64,000 nt of DNA, from assembly GCF_004349105.1 (NCBI RefSeq), contig NZ_SMLB01000008.1, positions 1-64,000 of the forward strand. Direction: 5' to 3'. Numbering within the stretch: position 1 is the stretch's first letter; each line of letters opens with the position of its first letter. This stretch comes from Jiangella aurantiaca (GTDB lineage Bacteria; Actinomycetota; Actinomycetes; Jiangellales; Jiangellaceae). This document shows, one piece after another, positions 1-64,000 of the stretch. The translations under genes and the position numbers were made by a program. Under the pieces are notes generated by a model. That model was not told the DNA's origin, did no database searches, and was given only the letters and a program-made list of their open reading frames with translations.

Positions 1-332
1 CGAGAGGCACGCCATCTTCAGGGGGTGAGCGGCGATGCCCACATTCATCAGCTTGATCAGCTGGACCGATCAAGGAGTCCGCAAGTCCAAGGAGTCGCTC
101 GACCGAGCCAAGGCCGCCAGCGAGTTGGCGGAGCGCATGGGCGGCAACCTCAAGGAGGTCTACTGGACCGTGGGCCCGTACGACATCGTCTCGATCGCTG
201 AGTTCCCCGACGACGAGACCGGGACCGCCTTCCTGCTGGCCATCGCCGCGCAAGGCAATATCCGGACGACGACCCTTCGCGCTTTCAACGCCGAGGAGAT
301 GAACGGCATCGTCGGAAAGCTCAGCTGACCTC
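1..332. repeat. Direct repeat, copy 1 (GYD-gene cassette)
   Basis: This stretch matches 15273-15604 at every position but one: G at 265 here, T at 15537 there, a silent change in an arginine codon. The copies diverge abruptly after 332 and 15604. The copy starts at or before the window edge, so its true left end is unseen. It holds a complete small gene and its upstream region. A repeat this similar is a good substrate for homologous recombination, which would delete or circularise the 15.27 kb in between. Confidence 0.97.
35..328 (+). CDS. GYD-domain protein (copy 1)
   Basis: This is a 97-residue soluble protein beginning MPTFISLISWTDQG. It contains the features of the GYD family: an N-terminal beta strand, a helix rich in K/E/R, and a central GPYDIVSIAEFPDDE segment. 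The family has a ferredoxin-like alpha/beta fold and no established biochemical role. The ATG follows AGGGGGTGAGCGGCG, a reasonable ribosome-binding region. An identical protein is encoded at 15307-15600, inside the second copy of the flanking repeat, so the gene was duplicated recently. The next gene on the right is on the opposite strand, so it appears to be transcribed alone. Confidence 0.85.
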   Translation: MPTFISLISWTDQGVRKSKESLDRAKAASELAERMGGNLKEVYWTVGPYDIVSIAEFPDDETGTAFLLAIAAQGNIRTTTLRAFNAEEMNGIVGKLS

Positions 333-354
333 GGGACGTCGTCGGTGTCACGTC

Positions 355-1770
355 TCAGGACGCGCCGCCCGTAGGCGCGGGCCTGATGTTGTGGTTGCCG
401 CGGAAGAGGTTGTCCGGGTCGTAGCGTGTCTTGATCGTCGTAAGGCGCTCGTACTTGTGCTCGCCGAACGCCGCTCGCACGCCTGACTCGCCTTCGTCCT
501 CGGCGACGAAGTTCAGGTAGAGCCCGCCGGAGGCGTGGCGACGGATGTCGTCGCGGAAGCCGCGCGCCCAGGCGACGGCCCCATCGACCTCGTCCTCGTT
601 CGCCACAGAGGCGTAGGGGTGCACCACCCAGGATGCGTCACGCTGCGTCATCGGGGTGTCGTCCTCGCCCACGCGGGCGACCGCGCCACCCCAGGGCACC
701 ATGAACGACATCGAGGGGGTCGGGGTCGGGGCCTTGAGCGACCAGGTGTGGAGGACGTCGATGGCCTCGTCGGAGACGACGTGCAGGTACTCCGCCGTCC
801 ACCAGTTGCGATAGCCGGGCGGATCGTCCAGCGCGCACTGCCAGTCCGCGTAAGCGACCGGCCCCACGAGATCGGCCACCGGGCCGAGGTCGCGGAATGG
901 CTCGATCAGCTTCTCTCCCTCGGCCGCCGGCCCCGTGTGGCACAGAGCGATCGCCGAGACGAATTTGCCGTGTAGCTCGGTCGGCAGCTCGTCGTCCGCC
1001 GGAACCGTGAGGTAGGCGAGGGCGGGCCCGAACTCGTCGGGGGCATCGACCATGAAGTCTCGCGTCAGCCGCAGAAGCTCGCGACCCTGCTCAGGCTCGT
1101 ACAGCAGGAGTCCGGCCAGCACCTCGGGCCCGACCGGGTGGAGCCGGAAGGTGAGCGCCGTCGCGACCCCGAAGTTGCCGCCGCCGCCGTGGAGCGCCCA
1201 GAAGAGGTCGGGGTGCTCGTCATCGCTCGCAGTGATCAGCCGACCATCGGCGGTCACCAGCTCGACCGAAATCAGGTTGTCGCAGGCGAGCCCGTGCATG
1301 CGCTCGAGCCAGCCCGAGCCACCGCCGAGAGTCAGACCGGGGACGCCGGTCGTCGACACTCGCCCCCCGGTTGTCGCGAGGCCATGCTCCTGCGTGGCGC
1401 GATCGAGCTCGCTCCAGGTGCAGCCCGCGCCCACCCGCACGGTTCGGCGCTCGGGGTCGACCTCGATGTGCTTCATCGGCCTCACGTCGATCACGAGTCC
1501 GTCGTCGCAGAGCGAGACGCCCGAGACCGAGTGGCCACCGGAGCGCACGGCGATCTCGAGACCGCGCTCGCGGCCGAAGCGCAGGGCCGCGGCCACATCG
1601 TCGGGCGTGGAGCATTGGGCGATCAGCGCCGGCCGCTTGTCGATCATCCCGTTGAAGATCGTGCGAGCCTGGTCGTACTGGCGATCAGTTGGCCGGATCA
1701 CCTCGCCGGCGAACGAGCCGTCGAACTCGCGAATCGCCTCGTCGAGGCTCACATCGAGCGTGCCAGTCAT
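355..1770 (-). CDS. FAD-linked oxidase, berberine-bridge-enzyme type
   Basis: This 471-residue protein has the PCMH-type FAD-binding domain followed by a C-terminal BBE segment. The RSGGHS motif contains His80, the expected site of 8-alpha covalent FAD attachment. A GLTLGGGSGWL loop follows near 145-155. The second cysteine that gives bicovalent FAD in some members appears to be absent, so attachment is probably through histidine only. The C-terminus (YDPDNLFRGNHNI) is the usual BBE ending. Members oxidise alcohols, sugars or alkaloid-like substrates with O2 as acceptor. The substrate here cannot be read from sequence. There is no signal peptide. It lies 125 nt downstream of a LuxR-type regulator on the same strand, which may control it. 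Confidence 0.9.
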   Translation of the reverse strand: MTGTLDVSLDEAIREFDGSFAGEVIRPTDRQYDQARTIFNGMIDKRPALIAQCSTPDDVAAALRFGRERGLEIAVRSGGHSVSGVSLCDDGLVIDVRPMKHIEVDPERRTVRVGAGCTWSELDRATQEHGLATTGGRVSTTGVPGLTLGGGSGWLERMHGLACDNLISVELVTADGRLITASDDEHPDLFWALHGGGGNFGVATALTFRLHPVGPEVLAGLLLYEPEQGRELLRLTRDFMVDAPDEFGPALAYLTVPADDELPTELHGKFVSAIALCHTGPAAEGEKLIEPFRDLGPVADLVGPVAYADWQCALDDPPGYRNWWTAEYLHVVSDEAIDVLHTWSLKAPTPTPSMSFMVPWGGAVARVGEDDTPMTQRDASWVVHPYASVANEDEVDGAVAWARGFRDDIRRHASGGLYLNFVAEDEGESGVRAAFGEHKYERLTTIKTRYDPDNLFRGNHNIRPAPTGGAS

Positions 1771-1895
1771 CGGAAGCCTCCTCCTCGCGGACAGCTCAAC
1801 TGTGACCGGCGGTCGCCGGCGTCACTTCGCCCTTTCCCGCCAACTTTCGTCGCGGCAGGCGAATGGCGTGATCCCGCCATCCGCACGAGCGACCG

Positions 1896-3566
1896 CTAGA
1901 TCAGTTCGCGCCGGAGCGCCTCCGCGACCGCGGCCGACCTCGACGCGGAACCGAGCTTGGCGAGGATGTTGGTCACATGCCGGTTCACCGTGTGCTCGCT
2001 GAGCACGAGCCGCGCGGCGATCTCCCGGTTGGTCCTTCCCTCAGCAACCATGAGCAGGACCTCGCGCTCTCGCTTCGTGAGCGCCGAGGCTCCAGTGACG
2101 GATCTTCCCCGGAGCTCGCTCGCCAACGCGTCAGCGCGCCCGGCCTCCCTCTTGGCACCGAGCCGACGCAGTGAAGCCTCCGAGCCGCTCGCCTCCCGGA
2201 CCGCATCCGTGGTGCGGCCGAGTCCCGCAAGCGCCCGCGCCAGTTCCATGCGGGCCCGCGCCGCCTCGAACGGCGCGCCGCTGCGGTTGTAGAGCCGCGT
2301 CGCATCCTCGAACGCCGTCCGTGCCCGCTCCCCATCGCCGGCGGCCGTCGCAACGATTCCCGCCGCGGAGCTGGCGGCGGCTCGCAGCGGATCCGTCGCC
2401 ACGCTGCTCGCCATCGACTCGAGTTCCTCCAATGTGGAGGTCGTCTCGTCACCGTGACCGAGCGCCACCTGCGCTCGAACCAACAGCTCGAGCGCCGCGG
2501 CACGCAGCGTGCCGGCATCGGCCGGCACCTCGCGCAGGTACTGCTCGGCGCGGTCGCGGGCGCCAGCGGGCTCCCCTCGGTCGAGGCAGAGCTCACCGAG
2601 GCCGAGCAGTGCCAGCGGGTGCTCGACGACTCGCCCGAACAGCTCGGCCGCCTTGTCGAGGCGGCCTTGGCGGCGCCGCAGCTCGGCCAGGCGCACGATG
2701 GCTTCCGCCGCTACCGGTGGCCTGATCTCGGCAAGACGCTGCGCGGATTCGGTGAGCTCCTTCTCGGCTTCCGTCCAGGTGCCGCGCCAGACCAGCACAC
2801 CGGCATAGTGTGCGCGGCAGACGGGCGCCATCAGCGCCATGTGCCTGTGCTCGGCCCACTCCTCGGCCCGTTTGCACCACTGTCCCGCGCGCTCGTAGTC
2901 GCGCACGCGCTCGCAGGCGTAGATCATGTAGCACAAGCACCACCCGCTGGCCCACACATCGCCGAACTCCCCGCCAAGAGCAGCGGCGGCGGCCTCGTCG
3001 AGTCGTGCTATCCCTGCGTCCACTTTGCCCCGTGTCACCTGTGCCAGGCCCTCGGTTGCGAGGCCCATCATCTGCAGATCGACGACGCCGAGGCGGCGCC
3101 CGAGCACCGAAGCTCGCTTCGCCAACTGGAGGGCGCGCTCGATGTCGTTCGAATAGAGCAGCAGCTTCTCGGCCTCGTGGACCCATAGCCAGCCGTGCTC
3201 GAGACCGGGCTCGAGATCCTTCAACAGCCGCCTGGCGCGTCCGAGCCAACCCTGGCACACCGCCGGCTCGCCGCGGAAGTCGACGTGGTCAGTGCCGAGC
3301 CAGGTGGCCATCCGTGCGGCGCCCGGCAGATCTCCTACCGAGCGGTACTTGATGTAGGCGCGCTTGCGCGCATCGAACAACGCCTCAGCATCGTTGAGCC
3401 ACCAGGCCGCCCAGCTCAGGCCCTCCAGCGCCTCCGGCGTCTCCTGGGCCGACAGGGCGGCCTCGAACGTCGCACGAGCATCTCCCCAGGCACCACGCGT
3501 CAGGGCTGCCCATCCGGCCTCGATCAGCTCTGTGACCGCCGCATCGCTGTTAGCGGACATGCGCAT
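1896..3566 (-). CDS. LuxR-family regulator with TPR-like helical array
   Basis: This 556-residue cytoplasmic protein has a C-terminal LuxR/GerE DNA-binding domain from about residue 490, with LTKREREVL followed by EGRTNREIA and SEHTVNRHV. The preceding 480 residues are alanine-rich paired helices of the TPR type, such as the EAARARMELARALAGLG repeat. No AAA/STAND P-loop is visible, so this is the short form that lacks the NTPase of LAL/MalT regulators. The TPR region probably senses a partner protein or ligand. It is transcribed toward the FAD oxidase, making that gene the most likely target. The start is taken at the ATG at 3566. No strong ribosome-binding site is visible. Confidence 0.88.
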   Translation of the reverse strand: MRMSANSDAAVTELIEAGWAALTRGAWGDARATFEAALSAQETPEALEGLSWAAWWLNDAEALFDARKRAYIKYRSVGDLPGAARMATWLGTDHVDFRGEPAVCQGWLGRARRLLKDLEPGLEHGWLWVHEAEKLLLYSNDIERALQLAKRASVLGRRLGVVDLQMMGLATEGLAQVTRGKVDAGIARLDEAAAAALGGEFGDVWASGWCLCYMIYACERVRDYERAGQWCKRAEEWAEHRHMALMAPVCRAHYAGVLVWRGTWTEAEKELTESAQRLAEIRPPVAAEAIVRLAELRRRQGRLDKAAELFGRVVEHPLALLGLGELCLDRGEPAGARDRAEQYLREVPADAGTLRAAALELLVRAQVALGHGDETTSTLEELESMASSVATDPLRAAASSAAGIVATAAGDGERARTAFEDATRLYNRSGAPFEAARARMELARALAGLGRTTDAVREASGSEASLRRLGAKREAGRADALASELRGRSVTGASALTKREREVLLMVAEGRTNREIAARLVLSEHTVNRHVTNILAKLGSASRSAAVAEALRRELI

Positions 3567-3599
3567 ATCGCCATCATCGACGATCCGCGGCCATCCGGA

Positions 3600-3850
3600 C
3601 GGCCACGAGCGCCCGTGAACCTGATGATCTCTCTGTCAGGATCCTGCGTGCCGGGGTGCTGCTCGACGGAGTGGTGTCCGGGTCGTCAAGATCCAGGAAG
3701 TACTGCCGACACACGTCGACCCGACGGAACTGGGACCGTGAGACGGCCGCCGCGCGCTACCGGCGATGCGCAGCCCGTACTGGTCGACGACGTAGGTCGT
3801 GTAGTCCTTGTCGTCGCGCGGTGAGGCGCTCGAAAACCTGTGGAGCAGCG
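3600..3850 (-). pseudogene. Frameshifted remnant of an unrecognised gene
   Basis: On the minus strand, three protein-like stretches follow one another in different frames: FERLTA, then RDDKDYTTYVVDQYGLRIAG, then FRRVDVCRQYFLDLDDPD. The order and close spacing suggest one coding region broken by at least two frameshifts and truncated at both ends. I do not recognise the family. Nothing longer is open here. The reading is tentative, because short coding-like runs arise by chance in high-GC DNA. Confidence 0.35.
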
Positions 3851-4010
3851 CCGCGGCGCGCCATTATCGTGCTGCCGAACCAAGTCGTCTAGTCAAGGAC
3901 GTGCCGTTGTACACCCTGTGAGACCTCCCGAGCGCTGACTTGTTGCGCGTCGCGCATGTGCGCCGCGCTCCTTTTTGCTGCGGACTTCTCACGGAAACCG
4001 GTGTACTTCT

Positions 4011-4559
4011 GTGCTCAAAAACTGGGTGGTCGTGCCCACCTGCCTGCCGCTCGTTCACCGCCGTTGCCACGCGTGCGCGTCCGAGCGCTTCGGGGCAAGT
4101 GGCAAATTCCGCGTCAATGCAAACCACAAGCTCATCGACGCCTGGCTCCTCGCGCTCTGTACCGGTTGCGGGGATACTGCAAAGCTCACGGTCCTGGAGC
4201 GGATGAATGTGCGCTCCATACGACCTGAGCTGCTGGACCGGCTGCACGAGAACGACCCTGGCCTGACAGCTGAGCTGCTCCAGGATCCGGTCGTGCAGCG
4301 CCGTAATCGCATCGCCCTCGACTGGCACAACGCCTGGCGCCTCGATACCGGCGGATCGAATCACCTGGACCGCGAGGTGATCGACGTCGCGGTCCGCTTT
4401 GCGGCGCGGATCCCTGTCCGGCCGGTGCGATTGATCGCTGAAGGTTGCGGTCTTTCGCGGGCCGAGGTCGAGAGACTGATCACGGAGGGGAAGCTCGTCT
4501 CGGCAGTCCGGCTGAGCGGCAAGCTCTCAGGCGACTTCACCTTCACGCTCAAGCGCTGA
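4011..4559 (+). CDS. DUF1062 family protein
   Basis: This protein of about 182 residues matches the DUF1062 pattern along its whole length. It has an N-terminal NWVVVPTCLPLV, a Cys pair (RRCHAC), a KFRVNANHKLIDAWLL segment and a second Cys pair (CTGC). The four cysteines suggest a zinc ribbon, though no function has been established for the family. A C-terminal part with GLSRAEVERLI looks like a small S4-like or helix-turn-helix segment. The GTG at 4011 is preferred because it places the conserved NWVVVPT block at the N-terminus. A TTG at 3975 would add 12 unconserved residues. An 18-bp hairpin just downstream should end transcription. Confidence 0.85.
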   Translation: MLKNWVVVPTCLPLVHRRCHACASERFGASGKFRVNANHKLIDAWLLALCTGCGDTAKLTVLERMNVRSIRPELLDRLHENDPGLTAELLQDPVVQRRNRIALDWHNAWRLDTGGSNHLDREVIDVAVRFAARIPVRPVRLIAEGCGLSRAEVERLITEGKLVSAVRLSGKLSGDFTFTLKR

Positions 4560-4572
4560 GCCAACCTCGGGA

Positions 4573-4613
4573 CCTAGGGCCTGTCCGGCGTGATCCGCCG
4601 GACAGGCCCTAGG
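4573..4613 (+). terminator. Strong intergenic hairpin
   Basis: A perfect 18-bp inverted repeat (CCTAGGGCCTGTCCGGCG and its complement) is separated by the 5-nt loop TGATC. It sits 14 nt after the stop of the DUF1062 gene and 120 nt before the next start on the same strand. There is no T-run, which is common for actinobacterial terminators. Confidence 0.8.
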
Positions 4614-4732
4614 GCTCCAGTCGTAGATCGTTATGTGCCTTGGACTTGGGGCTGTCTGCGGCTGGCGGAAACCAATTGGCCTACGCTGAGACGCTGCTCA
4701 GCCGTCGTACCGTCAAAGCTGGGAGGCGACCG

Positions 4733-5659
4733 ATGATCACCGCTCCGACTCCGGAGATGCTCTGGGAGAGTTCGGATCCGGACGCGGAGCTGCGCCGCCG
4801 GTTCGGCTTCGATAGCGCGGCCGCGGCGGTCGGCTGGACAGCCGACTTGATCGCCGGCGAGTACGGGATCGAGGTCCGCGCCGTCGATCGGGTGGTGATC
4901 AGCGCGCAGAACCTGATGGTCTGGGTGACCACCCCCGACCAGCCGTTGATGATCAAGGTCTGCCGGCTCGCGGTGGCGCACGACTGGCTCACATCCCGCG
5001 CTGCCTTGGTCGACTGGCTCGCCGATCGCGGCCAGCCAGTGGCCCGTCCGCTGGTGTCCGTCGGTGGTCATCGACAACTGCTGCGGGACGACAAATCCGT
5101 CGGGATCCAGCCGGTATTGTCCGGAAACCTGCTGGACGCGACCGACCATGACCAGGTCCGGGCCGCCGGTCACACCCTGGCGGCACTGCACGAAGATCTC
5201 GCGGCTTGGCCGGACGCGTCCTGGCTCGAGAACGTCGGACCGGTGGCCGGCGGACGGGGCAAGCCGTGGGTCCTGCCGGACGGGCGAGACGAGACCGTAC
5301 CGCGGGAGCTGCTCGATCGCCTCGACCGGCGGATCACCGAGCTGCCCGAGCTGCCCGACCGGCAGCCGGTGCACACCGACTTCCGCGGCGCCAACCTGCT
5401 CTGGCAGGGCACGGAGATCAGCGGCGTGCTCGATTTCGAAGAGGCCCGCCTCGACCCGGCGGTGGTCGACCTGGCCCACACCGTCTGCCTGCTCGGCACC
5501 TGGTATCACAACTGGCAGCCGATCTCGCCCCAGGCGCAGCAACTCCTGATCGACACCTACACCGATCGCCGCCCCCTCACCGATGCCGAGCAAGCCTGGC
5601 TCCCGCCCCTGATCGCCTGGGGCATGCTCGGCTTCGGCTGGCATGTGAGCCGCCATTGA
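4733..5659 (+). CDS. APH-fold phosphotransferase
   Basis: This 308-residue soluble protein belongs to the aminoglycoside phosphotransferase/choline kinase-like superfamily. The catalytic-loop motif HTDFRGANLL (H-x-D-x4-N) and the following metal-binding segment GVLDFEEA are intact, so it is probably active. Its substrate could be an antibiotic or a small metabolite. The ATG at 4733 is chosen because GGGAGG lies 5-6 nt upstream; longer forms from 4640 have no such site. The last residues (HVSRH and the TGA) lie within the terminal repeat of the miniature element that begins at about 5642. The native C-terminus may therefore have been replaced. Confidence 0.85.
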   Translation: MITAPTPEMLWESSDPDAELRRRFGFDSAAAAVGWTADLIAGEYGIEVRAVDRVVISAQNLMVWVTTPDQPLMIKVCRLAVAHDWLTSRAALVDWLADRGQPVARPLVSVGGHRQLLRDDKSVGIQPVLSGNLLDATDHDQVRAAGHTLAALHEDLAAWPDASWLENVGPVAGGRGKPWVLPDGRDETVPRELLDRLDRRITELPELPDRQPVHTDFRGANLLWQGTEISGVLDFEEARLDPAVVDLAHTVCLLGTWYHNWQPISPQAQQLLIDTYTDRRPLTDAEQAWLPPLIAWGMLGFGWHVSRH

Positions 5660-6079
5660 AACTGCCGATGATGGCGTCACTGATCATGAGGATCTGGCGG
5701 TCACGGGCGAGGCCGGGTGATCGGCACGGCGTCGGCCGCGCCCGCGCGCCTGGCCGACCCGGCCAGGGCACCGAACACGACCCGGGCGTGTTGACACCAG
5801 CGCCAACAATTGGCGCTCATGTCACCACCCGCGACCATGACCGGCCCCCGGGCACGGACACCCGGCCGCCGCAGCGGGCAGCACCTGGATGAACCACCCC
5901 CATGGCGGCTCACACCGCCGCCACCGAGTTGATCATGGAAGAGGGTCGGGTTTCCCGCGACTGCAGAGCCGACCTTCTCCATGATCAAGCCGTACCCGGT
6001 CGTCGTTGCCGTGCGCGCCAGCCCCGTACGACGCCACGCTGACGGCGCAGACGACTCACCGACAACGGCGGCTAACACT
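5642..6079. mobile_element. Miniature inverted-repeat element, copy A
   Basis: This 438-bp non-coding element is related over most of its length to the reverse complement of 33284-33763. Its ends carry inverted copies of a GGTGTTAGCCGCC-like terminal repeat: TGTGAGCCGCCATTG on the left and CAACGGCGGCTAACAC on the right. Inside are two conserved stem-loops, one around AGCGCCAAC/TTGGCGCT near 5800-5815 and one of 60 bp at 5929-5988 (TTGATCATGG ... CTCCATGATCAA). No transposase is encoded. Any short open frames run across the hairpins and look incidental. Confidence 0.75.
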
Positions 6080-6577
6080 GGCACCCCGAAGCCGACCGCT
6101 GGCTCTGAGACTCACGCGCAGCCGAGGTCCCGCACGGGGCCATCGGCTGGAGGTAACTGAGGAGACCGGCCGCGACGCGGTGGTCGAACGCCTACTGGGC
6201 GTGGACTCGAGGGTGATTCCGGAACACAGGACCGGGATGTCGACGTCACGGCTACTCGCACACTTCTATTGGCGCAGCGGGAGTATGAACCGCCGCGGGA
6301 TGTCCAAAGTGTCCGGAAATCCCGGGATGCTTCTGTTCGGCGATCGCCGTGTTCGAAACGCCCTCACCGGCCAGCAACACGATCCGGGCCCGCTGCGCCA
6401 GCCAGGCCGGCACGCTCGGCGAACGCGTCAGCGCCGCAGCTCGGCCCGACCCGCATCGGCAATCCAGGAGCAGGACGATTTGCCACACGCCAATATGCAA
6501 GCCCACCAACCGTCAAATCAAATAATCACGCAGGGCGCTAGTTCATCGTCTCGCTTGTACGGTTGCCGCACGTACGG
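6080..6577. other. Gene-poor scar with transposase remnant
   Basis: This 498-bp stretch lies between the miniature element and the truncated methyltransferase. Apart from a short IS630-like fragment at 6333-6434, it holds nothing I can assign. It appears to be a site of repeated insertion and decay. Confidence 0.6.
6333..6434 (-). pseudogene. IS630-family transposase fragment
   Basis: About 34 residues resemble the N-terminal helix-turn-helix region of IS630 transposases: ALTRSPSVPAWLAQRARIV followed by LLAGEGVSNTAIAEQ. The DDE catalytic domain is absent and the frame closes soon after. It is a dead fragment. Confidence 0.6.
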
Positions 6578-7080
6578 TCAGCGGTCCTGGGGTAGCTGGA
6601 GCGAAGCGACTATGTGGAGGAACAGGGGTATGCGATGCCACTTGTCCGCTGTGTCGGCACTGGTCTGTTCGCGGAGCCGGTTGATCACAAGGCCAGCGTC
6701 GGACAGAGCCTCCGTATAAGCCTGGAGTGGCCGGTGTTCGCCGTGGTACGTCATCGTCAGGCCTTTGCGGGAGCGCATGGTGACGTAGTGCTTGGAGTGC
6801 GTGTAAGACTCGTCGATGACGAACGGTCGGGTCGCGTCGTCTTTGTCCCCGACGAAGTGGCCTGCCGAATTGATCGGGTGCACGATCGCCATAACCAGAT
6901 GCCCGCCGATGGTGAGGATTCGTGCGATTTCCTTGACGGCCGCCGGCATGTTGTCGATGTCCTGCAACGACAGGAACGCCACCGCGCAATCAGCGGCACC
7001 GGTGGCCAGCGGGAGCTCGGTGGCATCGGCGACGATGGCCGGGACCGGGTCGACCGGGTCTGCCGCAGCTGAGCGGCTCA
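6578..7080 (-). pseudogene. N-terminally truncated SAM methyltransferase
   Basis: The frame encodes about 165 residues matching the C-terminal two thirds of a class I SAM-dependent methyltransferase. Visible are VADATELPLATGAADCAVAF (motif II/post-I region), the SLQDIDNMPAAVKEIARIL helix, GGHLVMAIVHPINSAGHF (motif III) and a typical tail. The glycine-rich SAM-binding motif I and about 80 N-terminal residues are missing. Upstream the frame continues only as antisense of the AraC gene. It is therefore unlikely to bind SAM. The closest intact relatives I can think of are small-molecule methyltransferases of streptomycetes. The truncation point lies close to the divergent AraC-type regulator. Confidence 0.7.
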
Positions 7081-7156
7081 TGGCGAACGAGGTGTATATC
7101 GGCGCGTGAGCTGCATGTGTTTTACACGCCGGCGGGGCGTCGGCGATGCTGTGGGC

Positions 7157-7996
7157 GTGGAGTACGTGTCCAGAGTGCCGCGACCGCCGCTGGACGGGCT
7201 GATCGACGACCTTTACTACCTGGAGGGTGCGTCGCCGTACGCCCGGCTGACGCTGCCGCCGGCGCCGGCGGCGTTGCTCATCGTCAACCTCGGGGCGCCG
7301 TTCCGCATCCGCGCCGGCACCGACATCGAGACGGCCGAGTACGCCGACGGCTGCGTGGTCACCATGCCCACCCGCGCGTGGGAGTTCGGCTACCCACTCC
7401 GCACCCGGTCCGTTGGCGTGCACTTCAAGCCGTGGGGGCTGGCGCCGTTCCTGCCGATGCCCGCGGCCGAGCTGTGTGACCGGCCGGTGACGGTAGAGCA
7501 GGTTTGGGGCCGGCCCGCGATTGCTGAGCTGCGGGACCGGCTGGCCACGGCGGACGGACCGCACGAGATGCTGACGCTGCTCGAGGAAGAGCTGACGCGA
7601 CGGCTGTGCGAGACCGCCGGCCTGGGGCTGGTCCGCCATACGAGCAGCGTCATCGCGGCGACCAGCGGCGCGGTGGCGATCGGCGACCTGAGGGTGGCAG
7701 CCGGTGTCAGCAGCACTCATCTGGCACAGCGGTTCAAGGAGCTCATCGGCGTCACGCCGAAGCGGCTGGCCCGCACCTACCGCTTCGCCGCCACGGTGTT
7801 CGCGATCAACCCCGCCGAACCGATCGACTGGGGCGACCTCGCCGGTGCCGCAGGCTATTTCGACCAGGCCCACTTCGGCCACGAGTTCCGGGCGTTCACC
7901 GGGCTCACGCCGACCCGGTACGTCGAGGTCCGGCGGCAGTTCCTGCGCGAGTATCCCGGCCACGTGCTGGACGGCTGGCCGTTGCCGGCCGATTGA
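7157..7996 (+). CDS. AraC-family transcriptional regulator
   Basis: This protein of about 279 residues has an N-terminal cupin-like sensing domain (RPPLDGLIDDLYYLEG, VHFKPWGLAPFL) of the type found in DUF6597 regulators. A C-terminal double helix-turn-helix domain follows, with IGDLRVAAGVSSTHLAQRF and AGYFDQAHFGHEFRAFTG. The GTG at 7157 is preferred because conserved residues begin just after it; GTG 7106 would add 17 poorly conserved residues. The dihydrofolate-reductase-like gene starts 67 nt downstream on the same strand and is the probable target or operon partner. Regulators of this class commonly sit beside such RibD-C-domain genes. Confidence 0.88.
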   Translation: MEYVSRVPRPPLDGLIDDLYYLEGASPYARLTLPPAPAALLIVNLGAPFRIRAGTDIETAEYADGCVVTMPTRAWEFGYPLRTRSVGVHFKPWGLAPFLPMPAAELCDRPVTVEQVWGRPAIAELRDRLATADGPHEMLTLLEEELTRRLCETAGLGLVRHTSSVIAATSGAVAIGDLRVAAGVSSTHLAQRFKELIGVTPKRLARTYRFAATVFAINPAEPIDWGDLAGAAGYFDQAHFGHEFRAFTGLTPTRYVEVRRQFLREYPGHVLDGWPLPAD

Positions 7997-8063
7997 TTTC
8001 TTACAAGAGCGACAGCTCACGAAAACGCTAATTTTGGGGCACCCCAGAGCAGAGGAGCGCCCC

Positions 8064-8654
8064 ATGGGCAAGGTAGTCATGTACGGCTCGGTGTCGGTGG
8101 ACGGCTTCATCGCGGACGAGAACGACCAGCCCGGACCCCTGTTCGACTGGTTGTCCAGCGGTGACGTCCCGTTGGACGAGAGTGGCGAGCTGAACGTGTC
8201 GCAGACGTCCTACGACTACACCCGGCCGTACTGGGACCAGATCGGGGCGACAATCGCCGGTCGCCACGTCTTCGACATGACGGACGGCTGGGACGGGAAG
8301 CCTCCGAGCGGGATCGACCACGTCGTCGTCGTGACCCACCGGGACAGGCCCGAGGGCTGGCACCCCGAGGCGCCGTTTCACTTCGTCGACGGCGTCGAGG
8401 CAGCCGTGGCCAAGGCGCAGGAGCTTGCGGGTGACCGCATGGTCGAGGTCGCCGCTGGCGACGTCGGTGGCCAGGTGCTTGCCGCGGGCCTGATCGACGA
8501 GGTGCGCATGGACGTCGTACCCGTCGTGTTCGGGTCCGGCAAGCGCTACTTCGGGTCGGTCCACGAGCAGCACCTGTTGGAGGATCCTGACGTGGTGCTT
8601 CAGGGCAACCGGGTGCTTCACCTGCGCTATCGGGTGCGCCGTTCACCGATCTGA
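8064..8654 (+). CDS. Dihydrofolate-reductase-like (RibD C-terminal domain) protein
   Basis: This 196-residue soluble protein has the RibD_C/DHFR-like fold. Diagnostic segments are SVSVDGFIAD at the start, ATIAGRHVFDMTDGWDG in the middle and RMDVVPVVFGSGKRYF near the end. Members bind NADPH and reduce small substrates, but most bacterial versions of this size have no proven substrate. AGAGGAG stands 7 nt before the ATG. It follows an AraC regulator. A paralogue of the same layout is at 61680-62267. Confidence 0.88.
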   Translation: MGKVVMYGSVSVDGFIADENDQPGPLFDWLSSGDVPLDESGELNVSQTSYDYTRPYWDQIGATIAGRHVFDMTDGWDGKPPSGIDHVVVVTHRDRPEGWHPEAPFHFVDGVEAAVAKAQELAGDRMVEVAAGDVGGQVLAAGLIDEVRMDVVPVVFGSGKRYFGSVHEQHLLEDPDVVLQGNRVLHLRYRVRRSPI

Positions 8655-8855
8655 GCGGGTACGCGAAGAAGTCCACTGCGAACGGTGACACAAGATCGGG
8701 CCTCCGGCTGCGTTTGCGCATCGCTGTCCCTGGTCGGGCAGCCGACGCCGAGCCGCCCCGGCACCTCACCTGCGGCAAGTTCAACTCAAGATCGATTTTG
8801 CTCGGGAGTGCGCCCACTTCACGCCACCTCGCCGAGGACCATCCACAGGTTTTGA

Positions 8856-9605
8856 TCATTGCTCCCAAGAGGCGTGCTCGGTGAGCTGTCGCATGAGTCC
8901 GGTCATGTGATGAGTGGGTGCGATGTCGAGCTCGCGACGTAGGAGCGCCCGGAACCGCTCATACTCGCGTACCGCGTCGGCAGTGTTGCCCTCGGCCAGA
9001 TGCACCCGGATCACCGAGCGACGGGCGCTTTCCCTGAGCGGATCGATCTCCACGGCCGTCAGCGCCACCTGTAAGGCGTCAGCATAGGCGCCACGCTCGA
9101 CGAGAGAGCTGGCCAGTGCTTCGAGAACATGCAGGCGCGTCTGCTGGATTCGCTCACGCTCGACGAGCACCCAGTCGTCGTACCACCCGGGAAGCAGTTC
9201 GCCACCGACAACCGTGGGCTGGTTGATGGTCACCGACAAGTCCGAATGGTGCCGTGACAGTACCTGACGCGCATGGGTGCGGAACTCGTCTACGTCGACG
9301 CACACCCCGTCGGCCAGCTGTACTTCGCCGTGGTCCTTCTCGACCAGTCCCATGACCCTACGATGGAGCACCGAGACAGCTGCGCGCAGGCTCACCAATG
9401 CCCGCTGCTCGTCCACGTCCGGCCACAGGGTTCCAGCGAGCGACCAGCGTGTCTGGCGGCCGCGAAGTGCGAGCAGCGCGACCAGCCGCTGGCTGCGGGC
9501 CGGCACATACACCACCTGCCGGCCTGCGACAAGCCGCCAGCGATCGAACAACATCAACCGCAGGGCTGCGGTCTCCTGCGGCCCGGCACTTCCATGCATG
9601 GCCAC
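8856..9605 (-). CDS. SARP/AfsR-like regulator with BTAD domain
   Basis: This 249-residue protein has an N-terminal winged-helix DNA-binding domain (RLMLFDRWRLV, then LAGTLWPDVDEQRALVSLR). A helical BTAD domain covers about residues 105-245, with ALQVALTAVEIDPLRESAR and ELDIAPTHHMTGLMRQL. There is no NTPase, so this is a small SARP-type activator, a class that usually switches on biosynthetic clusters. It follows the five-gene surface-glycan operon on the same strand after a 113-nt gap. It may be the operon's last gene or have its own promoter in the AT-richer stretch around 9640-9690. Confidence 0.85.
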   Translation of the reverse strand: MAMHGSAGPQETAALRLMLFDRWRLVAGRQVVYVPARSQRLVALLALRGRQTRWSLAGTLWPDVDEQRALVSLRAAVSVLHRRVMGLVEKDHGEVQLADGVCVDVDEFRTHARQVLSRHHSDLSVTINQPTVVGGELLPGWYDDWVLVERERIQQTRLHVLEALASSLVERGAYADALQVALTAVEIDPLRESARRSVIRVHLAEGNTADAVREYERFRALLRRELDIAPTHHMTGLMRQLTEHASWEQ

Positions 9606-9718
9606 AGCTCAGGTAGACGACTGCGGGCAGTTGCCCAGGGAATAAGGACCTTTTGTGACCTATTACCCAATATGGTGCGAAGGAAACGCTCCAACGTTCG
9701 GCCGGCGTTGTCGTACGC

Positions 9719-10849
9719 TCACGACCAGGGGGCCGCGCGTATCGCGCGCCAAACGTCCGGGTCCTCGCCGCCCAGCCGCCACACGAAGGCGCCGCCGAGA
9801 CCGTACCGCGAGACGAGCTCCAGTTTCTCGCCGGCGCTCTTGGCGTCCTCGTACCACACCTCGTGGCGGTTGCCCGATGGGTCCCGATAGCGGTACCACG
9901 GTGTCCCGTCGTCGGATCGTCGGATGGTGGCTCCATGCGCCTGCGCCGTGGATCGTGCTTGCTCATAGTCGACGGTGACACCTCCTCCGTCCGTCCAGTC
10001 GTAACCGAGCACGACGACGCCGAGGATGACCTTGTCGGGCGGCACCTGGCTCACCGTCCAAGCGATCACCTGCTCGACCCAACGGGCGGGGGCCTGGGGT
10101 CCAGCTGGCGATGACTCCCATGAGTAGTCGTAGGTCATCACCCGAACCTGGTCGGCCGCTGCACCGATGGCCCGGTAGTCCTGGGCGAGGTTGCGCTCGT
10201 CGTAGCCGGCATCGGATGTCTTGGGGTGGACAGCCACTGTGAGCAGCTTGCCTTCAGCGCGAAGAGCCGCGCCGAGTTCGGCCACGAACCTCGAGAAGGC
10301 GGACCGGTCGGCCGCACGCAGATCCTCGTAGTCGATGTCGATGCCGTCGTAGCCTTCGGTGACAGCCAGCTCCACGAGCGCGTTGACATGGGTGGTCATG
10401 GCCGTGGGATCGTGCAGCACGGTCCGCACCACCAGGGGATCCCACTCCCCGTCGCGCAGGTTGGTGACGGTGGGGATGACCCGAATGCCGTGCTCCCGCA
10501 GAGCTTGCACCGTCGACCGGTCGACGGTGGTGTTCTCCGCGTCTGCCAGAACAACGTGGCCTCTGGAGTCGAGGGAGTACCAGACCGGGCTGACCTCGTC
10601 GAGCAGGTCGAGGTTCTGCCGAACGACCTCGAAGGCTCGGTCCTGGTCCCAGTAGGGCACGTAGGCGATCCGCCTGGGCATCGGCACCTCCGTGGGTGAG
10701 GGACTGTCGTGACCGGGCGGGTCCCCGCCGGACAGGGCCGCGACCAGCGCCATGACGACGATCGCGAGCGACGCCCCGACGCCGGCGGCGCCGGCGGCGC
10801 GCCAGCGCCTCAGCAGTCGTCGTCGGCGTTGCGCCGCCGGTTGGGTCAT
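9719..10849 (-). CDS. Membrane-anchored GH18-family glycosidase
   Basis: This 376-residue protein has an N-terminal arginine-rich cytoplasmic tail and one membrane segment at about residues 21-40, so the enzyme should face outward. The GH18 signature is complete: YDGIDIDYED at 167-176, with Glu175 as the expected proton donor. RIAYVPYWDQD, VRVMTYDYSWE and KVILGVVVLGYDW match the SleL/YaaH branch that acts on N-acetylglucosamine-containing polymers. The start overlaps the stop of the GT2 gene (ATGA, 10846-10849), implying coupled translation. Beside a polysaccharide synthase and a deacetylase, it most likely trims or releases the polymer. Confidence 0.88.
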   Translation of the reverse strand: MTQPAAQRRRRLLRRWRAAGAAGVGASLAIVVMALVAALSGGDPPGHDSPSPTEVPMPRRIAYVPYWDQDRAFEVVRQNLDLLDEVSPVWYSLDSRGHVVLADAENTTVDRSTVQALREHGIRVIPTVTNLRDGEWDPLVVRTVLHDPTAMTTHVNALVELAVTEGYDGIDIDYEDLRAADRSAFSRFVAELGAALRAEGKLLTVAVHPKTSDAGYDERNLAQDYRAIGAAADQVRVMTYDYSWESSPAGPQAPARWVEQVIAWTVSQVPPDKVILGVVVLGYDWTDGGGVTVDYEQARSTAQAHGATIRRSDDGTPWYRYRDPSGNRHEVWYEDAKSAGEKLELVSRYGLGGAFVWRLGGEDPDVWRAIRAAPWS

Positions 10850-12141
10850 GGGCGCCGACCTCGCTCGGATGATGAAGGAGCTCCAGCTGCCGGGCGTCTG
10901 GTGGGGCTGGTCCAGCGGCCATCGGAGCGTGTGTGCCAGGCCTGCGGAATCGCACGCAGGACTGCGGTGGCGTCGACGAACCGGAGGGCGAGGAAGCCGA
11001 CGCCGTAGAGCAGCATGCTCGGACGCCGGAGGGCCAGCGCTGTAAGGCAGGTGAGGAGGTAGTCCAGTGCGGCGACGAGCAGCAGCACGCCACTCAGTAG
11101 GAGATAGAGGTCGAGCAGGCCTGACATCTCGGCGGGCCGACCGGCCGCCGGCACGGCTTGCGCACTGACGATGACCGGGGTGAGAAACACGAGCATCCCC
11201 ACCAGCAGGACGATTCCGACCGAGGCGGTGAGCACCTCGATGAGGAACAGTATGAGCGCAGCGGAGAAGCCGCTGGGCCAGAAGCCGTGCCTGCGGAGGG
11301 TCTGCCAGAACCCGAGGTGCCACCGCAGCACCTGGCGGTAGTAGTCGCGAAAGTTGTCCGGATCCTGGGTCGTCGCGTACACACCCGGCCGGAAGGCGAT
11401 CTTCCCGAGACGCTTGCGGTGGAGCTCGAATGTCATGTTGAAGTCTTCGATCACCAGGCCAGGCGGGTTGAGTTCCATCCGTTCGAGGATGCTGGTCCGA
11501 TACATGCTGGCGAACCCGGGGACGATCGACGTGACGTTGGTCCAGCGCCAGGTCTGCCCGTACTTGAGCCATTGCATGACCGCGTAGAGCCGGGCGCGGT
11601 AGGAGACGAGGAACCGGCCGACCGGCGACAGTTGCGCTGGATACCAGCCCGCCCTCGCGTACCCGGCGAGAGCGACGACTCCAGGCTGTTCGAGCAGTGG
11701 CAGCCCGCGCGTCAGGTACTCCTGGTCGAGTTCCGTGTCGGCATCGACGATGAGCAGCACGGCGAGCCGGCGCGGGATGTCGAAGTGCTCGACGGCGGCT
11801 TCGATGCCGCCCGCCTTCCCGCGCCCGGGATTCAGCTCGAGTGTGTGCACCCCGGTCGATCGGGCGATCTCGGCGGTGCGGTCGTCGCACCCGTCCGCGA
11901 TGACATGGACGTTCGTGACGGGTACCAGGCGGAGAGCTGACCTGATCGTCGCGGCGATGACGGGTTCTTCGTTGTGGGCGGGGATCAGCACGGCTACGTC
12001 GGCCGGTGAGAGGCGCTCCGACGATTCCACGCTCGTCCGGCCCATGTTCGCGACACTCTCGGAGGTGAGCCGGAGCCCTCCGATCAGCGTCCAGATCGTG
12101 AAGTTGACGCCCAGGACGATGACGACCAGCACCGCTTCCAT
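10846..12141 (-). CDS. Processive family 2 glycosyltransferase
   Basis: This 431-residue membrane protein has one N-terminal helix (about 3-22), a cytoplasmic GT-A domain and a hydrophobic C-terminal half. All catalytic motifs of processive GT2 synthases are present: VLIPAHNEE, DADTE at 133-137, the acceptor-site ED in VIEDFNMT, and the RQVLRW form of Q/RxxRW. This set is typical of hyaluronan, cellulose and poly-N-acetylglucosamine synthases. Neighbouring GH18 and deacetylase genes favour a GlcNAc polymer. The ATG at 12141 starts the first hydrophobic helix; longer forms add an arginine-rich stretch that fits poorly. The stop overlaps the GH18 start, and the WbqC gene ends 11 nt upstream. 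Confidence 0.9.
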   Translation of the reverse strand: MEAVLVVIVLGVNFTIWTLIGGLRLTSESVANMGRTSVESSERLSPADVAVLIPAHNEEPVIAATIRSALRLVPVTNVHVIADGCDDRTAEIARSTGVHTLELNPGRGKAGGIEAAVEHFDIPRRLAVLLIVDADTELDQEYLTRGLPLLEQPGVVALAGYARAGWYPAQLSPVGRFLVSYRARLYAVMQWLKYGQTWRWTNVTSIVPGFASMYRTSILERMELNPPGLVIEDFNMTFELHRKRLGKIAFRPGVYATTQDPDNFRDYYRQVLRWHLGFWQTLRRHGFWPSGFSAALILFLIEVLTASVGIVLLVGMLVFLTPVIVSAQAVPAAGRPAEMSGLLDLYLLLSGVLLLVAALDYLLTCLTALALRRPSMLLYGVGFLALRFVDATAVLRAIPQAWHTRSDGRWTSPTRRPAAGAPSSSERGRRP

Positions 12142-12152
12142 CGACGGTGGAC

Positions 12153-12899
12153 CTATCCGTGTGGCGCGTCCTCGAGAACCGGGCTGACGGGGACCAGCCG
12201 CCGGCGGCTCGCCAGGATCTCGCGAGTCTCGCGCCCGCAGGAGAACAGCATGTCGACCGCCGCAAGGCCGGCAATGAAGCCAGCGCCGATCTGGTCGTAC
12301 GTCGGATGTTCGAACTGCTGCGAGCGTACGGCCAGCCCAGCGTGGTGGAACCGCCACCAGTCGACGTCCTGGTGATCTGCGCCGAACGTGCTCGTCAGGT
12401 GTTCGGAACCGCCGGCGTTCCTGACCAGCTGGGCCAACCGATCGGTCCGGTCGCCTTCGTGCGCCAGCGTGGTGGCCCGGACGATCCGTACGGAGACCTC
12501 CAGGTACGAGCAGAGCGACGCGATCAGGTCCACGTTCAGGTCCACCAGGCGCTCGTGGCCGCGCGCGTATGTCTGCTCGAGGATCGCGTACACCTCATCG
12601 AAGTAGGTCGCGCCGCCATAGGACATGTGCAGCACTTTGAGATGCCGGCGCCGGAACGGCTGGCTGTTGTCGATGCGGATGTCTTTGATGAGCTGGTGGG
12701 TGCCGCGCACGTGGCGCACCGGCACCGTCAGCCAGACGGGCCCGGAGTGGGTCTTGACCTTCTGGCGGGCGTGGTACTCGGTCTTGGTGAACTGCACTGT
12801 GTCGTAGGCGACGTACACGTCACTGGCGAGGATCTTGTCCAGCAGCTTGAGCCAGGGCAGGAAGTTCGGCTGATGCACCGATACCGTGAGCTCGCTCAT
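12153..12899 (-). CDS. WbqC-like family protein
   Basis: This 248-residue soluble protein starts with the WbqC hallmark VHQPNFLPWL. It continues with YDTVQFTKTEYHARQKVKT and WLTVPVRH, which define the family. WbqC-like proteins occur in O-antigen and other surface-glycan gene sets, but their reaction is not established. A role in adding an amino-acyl or similar group to a sugar has been suggested. The gene sits between the PIG-L deacetylase (12 nt upstream) and the GT2 synthase (11 nt downstream) in the same operon. Confidence 0.88.
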   Translation of the reverse strand: MSELTVSVHQPNFLPWLKLLDKILASDVYVAYDTVQFTKTEYHARQKVKTHSGPVWLTVPVRHVRGTHQLIKDIRIDNSQPFRRRHLKVLHMSYGGATYFDEVYAILEQTYARGHERLVDLNVDLIASLCSYLEVSVRIVRATTLAHEGDRTDRLAQLVRNAGGSEHLTSTFGADHQDVDWWRFHHAGLAVRSQQFEHPTYDQIGAGFIAGLAAVDMLFSCGRETREILASRRRLVPVSPVLEDAPHG

Positions 12900-12911
12900 T
12901 GCGGCAGATCC

Positions 12912-13634
12912 TTACAGCAGGGCACGGAGGACCTCGAAGCCCTCCGCGGCTTCTACACTCACCTCGCGTCCGCGAAGCCTGGTCGCCAGCTCCAGGGACT
13001 CTGGGCTGCCGTGGTAGATCGGCGGACGCACCTGTGATGCGTGTAGGCGCATCGCCTGGATCTTGAGGTCCAGGTACGCGGAGATGTCGATGTAGCAGGT
13101 GGGACGGAAACGGTCCTGACCGAACGACCAGAACAGCGACGTGTTGTCGTAGGTCAGCACCAGCGGGACGAGATGTCGCTGGCTGGGGACGCCGGGTCGG
13201 GTGGCCGTGACGCACGCCCGGAACAGCGCCTCGTGATCTTGGTTGTAGCTGGGCGCGGGGATCATCACCATGGTCGGGCGGACACGGTCGATCGACAGTC
13301 TTCCGTCGGCCTCCAAGACCCGGACGAGCTCTTTGCGCGGCATCATGTCGAGTGTGAGATGCGTCTTGGCATCTGTGAACAACACCTCCCAGTCGTCGAC
13401 TTTCAGCAACCGCATCACAGACTCGAACTCGCCGAGCCTGGTTTCGTGGGTGACCAGCTTGGTGGCGCCGTCCTCGTAGTGGGCCAGGTCACCCGCGGTG
13501 ACAAGCACGACGTACACCTCTCCACCGAGCGCCTTGATGCGCGCAATGCTGCCCGCGCAGCCATAGGTCTCGTCGTCGGCATGAGGGGTGATGACCAGCA
13601 GCCGCTGCGTAGAAAGGAACTCGTCACCGAACAC
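12912..13634 (-). CDS. PIG-L (LmbE-like) family N-deacetylase
   Basis: This 240-residue cytoplasmic protein has the zinc-binding motif LLVITPHADDETYGCAG (PHxDDE) near residues 12-27 and the later SYNQDHEALF, which supplies the third zinc ligand. Family members remove acetyl groups from N-acetylglucosamine in mycothiol, GPI-like and antibiotic pathways. In this operon it probably acts on a nucleotide-activated or lipid-linked GlcNAc precursor. The epimerase gene ends 2 nt upstream, so the two are almost certainly co-transcribed and translationally coupled. Confidence 0.9.
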   Translation of the reverse strand: MFGDEFLSTQRLLVITPHADDETYGCAGSIARIKALGGEVYVVLVTAGDLAHYEDGATKLVTHETRLGEFESVMRLLKVDDWEVLFTDAKTHLTLDMMPRKELVRVLEADGRLSIDRVRPTMVMIPAPSYNQDHEALFRACVTATRPGVPSQRHLVPLVLTYDNTSLFWSFGQDRFRPTCYIDISAYLDLKIQAMRLHASQVRPPIYHGSPESLELATRLRGREVSVEAAEGFEVLRALL

Positions 13635-13636
13635 GT

Positions 13637-14641
13637 TCAGCCTCCTTTGCGCGCACTCCAGTCCGCACCCGCGACCGTGGCCCTGGCGAGCCGGTCCTCG
13701 ATGACGCTCAGGATGATGTCGTCGAGGCCGAGCTTCGGGTCGAAACCAGTCAACGCTCGAGCCCGCGCGATGTCAGGGACACGCCGCCGGGTGTCTTCAT
13801 AGCCGTCGCCGTATGCTCCGTCATAGGAAATGTGCCGAATCTCGCTGGTCGAGCCCGACAGTGCGATCACTCGTTCGGCCAGCTGCCGGATGGATATCTC
13901 CTCGGGTCGCCCGATGTTGAAGACGCTGCCGTACGCAGCGGGATGGTCCACCAGGGCGATGATGCCGTCCACCGCGTCCCGGACGTGGCAGAAGCAGCGG
14001 GTCTGCTGCCCGTCACCGAAGACTGTCAGCGGCTCTCCGCGCAGCGCCTGATCCACGAACCTGGGTATCACCATGCCGTAGCGACCGGTCTGCCGCGGCC
14101 CAGCGACATTGAACAGACGGGTGATCACGGTGGGCACGGCCCAATCACGCCAGTAGAGATACGCGAGTGTCTCGTCCAGAGCCTTCGCCTCCGCGTAGGA
14201 CCAGCGCGTGGTCAGCGGCGAACCGACGACGCGATCCTCATCCTCGGCAAGCGGGGCGGCGGGACTCTTGCCGTACACCTCGCTGGTGGAGGCGAAAAGT
14301 GCGCGGGCACCGTGGCGATAGACGCAGTCGAGAACGATCTCGGCCCCGTGGACATTGGTACGGAGACCGTCGAGAGACCGGTCCAGAATGTGCCGAACGC
14401 CGACCGCAGCAGCCAGGTGGAAGACCGTGTCCACCCGCCCCACTAGATCGTCCATCAGAGCCGCGTCGAGCACCGAACCAGCTACGAACTCGTAACCCCG
14501 GCTCCCGATCAAGTGCGCCACGTTGTCCAGGTCGCCGGTCGACAGATTGTCGACGGCGAGAATCTCGTGCCCCCTCGCGAGCAGCGACTCCGACAGATGT
14601 CCCCCGATGAACCCGGCGCCGCCAGTCACGAGCGCCTTCAT
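13637..14641 (-). CDS. NAD-dependent nucleotide-sugar epimerase/dehydratase
   Basis: This 334-residue extended SDR begins with the Rossmann motif GGAGFIGGHL (TGxxGxxG). Catalytic STSEVYG provides Ser/Thr, and WSYAEAKALDE carries the Tyr-x3-Lys pair. RLFNVAGPRQ and VFGDGQQTR are typical of UDP-glucose/GlcNAc 4-epimerases and GDP-mannose-type dehydratases. The exact sugar cannot be read. It is the first gene of the five-gene glycan operon and presumably supplies its activated sugar. The ATG at 14641 starts directly at MKALVTGGAG. Confidence 0.9.
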   Translation of the reverse strand: MKALVTGGAGFIGGHLSESLLARGHEILAVDNLSTGDLDNVAHLIGSRGYEFVAGSVLDAALMDDLVGRVDTVFHLAAAVGVRHILDRSLDGLRTNVHGAEIVLDCVYRHGARALFASTSEVYGKSPAAPLAEDEDRVVGSPLTTRWSYAEAKALDETLAYLYWRDWAVPTVITRLFNVAGPRQTGRYGMVIPRFVDQALRGEPLTVFGDGQQTRCFCHVRDAVDGIIALVDHPAAYGSVFNIGRPEEISIRQLAERVIALSGSTSEIRHISYDGAYGDGYEDTRRRVPDIARARALTGFDPKLGLDDIILSVIEDRLARATVAGADWSARKGG

Positions 14642-14839
14642 CACCACCACCTCGGCCGGCGGCGGAGGCTTACAACACGTGCACGCCCGACGGTCGGTCG
14701 AGGAGCAACCCCTGGCTCGTCGTCGCCCAGAAGCGTCAACCCATGGGTGTCCATGGAGCCAGTAAGCCAGTTCCAACGTGACGACGCCGTGACCGTGGCG
14801 TGACCGGCGCGCACCGGGTCCTCCCGAGCGCCCTCGAGC

Positions 14840-15165
14840 GCGGGCCGCGGACCTCGGCACGGCGGACGAGGTCCGCGATGTCGGAGTAGGGCCGGCCGTC
14901 GGCGATGCGCTCGGCGACGTCGGCACACCCCCGGCATCAGCCGATCGCGCAGGTTCGCGATGATGAGCGCGATCTCGACGACGAGGTCGAGAAGGTCCGT
15001 GGACGCAATCGGGGCAGGGCGGCCATCTGAGCGCTGGACTCGATCTGGAATGTTCCGACGGTGTGCAGGGCCATCACGACGTCGTGATGATCCCGTAGCA
15101 GGTCGAATGATCCGCGCAGTGCGCTGAGCATCCCGAGGCCCAGAAGGTCGAACTTCACCAGGCAG
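14840..15165 (-). pseudogene. dnaE2: Decayed error-prone DNA polymerase (DnaE2/ImuC) fragments
   Basis: On the minus strand, unmistakable pieces of the alpha subunit of an error-prone polymerase III appear in order: LVKFDLLGLGMLSAL (from 15161), HTVGTFQIESSAQMAALPRL, RPRTF, then after a one-base shift DLVVEIALI. Further on comes AERIADGRPYSDIADLVRR. In intact DnaE2 these blocks are separated by longer stretches, and a conserved RPGPIQGG-like segment should follow EIALI. There are at least two internal deletions and one frameshift, and most of the 1,100-residue protein is missing. The remnant ends about 110 bp before the second copy of the 332-bp repeat. Confidence 0.75.
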
Positions 15166-15272
15166 CGGCTGCGAAGGCTGAGAGAACTGCAGCGGATCGA
15201 GCGCAGAGCATTTCCATCGTCGCTTCCCGGTCGTAGCGTGGGAATTGTTGCCGTGCCCCGGACGACGACTCT

Positions 15273-15604
15273 CGAGAGGCACGCCATCTTCAGGGGGTGA
15301 GCGGCGATGCCCACATTCATCAGCTTGATCAGCTGGACCGATCAAGGAGTCCGCAAGTCCAAGGAGTCGCTCGACCGAGCCAAGGCCGCCAGCGAGTTGG
15401 CGGAGCGCATGGGCGGCAACCTCAAGGAGGTCTACTGGACCGTGGGCCCGTACGACATCGTCTCGATCGCTGAGTTCCCCGACGACGAGACCGGGACCGC
15501 CTTCCTGCTGGCCATCGCCGCGCAAGGCAATATCCGTACGACGACCCTTCGCGCTTTCAACGCCGAGGAGATGAACGGCATCGTCGGAAAGCTCAGCTGA
15601 CCTC
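15273..15604. repeat. Direct repeat, copy 2 (GYD-gene cassette)
   Basis: This is the second copy of the 332-bp repeat that opens the window, differing only at 15537. The two copies are in the same orientation, 15,272 bp apart. The left junction abuts the dnaE2 remnant, and homology may extend a few bases further left than the window lets me test. The right junction is sharp after ACCTC. Confidence 0.97.
15307..15600 (+). CDS. GYD-domain protein (copy 2)
   Basis: This gene encodes a 97-residue protein identical to the one at 35-328. The only nucleotide difference is a third-position G/T in an Arg codon. Promoter-proximal sequence is shared for 34 nt upstream, so expression signals may also be duplicated. 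Being flanked by a dead polymerase gene on the left and decayed sequence on the right, this copy may be the transposed or duplicated one. The sequence does not show which copy is ancestral. Confidence 0.85.
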   Translation: MPTFISLISWTDQGVRKSKESLDRAKAASELAERMGGNLKEVYWTVGPYDIVSIAEFPDDETGTAFLLAIAAQGNIRTTTLRAFNAEEMNGIVGKLS

Positions 15605-15952
15605 TCTGACGACGCGATCAGCGCGGGCGAGTCGCTCGGCGCGCTGTGGGATGCCTGACTTCGGATCCGGTGTCAGGCGCCGTTGACGATGCCGGGGATG
15701 GCGGTAACGATGTCGCTCGACTCCTGAACGTCTCGCCAGCCACCGGCGGCGGCGACTCGCCGCGCTCAGCGATCCCGAGGCGGTCGGAGGTGCCCTTGGC
15801 ATGGGCATGTCGTATTCGGCTGCGCCGGCGTCGTGGCCTTCTTCTTCGTCGCCCTGACGGCCGGCCGATCTCGTGGCCTGGGTATGGGCCACCTCGGCGC
15901 GAAATGGCTGTGCGCGACTGGGATCCTCTTCGTGCCGGCGTCGGTCTTGGGG
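15605..15952. other. Decayed intergenic region
   Basis: This 348-bp stretch has no gene I can support. On the minus strand a short run, GWRDVQESSDIVTAIPGIVNGA then a stop near 15671, could be the tail of a lost gene. No family is recognisable. Confidence 0.5.
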
Positions 15953-16165
15953 TCAGGTTCCGCTGCCGTAGGCGCGGGTGATGAGCTCCAGGAGGCGGCC
16001 GCTGAGTCTTCACGGCACACGCCGCGGCCACCGTCGTTGGTATTGATCTCGCCCTGGTGGCGCCGGAACGGGTCCACCCGGTGGATCAGGCCGCGTTCGC
16101 GGATGCGACGGAAGATCTCGTCGAACCGGTCCTCGTCAGTCCGGTCAACTCGAACGCGGCGGGTG
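15953..16165 (-). pseudogene. Frameshifted glyoxalase/VOC protein remnant
   Basis: About 40 residues read as the C-terminal half of a VOC (glyoxalase/dioxygenase fold) protein: DRFDEIFRRIRERGL and then GEINTNDGGRGV. The expected FEDPDGHLLEIITRPYG-like ending is present only in another frame, as RLLELITRAYGSGT followed by a stop at 15953. A frameshift near 16010 therefore breaks the gene, and its N-terminal half is missing. Confidence 0.7.
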
Positions 16166-16945
16166 GGCGCGGCAGAATTTCCGCACGGCCTCATTCACCT
16201 GCTCGGGCCGCTCGAGGTTGCTGACGTGGCCGGCGCCCTCGATCACGACGAGCTCGGCGCCCGGGATCGCCTCCTCGAACTGGTGCGCGACGCTCAGCGG
16301 CGAGCGCACGTCCAGCTCCCCCCAGATCAGCAGGGTCGGGACGGCGATGCGAGGTAGCAGGTCGCGCTGGTCGGCCTCAGCCATGATGGTGAGCTGGTGC
16401 CCGAGGGTCGCGGGGCGGACGTCGGCGGCGATGGCGGCGAGCAGCGGGACGAACTTCGTCGGCGGGTCGCTGGCGAAGAGGCCGGGAAGTGTGGGATCGA
16501 AGTCCTCGGGCGGCGCGGCGAGCATCTGGCGGGCGCCGGCGACCCGCTTTCGCACCTCGTCTGCGGGCAGGGAGCCCTTCCAGCCGGCGTAGGTGTCGAT
16601 CATGATCAGGGTCGCAACCAGCCCGGGATGACGGCGGTAGAGCTCAAGCACCACGGTGCCGCCCCAGGAGAGGCCGGCGATGTGCGCGGGCCCGAGATCA
16701 AGCGTCTCGATCAGCGCCGCGAGGCAGTCGGCGAAGTCTGTGAGGCCGAAGCCCTCGGGCAGATCGGAGGACCGGCCAGCCCCCGGCTCGTCCCAGGCGA
16801 CAACCGTCAACTCGTCGGCCAGGCCAGCAAGCTGGGGTTGCCAAATGCGGCTGTCCTCGGCCGCACCGTGGACAAAGACCACGGGCGGCCCCTCCCCGGC
16901 CCGCTCGTAGGCGATATCGAGCCCTCTGGCCTCGATGACCTCCAC
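16145..16945 (-). CDS. Alpha/beta hydrolase
   Basis: This 266-residue soluble enzyme has a complete triad layout: oxyanion region FVHGAAEDS, nucleophile Ser93 in GLSWGG, acid in LIWGELDVRS and histidine in GAGHVSNLERP. The pattern resembles 3-oxoadipate enol-lactonase and haloperoxidase-like hydrolases, but the substrate is not predictable. There is no signal peptide. The stop lies at the edge of the VOC remnant. The next gene upstream, the NTF2-like gene, ends 127 nt away on the same strand, so operon membership is uncertain. Confidence 0.88.
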   Translation of the reverse strand: MEVIEARGLDIAYERAGEGPPVVFVHGAAEDSRIWQPQLAGLADELTVVAWDEPGAGRSSDLPEGFGLTDFADCLAALIETLDLGPAHIAGLSWGGTVVLELYRRHPGLVATLIMIDTYAGWKGSLPADEVRKRVAGARQMLAAPPEDFDPTLPGLFASDPPTKFVPLLAAIAADVRPATLGHQLTIMAEADQRDLLPRIAVPTLLIWGELDVRSPLSVAHQFEEAIPGAELVVIEGAGHVSNLERPEQVNEAVRKFCRAHPPRSS

Positions 16946-17072
16946 CGTCGCAGCCTACTCGAGTCAAGCCCCGAGCCCCCTTCTTGCACCCGCCGAGGTC
17001 ATGCCCGGCCCCGTCACGGCTACACCACCCGACCGGACAACCCTGACCGCCACAATGGCCGCGCGCCGCCGG

Positions 17073-17534
17073 TCACTGCAGCGGGATCTCGCGGCCGAAT
17101 TCGTCCTCTGCGCGTGGGCCGAACCAGCGGCGCTCATCCTCGGTGATGGCGAGGTCGTTGATCGAGGCCTCGCGGCGCCGCATGAGGCCGTTCTCGTCGA
17201 ACTCCCACAGTTCGTTGCCGTAACTTCGGAACCACTCTCCGCCGGCGTTGTGCCATTCGTACTGGAAGCGGACGGCGATGCGATTGCGGCGGAAGCCCCA
17301 GAGGCTCTTGCGCAGTACGTAGTCCAGCTCGCGCTCCCACTTGGCCGTGAGGAAGTCGACGATCTGCTCGCGGCCGGTGACGAAGGTGTCACGGTTACGC
17401 CACGCCGAGTCGGGTGTGTACGCGAGGCTCACGCGGTGCGGGTCGCGTGTGTTCCACGTGTCCTCGGCGGCCTGTACCTTCTGCGGCGCCGATTCTTCAT
17501 CGAAGGGCGGGAACGGTGGGCGGCTCTCAGCCAT
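17073..17534 (-). CDS. NTF2-like protein (DUF1348 type)
   Basis: This 153-residue protein has the cone-shaped NTF2-like fold of the DUF1348 group: [50 protein letters not shown] and [20 protein letters not shown]. It is close to the usual 150-residue length and looks complete. Members are assumed to be small-molecule enzymes or binders, but no reaction is known. The start lies only 3 nt after the stop of the PPOX gene, so the two are certainly co-transcribed. Confidence 0.88.
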
Positions 17535-17537
17535 CTC

Positions 17538-18530
17538 TTATTCCATTAGCCCTAGTGGTGCGTGCTGTGTGCTGGTCGAGCCGTAGGCGGGTTGCGGGGG
17601 AGTAGCCCAGGGTTCGCGGGCGCGTAGGGGAAAGCGTGCGCCGGTCTTAGCGTCGAGGTGGAATCGGACGCGCCGGCCGGTGTGGCCGTCGTCGCCGGCG
17701 ACGCCCGACGCGGTCGTCTCCAGGACGGCCTGTCCGGCCAGGTGCAGGGTGCGGCCGGTGGTGAAGTCGACGAAGAGGAGCGCGGCGGCGGGGTCGACGG
17801 CGAGGTTGCCGAGGCTGTTGAACATATTGTTGCCCGGGAAGTCGGGCCACCACAGTGTCTGGTGGTCGTCGACGCGTACGAAGCCCGCCGGACCGCCGCG
17901 GTGGGAGGCGTCGTTGCCGCGGCTGGGGTGGGTGGTGCCGAGGAAGAAGGTGTCTGCCGACCGGATCTGGGTGATGTCCTCCTCGGAGAGACGATCCGTG
18001 ACGGTGCGAGTGCCGGGATCGGGCGTCGCCTCGTCACCATCCTCGCCGGCGGCTGCAGGCGCCGCGAGGATGCGCTGCTGGATGTGCTGAGGGCAGTTGC
18101 CGTAGGCCTGCTCGACCTCGACGTTCAGGTCCGTGCGTCCGGCGCCGGCCAGATGGCCGTTGAGGCGGCAGCGGCGTCGTTTGGCGAAGTCGATGGTGAT
18201 GAGTCCGATGTCCTGTCCGGCGGGCAGACCGAAGAGCGGATCACCGGGCTGCGGCCCTGCGGCGATGTGCAGGTCGCTGCGTCCGGTGACCTCGAGGAAC
18301 CCTTCGGGACCGGTCACCGGCGTGACCCACAAGTTGCCGATGGCATCGCGGGCGGTCATGACGAGAAACGTCCGCTGTGCGAGGAAGCCGACGATCCCGC
18401 CGACGAGTTCGACCGGTTCAAGCATCCGGACCAGGTGACGAGCCTCGGCTCGGACGCCTGCTTGCTGCTGAACCGCGACCTCGCCCTCGTGGTAGCCCGG
18501 CGCCGGGCGGCCATCGGTCCGACGTGGCAT
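17538..18530 (-). CDS. PPOX-class (pyridoxamine oxidase-like) flavin protein
   Basis: This 330-residue protein has a split-barrel flavin-binding fold, probably two tandem halves. The first has FLAQRTFLVMTARDAIGNLW and DIGLITIDFAKRRR. The second has IRSADTFFLGTTHPSRGNDA and LGNLAVDPAAALLFVDF. It is about twice the length of simple pyridoxamine-phosphate oxidases. Relatives bind FMN or F420 and act in redox detoxification. AAGGAGGGG lies 3-4 nt before the ATG. It belongs to a minus-strand run with the NTF2-like gene, and the AhpD-like gene upstream may be included. Confidence 0.85.
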   Translation of the reverse strand: MPRRTDGRPAPGYHEGEVAVQQQAGVRAEARHLVRMLEPVELVGGIVGFLAQRTFLVMTARDAIGNLWVTPVTGPEGFLEVTGRSDLHIAAGPQPGDPLFGLPAGQDIGLITIDFAKRRRCRLNGHLAGAGRTDLNVEVEQAYGNCPQHIQQRILAAPAAAGEDGDEATPDPGTRTVTDRLSEEDITQIRSADTFFLGTTHPSRGNDASHRGGPAGFVRVDDHQTLWWPDFPGNNMFNSLGNLAVDPAAALLFVDFTTGRTLHLAGQAVLETTASGVAGDDGHTGRRVRFHLDAKTGARFPLRAREPWATPPQPAYGSTSTQHAPLGLME

Positions 18531-18675
18531 GCGCCCCTCCTTGACGTTGAGATGAGACGTGCAGAGTGCTCGTCGGGTACTGAGCGGACCTGTCCGAGCG
18601 GCCCGGTGACGAACGCGACCCCGTTGTCTGTTGTGTCGGTTCGTCGCCGGACCGTCTCGGGGCCGGGTTGTCTGC

Positions 18676-19227
18676 TCAGGCGGCGAGGGTGCGCGGGGTC
18701 ACGACCGGCCAGTCGTTGTCGACCTGGGACAGGATGTTGAAGTAGTTCGTCAGGACGTTGAGCGCGATGTGGCCCACGACCTCACCGATCTCGGCATCGG
18801 TGACGCCGGCAGCGCGGGCGGCGGTAAGGGCGGCATCGTCGACGTCGCCCGCGTTCTGCAGGATCGCGTTGGACAGGGCAAGCAGGGCCGCGGTGTGCGG
18901 GTCGGCCGACTCCGCCGAGCGGGCTCGGTCGAGCTCGTCGGCGTCGACCTTCGCGATGTTGGCGCCGACGTAGGTGTGGGCCGAGAGGCAGTACTCACAG
19001 CCGTTGGCCTCGGCGGTCGCCAGGGCGAGGCGCTCACGCACCGGCGCGGGAATCACGCCACCCCCAAGCGCGCCGTACAGGGCGAGGTAGCCCTGAAGCA
19101 ATGCCGGGCTGCTGGCCATCACCTTGGTCATGTTCGGCGTCACGCCAAGTGCCCTCTGGACCTCGGCGAGCAGGCCGGCGGCGGCACCGGTGGCGTTCTC
19201 GGGCTCGATCTGGGCAATGCGGGGCAT
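18676..19227 (-). CDS. Carboxymuconolactone decarboxylase/AhpD-like protein
   Basis: This 183-residue helical protein has the AhpD redox motif CEYC at 77-80, followed by His84 (CEYCLSAHT). That is the arrangement of alkylhydroperoxidase-type members, so a thiol-based peroxide or organic-radical detoxifying role is likely. The ATG at 19227 is chosen because GAGAGG stands 5-6 nt upstream; an earlier start at 19263 would fall inside the presumed operator. It is divergent from a CGNR regulator, with three CCGTTAGA-type motifs in between. Confidence 0.9.
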   Translation of the reverse strand: MPRIAQIEPENATGAAAGLLAEVQRALGVTPNMTKVMASSPALLQGYLALYGALGGGVIPAPVRERLALATAEANGCEYCLSAHTYVGANIAKVDADELDRARSAESADPHTAALLALSNAILQNAGDVDDAALTAARAAGVTDAEIGEVVGHIALNVLTNYFNILSQVDNDWPVVTPRTLAA

Positions 19228-19245
19228 GGCTACCTCTCCTCTGAC

Positions 19246-19335
19246 TCTAACGGTTAGAAGCACTTGCTTCCGTTAGACATAGTGCAAGGTGCACTCCGCG
19301 ATGTCAAACGGCTGAATGAGGCTCGTTCCGTTAGA
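19246..19335. promoter_or_regulatory. Candidate operator with three TCTAACGG/CCGTTAGA motifs
   Basis: The motif TCTAACGG occurs at 19246-19253, and its complement CCGTTAGA at 19270-19277 and 19328-19335. The first two form an inverted pair just upstream of the AhpD-like gene. The third lies 17 nt before the ATG of the CGNR gene. Placement between divergent genes suggests that the CGNR protein represses both promoters. Confidence 0.6.
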
Positions 19336-19352
19336 AGCGGTAGGATGCGGGC

Positions 19353-20000
19353 ATGCCGACCGACACCGCTACGCGCGCGCCGCTCCTGGGCGAGCCCCTG
19401 GCGGTGGAGTTCATGAACACCATCTGGGCCGACCGTTCCGGGGTCCACGACGCCCTCACCACCGCCGACGAGGTCGCCGCCTGGCTTCGCGCCTCCCCAC
19501 AGATTCCCGGTTGCGCGGATGGCGAGCTGCGCCACTGGCTGGCGGCTGCGTCGACACGCGACCTGGAGGAGACCGGGGAACGTCTGCGCGAGCTGCGCGA
19601 CTCCGTACGGCGCCTCGCCGCGGCCCAAACCTCGGATCGGCGAGAGCGTGCCGCATCGCCAATCGCGGACATCCTTCGAGCCGTCAGCATCGTCAACCAC
19701 GCCACGGCGCAAGCCCCTCACTGGAGCCGACTCGACTGGCACGACGGCGTCGAGCCCAGTCACGACATCCAGACCGGGTCGAAGACCAGCACGGCGATCA
19801 CAGCCGGTATCGCAGAGCAGGCGATCCACCTGTTCACCAGCGAGCAGCGTCACGACCTGCGCGCATGCATGGCCCCAGGCTGCGTCCTCTACTTCATCAA
19901 GCAGCACCCGCGACGGGAGTGGTGCTCAGCAGCGTGCGGCAACCGCGCCAGAGCCGCACGCCACTACCAACGACACAAGGCAGGCGACCGCACACATTGA
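19353..20000 (+). CDS. CGNR zinc-finger regulator (ABATE domain)
   Basis: This 215-residue protein has an N-terminal ABATE-type stress domain (GEPLAVEFMNTIWADRSG) and a C-terminal CGNR zinc finger. The finger ligands are in CMAPGC and WCSAACGNR, followed by the basic RARAARHYQRH tail. Such proteins are presumed DNA-binding stress regulators. It is divergent from the AhpD-like gene, the usual configuration for a regulator and its target. The start follows TTAGAAGCGGTAGGA, with GGTAGGA as a weak ribosome-binding site. Confidence 0.88.
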   Translation: MPTDTATRAPLLGEPLAVEFMNTIWADRSGVHDALTTADEVAAWLRASPQIPGCADGELRHWLAAASTRDLEETGERLRELRDSVRRLAAAQTSDRRERAASPIADILRAVSIVNHATAQAPHWSRLDWHDGVEPSHDIQTGSKTSTAITAGIAEQAIHLFTSEQRHDLRACMAPGCVLYFIKQHPRREWCSAACGNRARAARHYQRHKAGDRTH

Positions 20001-20059
20001 CACCTCATGCGAGGTCCGCCTTCGGCAGGCCTCCCCACGTGCCGGTCGCCAAGGGTTGG

Positions 20060-20090
20060 TGGGGCGCGGCGCGCCGAACGCCGCACCCCA
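20060..20090. terminator. Convergent-gene terminator
   Basis: A stem of 12 bp with one mismatch (TGGGGCGCGGCG against CGCCGCACCCCA) has a 7-nt loop. It lies between the 3' ends of the plus-strand CGNR gene and the minus-strand DUF6351 gene and could serve both. Confidence 0.65.
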
Positions 20091-20097
20091 CAGGTCG

Positions 20098-23034
20098 TCA
20101 GAACCGCTGCCAGGTCTCGCTGGGGTCGCGCTGTCCCACGCCGGGTTTCGAGTAGTCGCACACCCCTAGGTCGAAGGTCTCGAGCAGCCTTGCCCATTGC
20201 TCGTCCGACCAGTCCACGTCGTAGTCGTCGCGGCGTGGGAGGGCCAGCCGGCACTTGATCACGTCTGCCGCCACTGACTCGCCGGCCACCTCGCGGGGGA
20301 AGGCGGCCGTCGGGTAGAGCTGTTCGCATCGGCTGGCCGGATCTCGGTCCAGTTCCTGGGCGATGAACGCCGGCTGCTGATCACGCGTCCGGCATCCCTC
20401 CCGCAACGCGGCGGGCCGGGCGTCCTCGATCTGCTCGATGCGCGAACGACGGGCTTCGGGCAGTCCTGCGAGGTTGGTCAGCCAGTGGTCCATCTGGACG
20501 ACCGCGTGGCGCACCAACGGGCTGTCGGTGCTGAACAGCCCGTACCGTGCGTCCTCCAGCAGGCTGACGTGGTTGGCCGCCGTCCCGTTCGCCTTCAGCA
20601 GCCGCTCCCGCATGGAGAACGTGTGGTAGCGGACGTGGATGTCGCCCCACGAGACGTCGTCGTAGTAGGCGCGGTAGTCGATGATCGGGATGTCGGCCAG
20701 ACCATCTCCGCCGTTCGTGAGCCGGCCGGTGCGATAGGCGGTCCTGATCGCTCGCAGGTCGCCCTCGGTGCGCTCTGGCACCGCGTTCGCGTCGGCGTCC
20801 AGGCCACCGATGCGTTCGTTGAGGTCGAGGAACTGCTCGGGCGTGATGGCGCCGTCGTTCAACGCGTCCAGGCCGTACTGGATGCCGACGTTGTCAAGCG
20901 GCCTGCGCGCGAAGCCGGTCGCGGAGTCGGTGCCGTAGACGTTGACGGCGTGGTCGAAGACGCCGCACCGCACGCCCGCCGGGTTGTCCTCCGGGTGGTA
21001 ACGCAGCGCCGCCGGCACGATGTCACAGTTCTGCCGGGGGTCGATGCGAGCCGCGCCCCGTGACATCGCGGAAACCATCGCGTAGGTCGCGAAGCCGGAT
21101 GCCGCCCGCTTTTGCTCCTGCGTCCACTCGACGGTGGCGTTCCTCGTGAAGTAGGTCTCCAGTAGTCGGGCGTCGGTGAGGAAGCTGACAGTCGCGAAGC
21201 CGACCTCCGGGAACGAGCAGCCGACGACGACGCCGTCGAAGATGCCCGGGTAGTTGTCGGCGATCTGGTGCGCCTGGTAGGAGCCACCCGAGCAGCCGTA
21301 CCCGATGGTGTGGTCGACCGGGCCGTAGCGCTCGACGAACGTCTCCTTCGTCATCATCGCCGACTCCGCGGCGAGGACGTCGTTGCAGTTGTTCCCGAAC
21401 ACGTTGAGCGACGACGACATGAGCGCGAAACCCCGGCCGAGCAGGAAGTCGTTCGTCACCGTGCCGGTGCTGCTTCCCGAGCGGTACCACCCGCCCGCAC
21501 ACCCGCCGCCCAGCGTGAAGATCGCCCGGCCGTTCCAACCCGCGGGTTGGGCGGTCGGCGCCGGCTCCGGCTCGACCAGCGGGTCGTGCAGGATGGTCGT
21601 CTGCACGACAGCCCGGTTGGCGCTCGTCGTCTCCATCCTCACGATGAACGGCACGTCGACTCCCAGCGACGTCGTCGTCCTGGCAAGATCGGACGGGTAG
21701 GCGGTAGCGCCGGCAACCCAGCGCCGGTACGTGCCCGTGGTGGTGCGGTAGAAGTAGTCGACCCGCGGTTCGATGGTGCAGTTCTCGTCCAAGGGCTCAC
21801 CCAACGTGCCGCCGACGACCGGCATGGTGAACGACGCGGTCTCGCACACGAACGGCTGCTGGTGCGGTCCCGAGAGCACCGGCCCTTCCTGCGGGTGGTT
21901 CACCAGCGTAAGTGCGGCGCGGGGCCGGTCAGGGACGTCGGCCAGGACCTCGATCTGGTTCTCGCCCAGCTCCAGGTTGCTGACCAGGCCGACGAGTTGC
22001 CGCTCGTCGGTCGCCCCGAAAGCGGCGGTGACGTCCTGCTTCTGGTTGAGCCGGACGGTGAGCCGGTCCGGCGGGACGTCCGCGGGTACACCGATGCGTA
22101 GGAGGACATCGCCGCCGGTCACCGTGTCGGCGCGGGTGGAGACCGCGCTGATCTCCAGCTCGTCCGGCCCGGCCAGGTCGGGTGCTGCCTCGACAGTGAG
22201 GGTCGCGGTCGCCGCACTGCTGCGTTCGCCGTCGCTGACGACGTAGGTGAATGTGTCGACGCCGACGTAGCTCGCCTCGGGCGTGTAGACGAACGAGCCG
22301 TCCGGCTCCACCACCACCGTTCCGCGCGCCGGTGGCGCCACAAGACTCGCCGTCAGCGCGCGGCCGCCGGCCGAGGTGTCGTTGGCCAGCAGCCCGGGCG
22401 CCTCGACCGGCAAGGCCGTGTCCTGTTCCAGCGTGTAGAAGTCGTCCGTCGCCTCGGGCGCCGGCATCGGCGGACCCTCACCGGGTGCTCGCACGGCCAC
22501 TTCGTACACCCGGGCCACGTCGAGGCTGTGCTGAGACTTGCCGGTGATGACCAGCCGCACCTTGCTCGCCAGCACGCCACCGTCGGCGGCGACGGCGACG
22601 ACGGCGTCGGTGTTGCCCGTCACGGCGCCGACCTCGATCCAGGCGTCGTCGGTGTACGCCTCCACGGTGAAGTCGACCAGCACGGTGCCGGCGTAGGGCG
22701 TGGGCCAACCGGACCCGCTGTACACGTAGACGGTGCCGATCTCGGTCGGCTCGCCGAAATCGATCGTCAGCGTGGGCGTCTCATCACCGGCCGCCGAGAG
22801 CCAACGCGAGCTCTCCGAACACTCACCGTCCACGGCGTTCCCGGCCGCGTAATGCGCCGCGTACGTCGACGATGCCGCCACCGTCGCGCCGACCGCGAGG
22901 TGCCCCGTGCACTCGGCGGCCGTGAGAGCCGCCGCCTCGGCGACCGGCGGGGTCACCGGGGTGAGGACCGTCGCGGCCAGGGCTCCGGCGCACACGGCGG
23001 CAAGAGAGGGCCTTCGCACATGTTCTCCTTTCAT
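20098..23034 (-). CDS. Large secreted DUF6351 protein with discoidin and Ig-like domains
   Basis: This 978-residue exported protein has a signal peptide in the first 34 residues. A discoidin/F5-8C-like domain follows (about 40-185, SSRWLSAAGDETPTLTIDFGEP), then a cadherin/VCBS-like Ig repeat (about 195-280, GLLANDTSAGG, DGSFVYTPEASYVGVDTFTY). The DUF6351 module fills the rest. In it, GYGCSGGSYQAHQIADNYPG forms a GxSxGG-like nucleophile elbow, so it is plausibly an alpha/beta-hydrolase-related esterase or depolymerase, and an LGGGCAGGWYRSG segment precedes it. The substrate is unknown. The discoidin domain suggests binding to a carbohydrate or polymer surface. A strong terminator separates it from the secreted-protein gene upstream. 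Confidence 0.85.
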   Translation of the reverse strand: MKGEHVRRPSLAAVCAGALAATVLTPVTPPVAEAAALTAAECTGHLAVGATVAASSTYAAHYAAGNAVDGECSESSRWLSAAGDETPTLTIDFGEPTEIGTVYVYSGSGWPTPYAGTVLVDFTVEAYTDDAWIEVGAVTGNTDAVVAVAADGGVLASKVRLVITGKSQHSLDVARVYEVAVRAPGEGPPMPAPEATDDFYTLEQDTALPVEAPGLLANDTSAGGRALTASLVAPPARGTVVVEPDGSFVYTPEASYVGVDTFTYVVSDGERSSAATATLTVEAAPDLAGPDELEISAVSTRADTVTGGDVLLRIGVPADVPPDRLTVRLNQKQDVTAAFGATDERQLVGLVSNLELGENQIEVLADVPDRPRAALTLVNHPQEGPVLSGPHQQPFVCETASFTMPVVGGTLGEPLDENCTIEPRVDYFYRTTTGTYRRWVAGATAYPSDLARTTTSLGVDVPFIVRMETTSANRAVVQTTILHDPLVEPEPAPTAQPAGWNGRAIFTLGGGCAGGWYRSGSSTGTVTNDFLLGRGFALMSSSLNVFGNNCNDVLAAESAMMTKETFVERYGPVDHTIGYGCSGGSYQAHQIADNYPGIFDGVVVGCSFPEVGFATVSFLTDARLLETYFTRNATVEWTQEQKRAASGFATYAMVSAMSRGAARIDPRQNCDIVPAALRYHPEDNPAGVRCGVFDHAVNVYGTDSATGFARRPLDNVGIQYGLDALNDGAITPEQFLDLNERIGGLDADANAVPERTEGDLRAIRTAYRTGRLTNGGDGLADIPIIDYRAYYDDVSWGDIHVRYHTFSMRERLLKANGTAANHVSLLEDARYGLFSTDSPLVRHAVVQMDHWLTNLAGLPEARRSRIEQIEDARPAALREGCRTRDQQPAFIAQELDRDPASRCEQLYPTAAFPREVAGESVAADVIKCRLALPRRDDYDVDWSDEQWARLLETFDLGVCDYSKPGVGQRDPSETWQRF

Positions 23035-23058
23035 CGTCGGACGGCGAGGACGGCCGCT

Positions 23059-23100
23059 TGCGTCCTGCGGGGCGCGCCCGCGGACGGCCCGCAGGACGCA
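23059..23100 (-). terminator. Terminator of the 23107-24534 gene
   Basis: A perfect 13-bp stem (TGCGTCCTGCGGG and its complement) with a 16-nt GC-rich loop begins 7 nt beyond the stop of the minus-strand gene ending at 23107. It isolates that gene from the DUF6351 gene starting at 23034. Confidence 0.75.
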
Positions 23101-23106
23101 GGCGGG

Positions 23107-24534
23107 TCACGGTCCGGCGGGGTAGGCCAGGTGGACCCTGATGTTGGTCCAGTTGTGCGGACAGGTGGCGTCCTGGCACGTCGACGGGTCATGGGTCCCG
23201 ACGAGCACCGGGCTCAGATGCCAGGTCTCCCCGTAGTCGTAAGACACCTCGAAGTACGTCGATTCGTCGAGGTTGTCGGCGTCGAACGTGGTCCGGGCGT
23301 ACATGCCGAAGACGGGCGCGATCGCCTCCCAGCCCGGGCTGAACGACAGCTCGCCGTCGATGATGTACCGCCGGTCATACAGCACCGACGGGTCGGCGCC
23401 GACCGGGCCGACGATCAACCACTGAGGGCGCCCGATGAACGAGTTCTGCCCGAGGTCGTTGCTGAGGAACTTCACGTGGTTGGCGGGAACGATTTGGAAG
23501 CCGCCGCGGAGGTTCTGGTCCCAGGTGAAGCCCACGTAGGGAGACGTGGAGAAGGTCAGCGCGCCCGGGTGGTTGGTGTCCATCTGCCCGACCTGAGCGA
23601 ACTCGGTCCCGCCGAATCGGCCGGCGCCCGCCACCCGCTGTACGACGTCCGCGACGTGGCGGGGGGCGCCGTTCTCGTACCCGACCAGGATGCGCCCGTT
23701 GCGGGTGTGGGTACGACCGGCGACCGTGTCCCCCGCGGCCCAGTTCTCGAACTCCAGGTAGCTCGGTGATTCTTCGCCGCGGGACACCGGCCGGTTGGCG
23801 GTGAAGCGCAGCCGCTGGGGAGGCGCCTTCGTGGGGTCGTCGCGGAAGTGCTCGGCGATCGGTCGCCAACTGCCCTGCTCCTCGTCGTAATACGAGAGCG
23901 GGGAGCCGGTGGGCAGAGCGCTGTCACCACCGAAGATCGCAGAACCGCCGGGGATGTCGGTGTAGATCGTGTCGGCCAGCCAATGGCCGTGATCGGCGCC
24001 GAGATACCGGTCGGGGCGGATGTTGAGCAGGCTGGTCGTCCAGTCGCGCTGGTCCTCGGCCGGGTCGAAGTCCTCGTAATACGACGGATCGTAGGACTCT
24101 TCGGGCCACACCTTGGAGCGCAGGACGTAGACGGAGGTGGCGAGGAGGTGGCCGGCCGTTCCGTCGACAGCGCGCGAGTACCTCGAGGCCCAGAACCCGT
24201 CGTTCGCCGCGACGGTGGACGTCGCCGCCCGCTGGACGTTGCCCAGATGGGTGCGAGTGCCGTCGAGCGCCACGTGCTCGATCGCTCCGCCGGTGACGTT
24301 CTCGATCTCCACATGGAACTGTTCGATCAGCCTGGGGTGGTTCTCCGGCCAGGCGTGCGGCGGGATGGGGGAGCCGACGACGTTGCTGATGCCAGCCGAG
24401 ACCCGGCCGGACTGCGCCGGAGCCGCTTCGTCGGCTGGCGACGCCTGTGCCGCGGCCATCGGCACGAGCAACCCGGCGACGGCCGGTGCGATCCACCACC
24501 GCCGCGGCCGCCGATGTAGCAGCTGTCTGCCCAT
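23107..24534 (-). CDS. Secreted protein of unknown function
   Basis: This protein of about 475 residues has a signal peptide: RRPRRWWIAP, a hydrophobic stretch and then AQASPADEA. The mature part is rich in Trp, Tyr, Asp and Gly, with likely beta structure. Segments such as FHVEIENVTGGAIEHV and YFEVSYDYGETWHLSPVL recall beta-propeller or sugar-binding folds. I do not recognise a family. The ATG at 24534 is preferred because GAGGAGG lies 5 nt upstream; an ATG at 24558 falls inside the operator palindrome. It is divergent from the sugar ABC operon and shares its operator region, so it is probably co-regulated and acts on the same substrate outside the cell. Confidence 0.75.
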   Translation of the reverse strand: MGRQLLHRRPRRWWIAPAVAGLLVPMAAAQASPADEAAPAQSGRVSAGISNVVGSPIPPHAWPENHPRLIEQFHVEIENVTGGAIEHVALDGTRTHLGNVQRAATSTVAANDGFWASRYSRAVDGTAGHLLATSVYVLRSKVWPEESYDPSYYEDFDPAEDQRDWTTSLLNIRPDRYLGADHGHWLADTIYTDIPGGSAIFGGDSALPTGSPLSYYDEEQGSWRPIAEHFRDDPTKAPPQRLRFTANRPVSRGEESPSYLEFENWAAGDTVAGRTHTRNGRILVGYENGAPRHVADVVQRVAGAGRFGGTEFAQVGQMDTNHPGALTFSTSPYVGFTWDQNLRGGFQIVPANHVKFLSNDLGQNSFIGRPQWLIVGPVGADPSVLYDRRYIIDGELSFSPGWEAIAPVFGMYARTTFDADNLDESTYFEVSYDYGETWHLSPVLVGTHDPSTCQDATCPHNWTNIRVHLAYPAGP

Positions 24535-24546
24535 AGGATCCTCCTC

Positions 24547-24562
24547 GATAATGCGCATTATC
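24547..24562. promoter_or_regulatory. Palindromic operator O1 (LacI-type)
   Basis: GATAATGCGCATTATC is a perfect 16-bp palindrome with a central CG-GC core, like many LacI/GalR operators. It sits 12 nt upstream of the start at 24534, just before the ribosome-binding site, where bound repressor would block transcription of the secreted-protein gene. Related half-matching copies lie at 24628-24639 and 24651-24663. Confidence 0.8.
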
Positions 24563-24620
24563 GCGCGGGCGAATGTCGCCAGTGTTCCGGGGCGAGCAGA
24601 AACCTGTCAATAGGTCGGGC

Positions 24621-24663
24621 TTGACAAATAATGCGCATGACCACGATGGTGTTGCGCATTATC
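24621..24663 (+). promoter_or_regulatory. Promoter with operators O2 and O3 for the sugar operon
   Basis: A consensus -35 hexamer TTGACA at 24621-24626 is followed by ATAATGCGCATG (24628-24639, O2). About 17 nt after the hexamer there is a weak -10-like GATGGT. GTTGCGCATTATC (24651-24663, O3) lies just downstream. O2 and O3 each keep one good half and the GCGC core of the perfect O1 palindrome. The LacI-family protein at 29420-30487 is the obvious ligand-controlled repressor. Confidence 0.7.
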
Positions 24664-24707
24664 AGCGCCCAGACCCCTCCCGGCGCCATCGACGAACGGA
24701 GAAGAGC

Positions 24708-26015
24708 ATGAGGCGACGCGTCACCCTGTGCGTGATGAGCGGTATCGCCGCAGCCACCATGGTGCTGACCGCCTGTGGGTCCGGCGACGGCGCGGCCGGC
24801 GGCAATGCGCCCGGCGGTGAGACACTGCGAGTCTGGTTCCCGGGCAACCTCAGCAACGAGATCGAATGGGTGGAGAACGAGCTCGTGCCCGCCTTCGAGG
24901 GCGAGCACGACATCGACGTTCAGGTCGAGTTCGTCGACTGGGGCGACCTGTCCACCCGCCTCTCGACCGCGTTCGCCGGTGGGACCGCTCCCGACGTGTT
25001 CGGTCACGGCACCGCCGCCACAGCGGGCTTCGCGGCCAACGGCCGGGTGATCGCGCTCGACGACTACCTCGCCGACCTGCCCGCCGAGGACATCGCCGAC
25101 ATGACCTTCCTCGACCACGGGAAGATCGACGGCCAGCAGTTCATCATGCCGCTGCGCGGGTTCGGGTACCTCCTGGCCTACCGCACCGACCTGTTCGAGG
25201 AGGCGGGGCTCGATCCGTTCGCCTCCCCGCAGACATGGGACGACCTGCGAGCCGCCGCCGAGCAGCTGACCGTCCGCGACGGCGACCGCATCGAGCGGGC
25301 CGGAGTGATCCTGCCGGCCGACAACCCCACGAGCATGACCCAGGCGTTCGCCACCTTCCTGTTCCAGGCCGGCGGCAGCTTTCTCGACGAGAGCGGCGCG
25401 AAGGTCACCTGGAACTCCCCGGAAGGCAAGGAGGCGCTGAACTTCCTCACGGAACTCTATGCGGGACCGGACGCCGTCGCCGACGGGCTCGGCGAGCCGA
25501 CCAGCGGCGCGGGCGCGCAGCATCCCCTGGTCACCGGCCGCGCGGCGATGTCCCTGATCGACGACGCGACCCTCAAGAGCATCTACGAGCAGGCGCCTGA
25601 CGTCGCCGAGTCGATCCAGGTGAGCGCACCGCTGGGCGAGGCCGTCACCGCGTCGTTCGGTGGAGCCGGCAACGGACTGTTCATCAGCGCCGACTCCAAG
25701 ATGCAGGACGAGGCCTGGGCGTTCATCGAGTTCCTGCTCGAGCCGGAGAACGCCAAGGCCTACGTCGAGGTCGTCGGCGGTATTCCGGCGAGGTCGTCTC
25801 TCGCCGAAGACCCCGACATCGCCGCCACGCCGTACCTCAAGCCGTACGTCGACGCCGTCGCACAGTTCCGGGGCAACCCCAATGTCGAACTCTGGACGCA
25901 ACTGCGTGACATCCTGTCCGCGCAGGTCGAGCGCGCACTTCGCGGGGTGACGTCGGCTGACGAGGCCCTCGACGCCTCGGCGGCCGAAGCCACCGCCCTG
26001 CTCGAGCAGGGCTGA
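24708..26015 (+). CDS. Sugar ABC transporter substrate-binding lipoprotein
   Basis: This 435-residue protein is an extracellular solute-binding protein of the carbohydrate type (family 1). A lipoprotein signal ends in MVLTAC, so Cys23 should be lipidated. Typical segments are ETLRVWFPGNLSNEIEWVEN, FAGGTAPDVFGHG and EAWAFIEFLLEPENAKAYVE. It should capture a sugar or oligosaccharide and hand it to the two permeases downstream. GGAGAAG lies 4-5 nt before the ATG. It is the first gene of the operon, controlled by operators O2/O3. Confidence 0.92.
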   Translation: MRRRVTLCVMSGIAAATMVLTACGSGDGAAGGNAPGGETLRVWFPGNLSNEIEWVENELVPAFEGEHDIDVQVEFVDWGDLSTRLSTAFAGGTAPDVFGHGTAATAGFAANGRVIALDDYLADLPAEDIADMTFLDHGKIDGQQFIMPLRGFGYLLAYRTDLFEEAGLDPFASPQTWDDLRAAAEQLTVRDGDRIERAGVILPADNPTSMTQAFATFLFQAGGSFLDESGAKVTWNSPEGKEALNFLTELYAGPDAVADGLGEPTSGAGAQHPLVTGRAAMSLIDDATLKSIYEQAPDVAESIQVSAPLGEAVTASFGGAGNGLFISADSKMQDEAWAFIEFLLEPENAKAYVEVVGGIPARSSLAEDPDIAATPYLKPYVDAVAQFRGNPNVELWTQLRDILSAQVERALRGVTSADEALDASAAEATALLEQG

Positions 26016-26041
26016 CCGGGCCGACGGGACAGCAGACGCCC

Positions 26042-26977
26042 ATGGTCACGCAGACCCGACAGAGACCGGTGACACGCGCACCCGCGGCGCCCGGCAGGCG
26101 ACAGAGCTTGCGCTCCGCGCAGCGGACATCGGGGTGGATCCTCGTGCTCCCCGCCGTGGCAGCGCTCGTCGTCGTCACCCTCCTCCCGATCGCGTACGGC
26201 TTCTACCTCAGCCTCACCTCGTACAACCCGGTCGAGCGTGGCGGGCCGAGGTTCCACGGCCTGGACGGCTACGTCGCCGTCCTGTCGTCCGGCCAGTTCT
26301 GGCAGGCGGTTCTGGTCACCATCCAGTACGCCGCCGGGACGCTCATCCTCACCGTGCCGGCCGCGCTCGGCTTGGCGTTGCTGGTGAACGGCCGGTTTCC
26401 GGGCGTCGCCCTGTTCCGGTCGATGCTGTTCCTGCCGCGTGTGGTCTCGCTGGTCGCGGTGAGCATGATCTGGCTGTGGCTGTACTCGCGGGACGGGCTG
26501 TTCAACTACGTGCTCGATCTCGTCGGGCTTCCCCCGGTGAGCTTCCTGACCGACGAGGACACCGCGCTGCTTTCGTTGATCCTCATGCGGGCGTGGAAGG
26601 CACTCGGCGGGGGGATGATCATCTTCTTGGCCGGCCTGCAGGCGATCCCGAAGGATCTCCTCGAGGCCGCCGCCGTGGACGGCTGCGGGCGGTGGCGGCA
26701 GTTCCGGCACGTCACCCTGCCGCTCCTGGTGCCCATCACCATCTACGTCGTCGTCGTGGACGTGATCTACCTGGCCCAGTCGTTCTCCGAGATCTACATC
26801 CTGACCTCAGGTGGCCCACTGTCGTCCACGACGGTCGTCAACATGCTCATCTACAAGGAGGCGTTCGAGAACTACCGGCTCGGCCATGCGAGCGCGATGG
26901 CGTTCCTGTTGTTCTGCCTCATCTTCGCCCTCGCCTACCTCAACATCCGCGTGCTCTCCCGAGGAGGCCGCCGATGA
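26042..26977 (+). CDS. Sugar ABC transporter permease 1 (MalF-like)
   Basis: This 311-residue inner-membrane protein has about six transmembrane helices after a basic cytoplasmic tail. The EAA loop that contacts the ATPase is clear: EAAAVDGCGRWRQFRHVTLP. It pairs with the next gene product. No ATP-binding subunit is encoded here, as is usual for actinobacterial sugar importers that share one MsiK-type ATPase. The stop overlaps the next start by 4 nt. Confidence 0.92.
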   Translation: MVTQTRQRPVTRAPAAPGRRQSLRSAQRTSGWILVLPAVAALVVVTLLPIAYGFYLSLTSYNPVERGGPRFHGLDGYVAVLSSGQFWQAVLVTIQYAAGTLILTVPAALGLALLVNGRFPGVALFRSMLFLPRVVSLVAVSMIWLWLYSRDGLFNYVLDLVGLPPVSFLTDEDTALLSLILMRAWKALGGGMIIFLAGLQAIPKDLLEAAAVDGCGRWRQFRHVTLPLLVPITIYVVVVDVIYLAQSFSEIYILTSGGPLSSTTVVNMLIYKEAFENYRLGHASAMAFLLFCLIFALAYLNIRVLSRGGRR

Positions 26978-27888
26978 GTCTCGCAACGGCCGGTCGCGAC
27001 CGGATGGTCGCCGATCGGGCTAGGCCGCATCGCGGCCCCGCCCGCTGGCGGCGTACCGCGCTCACCGGGATGGCGACACTGCTGGTGGTCACGCCGTTCC
27101 TGTGGATGCTGTCGCTGGCGTTCAAGCCGCCGACGGAGGTGTTCACCTATCCGCCCCGGCTGCTTCCGCAGCAGCCGACCCTGGACAACTTCGTGTACGT
27201 CTGGGAGACCACCAACATCCCGGTGGCGCTGACGAACAGCCTGGTGGTGTCGTTCCTCACCGTCCTCGTGAACTGCCTCGTCGCGACGGCGGCGGGGTAC
27301 GCCTTCGCGCGGGTCGACTTCGGCGGATCGAAGCTGCTCTTCATCCTCGTGCTGGGCAGCGCGATGGTACCCGCCGTCGTCCAGCTCATCCCGTTGTTCC
27401 TCGTCACCCGGCACTTCCCACTTGCCGGTGGGAACGACATCCTCGGTCAGGGCGGAACGGGTCTGCTCGACACGCATGCCGGGCTGCTCCTGCCTCTGCT
27501 GGTGCAACCGCTGAACGTCTTCCTGGCGCGCCAGTACTTCCTCGACATGCCGGATGAGCTGGCCGATGCCGCACGCGTCGACGGTGCCGGGGAGCTTCGG
27601 ATCTTCTGGCGCATCTACCTGCCATTGGGCAAACCGATCGTGGCGACCATCGCCGTACTGTCGTTCACCGGCGCGTGGGAGGACTTCCTCTGGCCATTGG
27701 TGGTCGTGTCCTCACCCGACATGCAGACGTTGCCGCTGGCCCTGAGCTCGTTCGCCGCCAGCGGAGTCGTCCAGTACGGCCCGCTGATGGCGAGCACCGT
27801 CATCGCCATCGTGCCGGCCCTGCTGATCTTCCTCGCCGGGCAGCGACACTTCGTGCACGGGCTGGGCTCTGGTGGGGTGAAGGGATGA
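26974..27888 (+). CDS. Sugar ABC transporter permease 2 (MalG-like)
   Basis: This 304-residue protein has six predicted membrane helices and a TYPPRLLPQQPTLDNFVYVW periplasmic-type segment. Its EAA loop, ELADAARVDGAGELRIFWRI, precedes LPLGKP. It forms the heterodimeric pore with the upstream permease. Its ATG overlaps the upstream stop, with AGGAGG ideally placed before it. Its own stop overlaps the DUF4127 start, so the products are made in step. Confidence 0.92.
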   Translation: MSLATAGRDRMVADRARPHRGPARWRRTALTGMATLLVVTPFLWMLSLAFKPPTEVFTYPPRLLPQQPTLDNFVYVWETTNIPVALTNSLVVSFLTVLVNCLVATAAGYAFARVDFGGSKLLFILVLGSAMVPAVVQLIPLFLVTRHFPLAGGNDILGQGGTGLLDTHAGLLLPLLVQPLNVFLARQYFLDMPDELADAARVDGAGELRIFWRIYLPLGKPIVATIAVLSFTGAWEDFLWPLVVVSSPDMQTLPLALSSFAASGVVQYGPLMASTVIAIVPALLIFLAGQRHFVHGLGSGGVKG

Positions 27889-29423
27889 CGCGCAACACGA
27901 CGTTCACCGTCGCCCTGCTTCCCCTCGACGACCGGCCGGTCAACACGAGTCACGTCGCCGCCCTCGTCCGGGCGGGCGGTGCCCGCCTCCTCCTCCCGCC
28001 GGCGGCGTTGCTACCGAGCAAGGGCGTGCCCGGCGACACCGACCGCCTGGCCGGCTGGCTCGTGGACGCCGCGGGTGAGAGCGATGCCCTGGTGGTCAGC
28101 GTCAACCAGCTCGCGTACGGCGGCTACGTCGCCTCGCGGCGTACCACGCACCGGGTGGATCACGCTTTCGCCGCACTCGACATCCTCAGGGGCATCCGAG
28201 CGGACCATCGACAGCTCCCCATCGCCGCGTACGTCACCGTCATGCGAACCAAGGACGCCGATGACGCCGGGGCGGAGCCGGAGTACTGGGCACGGCACGG
28301 ACGGCAGTTCTTCACGCTCTCCGGGGAGCTCTGGCGCGCCGAGCACGGCCAGGAGTCAAGGGTCGAGCAGGCCGTGGCGCCGATCCCCCGCGCACATGTC
28401 ACGGACTTCTTCGCGCGGCGGCTGCGCCAGCACGCTCTCCACCTCGGCTGTCTGGACCTGGTGGTCGACGGCGTCGTGGATCGGATGGCGATCGCCGTGG
28501 AGGACAGCGCCGTCGAAGGGGTGTCGACCAGTGAACGGGAATGGCTGCAGGCATGGGTCCGGCGGCTCGGGCTGGGCGACCGGGTCCGGTGCTACCCGGG
28601 CGCCGACGAGGTGGCGGCAGTCCTCACCACGCGTGCTCTGCTGGAGCATGCCGGTCGGCAACCCAATGTCGCCGTGGTCTGCGCCGACGAGAGTGGCCTC
28701 GACCGCGTGGCCCGGTACGAGGACGTGCCTGTCCGGCAGACGATCGCCGACCAGCTCAGCATGGCGGGCGTGGCGGTGACCGGCGACGTCGCCGCGGCCG
28801 ACCTGGTCCTCGCCGTGCATCCACCGCACCACGACGCGCGGGACTGGTACCGCTGGCCGCTGCCGGACGGTCAGCCGGAAACTGCCGGTGCCGCTCGGCT
28901 CGCGGCACGGGTGCACGAGTTGGTGACGGCCGGCCGCCCGGTGACCGTCGCCGACGTCGCCGACGCGAACGGCGCCGATCCCAGCCTCGTCGCGGCCCTC
29001 CGAAGCCGGGGCGTGCTGGACCGGCTGGCCGGCTACGCGGGATGGAACACGGCCGGCAACACGATCGGCAGCGCGATCGCCCAGGGCAGCATGCGGCTGC
29101 TCACGACCTGCCCCGAGCAACTGGCCGAGCATTCCAGGACCGTGGCCCATCGCTTCCTGGAGGACTGGGGCTACCAGTCGTCCGCGCGCGGGACGGTCCT
29201 TGCCTCCGCCAACGCCGCCGACACGGCCGACCCGCTCCAGGCCGCGATGGTCCCGCTGCAGGCTGCGACCGTCGCCGGACTGCTCGCCGACCGGCTGGCC
29301 GACCTCGGCCCGCTGGCCCGCCGTTTCCGTCTCGTGCCGCACAGCGTGCGCTTCCCATGGGATCGTCCCTTCGAGATCGACTTCGAGTTGAAACAGCGGG
29401 CAGATTGGGTTGATCCTCAGTGA
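27885..29423 (+). CDS. DUF4127 family protein
   Basis: This 512-residue cytoplasmic protein matches the DUF4127 layout: an N-terminal VALLPLDDRPVN, SVNQLAYGGYVASRR, YVTVMRTKDADD, the central CADESGLDRVARYEDVP, and GYAGWNTAGNTIGSAIAQG near the end. The repeated conserved acidic and asparagine residues suggest an enzyme. No reaction has been established that I know of. It is translationally coupled to the permease before it and the LacI gene after it, which ties it to catabolism of the imported sugar. Confidence 0.88.
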   Translation: MTRNTTFTVALLPLDDRPVNTSHVAALVRAGGARLLLPPAALLPSKGVPGDTDRLAGWLVDAAGESDALVVSVNQLAYGGYVASRRTTHRVDHAFAALDILRGIRADHRQLPIAAYVTVMRTKDADDAGAEPEYWARHGRQFFTLSGELWRAEHGQESRVEQAVAPIPRAHVTDFFARRLRQHALHLGCLDLVVDGVVDRMAIAVEDSAVEGVSTSEREWLQAWVRRLGLGDRVRCYPGADEVAAVLTTRALLEHAGRQPNVAVVCADESGLDRVARYEDVPVRQTIADQLSMAGVAVTGDVAAADLVLAVHPPHHDARDWYRWPLPDGQPETAGAARLAARVHELVTAGRPVTVADVADANGADPSLVAALRSRGVLDRLAGYAGWNTAGNTIGSAIAQGSMRLLTTCPEQLAEHSRTVAHRFLEDWGYQSSARGTVLASANAADTADPLQAAMVPLQAATVAGLLADRLADLGPLARRFRLVPHSVRFPWDRPFEIDFELKQRADWVDPQ

Positions 29424-30487
29424 CCGAGCAGTACAGACGGCGGATACGCCAGTCGGACATCGCGAAGCTGGCGGGTGTCTCGCAGACCACCGTCTCCCTG
29501 GTCATCAACGGCAGAGAGTCGGAGACTGTCCGCATCCCGGCCGAGACCAGAGAGCGCGTGCTCGAGGTGGCGCGGATGCTCGGCTACGTCGCCGATCCAG
29601 TGGCGCGCAGTCTTGCCGGCGGGGTGAACCGGCTGATCGGCGTCTACACGTTCGAGTCGATGTTCCCGATGGACCACCACGACTTCTACCACCCGTTCCT
29701 CGTCGGCATCGAGGCACAGGCCGAGACCCGTGGCTACGACCTGGTGCTGTTCACCAGCGCGACGGGTACCGACGGCGGCAGATCCATCTACCGCGACGGC
29801 GTCAACCGGCTCCGGCTCGCCGACGGCTGCGTGCTGCTGGGCAAGGAGACCAACCGAGACGACATCGCCCACCTACGCGACGAGGGATTCAGCTTCACGC
29901 TCGTCGGACGCCGCGATATCCCCGGTGACGACATCAGCTACGTCACAGCCGACTACGCGGCGGCGACCGAGCAGGTGGTGGACCACCTGGTCGAGCTGGG
30001 GCACCGGCGCATCGCCTACCTTCCCGCCGCGGTTCCGAGCGAGCCGGCGGACGACCGCGACCACGGTTTCCACGCCGCTCGCGCCCGCCACGATCTGGAG
30101 GTGGCGGACCTCGTCGGGCCGGTGACCAAGGAGGTCGGGATCTCCACCGGCGAGGTGCGGGCACTGCTCGATGCGGGTGCGTCCGCCTTCCTCGCCCACG
30201 AGTCGGTGGTCGCGCTGCAGGTGATCCAGATCCTCCAGGAGCTTGGGCTGGACGTGCCGGGCGATCGTTCGGTGGCGGCACTCAACGACCCGCCCGACGG
30301 CGTGCCCGGCCCGTCGCTGACCTGCTTTCGCATTCCCCGCCGTGAGCTCGGATCGCTCGCCGTCGATCTGCTGATCAGCCAGATCGAGGCACCGGATGCG
30401 GCCGAACCGCGGACCGTGACCTTGCCGTGCACGTTCGTCGCTGGACAGACCAGCGGCCCACATTCAGAGAACAGGAGTCGTCAGTGA
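29420..30487 (+). CDS. LacI-family transcriptional repressor
   Basis: This 355-residue regulator has an N-terminal helix-turn-helix and hinge (SDIAKLAGVSQTTVSLVING, RVLEVARMLGY) and a periplasmic-binding-protein-like effector domain ending in TFVAGQTSGP. The GTG start overlaps the DUF4127 stop (GTGA). It probably binds the GATAATGCGCATTATC operator set at 24547-24663, represses its own operon and releases when a sugar from this pathway accumulates. Being encoded within its own operon gives negative autoregulation. Confidence 0.92.
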   Translation: MTEQYRRRIRQSDIAKLAGVSQTTVSLVINGRESETVRIPAETRERVLEVARMLGYVADPVARSLAGGVNRLIGVYTFESMFPMDHHDFYHPFLVGIEAQAETRGYDLVLFTSATGTDGGRSIYRDGVNRLRLADGCVLLGKETNRDDIAHLRDEGFSFTLVGRRDIPGDDISYVTADYAAATEQVVDHLVELGHRRIAYLPAAVPSEPADDRDHGFHAARARHDLEVADLVGPVTKEVGISTGEVRALLDAGASAFLAHESVVALQVIQILQELGLDVPGDRSVAALNDPPDGVPGPSLTCFRIPRRELGSLAVDLLISQIEAPDAAEPRTVTLPCTFVAGQTSGPHSENRSRQ

Positions 30488-32094
30488 CGATTGGCCGGGT
30501 GGACGTCTTGGTGGCCGGTGGCGGGCTGGGTGGGGTCGCCGCCGCACTCGCAGCCGCACGCAGCGGCGCGAATGTGCTCCTGCTCGAGGAGACACCGTGG
30601 TTGGGCGGCCAGCTCACCACGCAGCTCGTGCCGCCGGACGAACACCCGTGGATCGAGTCGTTCGGCTGCACGGCGAGCTACCGGAGTCTGCGCGACGGCA
30701 TCCGTGACTACTACCGCCGCTGGTATCCGCTCCGGTCGGCGTCGCGAGACGCCCGCCATCTCAACCCCGGCGCTGGGCGCGTGGGCCCGCTGTGCCACGA
30801 GCCGCGGGTGGCGCTGGCCGTCATCGACGGTCTCCTCGCGCCGTGGCAGGCCTCTGGGACGGTCACGGTGCTGCGCCGGCACATCGTCGTGGGTGCGCAT
30901 ACCAGCGGGGACCACGTCGACGCCGTCGATGTCCGCGACCTGGAGACCGGACGGGAGTTCAGCGTGACCGCCCGCTTCGTGCTCGACGCCACGGAGACCG
31001 GCGACCTGCTGCCGTTGACCGGGACCGAACACGTCATGGGGACGGAGTCGCGGTCCGACACCGGCGAGCCGCACGCCGCCGACGAGGCACGCCCGCTCAA
31101 CCAGCAGGCGGTATCGGTGTGCTTCGCCGTCTCCCACCACGAGGGCGAGGACCACACCATCGACAAGCCGGACGACTACGCCGCCTGGCGCGACCACGCG
31201 CCTCCGTTCTGGCACGGGGCCCAGTTCGGGTGGGTGGCCCCGCACCCGCACACACTGGAGCCACGCCGCTACGCCTTCGCGCCGAACCCCGACGACGAGC
31301 CGGCGGCCATCGTCGCCGACCAGAGCAAGGACCCCGGCTCGGACGAGCTGTGGACGTTCCGGCGCATCCTGGCCAGGAACCACTTCCAGCCGGGCGCCTT
31401 CGGCAGCGACATCACCGCCGTCAACTGGCCGATGATCGACTACCTCGGTGGTCCGATCATCGGCGGCACGCAGGAGCGGAACGCGGCGCACGTGGCCGCG
31501 GCACGCGCCCAGAGCCTGAGCTTCCTGTACTGGCTGCAGGTCGAGGCGCCGCGCCCGGACGGCGGAACGGGATGGCCCGGCCTGAAGCTGCGGCCCGACG
31601 TCGCCGGGACCGCCGACGGCCTGGCGATGAAGCCGTACGTGCGCGAGTCCCGGCGCATCCGGGGACAGTACCGAATCGTCGAGCAGGACCTGGCTGTCGC
31701 GGTCCGCGACGCAGGACCGGTGAGCTACGCCGACAGCGTGGGCGTCGGCTCCTATCGGATCGACCTGCACCCCTCCACCGGAGGCGACAACTACATCGAC
31801 ATCCCCGCGTGGCCGTTCCAGATACCGCTACGGGCGCTGGTGCCTCAGCGGATTCGCAATCTGCTCGCGGCCGGGAAGAGCGTCAGCACCACCCACATCA
31901 CCAACGGCTGCTATCGCCTGCACCCGGTGGAATGGACCGTCGGCGAGGCGGCCGGACTGCTCGCCGCGTTCTGTGTCCACCGACGCCTGGAACCGCACCA
32001 GGTCACGGGCACCCCCGACCTGGTCGCGCAGCTGCAGGACCGGATGCTCGCCGATGGCATGGAACTGGCCTGGCCGGACGTCGGCTACTACTGA
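30484..32094 (+). CDS. FAD-dependent oxidoreductase (FAD_oxidored type)
   Basis: This 536-residue protein starts with a dinucleotide-binding motif (VLVAGGGLGGVAAALAAARS, then LLLEETPWLGGQLT). It has the family's later blocks LDATETGDLLPLTG, MKPYVRESRRIRGQY and GKSVSTTHITNGCYRLHPVE. These are typical of FAD-dependent oxidoreductases found beside sugar importers in actinobacteria, whose substrates are largely unknown. There is no signal peptide, so it acts in the cytoplasm. The GTG start overlaps the LacI stop. Confidence 0.9.
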   Translation: MTIGRVDVLVAGGGLGGVAAALAAARSGANVLLLEETPWLGGQLTTQLVPPDEHPWIESFGCTASYRSLRDGIRDYYRRWYPLRSASRDARHLNPGAGRVGPLCHEPRVALAVIDGLLAPWQASGTVTVLRRHIVVGAHTSGDHVDAVDVRDLETGREFSVTARFVLDATETGDLLPLTGTEHVMGTESRSDTGEPHAADEARPLNQQAVSVCFAVSHHEGEDHTIDKPDDYAAWRDHAPPFWHGAQFGWVAPHPHTLEPRRYAFAPNPDDEPAAIVADQSKDPGSDELWTFRRILARNHFQPGAFGSDITAVNWPMIDYLGGPIIGGTQERNAAHVAAARAQSLSFLYWLQVEAPRPDGGTGWPGLKLRPDVAGTADGLAMKPYVRESRRIRGQYRIVEQDLAVAVRDAGPVSYADSVGVGSYRIDLHPSTGGDNYIDIPAWPFQIPLRALVPQRIRNLLAAGKSVSTTHITNGCYRLHPVEWTVGEAAGLLAAFCVHRRLEPHQVTGTPDLVAQLQDRMLADGMELAWPDVGYY

Positions 32095-32111
32095 CCGCCA
32101 CGCACGCTGAA

Positions 32112-32798
32112 ATGAGACGCCGCATGAAGCTGCCCGAATCGCGTCCAGCGATCTTCATCAGCCTCCCCCGCAACGAACGCCGGCTGGCCGAACAGGCGCG
32201 CCAGGCCGGCGCCGACGGGTTGAAGGTCCACATCAATGTCCGGCACCGTGCTTCCGGGACCACCTTCGGCTCCCTCGCCGACGAGCGGTCGCGGCTCGAG
32301 GAGATTCTCGCCGTCGGGCTGCCGACCGGACTGGTCACCGGTGCCGGCGGCACCGTGTCCGCCGACGAGACCGTGGCCGCGACAGCGATGGGGTTCGACT
32401 ACTTCGACGTGTACGCCGACGACGCCCCACCCGACTATGTGCGTGCATGCGGCGCCGTCACTCCGATGGTCGCCCTGGGGCCGGGCGACGGGAAGGAGCA
32501 GGCGCGCGCTCTGGTGGAGCGGGGCGTCCGCGCCCTGGAACTGTCGACGTTGGAACCGGAGCGCTACCGCAGCCGACTGTCGCTGGCGACGCTGGCGCGA
32601 CTCGAGTCGGTCACGGCAGCCGTGGACGTGCCGGTCGTGGTGCCGAGCCAGCATGCGCTCGTCCCGTCGGACGTGGCGCTACTCGCGGACGCCGGCGCCG
32701 CCGCGGTGCTTCTGGGCGCGGTCGTGGTCGGCGACGATCTCGACGACTTCGCTCGGCGTATCGCTCCCTTCGTCGCCTCGGCGCGCGGCCACGGCTGA
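32112..32798 (+). CDS. Putative TIM-barrel enzyme, last gene of the sugar operon
   Basis: This 228-residue soluble protein has strand-helix alternation suggesting a beta/alpha barrel: AIFISLPRNERRLAEQARQA, DGLKVHINVRHRASG, TGLVTGAGGTVSADE, and PVVVPSQHALVPSDVALLAD followed by AAAVLLGAVVVG. The last part resembles the phosphate-binding end of NanE/TrpC-like barrels. I cannot name the family. The ATG at 32112 or the one at 32124 could be used. It begins 17 nt after the FAD enzyme and completes the operon; a weak GCTGAT/ATCAGC hairpin follows the stop. Confidence 0.7.
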   Translation: MRRRMKLPESRPAIFISLPRNERRLAEQARQAGADGLKVHINVRHRASGTTFGSLADERSRLEEILAVGLPTGLVTGAGGTVSADETVAATAMGFDYFDVYADDAPPDYVRACGAVTPMVALGPGDGKEQARALVERGVRALELSTLEPERYRSRLSLATLARLESVTAAVDVPVVVPSQHALVPSDVALLADAGAAAVLLGAVVVGDDLDDFARRIAPFVASARGHG

Positions 32799-33092
32799 TT
32801 ACCATCAGCGGTCCGCCCAGACCTGGGTGCCGGATCCCCAGGACGTATACCCGGGCCGCGGGATAGCCTCCGCGGCTGCGGCCAGCGTCCTCGAACGCTG
32901 GAAATGAATCATGGTCGTAGGGTGGTTCTTCGACCTCGTTCCGACGATCGGCACGCTGACTGACCTGCTGGTGCCGCGGTGGTGTCCTGGCTCAACACAT
33001 CGGAACGGGGTGTCTCACGACATCGGAATGGGATGTGTCGGATCATCGGCATGGCGTGATCCCTGCCGGGCCCTCGGGTCGGACTCTGGCCG
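32799..33092. other. Intergenic region with IS-end-like short repeats
   Basis: No gene is recognisable. Around 32996-33060, three imperfect repeats of ACATCGGAAYGGG followed by GTGT occur, a pattern common at IS481-type element ends. The IS481-like fragment begins directly afterwards. Confidence 0.5.
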
Positions 33093-33200
33093 GTGTCGAA
33101 GCGCGGACTGGTCATCACCGCCGTCCTCGCAGGATGCTCACAGAGCGAGGTTGCCCGCACCTACGGCGTCTCCCAGGGCTGGATGAGCAGGCTCATGGCT
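33093..33200 (+). pseudogene. IS481-family transposase N-terminal fragment
   Basis: The first 36 or so residues, MSKRGLVITAVLAGCSQSEV and then ARTYGVSQGWMSRLMA, are those of the N-terminal helix-turn-helix of IS481/integrase-core transposases. The frame then runs into unrelated sequence and the tRNA fragment, so no catalytic domain remains. Confidence 0.75.
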
Positions 33201-33251
33201 CCTGGTACCGCGTCACTGAAAGTCCGATCCGCCACGGGCGTGTCTGTGCCG

Positions 33252-33280
33252 GTAGGACGGGTGGGACTCGAACCCACGAC
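33252..33280 (-). repeat. tRNA 3'-end fragment (split DR1, outer part)
   Basis: This stretch matches 28 of 29 bases of the acceptor end and T-arm of the intact CAT tRNA (45957-45985), in the same orientation. Its expected continuation, CCCAGGGATTATGAG, is found at 33762-33776. The miniature element at 33284-33763 therefore split the fragment. Together the two parts resemble the uninterrupted fragment at 35181-35229. Confidence 0.8.
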
Positions 33281-33283
33281 ACA

Positions 33284-33763
33284 GGTGTTGGCCGCCGTTG
33301 TCGATGACGATGGGTCGTCGTTGACGTTGACGACCAGGTGTGGACAATCGGTCCGGTGTCGGATGGGTCGCACACTGCGACGACGACCGGCACGCTTGAT
33401 CATGGAGAAGGTCGCCTTTGGAGTCGCGGGAAGCCCGACCTTCTCCATGATCAACTCGGTGAGGGAGGGTGTGAGCCGGCCATGGGGGGCAGGTCATTCC
33501 AGGCGCTGCCCGCCGGGGCGGCTCGCATCCCTGCCGGCGCCGGTGATGGCCGCGGAGGTGTTGACATGAGCGCCAACAGTTGGCGCTGGTGTCAACACGC
33601 CCGTTGTGATCGGTGCCCGGCCCGGGCCGGCCCAGCGTCGCGGGGGCGGCCGACGCCGTGACGACGGCGATGTCGCCGCGCCGATCACACGACCGCGCCC
33701 GTGACCGCCAGATCCTCGTGATCAGTGACGCCATCATCGGCGTTTTCAATGGCGGCTAACACC
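33284..33763. mobile_element. Miniature inverted-repeat element, copy B
   Basis: This 480-bp element is homologous to the reverse complement of 5642-6079. Its ends are near-perfect inverted repeats: GGTGTTGGCCGCCGTTG on the left and the complement of GGTGTTAGCCGCCATTG on the right. It carries the same two stem-loops: GTTGACATGAGCGCCAAC paired with TTGGCGCTGGTGTCAAC near 33555-33595, and the 59-bp palindrome at 33396-33454. It has no transposase. It is inserted inside a tRNA-derived sequence, which helps to define its ends. Confidence 0.8.
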
Positions 33764-33849
33764 CAGGGATTATGAGAAGTCCCGACTGGGGCCCACCTGG
33801 CCACTACCAGCAACTATGTCATCGGCTCCCGTTGCCTTGGCAGCTCTGA

Positions 33850-35145
33850 GCAACACCATCCACACCATTTCGTGTCACGAACCGTGCCACGGCCCCACTG
33901 GCCCCTGAACTGGGCACATGCGACCGCGAGCGCTGTCTGCAACAGCACGGCGCGGAGGTCGGCCCGTTCCCTTCAGCCTGGCTGTGTACCGTCCTCCAGG
34001 AAGGGCAGGTCAATGTCTCATGGCTCACGCTGCGCCGCAGCGGCAATGGCTGGTCGATCGGCCCGACAGGGCTCGACCTCTATGACGGAGTCGCGGGGAT
34101 TGCTCTGTTCCTTGCGCACTACGGCCGGCTCACCGGCGACCAATTGGCATTGGAACTGGCCGCGCGAGGCGCCAGCAGCGTGCTGAGCGGCCTCGGTGCC
34201 GGCGCCGTCCGTTCGTTAGGCGGGTTCGAGGGTTGGGGCGGAGCTCTCTACGCGCTGTCGAGCATGTCGACCCTGCTCCAGGATCCGAGCATTCTGCAGC
34301 GGCTGGACGACCTGGTGCGGGGCACCGAATTCGATGTCGAGAGCGACGTGGCTTACGACATCATCGGTGGTGCAACTGGTCTCATCGCCGGTTTGCTCGC
34401 TCGGCACGGCATCGAGCCGTCTGACGAGGCTGTGCGTCTGGCAGTGCGATGCGGCGAGCACCTGGTTCGGAGCGCGACGCGCCAGGCGGTGGGTGCAGGC
34501 TGGGTCAACCGCCGGATAGGGACGACACCACTGACCGGGTTCGCGCACGGCGCAGCCGGCGCTTCGTGGGCGCTCTCGCGACTGTCGGCTGTGACGGGCT
34601 TGGAGTCGTTCGGCGCCGCAACGCAGGATGCGCTCGCGTTCGAGCGGTCGGTGTTTGCGCCGACCGCCAGCAACTGGCCCGACCTGCGAGATTCCGCGCG
34701 AGCGAGCGACGGCAAGACGAGGTTCTCGGTGTCGTGGTGCCACGGCGCGCCCGGCGTCGGCATCGCCCGCCTCGGCATGCGGATGAGCGGCGACCTCGAC
34801 CCCGTCCTCGATACGGAGATCCGCGCCGCGGTCGCTGCCACCGTCCGTGCCGGCTTGCACGGCAACCACTCGCTGTGCCACGGCGCGCTCGGGAACGCCG
34901 AGTTCCTCAGGCTCGCGGCGATGCACCTCAGCGACCCCGCACTCGCGCAGCGCTGCGAGGACGCGGCAACAGTTGTCGCGCGCATGGCGCTCGCCGGCCG
35001 GGTGCGAACGGGAGTCTCGCGGGAGGTGGGAGTCCCCGGGCTGATGACCGGTCTAGCGGGCATCGGCCTGGCGCTGCTGCGCCACGCCGAGCCCTTGGCG
35101 GTGCCCTGCGTGCTGACGCTCGAGCCGCCGCGACCGCGGGCGTGA
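33850..35145 (+). pseudogene. Truncated LanM-type lanthipeptide synthetase (cyclase domain only)
   Basis: The open frame of 431 codons encodes the C-terminal LanC-like cyclase part of a class II lanthipeptide synthetase. In order it shows WSIGPTGLDLYDGVAGIALF, GFAHGAAGASWAL, SWCHGAPGVGIARL (zinc Cys/His), SLCHGALGNAEFL (zinc Cys-His) and GLMTGLAGIGLALLRH, ending where LanM proteins usually end. The N-terminal dehydratase domain of some 600 residues is absent. No ATG or GTG with a ribosome-binding site exists upstream of the homology; the first in-frame start of any kind is a TTG at 34144. No precursor peptide or transporter is nearby. It is probably a remnant, though a short cyclase from 34144 cannot be excluded. 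Confidence 0.8.
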
Positions 35146-35180
35146 CCACGTACTCCACCACCGCGTTGACGTCTTTGCTG

Positions 35181-35266
35181 GTAGGGCGGGCGGGACTCGA
35201 ACCCACGACCCAGGGATCATGAGAAGTCCGACGCGAGTCCCTGACGCATCTGCCAGCAACTTTGTC
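35181..35266 (-). repeat. tRNA 3'-end fragment (DR2)
   Basis: Positions 35181-35224 repeat the 3' half of the CAT tRNA from the acceptor end to the anticodon loop (two mismatches against 45957-46000). A shared tail that is not tRNA follows (AGAAGTCC ... CCAGCAACTTTGTC) and resembles the one after 33776 (AGAAGTCC ... CCAGCAACTATGTC). Fragment plus tail has the make-up of an attachment site left by an element that integrated into a tRNA 3' end. Confidence 0.75.
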
Positions 35267-35510
35267 CCCATGTCGTCGATCTTGGCGTTTACCGGGCAAC
35301 AGATGCGCCACCATCCCGCCCACCGATTCGTCGACGAACGGCGCACGAGTGATGATCTCTCGCTTGTGACTCGGGTGCCTTCACCATGGGTCTCTCCTGC
35401 TAGGTCAGGTTGGGATCAAGTCCGAGCAACCCGAATCGGCATCGCCGCTGTCGGCCTCCAGCGACACATGATGGGCCGAGGTGTGTTTGCGCCCGGGGTT
35501 GGACGTGGCG

Positions 35511-38500
35511 TCAGTCTCGAGGGCAACTGTCCACGTGCAGGAACTGCCGGCATTCGTCGTCGGTGAGAGTCCGGGTGACCCGACTGCGGGCGAGCTCGAC
35601 GAACTCGTCGATGGGCAGCAGATGAACGGCCACCGTCCCGTCCGGACTGGCGGACGCTAGCAACCGGCCGTCCGGGCTGAAGTCGACACCGAAGACGAGC
35701 CTGTCGTGGCCGTGCAGCGTGAGCAATTCCTGACCCGTCGCCAGGTCCCAGAGCTTCGTCGTGCCGTCGTCGCTGGTCGTGGCGGCCCGGGTCTCGTCCT
35801 GGCTGACGGCTATCTGACTCACCACGACGTCGTGGCCGCGCAGGGTGAGCAGTTCCGCGCCTGTTTCGGCGTCCCACACCCTGGCGCTGCCGTCGGTGCC
35901 CGCCGTGTACAGCCGGCCGCTCGGGCCGAAGGTGACTCCCTCGATGGGTCCCTGGTCGGTGGTTATCGTCCGGACGTGCCGCAGGGTAGCCGCGTCCCAT
36001 ATGGTGACCGCGCCGTTCTGCTCACCCGCTGCCAGGTAGCGGCCGTCCGCGCTGAAGGCGACGGTCCACGAGGTACCGCCGGCCAGCCGCAGTGTGTCCT
36101 GCGGCTCACCGGTGGCGGCGTCCCAGAGCCGGACGGTGCCATCCTCGCTGGCCGTTGCCAGTTGCCGGCCGTCCGGGCTGAAGGTCACCGTGCGAGCCGA
36201 TCCCTCATGGCCGGCAAGCGTGAAGAGCAACTCACCGGTGCGCAGATCCCACACCGGCTGGGTCAAGGAAGCGTCGGACGCGGCTGCCAGCAGCGTGCCG
36301 TCGGGGCTGAAGGCCACCGTCGTCAGGGCGGGCTCGTGGCCAGTCAGCGTGATGATCTTCTCGCCGGTCGCCGCGTCCCAGACGTTCACGCCGGACGGTT
36401 CGGCGGGGGCGGCGAAGGTCGTGCCGTCCGGGCTGAATGCCACCCCCGCGAAGATCTCCTCGACGCCGGGAACCGTGAACAGGTCCCGGCCACCACCCAC
36501 GCTGACGTCCCACACCCGCGTGGTGTCGTCGAAACCCGTCGTCACCAGCTTCGTGCCGTCCGGCGCGAAGGCGAGGTCACGGATACCGACCGAGTGGCCG
36601 GCGAGCGCCAGGAGCTGGCGTCCGGTATCGACGTCCCACACGCGGGCGATGGCATCGCTGCCCCCGGTGGCTACTCGCCTGCCGTCCGGACTGAACGCAA
36701 CGGTCCAGAGCGGTGACGGGGTCGCCAGGATCCCCACCTGTGTGCCGGAGCGCGCATCCCACAGCCGGGCCGTGCCGTCCACGCCGGCGGTGCCGAGGGT
36801 GGCGCCGTCCGGGCTGAAGACGACGCGTTCCACGCCCCAGTGGTAGCCCTCGAGGGTTACCTCCACCTCGCCCGAAGCCAGGTCCCAGACCTGCGCCACC
36901 CCGGCACTGTTGATGCTCCCGAGCCGGCTTCCATCCGGGCTGAAGGCCGCGCGGAAGACATCCGGCTCGGTGCCGTTCAGCTGACTGAGCTCCTGGCCGG
37001 TGGCGGGGTCCCAGATCCGGATGGTCCCGTCCGCGCCGCCTGTCGCAAGCTGCTGGCCGTCCGGACTGAAGGCCGGGTGATTCGCACCGCCGGAGTGGCC
37101 GTGGATGGTCCGGAGCTCCGCAGCGGTGATCGCGTCCCAGACCCGCACCGTGCCGTCGTCGTGAGTGGTGGCGACCGTCATGTCGTCCGGGCTGAAGGCG
37201 ACGCCCGATGCTCCCTGGGTGTCGGGGAAGGAGAGCAACTCCTCGCCGGTCCGGAGATCCCACACCGTGACGGGCTGGTCGAATCCACCGACCACGACTC
37301 GGGAGCCGTCACTGCTGACAGCCATGACGAAGCCGCCCTGCGGGACCGTGTGCACGATCCGGGTCGACTTCACGGCCCGGCGCAACGCCTCCTCGGCTTC
37401 CCGCAGCACGGTGCCGTCCGCGTCCCGCGTGACGTCGACCGCCTCGAGGGCGAGCAGGATGCTGCGCTCCGGATCCTCCGCGAGGTTGGCCACGGCGGCG
37501 GCAGCGAGCTCGCGGGCGCCGGCGACCCGTGCTTCGCGGTCCGAACTTCGCCATTGGACCATCGCGACCGCGGCGGCCACGGCAAACGCGATCAGGCCGG
37601 CGACCATCACGAGGCGCAGCCGTCCTCGGCGCCGGCGCGACGCCGCGGCCTGGGCGTCACGCAGGTCCCGGCTGGCGGCCAGGTACTCCTGCTCCTCAGC
37701 GGACAGCGCGATGCCGGTACGTCCCTGCCAGGCCAGCGCCTGCTCGAGCCGGGAGCCATGCAGCGCGAAGCTCGAGTCACGATCGGACTCGAGCCAGTCG
37801 CGGGTGGCCGTGTTGACCCGCCGGTGGAGCAGAAGGTCCTCTCGCTGCTCGTCGATCCAGTCACGCAGCCGGGGCCACTCCCGGAGCAGGGCCTCGTGGG
37901 CCACCTCGACCGTTGGTCCTCGGGTGACCGGGTCGTTGTCGAACGACAGCAGCCGGAACGTGCCGTACTGGTTGACGGCGAGCTCCAGCGCCGGCTGGTC
38001 GACGGCGAGGCTGGAGAGCTCCGACTGCCGCACCCTGCGCCGGGTGTCGCCCGCGGCCTCCTCGTCGACCGTGACCAGCCGGAGAAAGAGCTGCCGGGCG
38101 ACCTCCTGCCCGCTGGGAGCCAGTTCCGAGTAGAGCGCCTCAGCGCGCCGGCCCAGCGCACCGACGACTCCTCCGGTGGCCTCGTACCCAGCGATGGTCA
38201 GCTGGTCATCGTCGCGGGCCGAGAACAGTTCGGTCAGGGCGTACTGCAGGAGCGGCAGGCCGCCGGGCTGGTTCTCCACGTCGGCGATGACCCGGCCAAC
38301 CAGGCCTGGCTCGACCTCGACGCCGACGGCACGTGCGGGCGCCGCGATGGCCTGAGCCAAGCCTTCGGCAGCCATCGGGGCCACCGTGACCAAGCCGTCG
38401 GTGAGGACCGAGGCGAACTCGGGGTACTCGAGCGGCCGGTGGAAGTAGTCGGCTCGCATGGTCAGGACGACTCGGATCCGGCTGCGCTGGTCTGCGGCGA

Positions 38501-40562
38501 CCGCCACGAGGTTCTCCAGGAACAGCCGCCGGGTCGACTCCGACGCCACCGCGGAGAACAGTTCCTCGAATTGGTCGATGACCAGAACCAGCCGGCTGTC
38601 GTCAGCGGGCAGGATCTGCTTGGTGACTCGAAGCAACCCGTGGTCGTCCGAGCTGAGGTCGTCCACCAGCCCGGGCGGGTGATCGACGGCGACCCGCAGG
38701 AGCGCCGCGGCCAGTTCCTCGAACGGGTAGGACCCCGGGAACATGTTGGTCACCAGCCATGCGCGCGAGCCGGGCAGCCCACCGGCTCTCAGCCGCGGGA
38801 CGAGGCCGGCCCGGACGGCTGACGACTTGCCGCTGCCCGATGGGCCTACGACGGACACGACCGAGCTGGAGCGCACCGCCTTCAGCAGCTCGTCGATCAG
38901 GGAGTCACGCCCGTGGAAGTCCAGCGCGTCGGACTCGAGAAAGGCGCGCAGCCCTTTGTACGGGTTACGGATCGGCTCGGCGGAGCGCCGCCGATCCGCT
39001 GGCGCGGCGGCCGCGACGATGTCGGCCCCGAGCGCCTGTCGGACCGCACGCAGCAGATCGTCGATCCGCGGATACCGGTTGGCAGGCTGGTCGTCGGTCG
39101 CTCGCCTCAGTACGTCGTCCAACTCGTTGGGCAGGCCGGCCCGGACGGATGCGATCGATGGCAGCGGCCGCCTCGCTGGTGGCCGTTCGCCGGTGAGTAG
39201 CTCGAAGATCAAGACTCCGAGGCTGAACACATCGGAGACCGGACCGTGCGGCTCGCCTCTGACCTCCTCCGGCGGTACGTAGGACAACGAGGTCGTCATC
39301 GGTGCACCCGCGTCGTCGGTCAGCCGGGCGGCGATGCCGAAGTCGGACAGATACGCGTTGCCGTCGTCGTCGAGCAGGATGTTGGCCGGCTTGACGTCGC
39401 GGTGGACGACGCCATGCCGGTGGGCATAGGAGAGTGCATCCCCCACCTGGTCCAGAAGCCGTAGCGCGGGTGGCAGGTTCCAGCCTCCTCTGCGCAGTGC
39501 CTCGGACAGGCTGCCGCCCCGCATCAGCGGCGTGACGAGGTACGCCCCGCTGGGATCGCGGAAGTAGTCGAACAGCGGGACCACGTGGGGGTGCTCCAGC
39601 TGGGCGACGGTGCGCGCCTCGGACTCGAAGCGGCGCACGAAGTCGGGACGGTTGGCGTACTCGGGACGGACCATCTTGACCGCCACCTCGCGCCCCACGG
39701 AGGGCTGGTATGCGCGGTGGACGACACCGAAGTCACCTTGTCCCAGCGGTTCGCGAAGCTCGTAGCCACGCACCATCCAAGCACCGGCGTCGCCTGCCGT
39801 CCGTTCGGCACCCGGCGCGATTCGAGCCGCCAGCTCGGGATCCTGCTCGAGGATCCGCTGCTGCAGGTCGCGTAGTTCGGACGACGGGTCGATGCCCAGC
39901 TCGTCATGGAGAAATGTGCGGGTCTGCTGGTAGACGCCGAGTGCCTCCGCCTGCCGGCCCGAGCGGTAGAGAGCCAGCATCTGCTGGGCCCGGAAGCGCT
40001 CGCGCACGGGATTGTCCCTCGCCAGGGTCTCCAGTTCACCGATCACTTGCGCATGGTTGCCCGTGGCCAGATCCGCGTCGATGCGGTACTCGACCGCCGT
40101 CAACCGCAGTTCCGTGATGCGCGCCACCTCGGGGACCAGCGCCGGAGTGCTGCCGAGATCTCCGTACGCCGCTCCTCGCCACAACCCGAGCGCCCGTGCG
40201 AGCGCTGAGCGGGCGGCGACCGGGTCGGCCGGCAGCAGCCGGCGACCCTCCGCCGTGAAATGCTCGAAGGCCAGGACGTCGAACGACTCCGCTGTGACAT
40301 CGACGCGATAGCCGTCGCCACGGCGCGTGATCTGCTCGCTCCCGAGTTCCTTACGCAGGGTGGAGATGTACACGTGGAGCGAGCTGCGGGCTCCCTCCGG
40401 CGGCGCTCCGGCCCAGACCGCGTCGATCAGGGCATCCTGCGACACGGTCTCGCCCGCGTGGGTCAGGAGCACGGCGAGCACCAGGCGTTGCCGCGGTCCA
40501 CCAAGGACCAGCTCCGCCCCGTTGCGAAGAGCGGAGAGCGGACCCAACGCCCGGTACTCCAC
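35511..40562 (-). CDS. SARP-Ser/Thr kinase-STAND NTPase-WD40 fusion regulator
   Basis: This is a 1683-residue protein. An N-terminal winged helix (about 5-95) and BTAD domain (about 95-245) of the SARP type lead into a complete kinase (about 262-510): GQGDFGVV loop, VAVK lysine at 296, HRDVKPAN at 387-394 and DFG at 407-409. Next is an nSTAND1-like NTPase with Walker A GPSGSGKSS (573-581) and Walker B LVLVIDQFEELF. One membrane helix follows near residue 1000 (VMVAGLIAFAVAAAVAMV). The rest is a WD40 array of some 14 blades with FSPDG...VWD signatures. It should sense or scaffold through WD40, switch via NTPase and kinase, and bind DNA. The GTG at 40562 places the SARP fold at the N-terminus; a GTG at 40595 is possible. 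Confidence 0.88.
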   Translation of the reverse strand: MEYRALGPLSALRNGAELVLGGPRQRLVLAVLLTHAGETVSQDALIDAVWAGAPPEGARSSLHVYISTLRKELGSEQITRRGDGYRVDVTAESFDVLAFEHFTAEGRRLLPADPVAARSALARALGLWRGAAYGDLGSTPALVPEVARITELRLTAVEYRIDADLATGNHAQVIGELETLARDNPVRERFRAQQMLALYRSGRQAEALGVYQQTRTFLHDELGIDPSSELRDLQQRILEQDPELAARIAPGAERTAGDAGAWMVRGYELREPLGQGDFGVVHRAYQPSVGREVAVKMVRPEYANRPDFVRRFESEARTVAQLEHPHVVPLFDYFRDPSGAYLVTPLMRGGSLSEALRRGGWNLPPALRLLDQVGDALSYAHRHGVVHRDVKPANILLDDDGNAYLSDFGIAARLTDDAGAPMTTSLSYVPPEEVRGEPHGPVSDVFSLGVLIFELLTGERPPARRPLPSIASVRAGLPNELDDVLRRATDDQPANRYPRIDDLLRAVRQALGADIVAAAAPADRRRSAEPIRNPYKGLRAFLESDALDFHGRDSLIDELLKAVRSSSVVSVVGPSGSGKSSAVRAGLVPRLRAGGLPGSRAWLVTNMFPGSYPFEELAAALLRVAVDHPPGLVDDLSSDDHGLLRVTKQILPADDSRLVLVIDQFEELFSAVASESTRRLFLENLVAVAADQRSRIRVVLTMRADYFHRPLEYPEFASVLTDGLVTVAPMAAEGLAQAIAAPARAVGVEVEPGLVGRVIADVENQPGGLPLLQYALTELFSARDDDQLTIAGYEATGGVVGALGRRAEALYSELAPSGQEVARQLFLRLVTVDEEAAGDTRRRVRQSELSSLAVDQPALELAVNQYGTFRLLSFDNDPVTRGPTVEVAHEALLREWPRLRDWIDEQREDLLLHRRVNTATRDWLESDRDSSFALHGSRLEQALAWQGRTGIALSAEEQEYLAASRDLRDAQAAASRRRRGRLRLVMVAGLIAFAVAAAVAMVQWRSSDREARVAGARELAAAAVANLAEDPERSILLALEAVDVTRDADGTVLREAEEALRRAVKSTRIVHTVPQGGFVMAVSSDGSRVVVGGFDQPVTVWDLRTGEELLSFPDTQGASGVAFSPDDMTVATTHDDGTVRVWDAITAAELRTIHGHSGGANHPAFSPDGQQLATGGADGTIRIWDPATGQELSQLNGTEPDVFRAAFSPDGSRLGSINSAGVAQVWDLASGEVEVTLEGYHWGVERVVFSPDGATLGTAGVDGTARLWDARSGTQVGILATPSPLWTVAFSPDGRRVATGGSDAIARVWDVDTGRQLLALAGHSVGIRDLAFAPDGTKLVTTGFDDTTRVWDVSVGGGRDLFTVPGVEEIFAGVAFSPDGTTFAAPAEPSGVNVWDAATGEKIITLTGHEPALTTVAFSPDGTLLAAASDASLTQPVWDLRTGELLFTLAGHEGSARTVTFSPDGRQLATASEDGTVRLWDAATGEPQDTLRLAGGTSWTVAFSADGRYLAAGEQNGAVTIWDAATLRHVRTITTDQGPIEGVTFGPSGRLYTAGTDGSARVWDAETGAELLTLRGHDVVVSQIAVSQDETRAATTSDDGTTKLWDLATGQELLTLHGHDRLVFGVDFSPDGRLLASASPDGTVAVHLLPIDEFVELARSRVTRTLTDDECRQFLHVDSCPRD

Positions 40563-40668
40563 CGGTACCCCCCATTTTGTGGGCGTGCTACCCACCTACT
40601 CGAAGGTACCGGTGCCGGCCGGTGAAGTCCCGAGCTGACCGGCGCCAGGTTCCTTCGCTCCGATCACG

Positions 40669-41328
40669 TCAATGGGAACCGTGGGCTCCTGCTTCGACCT
40701 CGCAGTCGGCAGGCGCCGCCACGCCCTCGGTGATGGTCAGCGGTCCCTCCGCCGGGACATCGAAAAAGGTCGCCACGACGACCGTCACGCCCTCCGAGGC
40801 GGAGTTGAACGCCGTGTGCACGGTGCCGTTGCCCGGGTCGACGAAGGCGGTGCCGCTCGGATAAGGCCGCTCGACACAGTCAGTTCCCTGCACGTAGGTC
40901 AGCTCACCCTCGATGACGTTGACGATCACCGGGCCAGGGTGGGTGTGCCAGGGGAAGCGCGCACCGGGCTGCACCGTGATCTGCGCGGCCGCGGTACGAG
41001 ACGGGTCGGGCATCTTGAGGACGTTGGTCGCCGTCCCGTCGAGCTTGACCTTGAACTGCCCGGTGACGTCGTCGGTGAACTCACTGCGCGGTGTCAGCAT
41101 GACCACGTCGATGGACGGCTGAACCTCATGCGCGCCGCCGTGGCCGCCGGCCTTCTGTCCGGCCCGGGCCGTCAAGAATGCCACGTAGGCGTCTTGCTCG
41201 GCCGCGCTGGCCGCGCGCTCCTGTGCCGCCGCGGCCGGCGCCGTTTGCGGCTGTGTAGTGCTGGCATCGCCGCACCCGGCCAGTGCGAGTACTGCGATGG
41301 CCGCGACGCCGAGGATTGCTCGTCGCAT
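40669..41328 (-). CDS. Cupin-domain lipoprotein
   Basis: This 219-residue protein has a lipoprotein signal ending LALAGC, an Ala/Gln-rich linker and a C-terminal cupin barrel. Metal-ligand motifs are FPWHTHPGPVIVNVIEGELT and, later, PGNGTVHTAFN. It should sit on the outer face of the membrane. The function is not predictable; such cupins may be sensors or dioxygenase-like. AAGGGAG precedes the ATG by 5-6 nt. It lies 107 nt upstream of the large regulator on the same strand. Confidence 0.85.
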   Translation of the reverse strand: MRRAILGVAAIAVLALAGCGDASTTQPQTAPAAAAQERAASAAEQDAYVAFLTARAGQKAGGHGGAHEVQPSIDVVMLTPRSEFTDDVTGQFKVKLDGTATNVLKMPDPSRTAAAQITVQPGARFPWHTHPGPVIVNVIEGELTYVQGTDCVERPYPSGTAFVDPGNGTVHTAFNSASEGVTVVVATFFDVPAEGPLTITEGVAAPADCEVEAGAHGSH

Positions 41329-41783
41329 GCTGTCTCCCTTGTCGAATTGGCGCCTCGCGCCGTGGTCTGGATGCGCTCCAGCCTCGGGCGGCGCGCTTGG
41401 CATCGAGCAGAAGTGCGCTTGGTGCCCGCTTAAGGCACTGAGTGCGACCGCCTCTTGCAGTCCCATGTGCGAGGCCTGCGTCGGCATTGCTGCACATACA
41501 TGCGTTAACGCCCGCCCGACCCGCAGGAGGTGATGTTCTCGGCCCAGCTCCGCCGCCGCGAGTCGGCCTGACGACGAGCCGGAGCCGTCACGGCGCGGCG
41601 AGGCCGGCGTCGGGCCCGCGCACGCCGGTCAGCTCGGCCTCGGTGAACGACGTGGCCAGCTCGCCGACGGCGAGCGGTACCGGCGCGGGCCGCCCGCACC
41701 TCCGGCAGCCGACCGGCCCCACCGGAACCCTCGGACCGCCCGCTCCCGCAGCTCGGACGCACTCGAGGTCAACGCTCGCCCCG
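41329..41783. other. Intergenic region without a supported gene
   Basis: This is 455 bp. A minus-strand run ending PVPLAVGELATSFTEAELTG and then VRGPDAGLAAP, with a stop near 41590, looks coding-like and could be the tail of a lost gene. No start or family is recognisable. Confidence 0.4.
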
Positions 41784-42164
41784 TCACTCCTGAGCAGGAA
41801 GGAACGCCGCGGTATCGAAGTAGGTGGCGAACCGGCGCACCTTGGCCTCGTCGTCGAATGTCAGCACCGAAACACCGTCGTACTCGATCGACCGGCCAGC
41901 ATCCAACCGACCACGAGTGCGCCACTCGAGCACTGCGAGGTCGCCGCCTTCCTGGATCGTCGTGAAATCGGTGCGCACCTGCGAGAACTGGTTGCGGTAG
42001 CTGCTCCAGAACTCGGTCACGCCCTGCGGAGTGGACCGGTTGCTCTCGGATCGGACCAGCTCGGGCGACTCGGCGAAGCAAGCGACGAGCTCGTCTGGGT
42101 CGCCGCTCTCCTCGAACCGTTTCAAAGCATCGGCGAAGGCCTGCGCGCGGCCATCTGTGTTCAT
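41784..42164 (-). CDS. SnoaL/NTF2-like small protein
   Basis: This 126-residue protein has the NTF2-like pattern of a helical N-terminus (FADALKRFEESGDPDELVAC) followed by curved strands (GGDLAVLEWRTRG, YDGVSVLTFDDEAKVRRFAT). This is the nuclear-transport-factor/SnoaL layout common in small isomerases, hydrolases and binders. It appears complete. Its start at 42164 is the first ATG before the fold. It is divergent from the epimerase-like gene at 42551 across 386 bp. Confidence 0.85.
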   Translation of the reverse strand: MNTDGRAQAFADALKRFEESGDPDELVACFAESPELVRSESNRSTPQGVTEFWSSYRNQFSQVRTDFTTIQEGGDLAVLEWRTRGRLDAGRSIEYDGVSVLTFDDEAKVRRFATYFDTAAFLPAQE

Positions 42165-42550
42165 GCACGAAACGGTGCCCGAGTCGCCGCTTCCTAAACA
42201 GGCCCCGGAGCCCACGCGATGCATCCAGTGCCGATCCGTTGGATCCGCAGCACCGTCGTCGTCCTTCGCCGGCTGGGTCGCGACTGTCGCCGCGTGAAAC
42301 GGAATGACGCAGGTGTGTCTGTCCGGAAAAGAGTGGGGTATGGGAAGGCCCCTGTCCGCTGGTTCGTCATGGACACCCGCTGACGGCACCAACGAGCAGG
42401 CGGAACCTGGGAAGTCGGCCCATCCGAACCCGTCGCGGCACGAGCGCGACCGTGCGAACGGCGAGATGGAGCGAACCGCCGCCGCGTGCTGCCAGTTTCC
42501 GCCGGAAGGGACCGCCGGCATGCATCGGCGGCAGGCCACGGAGGTTCACC
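42165..42550. other. Divergent promoter region
   Basis: This 386-bp interval lies between the SnoaL-like gene (minus) and the epimerase-like gene (plus). I see no gene, repeat or clear operator in it. It presumably holds both promoters. Confidence 0.5.
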
Positions 42551-43627
42551 ATGAGAATCGTCATCACTGGCGCGACCGGCAACATCGGCACCGCGCTGCT
42601 GCGTCGGCTCATACGGGCCGGCGGTCACCAGATCGTCGGTCTGGCCCGTCGACTGCCGGACGACCCCGAGGTCGTGCCGGGCGGCGGCGCGGTCGAGTGG
42701 CGCGCGGTCGACCTCAGCCTCGACGAGGCCGTGCACACACTCGTCGAGGCATGCCGTGGGGCCGACGCAGTCGTCCACCTGGCGTGGGGCTTTCAACCCT
42801 CCCATGACCTGAAGTACCTCGAGGAACTCGGGGTCGGCGGCACCCGGCGGGTCCTGGAGGCAGCCACCGCATCCGACGTACCGCACCTCGTGCACATGTC
42901 CTCGGTCGCCGCCTACTCCCCCAAGTCCGACGACGTGCACGTCGACGAGTCCTGGCCGACCGGCGGGGTGCCCAGCTCGCGCTACAGCGTCCACAAGGCC
43001 GCGGCCGAGCGGCTCCTCGACCGGCACGAGGCGACCGGCCACAGCACTTTGATCAGCCGGATGCGACCCGGCATCGTCGGGCAGAGGACGGCGGGGAGCG
43101 CGCTGCTGCGTTACGGCCTACCGGCGATCGTCCCCGCGAAGTTGCTCGACCACATCCCTGTCGTCCCGCTCGACCGAGGCCTTCGTTTCCCGGTGGTTCA
43201 CGCCGATGACGTGGCCGACGCGATCGCCCAAGAGCTGGACCGGATGGTCGGCGGCGCGTTCAACCTGTCCGCTGAGCCGCCGATCAGGACCGACCGGATC
43301 GCCGAGGTGCTCGGAGCCCGCCCGATCCACGTGCCGTCGTTCGTCGTGCGCACGGTGATGTCCGCGGCCTGGCACGCCCGGCTCCAGCCGGTGGACACCG
43401 GGTGGTTGGACATGGGGTTCGCGCTGCCGCTGCTCGACTGCTCGCGGGCTTCCCGTGAGCTCGGCTGGTCGCCTAGCGTCGATGCCATGACGGTCTTGCG
43501 CGAGATCATCGATGGAATGCGTGAGGCCGCCGCGGCCCCGACCCCCGTGCTGCGGCGCCGCAGCGTCCCGCGTGCCCTGCGCGACTTCGTCCGGCGGGGG
43601 TCAGTGGGCCAGCGGAACCAACCCTGA
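42551..43627 (+). CDS. NAD(P)-dependent epimerase/reductase (extended SDR)
   Basis: This 358-residue SDR has the Rossmann motif VITGATGNIGTALLRRL, the HMSSVAAYSP segment and the catalytic RYSVHKAAAE (Tyr-x3-Lys). The C-terminal half has FPVVHADDVADAI and CSRASRELGWSPSVDAM, as in nucleoside-diphosphate-sugar epimerase-like proteins of actinomycetes. The substrate is unknown. GGAGG lies 7-8 nt before the ATG. It stands alone between regions with other strand directions. Confidence 0.88.
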   Translation: MRIVITGATGNIGTALLRRLIRAGGHQIVGLARRLPDDPEVVPGGGAVEWRAVDLSLDEAVHTLVEACRGADAVVHLAWGFQPSHDLKYLEELGVGGTRRVLEAATASDVPHLVHMSSVAAYSPKSDDVHVDESWPTGGVPSSRYSVHKAAAERLLDRHEATGHSTLISRMRPGIVGQRTAGSALLRYGLPAIVPAKLLDHIPVVPLDRGLRFPVVHADDVADAIAQELDRMVGGAFNLSAEPPIRTDRIAEVLGARPIHVPSFVVRTVMSAAWHARLQPVDTGWLDMGFALPLLDCSRASRELGWSPSVDAMTVLREIIDGMREAAAAPTPVLRRRSVPRALRDFVRRGSVGQRNQP

Positions 43628-43839
43628 CCACCACCACCGGTGCCAGCGTGCGCTCCAGCGGGTCGTACCGCAATCGCTCGCCGGCATCCAGCGTGTTCGG
43701 TTGCTGGCGGGCCTGGGTGGTGCCATGAGCCGACTCGAATGGAACGCTCCATTTGGAGGCCTACCAGTGCGAGCGATCGCGTGCACCGCGGCCCAGTTCG
43801 CCGCCCACTGCCGATGACGCCCAGAGTGGGGTCACGCGG

Positions 43840-44097
43840 TCAGCGCCCTGAGCGGATGGCGATTCCCAGGAAGATGCCGACCACGAAACCAACGCCGCCG
43901 GCGACCATCGTGGCCATGTTGCCGGCCTGCATGGCCGCCATCGTGGCGCTGGAACCGGCATGCGCGGCGGCCTGAGTGGCCTGAGCACCTGTCAGCGCTG
44001 CTGCACCGGCCGCCTGTGCGGTCTCCACGGCACGTAGCCGCTTCTCGATCTCTCGGTCGTCCACGGTCGCTCCCTTGTTGTCATCGTCGATGGACAT
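43840..44097 (-). CDS. Small membrane protein, unknown function
   Basis: This 85-residue protein has an acidic/basic N-terminal helix (MSIDDDNKG, DREIEKRLRAVETAQ). A long Ala/Gly/Met-rich region and a C-terminal membrane helix (MVAGGVGFVVGIFLGIAI) follow, ending RSGR. The GxxxG-like glycines suggest helix packing in the membrane. No family is recognised. GGGGAGG lies about 9 nt before the ATG. It is divergent from the DUF4142 gene. Confidence 0.65.
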   Translation of the reverse strand: MSIDDDNKGATVDDREIEKRLRAVETAQAAGAAALTGAQATQAAAHAGSSATMAAMQAGNMATMVAGGVGFVVGIFLGIAIRSGR

Positions 44098-44370
44098 CAA
44101 CTGCTGCCTCCCCGTCCTGCCCCGGCTCCTGGAACCGCCGGTCCACATTCGCTGGTGATCGGTCGTACGACTGACGGCGCACCCCGAGAAGCTCTGCCAC
44201 GGGCGGCTACGCGGACCGCGCAGCGCTCAATACCCTGCGCCGCAACAGCTATGCACATGTGCCGGCCCGTCACACCACCATGAGCGGGCGACCCCGCGGC
44301 TGCGCATGAACGCGGCGGGGTTGGGCATTGCTTCGGCACATCCGGATCGACTCTCTGAGAGGGGAACATT

Positions 44371-45018
44371 GTGCGTGCCCTACGACTGGCCGCAGCCGGC
44401 GCCGGGGCGCTCGTGTTGAGCGTCGTCCCGCTGTCCGCGCAGGCACAACAGCAGCTGTCCGAACAGGACCAGGCCTTCCTCGTGCAGGCCCACCAGAACA
44501 ACCTGGCCGAGATCGCCGCCGGTGAAGCTGCGGTGAACCAGGCGGCGACCGAGCTGGTCCGCGCCCAAGGTCAGATGCTGATCACCGACCACACCACGCT
44601 CGACGAGTCCGTGCGCCATGTCGCCGACGCTCACGGCGTCGAGCTGCCAGCCGAGCCGACCGCGGAGCAGCAGGCCCAACTGGCCGAGGTCACCGCCCAG
44701 CAGGGCGCCGCGTTCGACCAGGCGTGGACGCAGCTGCAGATCGCCGGCCACCAGGCCGCCCTCGCGTTGGGCGAGCAGGAGATCCAGAACGGCAGCAACG
44801 CGGAGGTCATCGCGCTGGCCGAGAACGCCGCCCCGGTCATCCAGAAGCACCTCACGATGCTCGAGTCCGGGGAGGCCCCCGCACCGGACGGCGTCAATGC
44901 CGGCACCGGCGGGCAGGCCGCCTGGCAGAACGGCGCCGGGCCGTTGCCGTGGATCGTGGCCGGCTGCGGTCTGGTCGTCATCGCCGTCAGCGTGGCCGCG
45001 TTGCGCCGCCGAGCATGA
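44371..45018 (+). CDS. DUF4142 exported protein with C-terminal membrane anchor
   Basis: This 215-residue protein has a signal peptide (VVPLSAQAQ cleavage region) and a four-helix DUF4142 bundle (QDQAFLVQAHQNNLAEIAAG, LITDHTTLDESVRHVADAHG, HQAALALGEQEIQNG). The C-terminal hydrophobic helix LPWIVAGCGLVVIAVSVAA ends in LRRRA. This hydrophobic-plus-basic tail resembles a cell-wall sorting signal, but no LPxTG is present. The GTG at 44371 is the only start giving a signal peptide. Its stop overlaps the sortase start (ATGA). Confidence 0.85.
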   Translation: MRALRLAAAGAGALVLSVVPLSAQAQQQLSEQDQAFLVQAHQNNLAEIAAGEAAVNQAATELVRAQGQMLITDHTTLDESVRHVADAHGVELPAEPTAEQQAQLAEVTAQQGAAFDQAWTQLQIAGHQAALALGEQEIQNGSNAEVIALAENAAPVIQKHLTMLESGEAPAPDGVNAGTGGQAAWQNGAGPLPWIVAGCGLVVIAVSVAALRRRA

Positions 45019-45713
45019 CCCGCCACCCCGGCCGGGTCGACGCTCGGCGGGTCGTTGCCGCGGGCGGGCTCGCGCTGGGGACCACGCTGCTGGCCGTCGC
45101 GGCGAACCTCGCCGCGACGGCCGATCCGGTTCCTGACGGCGACACGCCGACGGTGGGCGCGGACACGGCAGATCTCGGCACACGTGCGGGCCGCACCGCC
45201 GCCGCGGCCGCTGAGGCGGCGTCATCGGGTCCGACGGCGACCCGGCCGGTCGCCTCGCCCACGCCGCGGGCCGCAAGCGCCGCACCCGTGCGACTGTCGC
45301 TGCTGGGCCAGGATGTCCCGTTGGAACCGGTCGGCATCCTGGCCGACGGCAGCATGGAGCTCCCGCGGACCCCGGACGCCGGCGGCTGGTGGGCACCCGG
45401 ACCGGCGCCCGGCAGCCCGTCCGGGACCGTCGTCATCGCCGGTCACGTCGACACCGCCGAACACGGCGCCGGGATCTTCGCCGAACTGGCCTCGATACCG
45501 CCGAAGACACCGATCACCGTCACGACCGCGGACGGGCGCGTCCACCACTACGTCGTCATCGGTCTGAGCCGTCATGACAAGGACGGTCTCCCGGCCGGCC
45601 TGTTCACCAGCACCGGCCCCCCACGGCTCGCGCTCATCACCTGCACCGGCGCCTTCGACCCCGACGCAGGCGGCTACCAGCAGAATCTCATCGTCATCGC
45701 CGAGTCCAGCTGA
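45015..45713 (+). CDS. Class F-like sortase
   Basis: This 232-residue membrane-anchored protein has an N-terminal hydrophobic helix (VVAAGGLALGTTLLAVAANL), an Ala/Thr/Pro linker and a sortase beta barrel. Catalytic His144 is in GTVVIAGHVDT and Cys210 in LALITCTG. The length and GHVDT/TCTG context match class F sortases of actinobacteria. The usual Arg near the C-terminus is not obvious: the region reads GYQQNLIVIAE. Overlap with the DUF4142 gene suggests that protein is its partner or substrate. Confidence 0.85.
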   Translation: MTRHPGRVDARRVVAAGGLALGTTLLAVAANLAATADPVPDGDTPTVGADTADLGTRAGRTAAAAAEAASSGPTATRPVASPTPRAASAAPVRLSLLGQDVPLEPVGILADGSMELPRTPDAGGWWAPGPAPGSPSGTVVIAGHVDTAEHGAGIFAELASIPPKTPITVTTADGRVHHYVVIGLSRHDKDGLPAGLFTSTGPPRLALITCTGAFDPDAGGYQQNLIVIAESS

Positions 45714-45957
45714 GCTCAGACCCCACCACTCATCGATGGCGGCGGGTCAGGGGGCCGGAGGACCAGCCGTCGCCTCGGATTCGTGGAGGTGCTGTTGTCG
45801 TCGCCGGATGCGGGCAACGGCTAGGTGACGCGATCCGGAGCGACGGAGGAGCCGTCATGAGGCGATCGTGCGGCAACTCGCACCACAAGAGGCACCACGA
45901 CGCGACATGCTGCACTAGCGTGCGGCAAAGAGCACGCTCTGAGCTGGGCGAACTGTG

Positions 45958-46031
45958 TAGGGCGGGTGGGACTCGAACCCACGACCCAGGGATTATGAGT
46001 CCCCTGCTCTAACCGGCTGAGCTACCGCCCC
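45958..46031 (-). tRNA. tRNA with CAT anticodon (elongator Met or Ile2)
   Basis: This 74-nt cloverleaf reads on the minus strand: acceptor GGGGCGG paired with CCGCCCT (one G-U), D-arm GCTC/GAGC, anticodon stem GGGGA/TCCCT with loop CTCATAA (anticodon CAT), and T-arm GTGGG/CCCAC with TTCGAGT. No CCA is encoded. Both elongator Met and lysidine-modified Ile2 tRNAs share this anticodon, and I cannot separate them. Its 3' half is the apparent integration target repeated at 35181-35224 and 33252-33776. Confidence 0.95.
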
Positions 46032-46119
46032 GGGAGCGGCGAGCGAACTGCTCGCGCCCGAGAACCTTACCTCGACGGCGGCGTGGCACCGGCCACCCGG
46101 ACCGGCTGACGGGGACAGG

Positions 46120-46154
46120 CGGACGCCCCGGGGCTGCGGTCCCCGGGGCGTCCG
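46120..46154 (-). terminator. Terminator after the cupredoxin gene
   Basis: A perfect 14-bp stem (CGGACGCCCCGGGG and its complement) with the 7-nt loop CTGCGGT starts 12 nt beyond the stop of the minus-strand gene ending at 46166. Confidence 0.8.
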
Positions 46155-46165
46155 TGGTCATCCTC

Positions 46166-49100
46166 CTAGTGGTGTCCGGCGTGGTGCGCGGGCGCGTCCT
46201 CGGCGGACGGCTCGGCGGCCGCCGACGAGCTGGCCTTCGCCGCGGCCGGCTCGGCGGGCGGCGTCGTGCCGACGTCGGACGCGGCCGCGGTGCGGGTCAG
46301 CATGCCCCGCTCCCGGCTGGTGATGACGCCCTCGGCGACCAGCTCGTTCGCGACCTCGGTGACGTGCCGGACGAACGCGCCGTGGTTCGGCCACTCGCCC
46401 TCGTCGTCGATGAGGTCGTTGATCGTGCAGCCGTCGCCGCTGTCGACGTTGGCCACGAGCGAGTCGAGGTCGCCGATGACCACCGTCGGGCGGGTGTCGG
46501 AGTCGGGGCAGGCGTCGCCGTCGCGCTCGACGACGGTGAACGTCACCGCACCCACCTCCGACGCGTTGCCCGCGTTGTCCGTCGCCCGGTACCGGACGGT
46601 GTGCTCGCCGACGGACGAGACGACGACCGGCCCGGTGTACGGCACGAACGCGCCGTCATCGAGCGAGTAGACCACCGACGCCACGCCGGACTGGGTGTCC
46701 GTCGCGGTGACGGTCACGGTCGCCGAGTCGACGTACGCACCGTCCGGGTTCTGCTCGCCGGACACCGTCCCGGCCACCGCCGGCGGCGTGGTGTCGTCCG
46801 GCTCCGGCGCGACCACGGCGAACGTGACGGACTCGACCGGCGCGACGTTGCCGGCGTTGTCCGTCGCCCGGTACTGCACCGTGTGGGTGCCGACGGCAGA
46901 GACGACGACCGGTGCGGTGTAGGCCACGAACCCGGCGCCGTCCAGGTTGTACTCGATCGACGCCACGCCGGACTGGGTGTCCGACGCGGTGACGGTCACC
47001 GTCGCCGATCCGATGTAGTCGCCCGCGGGGTTCTGCGATCCCGCGACCGACGCCGACGTGTCCGGCGCGGTGGTGTCGTCGGGCTCCGGCTCGACGACGG
47101 CGAAGGCCACCGACTCGACCGGCGAGGTGTTGCCGGCGTTGTCGGTCGCGCGGTACTGGACGACGTGGTCGCCGGTGGCGGTCACGACGACCGGTGCGGT
47201 GTACGGCTGGAACGAGCCGCCGTCCAGCGCGTAGGCGATCGAGGCGACGCCTGACCCCGCGTCCGACGCCGTCACCGTGACGGTCGCCGACCCGACGTAC
47301 TCGCCGTCCTCGTTCTGGTCACCGGCCACGGCCGCGGACACGTCCGGCGGGGTCGTGTCGTCGGGTTCCGGCTCGACGACGGTGAACGACACCGACTCGA
47401 CCGGTGCGACGTTGCCCGCGTTATCGGTCGCGCGGTACTGCACCGTGTGGTCGCCGAACGCGGTCACCACCAGCGGCGCCGTGTACGCCGTGAAGCCTGC
47501 CCCGTCGAGGTTGTACTCCACCGACGCCACGCCCGAGCCCGCATCGGTCGCGGTCACCGTGACGGTCGCGGACCCGACGTAGTCGCCGTCCTCGTTCTGG
47601 TCACCTGCCACCGCGGCGGACACGTCCGGCGGGGTGGTGTCGTCGGGTTCCGGCTCGACGACGGTGAACTGCACCGACTCGACCGGCGAGGTGTTGCCGG
47701 CGTTGTCCGTGGCGCGGTACTGCACGGTGTGGTCGCCCAGCGCCGTCACGACCACGGGGGCCGTGTACGGCTGGAACGCGCCGCCGTCCAGCGCGTAGGC
47801 GATCGAGGCGACGCCCGACTCCGCGTCGGTGGCGGTGATCGTCACGGTCGCCGACGCCACGTAGTCGCCCTCGTCGTTCTGCTCGCCGGTCACGGCCGCC
47901 GAGACGTCCGGCGGCGTCGTGTCGTCCGGCTCCGGCTCGACGACGGTGAACTGCACCGACTCCACGGGCGCCAGGTTCCCGGCGTTGTCGGTCGCGCGGA
48001 ACTGGACGACGTGGTCGCCGACCGACGAGACCACCACCGGCGCGGTGTACGCGGCGAACGCGGCTCCGTTCAGGCTGTACTCGACCGACGCGACACCCGA
48101 GCCCGCATCGGACGCGCTGATCGTCACCGTGGCCGACCCGACGTAGTCGCCCTCGGGGTTCTGGTCACCAGAGACCGCGGCGGAGATGTCCGGCGGGGTG
48201 GTGTCGTCCGGCTCCGGCTCGACGACGGTGAACGACACCGACTCGACCGGCGCCACGTTCCCGGCGTTGTCCGTCGCCCGGTACTGCACCGTGTGCGTGC
48301 CGATCGCCGTCACCTGGACCGGCGCCGTGTAGGGCTGGTACGCGCCGCCGTCCAGCGCGTACTCCACCGACGCGACCCCGGACTCCGCGTCCGTCGCCGT
48401 GACGGTCACCGTCGCCGAGCCGACGTAGTTGCCCTCGTCGTCGCGCTCGCCGGCCACCGACGCGGAGATGTCCGGCGGGGTTGTGTCCTCCGGCTCCGGC
48501 TCGACGACGGTGAACGACACCGACTCCACCGGCGCCACGTTCCCGGCGTTGTCCGTCGCCCGGTACTGCACCGTGTGCGTGCCGATCGCCGTCACCTGCA
48601 GCGGTGCGGCGTACGCCTGCCAGCCGCCGTTGTCCAGGTTGTACTCGACGGTGTCGACGCCCGACCCGCTGTCGGTCGCGCTGACCGTGACGGTGGCCGA
48701 GCCGATGTAGTCGCCCTCGGCGTTCTGATCGCCCGCCACGGACGCGGACACGTCCGGCGGGGTGGTGTCCTCGGCGCCGCTGACGACCAGTAGGCCGGTC
48801 ATCGAGCCGTGGCCGGGGAACGCGCAGAAGTACCGGTAGACACCGGGGGTGAGAGTGACCTCTGCCTGGTGGCGCCCACCGTTCGCGTCGAACGGGTTCG
48901 CGGTGATGTCGAGGTTCACGTCCTGGTTGTACTGCGGGTCGCTGGTGTCGAACGTCAGCGTGTGCGGCATGCCGCTGGTGTTGCCGGTGGCCACGCTGTT
49001 CTCGAAGACGATCGTCGTCGGCCCGGCGACCGCCGTGGCCGGCGCCGACGCGTATGCCGTCACGCTGTTGTTGGCGGTCCAGGTCAGCGTCTGCGCGGCC

Positions 49101-49336
49101 GCGGTCTCGGCCGCCTCCGCGCCCGCGTCCGCCGAAGCCGCGGATGAAGCCTGCGACGGCGTCGACGCGGCCGCCGGCGCGCCGCGCAGGGCGGCGGCCG
49201 CCGGCACGAGGCCGACCGCCATGAGGGCCACGGTCAGCACCGCGACGACGACGCCCTGGGGCGTCACCCGCCGGCGGCCGGACCGGCCCGTCGAGGGATG
49301 GCGGCCGGTGAGGTCCGCCCAGAGTCGTTGAAGCAT
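46166..49336 (-). CDS. Secreted cupredoxin with eight Ig-like repeats
   Basis: This 1056-residue exported protein has a signal or anchor helix near 27-50. A blue-copper domain (about 82-186) has copper ligands His in MPHTLTF and Cys, His and Met in YFCAFPGHGSM. Eight near-identical Ig-like (OmpL47-type) repeats of about 88 residues follow, each starting DTTPPDxSA and ending VESVxFTVVEPEP. The C-terminal module, DGCTINDLIDDEGEWPNHG and on, recurs in the next gene upstream. A His-rich tail (APAHHAGHH) could bind metal. ATG 49336 has AGAGG 10 nt upstream; GTG 49348 is an alternative. A plausible role is extracellular electron carriage on a stalk. Confidence 0.85.
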   Translation of the reverse strand: MLQRLWADLTGRHPSTGRSGRRRVTPQGVVVAVLTVALMAVGLVPAAAALRGAPAAASTPSQASSAASADAGAEAAETAAAQTLTWTANNSVTAYASAPATAVAGPTTIVFENSVATGNTSGMPHTLTFDTSDPQYNQDVNLDITANPFDANGGRHQAEVTLTPGVYRYFCAFPGHGSMTGLLVVSGAEDTTPPDVSASVAGDQNAEGDYIGSATVTVSATDSGSGVDTVEYNLDNGGWQAYAAPLQVTAIGTHTVQYRATDNAGNVAPVESVSFTVVEPEPEDTTPPDISASVAGERDDEGNYVGSATVTVTATDAESGVASVEYALDGGAYQPYTAPVQVTAIGTHTVQYRATDNAGNVAPVESVSFTVVEPEPDDTTPPDISAAVSGDQNPEGDYVGSATVTISASDAGSGVASVEYSLNGAAFAAYTAPVVVSSVGDHVVQFRATDNAGNLAPVESVQFTVVEPEPDDTTPPDVSAAVTGEQNDEGDYVASATVTITATDAESGVASIAYALDGGAFQPYTAPVVVTALGDHTVQYRATDNAGNTSPVESVQFTVVEPEPDDTTPPDVSAAVAGDQNEDGDYVGSATVTVTATDAGSGVASVEYNLDGAGFTAYTAPLVVTAFGDHTVQYRATDNAGNVAPVESVSFTVVEPEPDDTTPPDVSAAVAGDQNEDGEYVGSATVTVTASDAGSGVASIAYALDGGSFQPYTAPVVVTATGDHVVQYRATDNAGNTSPVESVAFAVVEPEPDDTTAPDTSASVAGSQNPAGDYIGSATVTVTASDTQSGVASIEYNLDGAGFVAYTAPVVVSAVGTHTVQYRATDNAGNVAPVESVTFAVVAPEPDDTTPPAVAGTVSGEQNPDGAYVDSATVTVTATDTQSGVASVVYSLDDGAFVPYTGPVVVSSVGEHTVRYRATDNAGNASEVGAVTFTVVERDGDACPDSDTRPTVVIGDLDSLVANVDSGDGCTINDLIDDEGEWPNHGAFVRHVTEVANELVAEGVITSRERGMLTRTAAASDVGTTPPAEPAAAKASSSAAAEPSAEDAPAHHAGHH

Positions 49337-49379
49337 CAAGTGCCGCACCTCTTTCGTGAATCCGCGAGACGCCGAGCGT

Positions 49380-49402
49380 CCCGGCGGCCGAGGCCCGCCG
49401 GG
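49380..49402 (-). terminator. Hairpin after the 1367-residue gene
   Basis: An 8-bp stem (CCCGGCGG/CCGCCGGG) with a 7-nt loop begins 3 nt past the stop at 49405. It separates, probably incompletely, the large dehydrogenase gene from the cupredoxin gene downstream. Confidence 0.55.
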
Positions 49403-49404
49403 TC

Positions 49405-52400
49405 CTACAGCTCCCGGACTCGGATGTTGCGGAACTCGATCAGGTCGTTGTTGCCGTGGTTCTGCAACCCGATGTATCCGCTGAGGAACTGCCGCAGGTC
49501 GGTCGGCGGGTCACCCGCACGAGACGACTGCTTGCCGGGCGTGTTGTCGAACTCGTTGATCACCACGCCGTTGCGGATGATCGTGTAGTGCTGACCCTCG
49601 ACCCGGATCTCGTAGTCGTTCCACTCGCCCTTGGGCGTGGCGCCGGAGCCGGGCAGCGCGATCGGGTCGAAGTTGTAGACCGACCCGGTCTTCTGCGGTT
49701 CGCCGGTGGTGCCGTCGTAGATCTGGATCTCCTGGCCGCAGTAGATCGCGACCCAGGCCGGCGACGTCGCCGCGGCGCCGATCCGGCCGCACTCGGGCCG
49801 CTCCGCCAGCGGGGTGTTCGGGTTCGGGAACCGGATGAACACACCACTGTTGGCCCGGGTGTTGCCGGCGGAGACGTCGCGGAACTGCAGCCGGACGGAG
49901 TAGTCGGCGAACTCCCGTTCGGCGTACCAGAGCATGCCCAGTCCGCCGCGGCTGATGATCGTCCCGTCGTCCTGCAGCTCGAAGAAGCCGCCCGGCGCCT
50001 GGGACCACCCCTCGAGGGACTCGGCGGTCCCGTCGAAGATGGCGTCCCAGCCGGTGTCGCCCGGCGTGCCGATCTCGGACGCCGCGGCCAGCCGGGTCAG
50101 CGTCGCCTTCTCGCGCGCCGTGATGACACCGTCCGCCGCCAGGCCGTTCGCGGTGTCGGTGACGTGCCGGACGAACTGGCCGTGGTTCGGCCAGCTGCTC
50201 TCGTCGTCGATGAGGTCGTTGATGGTGCAGCCCTCGCCGACGACGTCGTTCGCCACGCCGGTGTCGGTGTCGCGCAGCCAGACGGTGTCGCGGTCGTCCG
50301 GCACGGCGCACCCGACGGTGACGTCGATCTCGGTGGTCATGGTCTCGCCGTCCGCGTACGTGACGGTGAGCGTCGCGGTGTAGGTGCCCACCGCGCCGTA
50401 GGTGTGCCGCGGGTTGGCCTCGTCAGACGTCCCGCCGTCGCCGAAGTCCCACGCGTAGGACACGCCGCCGGAGCGGGCGCCGGTGAAGGCGATGGTCAGC
50501 GGCTTGTTCTGCACGGCCGTCGCCGACGCCGTGGCCACGGGGGTGGCCGGGCCGCCGTTGTAGACGACGCGGATCAGCTTCTGGTTGGGCGTGAGGCTGA
50601 AGAAGCCGCTGCTGTAGTCGGACATGTACAGCGCGCCGTCCGGACCGAACCGCGAGGTCATCATCCAGCTCTGCAGCCGGTCGTTCGCTCCGCCCTGCGG
50701 GATGATCGACAGCAGACTCTCCGCGAACAGCGGCGGGGCCTGTTCCTCTATGCCCTCGGGGTCGACGGTGACGGCGACCCGGTTGTTGGCGCCGCACTCG
50801 TCACCGAGGATCCACTTGCCCTCCCAGTAGGACGGCCACGAGATCTCGCTGTCCGGGTCGACCAGCGACTCACGGAACGTCGGCCCCGTCATGATGGCCT
50901 GGCAGCCACCACGCAGGTACGGGAACGTGTACTCGGCGGTCGCGTTGGTGTACGTCGGGATGCCGTTGCCACGGTCCGGGAAGACCGGGTTACCGCCGCT
51001 CGGCGAGTACCAGATCATGTTGTCGCGGGCGTCCGGGATGTCCACCAGGCCGGTGTTGCGCGGCGAGGTGTTCAGCAGGTTGCCCTTGCAGTCGTACCAG
51101 CCGGTGAACACCGACGCGTCGGTGTTGCTGCGATCGCGGTACGGCTGCCGGTTGCCCATGCAGAACGGCCAGCCCTGATTGCCTGCCGACGTGATGATCG
51201 TCGCCGTCTCGTACTTCGCCGGGCCCAGGTCCGGGCTCGGGTTGGAGGCGTCCGGGCCGACCCACGCGGCGTGCAGATAGTCCGTCACCGGGTCGACGTA
51301 GAGGGTCGAGATGTTGCGCACGCCCATGACGTAGATCTCCGGGCGGGTCTTGCCGCCGCCCTCCTCCTGACCGGTGAACAGGTTGCCCTCGGGAATGGTG
51401 TACGTGCCGTCGGGCTCCGGGTGGATCCGCAGGATCTTGCCGTTCAGGTCGTTCGTGTTGCCCGACGTGCGGCGGGCGTCCTGGAACGAGATGCCGGCGA
51501 ACTCGCGGGTCCAGTCGTTGCCCGAGTAGCCGCGCAGCGGGCTCCCCGAAGGGGCGGTGTTCTCCGACGAGTTGCTGTCGCCGACGCCGATGTACAGGTT
51601 GCCCTCGGAGTCGAAGTCCATGCCGCCGCCGGCGTGGCAGCAGCTGTGGATCTGGGTCTCCCAGGACAGCAGGTCCTTGCGGCTGTCGAGGTCGATCTCC
51701 GCGGTCTCGTGGTCGTACGTGAACCGCGACACCGTCCGATCGCCGACGCGGCGCACCTTGTCGATCGACTCGTACGGCATCCAGTAGACGTACATCCAGC
51801 CGTTGTCCATGAAGGCCGGGTCGAGCGCGATGCCGACCAGACCCTCCTCGGTCTTGATCAGCTCGCCGCCGCTGCCGCGGTTGCCGAAGACGTCGAGCGA
51901 GGTCAGCTGCTTCACATCACCCGTCTCCGGGTCCCACTGGTGGATCGTGCCGCAGCCGCGGCCGACGTTCGGGTTCTCCCACGGGACGACGGGACCGGTG
52001 GCGCAGGACGCCTTGCCGATGTAGAAGACGGTGCCGTCGGCGGCGACGTCCAGGCCGTGCGGCTCGCCGTTCTGGTCCAGCTGGCCGGGCTGGTTGGGTG
52101 CCGACAGGCGCTCGATGTCGTAGTTGGCGCCGATGGTGGCCTGGCAGTCGCCGCGCACGAGGCCGGTGGTCCACTGCAGCGCGCCGGTCAGGTGACTGCG
52201 GAACTCCGCCTCGGACCAGCTCTCCGCCGTGCCGCCCATGCCGGTGTAGAAAGAGCGGCCGCCGTCGTAGTCACGGCACCACGACACCGGGTGGAACGCG
52301 CCGTTCGCGCCGTCACCGGGGTCGTAGGTGTGCTCCTGCACCTGCGCGACGGTGTGCACCGTGCCGACCGGGTTCGGCGACCAATTGGTCCAGCGGTCGG

Positions 52401-53508
52401 TGAGGGTCAGCGTCAGCGGCAGGCCGTCGTTGGCCGGGTGCTGGCGGTCGACGATGCTGACCGTCGCCTCCTGCGGCTGCACCGGCTCGGGCTCGACGAC
52501 CTCGCCGGCGAACAGCTGCCACTCGGCCAGCTGGGTGATGCTGTCGCCGGAGTTGCGGGTGATGTCGAGCCGGAAGTACTCGTAGGCCGTGGTGTTCTCG
52601 AACGTGTACGCCTTGGTCTGGAACCGCTCCGGGAAGTCCTCGTTGGTGCGCCGGTCCAGGTCGGTCCAGGTCGTCCCGTCGTTCGAGCCCTGCAGCGTCC
52701 AGTCCTGCGGGTCGCGGCCGGCGGCGTCGTTGGCCGACGCCAGCGCGTACTGGTTCACCGCGGCCGGCGCGGTGAGCCGCACGGTGATCTGCGCCGTCCG
52801 CACGAAGCCGAGCCACTTGGTGTTGACGTCGCCGTCGACGACCTTGGGCGCGTCCTCGTTCGGCGGGTTGTTCGCGGTGGCGCTGACGGAGGCGACGTCG
52901 AGCGGGTCCGGCAGCGCGCCGACCGGCCGGGTGCCGATCAGCCCGGTGAACCACTCCGACCGCTCCTGCGCCCGCGACGCGTCGCCGATGCCGAGGAAGC
53001 CGCCGCCGTCCTCGATGTAGGCCTCGAGCGCGTCCTCCTGCGACGGCGTCAGCTCGGTGCCCATCGCGGACAGGAAGACGACGCCCCGGTACGCGCCGAG
53101 CGTCTCGGGGGAGAAGCTTGCCGGGTCGGAGGACACGTCGACGCCGATGCCGTTCGCGGCGCCCAGCTCCTGGATCGCCGCGACGGCCGCCGCGACCGGG
53201 TCGTCCTGCTCCTCGGCCGGGCCGTGGAAGACCAGCACCTTGACGGCACCGTCGGCGTTGTTCGCCTTCGCCGCGGTCAGGGCCTGACGGGTGGCCGGGC
53301 TGGCGCTGTCGGCGGCCTCGGGGGACTTCGCGGCCGGCGCGCTCGAGGCGCTGGCCGAGGGTTCGGGCGGCTCCGGCTGCCCCTGCGCGGGCAGCGCGCT
53401 CACGCTGAGCGCCAGGACCGCCGTACTCGCCAGGACGAACGTCCGGCGCCACCGTGCGGATCTCGCCGGTGGTCCTCCCTCCGGACGGACGAGGCTGGTG
53501 CGTCTCAT
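49405..53508 (-). CDS. Secreted ThuA/discoidin/sugar dehydrogenase/PKD/DUF1080 protein
   Basis: This 1367-residue exported protein has a signal peptide ending near SALPAQG. Residues 88-200 are the first half of a ThuA domain (VKVLVFHGP, GGGFLGIGDASRAQERSEWF). A discoidin domain (about 207-335) is inserted, and ThuA resumes at 347-455. A glucose/sorbosone-dehydrogenase beta propeller covers about 465-980 (EPHGLDVAADG, IHSCCHAGGGMDF), then PKD (YAWDFGDGGTS), the TINDLIDDESSWPNHG module shared with the next gene, and a DUF1080 domain (about 1165-1367). DUF1080 proteins include 3-keto-glycoside hydrolases, and the propeller type oxidises sugars using PQQ. A combined role in extracellular glycoside oxidation and cleavage is likely. 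Confidence 0.85.
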   Translation of the reverse strand: MRRTSLVRPEGGPPARSARWRRTFVLASTAVLALSVSALPAQGQPEPPEPSASASSAPAAKSPEAADSASPATRQALTAAKANNADGAVKVLVFHGPAEEQDDPVAAAVAAIQELGAANGIGVDVSSDPASFSPETLGAYRGVVFLSAMGTELTPSQEDALEAYIEDGGGFLGIGDASRAQERSEWFTGLIGTRPVGALPDPLDVASVSATANNPPNEDAPKVVDGDVNTKWLGFVRTAQITVRLTAPAAVNQYALASANDAAGRDPQDWTLQGSNDGTTWTDLDRRTNEDFPERFQTKAYTFENTTAYEYFRLDITRNSGDSITQLAEWQLFAGEVVEPEPVQPQEATVSIVDRQHPANDGLPLTLTLTDRWTNWSPNPVGTVHTVAQVQEHTYDPGDGANGAFHPVSWCRDYDGGRSFYTGMGGTAESWSEAEFRSHLTGALQWTTGLVRGDCQATIGANYDIERLSAPNQPGQLDQNGEPHGLDVAADGTVFYIGKASCATGPVVPWENPNVGRGCGTIHQWDPETGDVKQLTSLDVFGNRGSGGELIKTEEGLVGIALDPAFMDNGWMYVYWMPYESIDKVRRVGDRTVSRFTYDHETAEIDLDSRKDLLSWETQIHSCCHAGGGMDFDSEGNLYIGVGDSNSSENTAPSGSPLRGYSGNDWTREFAGISFQDARRTSGNTNDLNGKILRIHPEPDGTYTIPEGNLFTGQEEGGGKTRPEIYVMGVRNISTLYVDPVTDYLHAAWVGPDASNPSPDLGPAKYETATIITSAGNQGWPFCMGNRQPYRDRSNTDASVFTGWYDCKGNLLNTSPRNTGLVDIPDARDNMIWYSPSGGNPVFPDRGNGIPTYTNATAEYTFPYLRGGCQAIMTGPTFRESLVDPDSEISWPSYWEGKWILGDECGANNRVAVTVDPEGIEEQAPPLFAESLLSIIPQGGANDRLQSWMMTSRFGPDGALYMSDYSSGFFSLTPNQKLIRVVYNGGPATPVATASATAVQNKPLTIAFTGARSGGVSYAWDFGDGGTSDEANPRHTYGAVGTYTATLTVTYADGETMTTEIDVTVGCAVPDDRDTVWLRDTDTGVANDVVGEGCTINDLIDDESSWPNHGQFVRHVTDTANGLAADGVITAREKATLTRLAAASEIGTPGDTGWDAIFDGTAESLEGWSQAPGGFFELQDDGTIISRGGLGMLWYAEREFADYSVRLQFRDVSAGNTRANSGVFIRFPNPNTPLAERPECGRIGAAATSPAWVAIYCGQEIQIYDGTTGEPQKTGSVYNFDPIALPGSGATPKGEWNDYEIRVEGQHYTIIRNGVVINEFDNTPGKQSSRAGDPPTDLRQFLSGYIGLQNHGNNDLIEFRNIRVREL

Positions 53509-53620
53509 CGTTGCTCCTTCGATCGATGTGCGCTCGTGCCTGTGCGTTCTCGGCCCTGATGGGTGTCAGTGGTGGTGCGGGCGCTCGCCGCGGCCTGGGC
53601 CTCGCGGTCGGCCTCGGGGG

Positions 53621-54670
53621 CTAGCCCCCGTGGCCCGAATGTCCTACGTGTCCTCCGTGTCCTGCGTGGTAGCGGTCGATGGCCTCCTGTGCGTGGTCGG
53701 GGATGCTGCCGTCCTCGTTGCGGACCAGGAAGACGCCGGACATGCCGCCGTCGGAGTGGAACTGCACGTGGCAGTGGTACATCCACGCGCCAGGGCCGAC
53801 ACCTTCGCCGGCGATCACCTGGAACCCGAACGAGCTGCCGGGGTTGAGGTCCTTGTTGTCGACGGCCAGGGTGGGGTCGTTGGGGCCGTCGAGGTAACCG
53901 GTCCGGTTGTCGGCCCACCGATGGGCGTGCAGGTGGAAGGTGTGATCCACGCTGCCGTGGCCGATGCACAGCCACTCGACCCGCTCGCCCAGGACGGCGT
54001 CGAACATCGGCGTCTCGGGCGCCATCTTGTTGTTGATCGTCATGTCGTTGAACACGACGACGAACGTCTTGTCCGGCAGCACGTCGCCCTTGCGGCGGAC
54101 GATGAGACCGCCGTACAGGCCCTTCTGGAGGCCCTGGGTGCCGTGGTCGCCGTAGGCGTGGTCGTGGTAGTGCCAGTAGCCCGCGCTGCCCGGCAGCCAC
54201 GCCCGCCCGGCGCTCGTGGTGCGCTCGCGGGTGTGCCACACGTACGTGCGCGTCTCGCCCGGCTCGTTGAAGGAGTCGTTGAACGCGGAGCCGTCGGAGA
54301 AGACGTCGTAGTCGACGCCGTGCGGGTGGATCGAGAGCCGCTGGTTGGTGGTGTTGACCAGCGTGATCTCCAGCGTGTCGCCCTCGACGATCTCCAGCAG
54401 CGGGCCGGGGATGGTCGCCTCGCCCGGCGCCAGTCCGTAGCCGTACAGGCCACCGGGCAGCGCCTCGGCGTACATCGTCACGCGGTGGGTGGTGCCAGTG
54501 GCCCGGGCGGTGCGCAGCCCGGGAACGGCGGCGGAGCTCGGTGTCGCGAGAGCAGCGGTGGAGCCGGCGGCAACGGCGGGGAGTGCAGCCGCTCCCGCGA
54601 CCGCGCCGGCCAGCACCGATCGGCGGGTGAGGTGCCCTAACCAGCCGCGTCGGACGGGGTTGTCAGCCAT
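53621..54670 (-). CDS. Small laccase (multicopper oxidase), Tat-exported
   Basis: This 349-residue protein has a twin-arginine signal (HLTRRSVLAGAVAGAAAL). Its size matches the two-domain small laccases of streptomycetes, which work as trimers. All copper ligands are visible: HPHG (115-118), HYHDH (167-171), HTFHLH (243-248) and HCH...H...M (299-310). The His-rich tail (GHGGHVGHSGHGG) may help copper loading. It oxidises phenols or other donors with O2. It is the first of three minus-strand secreted redox genes. A GC palindrome (CGGGGGCTAGCCCCCG) at its stop may weaken read-through into the next gene. Confidence 0.92.
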   Translation of the reverse strand: MADNPVRRGWLGHLTRRSVLAGAVAGAAALPAVAAGSTAALATPSSAAVPGLRTARATGTTHRVTMYAEALPGGLYGYGLAPGEATIPGPLLEIVEGDTLEITLVNTTNQRLSIHPHGVDYDVFSDGSAFNDSFNEPGETRTYVWHTRERTTSAGRAWLPGSAGYWHYHDHAYGDHGTQGLQKGLYGGLIVRRKGDVLPDKTFVVVFNDMTINNKMAPETPMFDAVLGERVEWLCIGHGSVDHTFHLHAHRWADNRTGYLDGPNDPTLAVDNKDLNPGSSFGFQVIAGEGVGPGAWMYHCHVQFHSDGGMSGVFLVRNEDGSIPDHAQEAIDRYHAGHGGHVGHSGHGG

Positions 54671-55401
54671 GGGGTCTCCATTCCGTGAGTCCCGGGGCGC
54701 CTGCACCGGAGACCGGGGATCGGGCGGACACCACCGCAGGGCATGGACGACCCCCGACGGTCGCTGATCCGAACCGACCCGTACATGGGACCGCACAGTA
54801 AAGGGGCTTTTGCATGCACGTCAACGGAAAGTTTCACGTTCGTCGGCAAATGCTCGCTTGGTAACGCTTCGAGTCGACCGCGTTCCAGATCCGATTCGAC
54901 CGAAAAGACGCAGGTGCCGCCTCTGGCGGAGTTCCGTGCAGACGTATCCCGCCTCGGGTGGGTGGGCCGCCGTCCCTGGCGCTACTTAGGTCGCCGGACG
55001 GAGGACTTTTGCAAGTTACCGCAAGGTAACGGTTGTGTCAGGAGCGAGCGCCTCGATAGCGTCCAGTCGTCAGTGGTGTGGGTCACCGCAGGGCAGGGCC
55101 GAGCCTGTGGCACGACAGCACGGACGAGCGCACGCCGGCGGGCCGCCACGGCCGCCGGTCGACGTCGTTCGTCCGAGGTGAGGTGGTCACATGCACCGGT
55201 ACGCGCATACGTCACCGGGCCCTGCTCCGGCCACCCGCCCGCCACCGACTCGTCCGCCGCCCACCCGTCGATCGCGGGCCCGACGATGGCATCGTCGCCG
55301 GTGAGCGCCATGATCCGCGCCAGCCGCGGAGCGCGTCGCCGGCCGTACCGCAGCCGGCCGGCGAGGCGACACCTCGGGGCGACAGCGCCACCGGGTGCTC
55401 G
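54671..55401. other. Long upstream region of the laccase gene
   Basis: This 731-bp interval has no supported gene. It should contain the laccase promoter. The GTTACC...GGTAAC palindrome at 55014-55029 is the only clear structure. Confidence 0.5.
55014..55029. promoter_or_regulatory. Palindrome GTTACCGCAAGGTAAC
   Basis: A perfect 6-bp inverted repeat around GCAA looks like a binding site for a dimeric regulator such as a TetR-type protein. It is about 345 nt upstream of the laccase start, so its target is uncertain. Confidence 0.4.
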
Positions 55402-55545
55402 TCAGCGGGCGCCGGCGAGGGCGAGCAGGGCCAGCATCGCGACCAGGCCGACGGACAGCCGCAAGCTCAGGTTCGGCTGCTCCGGACCGAGCAGCCAGCG
55501 GCGCAGGCGGGCGAGCGAACGCAGTCCGGTGAACGTGGGGATCAC
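55402..55545 (-). CDS. 47-residue single-pass membrane peptide
   Basis: A GTG start with GGAGGGG 4-5 nt upstream opens a 47-codon frame. The product has a basic amphipathic N-terminus (TGLRSLARLRRWLLG), a short loop (PEQPNLS) and one C-terminal membrane helix (LSVGLVAMLALLALAGAR). No family is recognised. The good ribosome-binding site and orderly topology support it being real. Confidence 0.55.
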   Translation of the reverse strand: MIPTFTGLRSLARLRRWLLGPEQPNLSLRLSVGLVAMLALLALAGAR

Positions 55546-55888
55546 GGCACCCCTCCAGTCCGCGACCGGCACGGCCTCGTCCGCGAGGACCGAGCGTCGA
55601 TGCCGGCCGCAGGTCGACCCAGACCGGGATTTGCTATGCGGCGCCGACGCGAATTGCCGGCCACCCAGCGGCCGGCGGTACTAGCGGCCGGAAGGGAGCC
55701 GCTGGGATCGGGGGCCGTACACATGAATTGGGGCAGACCCCCTCAGGATGGCGCACCGCGAAACGGCCGTCAATACCCCCTTTCGCGCGGTGACCAGGCC
55801 GGTCACCGCGCGCCGCCGGTGCGGGGTGCGCGGCGCGCGGCGGCCCTCAGACGACCCAGCCCCAGTGGCGCCGCTGGGCGTCGCCGGC
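55546..55888. other. Intergenic region without a supported gene
   Basis: This 343-bp GC-rich stretch lies between the membrane-peptide gene and the 75-codon fragment. I see no coding signal, operator or repeat that I can defend. Confidence 0.5.
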
Positions 55889-56116
55889 TTACGCGGAGAT
55901 GCGGTCGCGGTCGGCCTCGGGCAGCAGCGGCGAGCGGCCGTCGTACCGCTCGATCAGCTCGGGCCGGTTCGGCACCCGGTTCCCCTTCACCGCCGGCTTC
56001 AGGTACTTGCGCAGCGAGTAGAGGACGAGATCGGTGTCGCCGTGGCCGGAGCGCAAACCCTCAAGCTGGGTACGCCAGATGCAGTGCGGTCGTTCGGGTG
56101 GTCGCCGCCCCAACAC
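55889..56116 (-). pseudogene. Possible C-terminal fragment of an unrecognised protein
   Basis: A frame of 75 codons encodes a basic peptide whose second half looks genuinely coding (DTDLVLYSLRKYLKPAVKGN, then RPELIERYDGRSPLLPEADR). It begins just 12 nt from the 59-bp palindromic repeat at 56128, with no convincing ribosome-binding site. It may be the tail of a gene cut by insertion of that repeat. The family is not recognised. Confidence 0.4.
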
Positions 56117-56127
56117 GCGAACGCTTG

Positions 56128-56186
56128 TTGATCACGGAGAACTCCCCCTTTGGAGGAGCCGGAAAGGGCCTCTTCTCCATGATCAA
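56128..56186. repeat. 59-bp palindrome, third relative of the miniature-element core
   Basis: TTGATCACGGAGAA ... TTCTCCATGATCAA forms the outer stem, with an inner CCTTTGG/GGAAAGG-containing stem. It has the same length and outer arms as the core at 33396-33454, but inner bases differ in matched pairs, so the hairpin is kept. It ends 2 nt before the stop of the AhpD-like gene and could double as its terminator. Confidence 0.75.
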
Positions 56187-56188
56187 CG

Positions 56189-56635
56189 TCATGGTGTCTC
56201 TGGGTCCATACGGACCGTGACGCAGACTCGGTTCCAGGCGTTGATCGTCGTGATCACCATGACCAGCTGGGCCAGTCGTGCGTCGTCGTAGTGGGCGCTG
56301 GCCTGTGCCCAGACGTCGTCCGGCACCCGGGGCGCACCCTCGCTGAGCCGCGTCATCGACTCCGCCAGCGCGAACGCCGCCCGCTCGGCCGGGCTGAAGA
56401 ACGGGCCCTCGTCCCAGGCCGCGACGGCGTAGACGCGAGCCGGGGTCTCGCCGCCCTTGACGGCGTCGTGGCTGTGCGAATCGACGCAGTAGGCGCAGCC
56501 GTTGACCTGGCTGACCCGCAGCTTCACCAGGTCGAGCAGGCCGGCCGGCAGGTCGCCCTTGTGGGCGCGACTGTCGAGGGCGATCAGTGCCTTGTAGGCC
56601 GCCGGTGCGAGGGCGGCGATGTCCATGCGCGTCAT
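56189..56635 (-). CDS. Carboxymuconolactone decarboxylase/AhpD-like protein
   Basis: This 148-residue helical protein carries the AhpD motif CAYC (47-50) and a following histidine (CAYCVDSHSHDA). The N-terminus (AALAPAAYKALIALDSRAHK) is typical of the small alkylhydroperoxidase-like members that often sit beside MocR regulators. It presumably reduces peroxides or acts in gamma-carboxymuconolactone-type chemistry. The final residues reach the flanking palindrome. It is divergent from the MocR gene, with two ATTGGTC repeats in the shared promoter. Confidence 0.9.
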   Translation of the reverse strand: MTRMDIAALAPAAYKALIALDSRAHKGDLPAGLLDLVKLRVSQVNGCAYCVDSHSHDAVKGGETPARVYAVAAWDEGPFFSPAERAAFALAESMTRLSEGAPRVPDDVWAQASAHYDDARLAQLVMVITTINAWNRVCVTVRMDPETP

Positions 56636-56656
56636 GTCGTCACCGTACGGCGCTAC

Positions 56657-56699
56657 ATTGGTCTCGCAGAAGTGACAATTCGTTTCTGATTGATTGGTC
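56657..56699. promoter_or_regulatory. Direct repeats ATTGGTC: candidate MocR operator
   Basis: ATTGGTC occurs at 56657-56663 and 56693-56699, exactly 36 bp apart, in the short gap between the divergent AhpD-like and MocR genes. MocR/PdxR regulators are known to bind spaced direct repeats of this general form. The second copy abuts the MocR start at 56702. Confidence 0.6.
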
Positions 56700-56701
56700 C
56701 A

Positions 56702-58165
56702 ATGGAGTTCCACGTCAACCTCGACGGCCCGGGTGACCTCGCCACGCGCATCTACCGGTCCCTGCGCGACGGCGTCCGCGACGGCCGGCTGCGTCCCGGC
56801 GACCGGATGCCGCCGACGCGCGAGCTGGCCCGGACGCTGAACGTCTCGCGCGGCACGGTGGCGACGGCGTACGAGCGGCTGACGGCGGAGGGCTTCCTCG
56901 TCGGCCGAGTCGGCGCGGGGACATTCGTCGCGGCGACGGCCGTGGGCGCGTCGTCGTCGCCGCCGGCCGCGGGCGCGTTGCGGCCACGGGCCGGGTGGGA
57001 CCGCGCGCCGTCGTCGCCGTCGGCGTTGCCGGCCGCGCGGTACGACTTCCAAGTCGGCGTCCCGGACGTCCGGCTGTTCCCGTACGACACCTGGCGGCGG
57101 CTGGTCGCGGCCGAGTGGCGGCCCCGTCGCGGCGCCGGCCGCGACCGCGAGCCCGCCGGCTACGCCGACCCGGCCGGACATCCCGGCCTGCGGGCGGCCG
57201 TCGCCCGGTACGTCGGCTACGCCCGGTCGGTGCGGGCCGGCGCCGAGGACGTCGTCGTCACCAACGGAGCCCAGCAGGCCCTCGATCTCCTCGCGCGCGT
57301 GCTGCTCGCGCCGGGCGACGTCGTCGCCGTCGAGGAGCCCGGGTATCCGCCGGCACGGGAGGTGTTCGCGGCGCACGGCGCGCCGGTCGTCGGGGTGCCG
57401 GTCGACGGCGACGGGCTGGTGGTGTCGCGGCTGCCGCGGGCGGCGCGGCTGGTGTACGTGACGCCGTCGCACCAGTTCCCGCTCGGCGTAGCGATGTCGC
57501 TGCATCGCCGGCTCGAGCTGCTGGCTTGGGCCGACGCGCACGATGCCGCCGTCGTCGAGGACGACTACGACAGCGAGTACCGGTTCGCCGACCGCCCGCT
57601 GGAGCCGCTGCACACGCTCGACGACGGCGGGCGGGTCGTCTACGTGGGGACGTTCTCGAAGACGCTGCTGCCCGGGCTGCGGCTCGGCTTCGTCGTCGTG
57701 CCGCCGTCATTGCGCGAAGCCGTCCGGGCCGCCCGCCGGGTGGCCGACGTCCACGGTCCCGTGGCGACGGAGGCGGCGCTGGCCCGGTTCATGGACGAGG
57801 GCCTGCTGGCGCGGCACATCCGGCGGACGGCGAAGGTGTACGCGCAGCGGCGCTCGGCTGTGCTGGCCGGGCTGGCCGGCGAGCTGGCGCCGTACCTGGA
57901 GACGGTGCCGTCGGCGGCCGGGCTGCACGTGTGCGCGCTGCTGCGTCCGGGCGCCGACGGCGGCGCCGGCGGAGCGGCGACGGCACAGGCAGTGGCCGGA
58001 CGGGCGCGGGCGGCCGGTGTCGCCGTCGAGACCCTCGCCGGCTACCAGACCGAGCCGGGCGGGCCGGCCGGGCTGGTGCTCGGGTACGGCGCGATCGAGG
58101 CGGCCGACGTGCCGGCCGGGCTGGCGGCGCTCGCGGCGGCGTTCCGGACGGTCACGCCGCGCTGA
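56702..58165 (+). CDS. MocR-family regulator (GntR helix-turn-helix + aminotransferase fold)
   Basis: This 487-residue protein has an N-terminal GntR winged helix (LATRIYRSLRDGVRDGRL, PTRELARTLNVSRGTVA). A class I aminotransferase-like domain follows, with VTNGAQQALDLLARVLL, VVEDDYDSEYR (PLP-ring aspartate) and the PLP lysine in GTFSKTLLPGLRLGF. Such proteins sense PLP or amines and regulate a divergent gene. The ATG at 56702 opens MEFHVNLDG, the normal family start. Its last 14 nt overlap the convergent phosphatase gene. Confidence 0.92.
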   Translation: MEFHVNLDGPGDLATRIYRSLRDGVRDGRLRPGDRMPPTRELARTLNVSRGTVATAYERLTAEGFLVGRVGAGTFVAATAVGASSSPPAAGALRPRAGWDRAPSSPSALPAARYDFQVGVPDVRLFPYDTWRRLVAAEWRPRRGAGRDREPAGYADPAGHPGLRAAVARYVGYARSVRAGAEDVVVTNGAQQALDLLARVLLAPGDVVAVEEPGYPPAREVFAAHGAPVVGVPVDGDGLVVSRLPRAARLVYVTPSHQFPLGVAMSLHRRLELLAWADAHDAAVVEDDYDSEYRFADRPLEPLHTLDDGGRVVYVGTFSKTLLPGLRLGFVVVPPSLREAVRAARRVADVHGPVATEAALARFMDEGLLARHIRRTAKVYAQRRSAVLAGLAGELAPYLETVPSAAGLHVCALLRPGADGGAGGAATAQAVAGRARAAGVAVETLAGYQTEPGGPAGLVLGYGAIEAADVPAGLAALAAAFRTVTPR

Positions 58166-58901
58166 ACCCGCCGCCGGCCAGCACCGGGACGACGTCGCTA
58201 CGGTCCCGCTCGGCCGCGATGGCGACGTCGTCGGGGAAGCCGTACGCGATCAGCTCGCGACCCGACGCGCAGTCGCGGAGCGTGGCCGCGAGATCCCCGG
58301 CGGCGTCGACGGCCGCGCAGGCGGCGATCGCCTCGGGGGACGGGTGCGCGCCACCGAGGGCCGCGACGATCGCCCCGGCGCCGAGCAGATCCTCCAACGC
58401 CGGCCGCAAGCTGCCGTCCGGCCAGCGCTCGCCCGCCGGGACCATCGCGACCGGCCGGTCCGCGGTGCCGCAGCCGGACTCCGTCAGCCACCGCCCGACG
58501 GCCGCGGCGTTGCGCAGGCAGCCTGCGACGACGGCGACGGCGGGGTCGTCGCGCGCCGCGGCGGCGATGGCCGACCCGTTCGGCGACGGCAGCACCAGCC
58601 GCGGCGTGAACGGAGCTGCCCGCAGCGCCGCCGGCGACAGCGACCACGGCGACTCCGCGCTCGCAGCCGTCCGCCCGACGGCCAGCCGGGCGCCGACGCT
58701 GTCGGCATGGGCCGCGGCCGTCTCGTCGCGCCAGGCGTACGGAAACACCGTCGTGCCGGCGTCGGCCGCCACCGACACCGCCGTCGTGAACGACAGCACG
58801 TCGACCACGACCAGGCAGGCGACGTGCGGAGCGAGCCGCCGCGCGCCGGCCGGGCCCCACTCGAGCCGCACGCCGTAGCCGTCCTGATCCCATGCGCTCA
58901 C
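58152..58901 (-). CDS. 2-phosphosulfolactate phosphatase (ComB) family protein
   Basis: This 249-residue protein matches the ComB fold: VACLVVVDVLSFTTAVSVAA near the start, RLVLPSPNGSAIA, VVAGCLRNAAAVG and the VPAGERWPDGSLRPALEDLLG block. Classical members hydrolyse 2-phosphosulfolactate in coenzyme M synthesis. In actinobacteria the true substrate is not known. The GTG at 58901 is used because conserved sequence begins immediately after it. It ends convergently with the MocR gene. Confidence 0.85.
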   Translation of the reverse strand: MSAWDQDGYGVRLEWGPAGARRLAPHVACLVVVDVLSFTTAVSVAADAGTTVFPYAWRDETAAAHADSVGARLAVGRTAASAESPWSLSPAALRAAPFTPRLVLPSPNGSAIAAAARDDPAVAVVAGCLRNAAAVGRWLTESGCGTADRPVAMVPAGERWPDGSLRPALEDLLGAGAIVAALGGAHPSPEAIAACAAVDAAGDLAATLRDCASGRELIAYGFPDDVAIAAERDRSDVVPVLAGGGFSAA

Positions 58902-58950
58902 CCACCCGATTCTCGCCGACGTTGTCGGTGGCGGGTGGTGGGGTTGGTCC

Positions 58951-59529
58951 ATGGCGGACATCAAGGCGGAGCTGCTCCGCAAACTGCAGGAGGCGCGCGA
59001 CGGGCTGCTGTCCAGGCTCGACGGGCTGGGGGAGTACGACCTGCGCCGGCCGCTGACGCCCACCGGCACCAACCTGCTCGGGCTTGTCAAGCACTTGGCA
59101 GGCGGCGAGTACGTGTATCTCGGCACGTCGTTCGGCCGGCCGCCGCCCGAGACGCTGTCCTGGGAGGAGGACGGCTCGGTGTGGGAGGGCGCCGACATGT
59201 GGGCGACGCCCGATCAGTCGACTGAGTACATCGTCGGGCTGTACCGGCGGGCGTGCGCGCACGGCGACCGGACCGTGTCGGAGCTCGACCTGGACGCGCC
59301 TGGCCGGGTGCCGCACTGGCCGGCCGAGCGGGCCGACACCACACTTGGTGTGCTGCTCATTCGCATGCTCGCCGAGACCGCCCGGCACGCCGGCCACGCC
59401 GACATCGTCCGCGAGCTCATCGACGGCCGGGCCGGCCCCGACCACGACGACTTCGGCGACGCGGAGGTGTGGCGCGCCTACCTGGCCCGTATCCAGGCGG
59501 CGGCGGACGCGTTCGCACCGACGGCCTGA
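58951..59529 (+). CDS. DinB-like (DUF664) metalloenzyme
   Basis: This 192-residue four-helix protein has the expected His ligands of the DinB/mycothiol-transferase fold: LLGLVKHLAGGEYVYLG and later ETARHAGHADIVRELIDG (HAGHAD). Family members are thiol S-transferases using mycothiol or bacillithiol. The actinobacterial setting makes mycothiol the likely partner. It is divergent from the ComB-like gene with 49 bp between them. Confidence 0.9.
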   Translation: MADIKAELLRKLQEARDGLLSRLDGLGEYDLRRPLTPTGTNLLGLVKHLAGGEYVYLGTSFGRPPPETLSWEEDGSVWEGADMWATPDQSTEYIVGLYRRACAHGDRTVSELDLDAPGRVPHWPAERADTTLGVLLIRMLAETARHAGHADIVRELIDGRAGPDHDDFGDAEVWRAYLARIQAAADAFAPTA

Positions 59530-59554
59530 GCCGGCCCGGTGCGGCCGGTGCCGC

Positions 59555-59950
59555 TCAGGTCAGCGCGTCGTACGGCGCGACGGCGACCACGTCGCGCACC
59601 GCGTCGGCGAGCCCGGCGTCGAGGGTGACGAAGGCGTCGGCCTGCAGCTGCGTGAGAGCGACGTACTCGGCGTCGTACGTGTCGGGCCAGCCGAGCTGGG
59701 CGGCGATCCGCCACGCGACGGCCTGGAGCACGCGGTCGCCGAGCAGCCGCATTCGCAGCGAGCGCACATGGTCGAGCCGGCCGTCGGCCTCCTGCTTCGT
59801 CAGCTCGCCGCGCCGGACGGCCTGGTAGAGCTGGGTCAGCAGCTGCGAGCGGAGCAGCGTCGGCGCGACGAGCTGGTGCTGGGCGTCGACGACGGTCCGC
59901 TCCGCGGCGAGCCGGAACGCCACGTCCGCCCCAATGACGTACCTGGTCAC
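59555..59950 (-). CDS. PIN-domain protein (VapC-like), no antitoxin visible
   Basis: This 131-residue PIN-fold nuclease-like protein has acidic positions in VIGADVAFRLA, TYDAEYVALTQL and FVTLDAGLADAV. The middle acidic residue usual in VapC is replaced in the PTLLRSQLL segment, a variant seen in some actinobacterial members. The GTG at 59950 starts the first strand. No small antitoxin gene lies upstream; 60057 begins a divergent esterase. It is an orphan or a degenerate module. Confidence 0.8.
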   Translation of the reverse strand: MTRYVIGADVAFRLAAERTVVDAQHQLVAPTLLRSQLLTQLYQAVRRGELTKQEADGRLDHVRSLRMRLLGDRVLQAVAWRIAAQLGWPDTYDAEYVALTQLQADAFVTLDAGLADAVRDVVAVAPYDALT

Positions 59951-60056
59951 GGCGTCAGAGTACGCGGCCTCACGTAGAGGCGTACGCGGCTGCGCGTAGC
60001 GGAGGTCGGTCCGCTGGACGGACGCGTCGCCGGGCGCGGCCGCGAAGACTGCCGCC

Positions 60057-61622
60057 ATGTCGATGCGCACGCTCACCCAGGCCCTCGTCTCCGCCGCCGT
60101 CGTGGCCGGCACACTCGTCGCGTCCGCTGCCGCCGCGGCGCCGCCCGACCCGGGCCTCGTCCGGGTCGACTCCGGCTGGCTGCGCGGCAGCGTCGCCGGC
60201 GACCACGTCACCTACTCCGGCATCCCGTACGCCGCGCCGCCGGTCGGCAAGCGGCGATGGCGGCCGCCGGCACGGCCGCAGCCCTGGCCGGGCGTCCGCG
60301 ACGCCACAGCGCCGAGCCCGTTCTGTCCCCAGGGCGGCGGCCCTGGAGTGATCGTCGGCCAGGAGGACTGCCTGTACCTCGACGTCACCGTGCCGCGCGG
60401 CGCCGAGCGCGGCGAGCGGCTGCCGGTGCTGGTGTGGCTGCACGGCGGCGGCTTCAGCGTCGGCGGCGCCCGCGAGTACGACGGTGCCCGGCTCGCGACC
60501 GCGGGGGACGTCGTCGTCGTGACGGTCAACTACCGGCTCGGCGCGCTCGGCTTCCTGTCCGCGCCGTCGCTCGACGTCGCCGGCGGCAACTACGGACTGA
60601 TGGACCAGGCGGCCGCGCTGCGGTGGGTCCGCCGCAACGCGGCCCGGTTCGGCGGCGACCCGAGCAACGTCACGCTCGCCGGCCAGTCGGCGGGCGCCCG
60701 CTCAGTATGCGCCCAGCTCGCCTCTCCCGAGACACGCGGCCTGTTCCACCGGGCGATCATGCAGAGCGGCGCCTGCGACAACCCCGTGCCGACCCTGGCC
60801 GAAGCGCAGGCGTTCGGCGAGCGGGCGACGGCGGAACTCGGTTGCGCCGACGCCGCGGACGTGGCGGGCTGCCTGCGGGACCTCCCCGCGGCCCGGGTGG
60901 TCGACGCGCTCGCGGGTGTCGGCCGGGAGGTCACCGCCCGGGTCGCGGACCGGCCGTGGAACCCCGTCGCCGGGACGCCGCCGCTGCCGCGCCAGCCGGG
61001 TGGCGCTCTGAGCGACGGGTCGGCCGCTCGGGTCCCGCTGCTGATCGGCACCACTCGCGACGAGATGCGCGCCTTCATCGCCGGCGAGGCGGTGACGGCG
61101 GACGGCTACCGCACGGTGCTCGCCGAGACCTTCGGCGCTGACGCTCCGGCGGTGCTGGCTGAATACCCGGCCGGCGCGTACGAGACCCCGGCGGTCGCGC
61201 TGGCGACGGTTCTCGGCGACTGGGGCGGCTTCGTCGGCGTCTGCCCCGTTCTGAGCAGCGCCGACGCTGCGGCCGTCCACCAGCCGGTCTACGCCTACGA
61301 GTTCGCGGAGGACAGCGGCGTGGTCGAGCAGGATTTCCCGATGGGTGCCTTCCACGGCCTTGACCTGCCCTACCTCTGGGACCTGCACGCGTCGTGGGAC
61401 CCGTACCCGCCGCTCACCCCGGCGCAGGAGCGATTGTCGGCGACGATGGTGGGCTTCTGGACGGCGTTCGCCCGCACCGGCGACCCGAACGGCCCCGGCC
61501 GGCCGCACTGGCCGGAGTTCGGTGCATCCCGGACGGTGCTCGGTCTGTCGGCCGGCGGCATCGGCCCGACGCCGTCCGCCGCGGAGCACCATTGCGACCT
61601 GTGGTCGGCACTGCCGCGATGA
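60057..61622 (+). CDS. Secreted type-B carboxylesterase
   Basis: This 521-residue exported enzyme has a signal peptide (ALVSAAVVAGTLVASAAAAA). It has the GIPYAAPPVGKRRW opening, oxyanion hole HGGGFSVGG and nucleophile Ser in TLAGQSAGARS near residue 209. The C-terminal AFHGLDLPYLW supplies the expected histidine region. It should hydrolyse carboxyl esters outside the cell. The next gene starts 57 nt downstream on the same strand. Confidence 0.92.
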   Translation: MSMRTLTQALVSAAVVAGTLVASAAAAAPPDPGLVRVDSGWLRGSVAGDHVTYSGIPYAAPPVGKRRWRPPARPQPWPGVRDATAPSPFCPQGGGPGVIVGQEDCLYLDVTVPRGAERGERLPVLVWLHGGGFSVGGAREYDGARLATAGDVVVVTVNYRLGALGFLSAPSLDVAGGNYGLMDQAAALRWVRRNAARFGGDPSNVTLAGQSAGARSVCAQLASPETRGLFHRAIMQSGACDNPVPTLAEAQAFGERATAELGCADAADVAGCLRDLPAARVVDALAGVGREVTARVADRPWNPVAGTPPLPRQPGGALSDGSAARVPLLIGTTRDEMRAFIAGEAVTADGYRTVLAETFGADAPAVLAEYPAGAYETPAVALATVLGDWGGFVGVCPVLSSADAAAVHQPVYAYEFAEDSGVVEQDFPMGAFHGLDLPYLWDLHASWDPYPPLTPAQERLSATMVGFWTAFARTGDPNGPGRPHWPEFGASRTVLGLSAGGIGPTPSAAEHHCDLWSALPR

Positions 61623-61679
61623 GTTTGCCGGGCGTCCGAAGTCGGTACCACCCGAGATGACACGCAGAGGAGGCCCACG

Positions 61680-62267
61680 ATGGGCAAGGTCTTCAGTCAC
61701 ATGACGATGTCGCTGGACGGCTACATCGCCGAACCCGACGACGGCATCGGCGAGCTGTTCGAGTGGTACGGCGCCGGCGATGTGTCCCTGCCGAGCGCGA
61801 ACGAGGGCATCTCGTTCCAGGTCGACGAGGCGAGCGCCGAGATGTTGCGCGAGCTCATCGACGACACCGGCGCACTGATCTCCGGGCGGCACCTGTTCGA
61901 CATCACCGACGGCTGGGGCGACCGGCACCCGGTCGGCGCGCCCGTCGTGGTGGTGACGCATCGGCCGCCGGAGAACGCGGCCGAGAAGTGGCCCACCACG
62001 ACCTTCGTCGACGGCGTCGAGGCGGCGGTCGAGCGGGCGAAGCGGATCGCCGGCGACACGAACGTCACGATCGCCAGCGCGAACATCACCCAGCAGGCGC
62101 TCGCGCTCGGCCTGCTCGACGAGGTGTGCGTCAGCCTGGTGCCGGTGCTGTTCGGGGAGGGGATCCCGTACTTCTCGACGCTCGAGGGCGGGCACCAGCT
62201 ACTCGAGGACCCGGTCGTCGTCCAGGGCCGGCGCGCCCTGCACCTGCGCTACCCCGTCCGCCGCTAG
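61680..62267 (+). CDS. Dihydrofolate-reductase-like (RibD C-terminal domain) protein
   Basis: This 195-residue soluble protein has the same fold and size as the product of 8064-8654: MTMSLDGYIAEPDDGIGELF, ALISGRHLFDITDGWGD, TFVDGVEAAVERAKRIAG and VPVLFGEGIPYF. GAGGAGG stands 5-6 nt before the ATG. An NADPH-dependent reductase role is likely, substrate unknown. It may be co-transcribed with the esterase upstream. Confidence 0.88.
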   Translation: MGKVFSHMTMSLDGYIAEPDDGIGELFEWYGAGDVSLPSANEGISFQVDEASAEMLRELIDDTGALISGRHLFDITDGWGDRHPVGAPVVVVTHRPPENAAEKWPTTTFVDGVEAAVERAKRIAGDTNVTIASANITQQALALGLLDEVCVSLVPVLFGEGIPYFSTLEGGHQLLEDPVVVQGRRALHLRYPVRR

Positions 62268-62388
62268 CTCCCCGCGCCGGGACGCTGACCAGGAACCGAC
62301 TGGTTGGGCGGCGTTGGGCCGGGCGCGGAGCTCGTCCGGCCCGGCCCCTTCCGGATCGTCGGCGGCCTGGCTGACCGCCGTGGGCCGA

Positions 62389-62694
62389 TCAGTTGGAGAT
62401 GGTCACGGGGACCGTGATGTCCCCCTGTTCGATCTCACACACTGTCTCGGTGTCGCCGCTGCGGTCGACTGCTGTTCCGAGGACGGCGACAGGGCCGACA
62501 CTGACACCACAGACGTTGGCCGCAACCTGTGCGGCGACGCCCACCGCGACATCTTCGAGGATCGTGACATCCCCGATGTTCACGTTCACCAGCCCGTCCT
62601 GTCGGACCTGAGCCGAGGCGGGAGCTGCGGCCCCAACCGCCAGCATGGCGCTCGCGATCACCGCGACGCCGACCTTCCGGATCGTGCCAGACAT
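62389..62694 (-). CDS. Small conserved secreted protein
   Basis: This 101-residue protein has a clear signal peptide (VGVAVIASAMLAVGAAAPAS-AQ). The mature part, VNVNIGDVTILEDVAVGVAA followed by QVAANVCGVSVGPVAVLG, is highly regular and hydrophobic, with two cysteines that could form a disulphide. Proteins of this pattern recur in actinomycetes without known function. A surface-coat or chaplin-like role is possible, but there is no direct sign. TGAGACC upstream gives only a weak ribosome-binding site. Confidence 0.75.
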   Translation of the reverse strand: MSGTIRKVGVAVIASAMLAVGAAAPASAQVRQDGLVNVNIGDVTILEDVAVGVAAQVAANVCGVSVGPVAVLGTAVDRSGDTETVCEIEQGDITVPVTISN

Positions 62695-62850
62695 GGTCTC
62701 ACCTCCGGGCGAGTTGAGGATTCCAATTACCCGCCACTACCCGTGCGATCGCGGCCCATTCGTACTGATTTGGGCGATATATCCCGACGACCTTGCCCAC
62801 CATCGCCGATGCTCGGTCCCGACCGCGCACGCGAGACGACGACGACCGCG

Positions 62851-63324
62851 ATGGATGACGCCGGGTTCTCGGCGCGGAAGATCGCTGACCAGCTGGCGTT
62901 CCGCGATGTGGTGGACGGCGAAACCATAGGCTGCCGGATGGCGTCTGTTGGCGCTCGCCAGGCCGCCGCCGAGCTGCTGCAGCTCGTGAACGTGGCACAA
63001 CAGGCAATGTGGACACCGGAGCTGCTGGCCGACGTGCGCGAGCGCTACCTACCCGGAGCCACCGATGCCGAGATCATCGAACGGCTGACCCGGCTGGCCG
63101 AACGCGACAGCGGCTTGGAACTGCGCACGTCTGGTCGGCTGTTCCCCCAGGACGGCCAGGCGCTCACGGCTGCGGCCCATCGCGAGAAGGTCGAACGCGT
63201 CGCCGTCGCGCTGTCGAATGCCCGGGTGTCGATCACCGATCTTGAGTCCGTGGTCGGTGACCTACGCACGATCCACGCCGCGACGGGGACGACTCGTGAG
63301 GCTCGTGTCGATGGAGCGGGCTGA
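62851..63324 (+). CDS. Hypothetical soluble helical protein
   Basis: This protein of about 157 residues is predicted to be mostly helical (SARKIADQLAFRDVVDG, AAAELLQLVNVAQQAMWTPE, AEIIERLTRLAERDSG). No catalytic motif or membrane segment is seen and I do not recognise the family. The ATG at 62851 or the one at 62809 could be the start; neither has a convincing ribosome-binding site. Confidence 0.45.
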   Translation: MDDAGFSARKIADQLAFRDVVDGETIGCRMASVGARQAAAELLQLVNVAQQAMWTPELLADVRERYLPGATDAEIIERLTRLAERDSGLELRTSGRLFPQDGQALTAAAHREKVERVAVALSNARVSITDLESVVGDLRTIHAATGTTREARVDGAG

Positions 63325-63437
63325 CGCCAAAGCTCATTCTCGCGGCCCGGCATCGGGAGCTAGAGGGTCTAGCGCTCCGAGACTGCAGCATGGTTGAATT
63401 GCGACCATTGTCCCATCTCCGCTGGAGGAGTGTGCAA

Positions 63438-63917
63438 ATGAGGAGCAGGGTCCGCATTTTACTGGCGGCAATTCTGACATCGGTGGTCACATTAGTTGCG
63501 TTTGCCGCGACCTCGCAGGCGTCCGGAAGCTGGCAAAGCTTCTCACGGAACAGCGGCTGGTGGTGTTCGGGATGGTCCCAGCACGCCACGTCACCGACTC
63601 TCCGATTTGCGGCGTGCCTAGTCTACTCTTCGGGCGGCGGATCGGCCCGCGCCGCGCTCATAGTGGAAAACACTGGACCCACGACTTGGATCACCCGGGG
63701 CGATGTGGCCCTTAGATGGGGTTCGCTCGAACACTATCTCGATACCAATACATGTGGCGGGACTTACCTTAGTCGAGGATATTCGACGGCATGCTTCACC
63801 GATTGGCACAACATCTGCAGCTTGGCTGACCTTTACAGCCTGGGAACCCTTTCGGCCGGGGCAAGCAGCCAATGGAGGCAAACTCCGGATATAGATCCGG
63901 TATTTTGCGTAGATTGA
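63438..63917 (+). CDS. Secreted cysteine-containing protein, AT-richer than its surroundings
   Basis: This 159-residue protein has a signal peptide (RILLAAILTSVVTLVAFAAT-SQA) and a Trp/Ser/Gly-rich mature part with about six cysteines (WWCSGWSQHAT, NTCGGTYLSRGYSTACFTDW). GGAGGAG lies 8 nt before the ATG. Codon use departs from the rest of the window (ATT, TTA, AAT, ACA are frequent), suggesting recent acquisition. The family is not recognised; a small extracellular disulphide-stabilised protein is likely. Confidence 0.7.
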   Translation: MRSRVRILLAAILTSVVTLVAFAATSQASGSWQSFSRNSGWWCSGWSQHATSPTLRFAACLVYSSGGGSARAALIVENTGPTTWITRGDVALRWGSLEHYLDTNTCGGTYLSRGYSTACFTDWHNICSLADLYSLGTLSAGASSQWRQTPDIDPVFCVD

Positions 63918-64000
63918 TGACGTGTTCGCGCGTGCTGTCTGACCGCAACGGCTGACCCGTCCCCACTCTGGGCCATCCCCCTCATAATTGCCGCCTCAAG

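Follow-up and report, generated by a model that had tools for sequence, protein, structure and literature searches.

In Streptomyces the small laccase gene usually lies beside the two other genes described here, and the linkage of the three extends far beyond the single locus in which they were noticed. The window, a stretch of 64,000 nucleotides from Jiangella aurantiaca (contig NZ_SMLB01000008.1), carries three adjoining secreted-type ORFs on the minus strand at 46166–54670, which encode a small laccase, a multidomain GSDH protein, and a cupredoxin protein (Table 1). The gaps between them are short, with 112 bases between the laccase and GSDH genes and 56 bases between the GSDH and cupredoxin genes. 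A sequence-only reading of this DNA had described three adjacent secreted proteins, one of them a blue-copper domain on an eight-repeat stalk; the ORFs and their Pfam domains confirm the former, and the Copper-bind match and eight NF047446 stretches confirm the latter.

We put at about even the chances that the three genes make up one secreted redox unit, which oxidizes a glycoside, cleaves the product with DUF1080, and passes the electrons through the cupredoxin to the laccase and O2. In such a unit, we infer, the GSDH propeller, with PQQ or another cofactor, would oxidize its glycoside substrate, probably at C3 to give a 3-keto-glycoside, which the DUF1080 domain would then cleave. The cupredoxin, carried on a repeat stalk of variable length, would take up the electrons and meet the small laccase, which would hand them to O2.

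Table 1. Features of the laccase–GSDH–cupredoxin locus, in positions of the window.
Feature	Positions	Strand	Size or basis
Two-domain small laccase (SLAC type)	53621..54670	-	349 aa; Pfam Cu-oxidase_3 + Cu-oxidase_2
Secreted-type dehydrogenase, ThuA/F5_8C/ThuA/GSDH/PKD/NHG/DUF1080	49405..53508	-	1367 aa; Pfam
ThuA, first half (split by discoidin insert)	52894..53253	-	Pfam; relatives
F5/8 type C (discoidin) domain inside ThuA	52504..52893	-	Pfam F5_F8_type_C
ThuA, second half	52144..52503	-	Pfam; relatives
GSDH beta-propeller, HSCCHAGGG and GVRN motifs	50554..52143	-	Pfam; 27-sequence alignment; AlphaFold2
PKD domain	50305..50553	-	Pfam
NHG domain, dehydrogenase copy, CTINDLIDDE.WPNHG.FVRHV	50065..50304	-	Comparison with relatives
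DUF1080 / putative 3-keto-disaccharide hydrolase domain	49408..50064	-	PF06439, E 2.6e-35 (whole protein)
Cupredoxin + OmpL47-repeat stalk + NHG + His-rich C-terminus	46166..49348	-	1060 aa; Pfam, NCBIfam
Cupredoxin domain, putative type-1 ligands His, Cys, His, Met	48773..49108	-	Copper-bind; alignment
Eight OmpL47-type Ig-like repeats	46559..48772	-	NCBIfam NF047446, 8 stretches
NHG domain, cupredoxin-protein copy	46304..46558	-	Comparison with relatives
GAAACTTTC palindrome into TTGACG, candidate operator/-35 5' of laccase	54819..54835	-	Read from sequence

The small laccase

By its length, its two Cu-oxidase domains, and its copper-motif residues, all of which resemble those of the Streptomyces enzymes SLAC/SCO6712 and EpoA, the window laccase is assigned to the two-domain small laccases (SLAC). 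Enzymes of this class are homotrimers with trinuclear copper sites between the subunits. The best match of the window laccase in the PDB is the small laccase 3t9w (E 3.8e-119), and the top PDB matches are two-domain laccases. Thirteen His, Cys, and Met positions are invariant in 27/27 aligned sequences, and the motifs HPH, WHYHDH, HTFHLH, and HCHxxxHxxxxM are taken here to be the type-1 and trinuclear copper motifs. The protein has a twin-arginine-like signal (LTRRSVLAGA) and, like the cupredoxin protein, ends in a His-rich tail.

Small laccase has been studied a great deal and is used on electrodes, for example (PMC9692349). In the passages of this literature that we examined, SCO6712 is identified as the small laccase (PMC3918160), no natural electron donor is named, and SLAC/SCO6712 and EpoA are treated alone, with no mention of GSDH and cupredoxin neighbours. 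A near-constant pair of partners makes the question of the natural donor directly testable.

Linkage across genomes

The arrangement is kept in all 12 of the Jiangella genomes searched, our own included, and so does not reflect chance. Seven flanking ORFs of the window were also searched for in the loci of relatives; three matched, all within the genus only, and none proved to be a further constant neighbour.

Across the class, small laccase (E<=1e-60) and cupredoxin (E<=1e-12) are each found in 48 of 393 genomes, and these are the same genomes, with laccase and GSDH contiguous in 47 of these and all three genes contiguous in 46. Searching with the cupredoxin alone yielded 80 named loci, a set that partly overlaps the 393 genomes so that the counts are not additive, and 78 of these hold the complete trio. 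There are two exceptions. In L187 only 211 bases separate the cupredoxin from the end of its contig, and in L210 a cupredoxin is accompanied by a laccase match ending 375 bases before the contig end. The sequence-only reading stood or fell with whether the three genes co-occur elsewhere, and on this point it has held up. A search of the phylum found the cupredoxin in 8/376 genomes, all belonging to the same class.

The linkage spans 11 named genera. Gene order and orientation vary between groups and membership is constant. The protein that carries DUF1080 is the GSDH protein in Jiangella but, in most Streptomyces loci, the cupredoxin protein. Together, the breadth of the linkage and the placement of DUF1080 on different partners argue strongly that the three genes act together, and a fused paralogue (described below) argues for it more weakly. 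A fused GSDH–cupredoxin ORF in Streptomyces, suggested by tblastn, was rejected after the frames showed two ORFs.

Among 179 Streptomyces genomes, 108 carry both laccase and cupredoxin, six the laccase only, one the cupredoxin only, and sixty-four neither. In 107 of the 108, the two matches start 3.1–4.1 kb apart on one contig. Six of the 114 laccase-bearing Streptomyces have a laccase without GSDH or cupredoxin within the fetched stretches (two of which are under 15 kb). These partnerless laccases nest among linked laccases in the tree, which indicates that the laccase can persist alone. Other incomplete cases include G037, in which a cupredoxin adjoins two laccases at the edge of a contig where no GSDH is seen, a further laccase standing by itself, L090 and L101, each with a cupredoxin and two laccases without GSDH, and L102, with a laccase alone. 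Distance-matrix correlations over 124 loci (laccase–GSDH 0.92, laccase–cupredoxin 0.81, GSDH–cupredoxin 0.77) ignore species relatedness and are given no weight as evidence; a Fisher p-value, to which the same applies, is likewise set aside.

Quinone cycling between dehydrogenases and laccases is known in fungi, and the linkage data would fit such a cycle equally well. In such a cycle on plant phenolics, the laccase would turn phenols or fragments of lignin into radicals and quinones, the GSDH would re-reduce these with electrons from sugar, and the cupredoxin would be a mediator or serve some other acceptor; electrons would thus enter the laccase from phenols and not from the cupredoxin. The oxidase activity of small laccase on 12 of 23 phenolic test substrates, including caffeic acid, ferulic acid, and quercetin (PMC3918160), is in keeping with this. 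However, quinone cycling needs no cupredoxin, yet the cupredoxin adjoins the laccase at loci where no GSDH is seen (L089, L090, L101), and we consider this explanation unlikely.

The dehydrogenase and its cofactor

Where relatives within the order have the dehydrogenase, it is a single frame, the L036 copy being cut by a contig end. Its ThuA domain is split by a discoidin insert that the sequence-only reading had not reported; this insert shows a relationship to GH92 mannosidase domains (PDB 7nsn). The DUF1080 domain scores 122.6 bits with PF06439, against a cut-off of 26.8. Published members of the family are in line with a putative role for this domain in hydrolysing 3-keto-glycosides; one of them, the DUF1080 protein BT2157, is a 3-ketotrehalose hydrolase (PMC9007349).

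Both the PF07995 match and an AlphaFold2 model (pLDDT 71.8, pTM 0.81) indicate a six-bladed GSDH propeller. The model matches 3a9g (Z 30.6, rmsd 2.7, 334 residues aligned), 2ism (Z 29.1), and 3das (Z 27.9). A His and an Arg-Asn pair, invariant in 27/27 sequences, align with H144, R228, and N229 of sGDH, which we take to be the active-site residues. The window GSDH thus has the propeller fold and the His and Arg-Asn motifs in common with the soluble PQQ sugar dehydrogenases (sGDH, Asd; 1c9u, 3das, 3a9g). It differs from them in its additional ThuA, PKD, and DUF1080 domains, in a vicinal Cys-Cys before the His that is invariant in the 27-sequence alignment, and in the C-terminal Arg-x-Arg that is presumably what holds PQQ in sGDH-type propellers. 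This last motif is present in the five PDB chains compared and in the C22 protein of the same genome; in the alignment it is not kept in the window protein, which has RLQSWMMTSRFGPDG. The motif was readable in 12 of the 17 GSDH loci of the genome, with the pair in place in one (C22) and not in 11, among which three (L219, L222, L229) keep one Arg in the first place. At L231, also one of the 11, an RLR lies three residues further upstream. The window protein scores 36.3 bits with TIGR03606, under the curated cut-off of 434.55.

We looked for one pqq gene, PqqC. It scored over the cut-off in only five of the forty-eight locus genomes, leaving 43 without, and was not found in the J. aurantiaca genome. 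As the class search was able to find PqqC, with matches in 15/393 genomes (10 over the cut-off) and silence in 14 control genomes, its absence from our genome carries weight. The description of this protein as a PQQ-type dehydrogenase is the weak point of the sequence-only reading. The fold and the His and Arg-Asn motifs fit it; the missing Arg-x-Arg and the PqqC counts point the other way.

The cupredoxin protein and copper

Copper-bind scores 23.2 bits on the whole cupredoxin protein, over a cut-off of 21.2, and 28.5 bits on the cupredoxin domain alone. The His, Cys, His, and Met residues of the type-1 site are invariant in 26/26 sequences and correspond to H49, C95, H100, and M103 in A2 numbering, presumably the copper ligands. 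The OmpL47-repeat stalk is of variable length.

Both large proteins share a domain of about 80 residues, which we call NHG and which the earlier reading had not reported. Profile scans gave no convincing Pfam or NCBIfam family for it; the weak matches (best E 0.0022, far under cut-off) were judged to be chance. The predicted model (pLDDT 85.2) has two short strands followed by three helices, and Foldseek returned no PDB match at E<=0.001. Elsewhere in the same genome, NHG is part of other GSDH proteins, of a peptidase S15 protein, and of one protein that has no Pfam match. Given this spread, we regard NHG as a general accessory domain and not as proof of partnership.

The His-rich tails of the laccase and the cupredoxin protein raise the possibility that the latter serves the laccase as a store or donor of copper and that the locus is mainly a copper response. 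SCO6710, a described glycosyl hydrolase for which repression by CsoR is putative (PMC6414726), would favour this, and from the locus order in relatives it is probably the cupredoxin–DUF1080 gene. On the other hand, the type-1 site of the cupredoxin is complete, as is typical of electron carriers, and copper supply leaves the GSDH and DUF1080 unexplained. A CsoR-like palindrome was found in 0/90 divergent and 0/35 co-directional upstream regions, although this is a weak test that used a crude pattern and counted some contigs twice. We think copper supply quite unlikely to be the main role of the locus.

The palindrome upstream of the laccase in the window (GAAACTTTC) is also seen in the genus relatives L025 and L035. 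A promoter scan found nothing at this site and no promoter in 45500–55200, and a terminator scan of the same interval found one terminator-like site, not above shuffles. A second candidate, GACAACGATGTC, seen in 63 of 83 Streptomyces regions, was dropped as probable coding sequence, given its nearness to the laccase match.

Relation to known systems

PQQ alcohol dehydrogenases hand electrons to azurin, a transfer from dehydrogenase to cupredoxin like the one proposed here. The window propeller is of a different family, however, and the proposed chain ends in a laccase, not in a respiratory oxidase. In the 3-keto-glycoside pathway, DUF1080 or a TIM-barrel eliminase acts after sugar oxidation by LacABC or GlycDH (PMC9007349, PMC10628242), much as DUF1080 would here. 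The window has a GSDH propeller in place of LacABC or GlycDH and adds a cupredoxin and a laccase. We found no named or described laccase–dehydrogenase–cupredoxin unit in the open-access papers searched.

The linkage suggests that the small laccase may be the O2-consuming end of an extracellular sugar-oxidation chain in soil actinobacteria. A fuller version of this idea, which we advance tentatively and hold to be somewhat doubtful, places the small laccase of Streptomyces and its relatives at the end of an extracellular sugar-respiration chain, as its terminal oxidase; outside the membrane, electrons would run from a GSDH-type glycoside dehydrogenase with a non-canonical cofactor site through the stalked cupredoxin to the laccase and O2, and DUF1080 would split the keto-glycoside for uptake. 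If true, this would widen the 3-keto-glycoside pathway to include enzymes that Gram-positive bacteria secrete, as well as a copper carrier.

A fused paralogue

A paralogue is found in 14 of 22 genomes of the family and has an open frame of 1522–1616 aa in 13 of the 14. In these 13, a 469-aa query spanning the paralogue’s cupredoxin aligned nearly end to end, with 77–92% identity, and in each of six fetched copies a single ORF matches GSDH once and DUF1080 twice. A single GSDH–DUF1080–cupredoxin chain was found only in this paralogue, and the relationship of its cupredoxin to that of the window is distant; a search with the latter matched none of seven paralogue stretches at E<=1e-3. Copper-bind is over the cut-off in our own copy and in L268, and under it in L267, L270, L271, and L272.

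No laccase match was found at E<=1e-3 in the seven stretches (12–19 kb), so the electron acceptor of the paralogue must be something else. At the window locus, the dehydrogenase and cupredoxin could feed another extracellular acceptor, such as a lytic polysaccharide monooxygenase, with the laccase removing excess electrons or O2. AA12 dehydrogenases, which share the GSDH fold, have been reported to feed such monooxygenases. No further constant neighbour emerged among the seven flanking ORFs searched, and we judge this arrangement very improbable.

Weighing against the redox unit are the partnerless laccases, the loci without GSDH, the other acceptor and distant cupredoxin of the fused paralogue, the lack of Arg-x-Arg, the presence of PqqC in 5/48 genomes, and the activity on phenols.

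Like the 3-keto-glycoside pathway, the paralogous locus has import and GFO_IDH_MocA genes nearby: our own copy is followed by genes for a solute-binding protein and a permease, and ROK and GFO_IDH_MocA genes lie near that of L271. Another protein of the genome joins ThuA–GSDH–NHG to AP_endonuc_2, the family to which we presume the TIM-barrel 3-keto-glycoside eliminase to belong. That eliminase is a TIM-barrel ‘sugar phosphate isomerase’ (PMC10628242).

The three genes and their proteins

Reading of the open frames confirmed three adjacent genes where the sequence-only reading had placed them, and Pfam and repeat matches bore out the domains that it had assigned (a multicopper oxidase; ThuA, GSDH and DUF1080; a cupredoxin with eight repeats). 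The laccase starts with ATG at 54670, preceded by GGAGACCCC. Consecutive genes are separated by short gaps of 112 and 56 bases, so the three likely form an operon. The laccase is of the ordinary small type with two domains, as are its best PDB matches (3t9w, E 3.8e-119), and its copper-motif His, Cys and Met do not vary in 27/27 aligned sequences; the type-1 site of the cupredoxin (His, Cys, His, Met) does not vary in 26/26.

Both large proteins share a domain of about 80 residues, here called NHG, for which Pfam and NCBIfam gave no convincing family. Thirteen matches to it were found in the window's own genome, and it also occurs there in further proteins, among them GSDH proteins and one of the peptidase S15 family. 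A DUF4142 protein, overlapped by a sortase-domain ORF, lies immediately downstream of the unit; neither had a match at E ≤ 1e-8 in the searched loci of relatives.

Features of the unit, its surroundings and its paralogue
Feature	Location	Strand	Content
Three-gene unit	46166-54670	-	
Small laccase	53621-54670	-	
GSDH protein	49405-53508	-	ThuA (split by F5/8 type C domain), GSDH, PKD, NHG, DUF1080 (Pfam)
Cupredoxin protein	46166-49348	-	cupredoxin, eight OmpL47-type repeats, NHG
NHG, GSDH protein	50065-50304		CTINDLIDDE.WPNHG.FVRHV
NHG, cupredoxin protein	46304-46558		same pattern
Cys-Cys before His, GSDH	51622-51648		HSCCHAGGG, residues 166-174
DUF4142 and sortase-domain ORFs	44371-45713		Pfam
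Palindrome upstream of laccase	54819-54835	-	GAAACTTTC beside TTGACG; also in genus relatives
Paralogous locus	own contig C80, 60.1-64.7 kb (L250, 6122-10671)		GSDH, two DUF1080, cupredoxin, NHG

Conservation of the unit

The synteny search suggested by the sequence-only reading found the trio contiguous in 46 of the 48 class genomes with a laccase, and all three genes present in 78 of the 80 top-ranking stretches among 162 related ones. Within the order, laccase matched in 16 of 22 genomes; the remaining six gave no match at E ≤ 1e-20, and two of these are less than 90 per cent complete. The ThuA-GSDH gene adjoins the laccase in all sixteen, followed by the cupredoxin in fifteen. In the class, laccase (E ≤ 1e-60) and cupredoxin (E ≤ 1e-12) were each found in 48 of 393 genomes, and the two sets are identical. 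Layouts were read from the surroundings in the window's own genome and all forty-seven others, and laccase and GSDH are contiguous in 47 of the 48. Of the two exceptions to full contiguity, G001 has a contig that stops within the DUF1080 domain, with the cupredoxin at the start of another contig. In G037, the cupredoxin lies next to two laccases at a contig edge with no GSDH seen, and a third laccase stands alone (L061). Extra laccase copies occur with a cupredoxin and a second laccase, without GSDH (L090, L101), or alone (L102), and two genomes (G082, G096) have a diverged cupredoxin of about 43 per cent identity.

The 162 stretches came from a scan with a cupredoxin alignment, and the best 80 include Jiangella, Streptomyces, Asanoa, Georgenia, Actinoplanes, Prauserella, Virgisporangium, Micromonospora, Paractinoplanes, Actinokineospora, Couchioplanes and MAGs. 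DUF1080 is present in all 80. The two loci lacking the full trio lie near contig ends: the cupredoxin of L187 is 211 bases from one, and the laccase match of L210 ends 375 bases short of one. Layouts include all three genes co-directional, laccase divergent, laccase and GSDH divergent from cupredoxin, and cupredoxin first. DUF1080 is on the GSDH protein in Jiangella and other co-directional loci, on the cupredoxin protein in the usual Streptomyces layout (or, in L156 and L169, in a frame shared with the repeats of that protein), on both in Asanoa, and on the GSDH protein in two divergent Streptomyces loci (L150, L162). Membership of the unit is thus stable, whereas gene order, orientation and the placing of domains vary. 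In L143 and L210 (Asanoa, Micromonospora phytophila), the laccase adjoining the cupredoxin lies on a branch of its own, 1.08 changes per column long; it seems, then, that a distant laccase occupies this position in the unit.

Among 179 Streptomyces genomes, 114 have the laccase and 109 the cupredoxin: 108 have both, six laccase only, one cupredoxin only and sixty-four neither. For 107 of these 108, the two matches share a contig, with starts separated by 3063-4057 bases; in G846 they fall on different contigs. GSDH is present in the single genome with cupredoxin only, where a contig edge coincides with the expected laccase position. No GSDH or cupredoxin was seen in the stretches fetched for the six laccase-only genomes, whose laccases nest among linked ones at three places in the laccase tree, two of them single long branches of unsure position. 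The simplest reading is that the partners were lost or the laccase moved; these genomes argue against the laccase depending strictly on its partners.

We consider it very probable that laccase, GSDH and cupredoxin are linked as a functional unit. Each part comes from a known family, and what is new is their near-constant combination, widespread around a much-used enzyme. No prior description of the unit was found in the open-access literature searched, although one may be in print in subscription papers, which mostly fell outside the search.

Cofactor of the dehydrogenase

The sequence-only reading had called the propeller a PQQ-type dehydrogenase, and the fold and two motifs agree. The GSDH part, modelled with AlphaFold2 (pLDDT 71.8, pTM 0.81), best matches sugar dehydrogenases (3a9g, Z 30.6; 2ism, 29.1; 3das, 27.9), but also HHIP (Z 23.8), which is not known to contain PQQ. 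Its His and Arg-Asn motifs fall in register with those of known sugar dehydrogenase chains. A C-terminal Arg-x-Arg, present in five PDB chains and in the C22 protein of the own genome, is not kept in the window's GSDH. Where this region could be read (12 of 17 GSDH loci of the own genome), the Arg pair is missing in place in eleven; three of these retain a single Arg, and in L231 an RLR stands three residues further upstream.

A Cys-Cys directly precedes the presumed catalytic His in 27/27 sequences. Methanol dehydrogenase has a vicinal disulfide over PQQ, and the pair in GSDH may be convergent with it. Two paralogues (L228, L231) also have CC ahead of a His.

PqqC exceeded the cut-off in 10 of the 393 class genomes, in none of the window's genus, and in only 5 of the 48 locus-bearing genomes, so most of these could use PQQ only by acquiring it externally, unless the cofactor is a different one. 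With Arg-x-Arg missing and PqqC rare, we do not class the window's protein as PQQ-dependent.

Paralogues and the proposed chain

The own genome has thirteen ThuA and nineteen GSDH matches. On C80, a paralogue consists of two ORFs overlapping by four bases, followed by genes for a solute-binding protein and a permease. A 469-aa query spanning DUF1080 and cupredoxin detected it in 14 of the family's 22 genomes. Its open frame spans 847 aa in the own genome, whereas the other thirteen have one of 1522-1616 aa (77-92 per cent identity). The split into two frames, against one in the thirteen, is a sequencing error or real. Each of six fetched paralogues is a single ORF that matches GSDH and, twice, DUF1080 (by Pfam for five, by tblastn and ORF list for L269). 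Copper-bind exceeds its cut-off of 21.2 in L268 and the own copy, falls just short of it in L267 (20.3) and gave no listed match for L270, L271 or L272; four paralogues have the motif YYVYCTPH. Neither the window's cupredoxin nor its laccase matched any of the seven paralogue stretches at E ≤ 1e-3. The paralogue chain thus joins this kind of dehydrogenase and hydrolase to a cupredoxin, but a distant one, and without laccase.

ROK and GFO_IDH_MocA genes lie near the L271 paralogue, and another own-genome protein fuses ThuA-GSDH-NHG to an AP_endonuc_2 TIM barrel. According to one study, a TIM-barrel putative sugar phosphate isomerase is a 3-keto-glycoside eliminase and a Gfo oxidoreductase is proposed for 3-keto-glucose (PMC10628242); according to another, BT2157, of the DUF1080 family, is a 3-ketotrehalose hydrolase (PMC9007349). 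By association with these neighbours and fusions, our best guess is that the window's GSDH clade would perform 3-keto-glycoside chemistry. For the full chain proposed earlier, from sugar through propeller, cupredoxin and laccase to O2, we see an even balance of chances, the main rivals being that the unit serves quinone cycling or copper supply instead.

Upstream regions

Published work lists SCO6710, described as a glycosyl hydrolase, as a putative target of CsoR repression (PMC6414726) and identifies SCO6712 as the small laccase (PMC3918160). Gene order in relatives, for example S. coelicoflavus (L173), makes it probable that SCO6710 is the cupredoxin-DUF1080 gene. A crude CsoR-like pattern was not found in the upstream regions. 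The laccase-ThuA interval of divergent Streptomyces loci holds a strongly conserved block with GGACAAAGTT in 73/83 loci (among L055-L103 and L135-L213, some contigs being counted twice), and GAAAN1-2TTTC occurs in 14 of 36 co-directional upstream regions.
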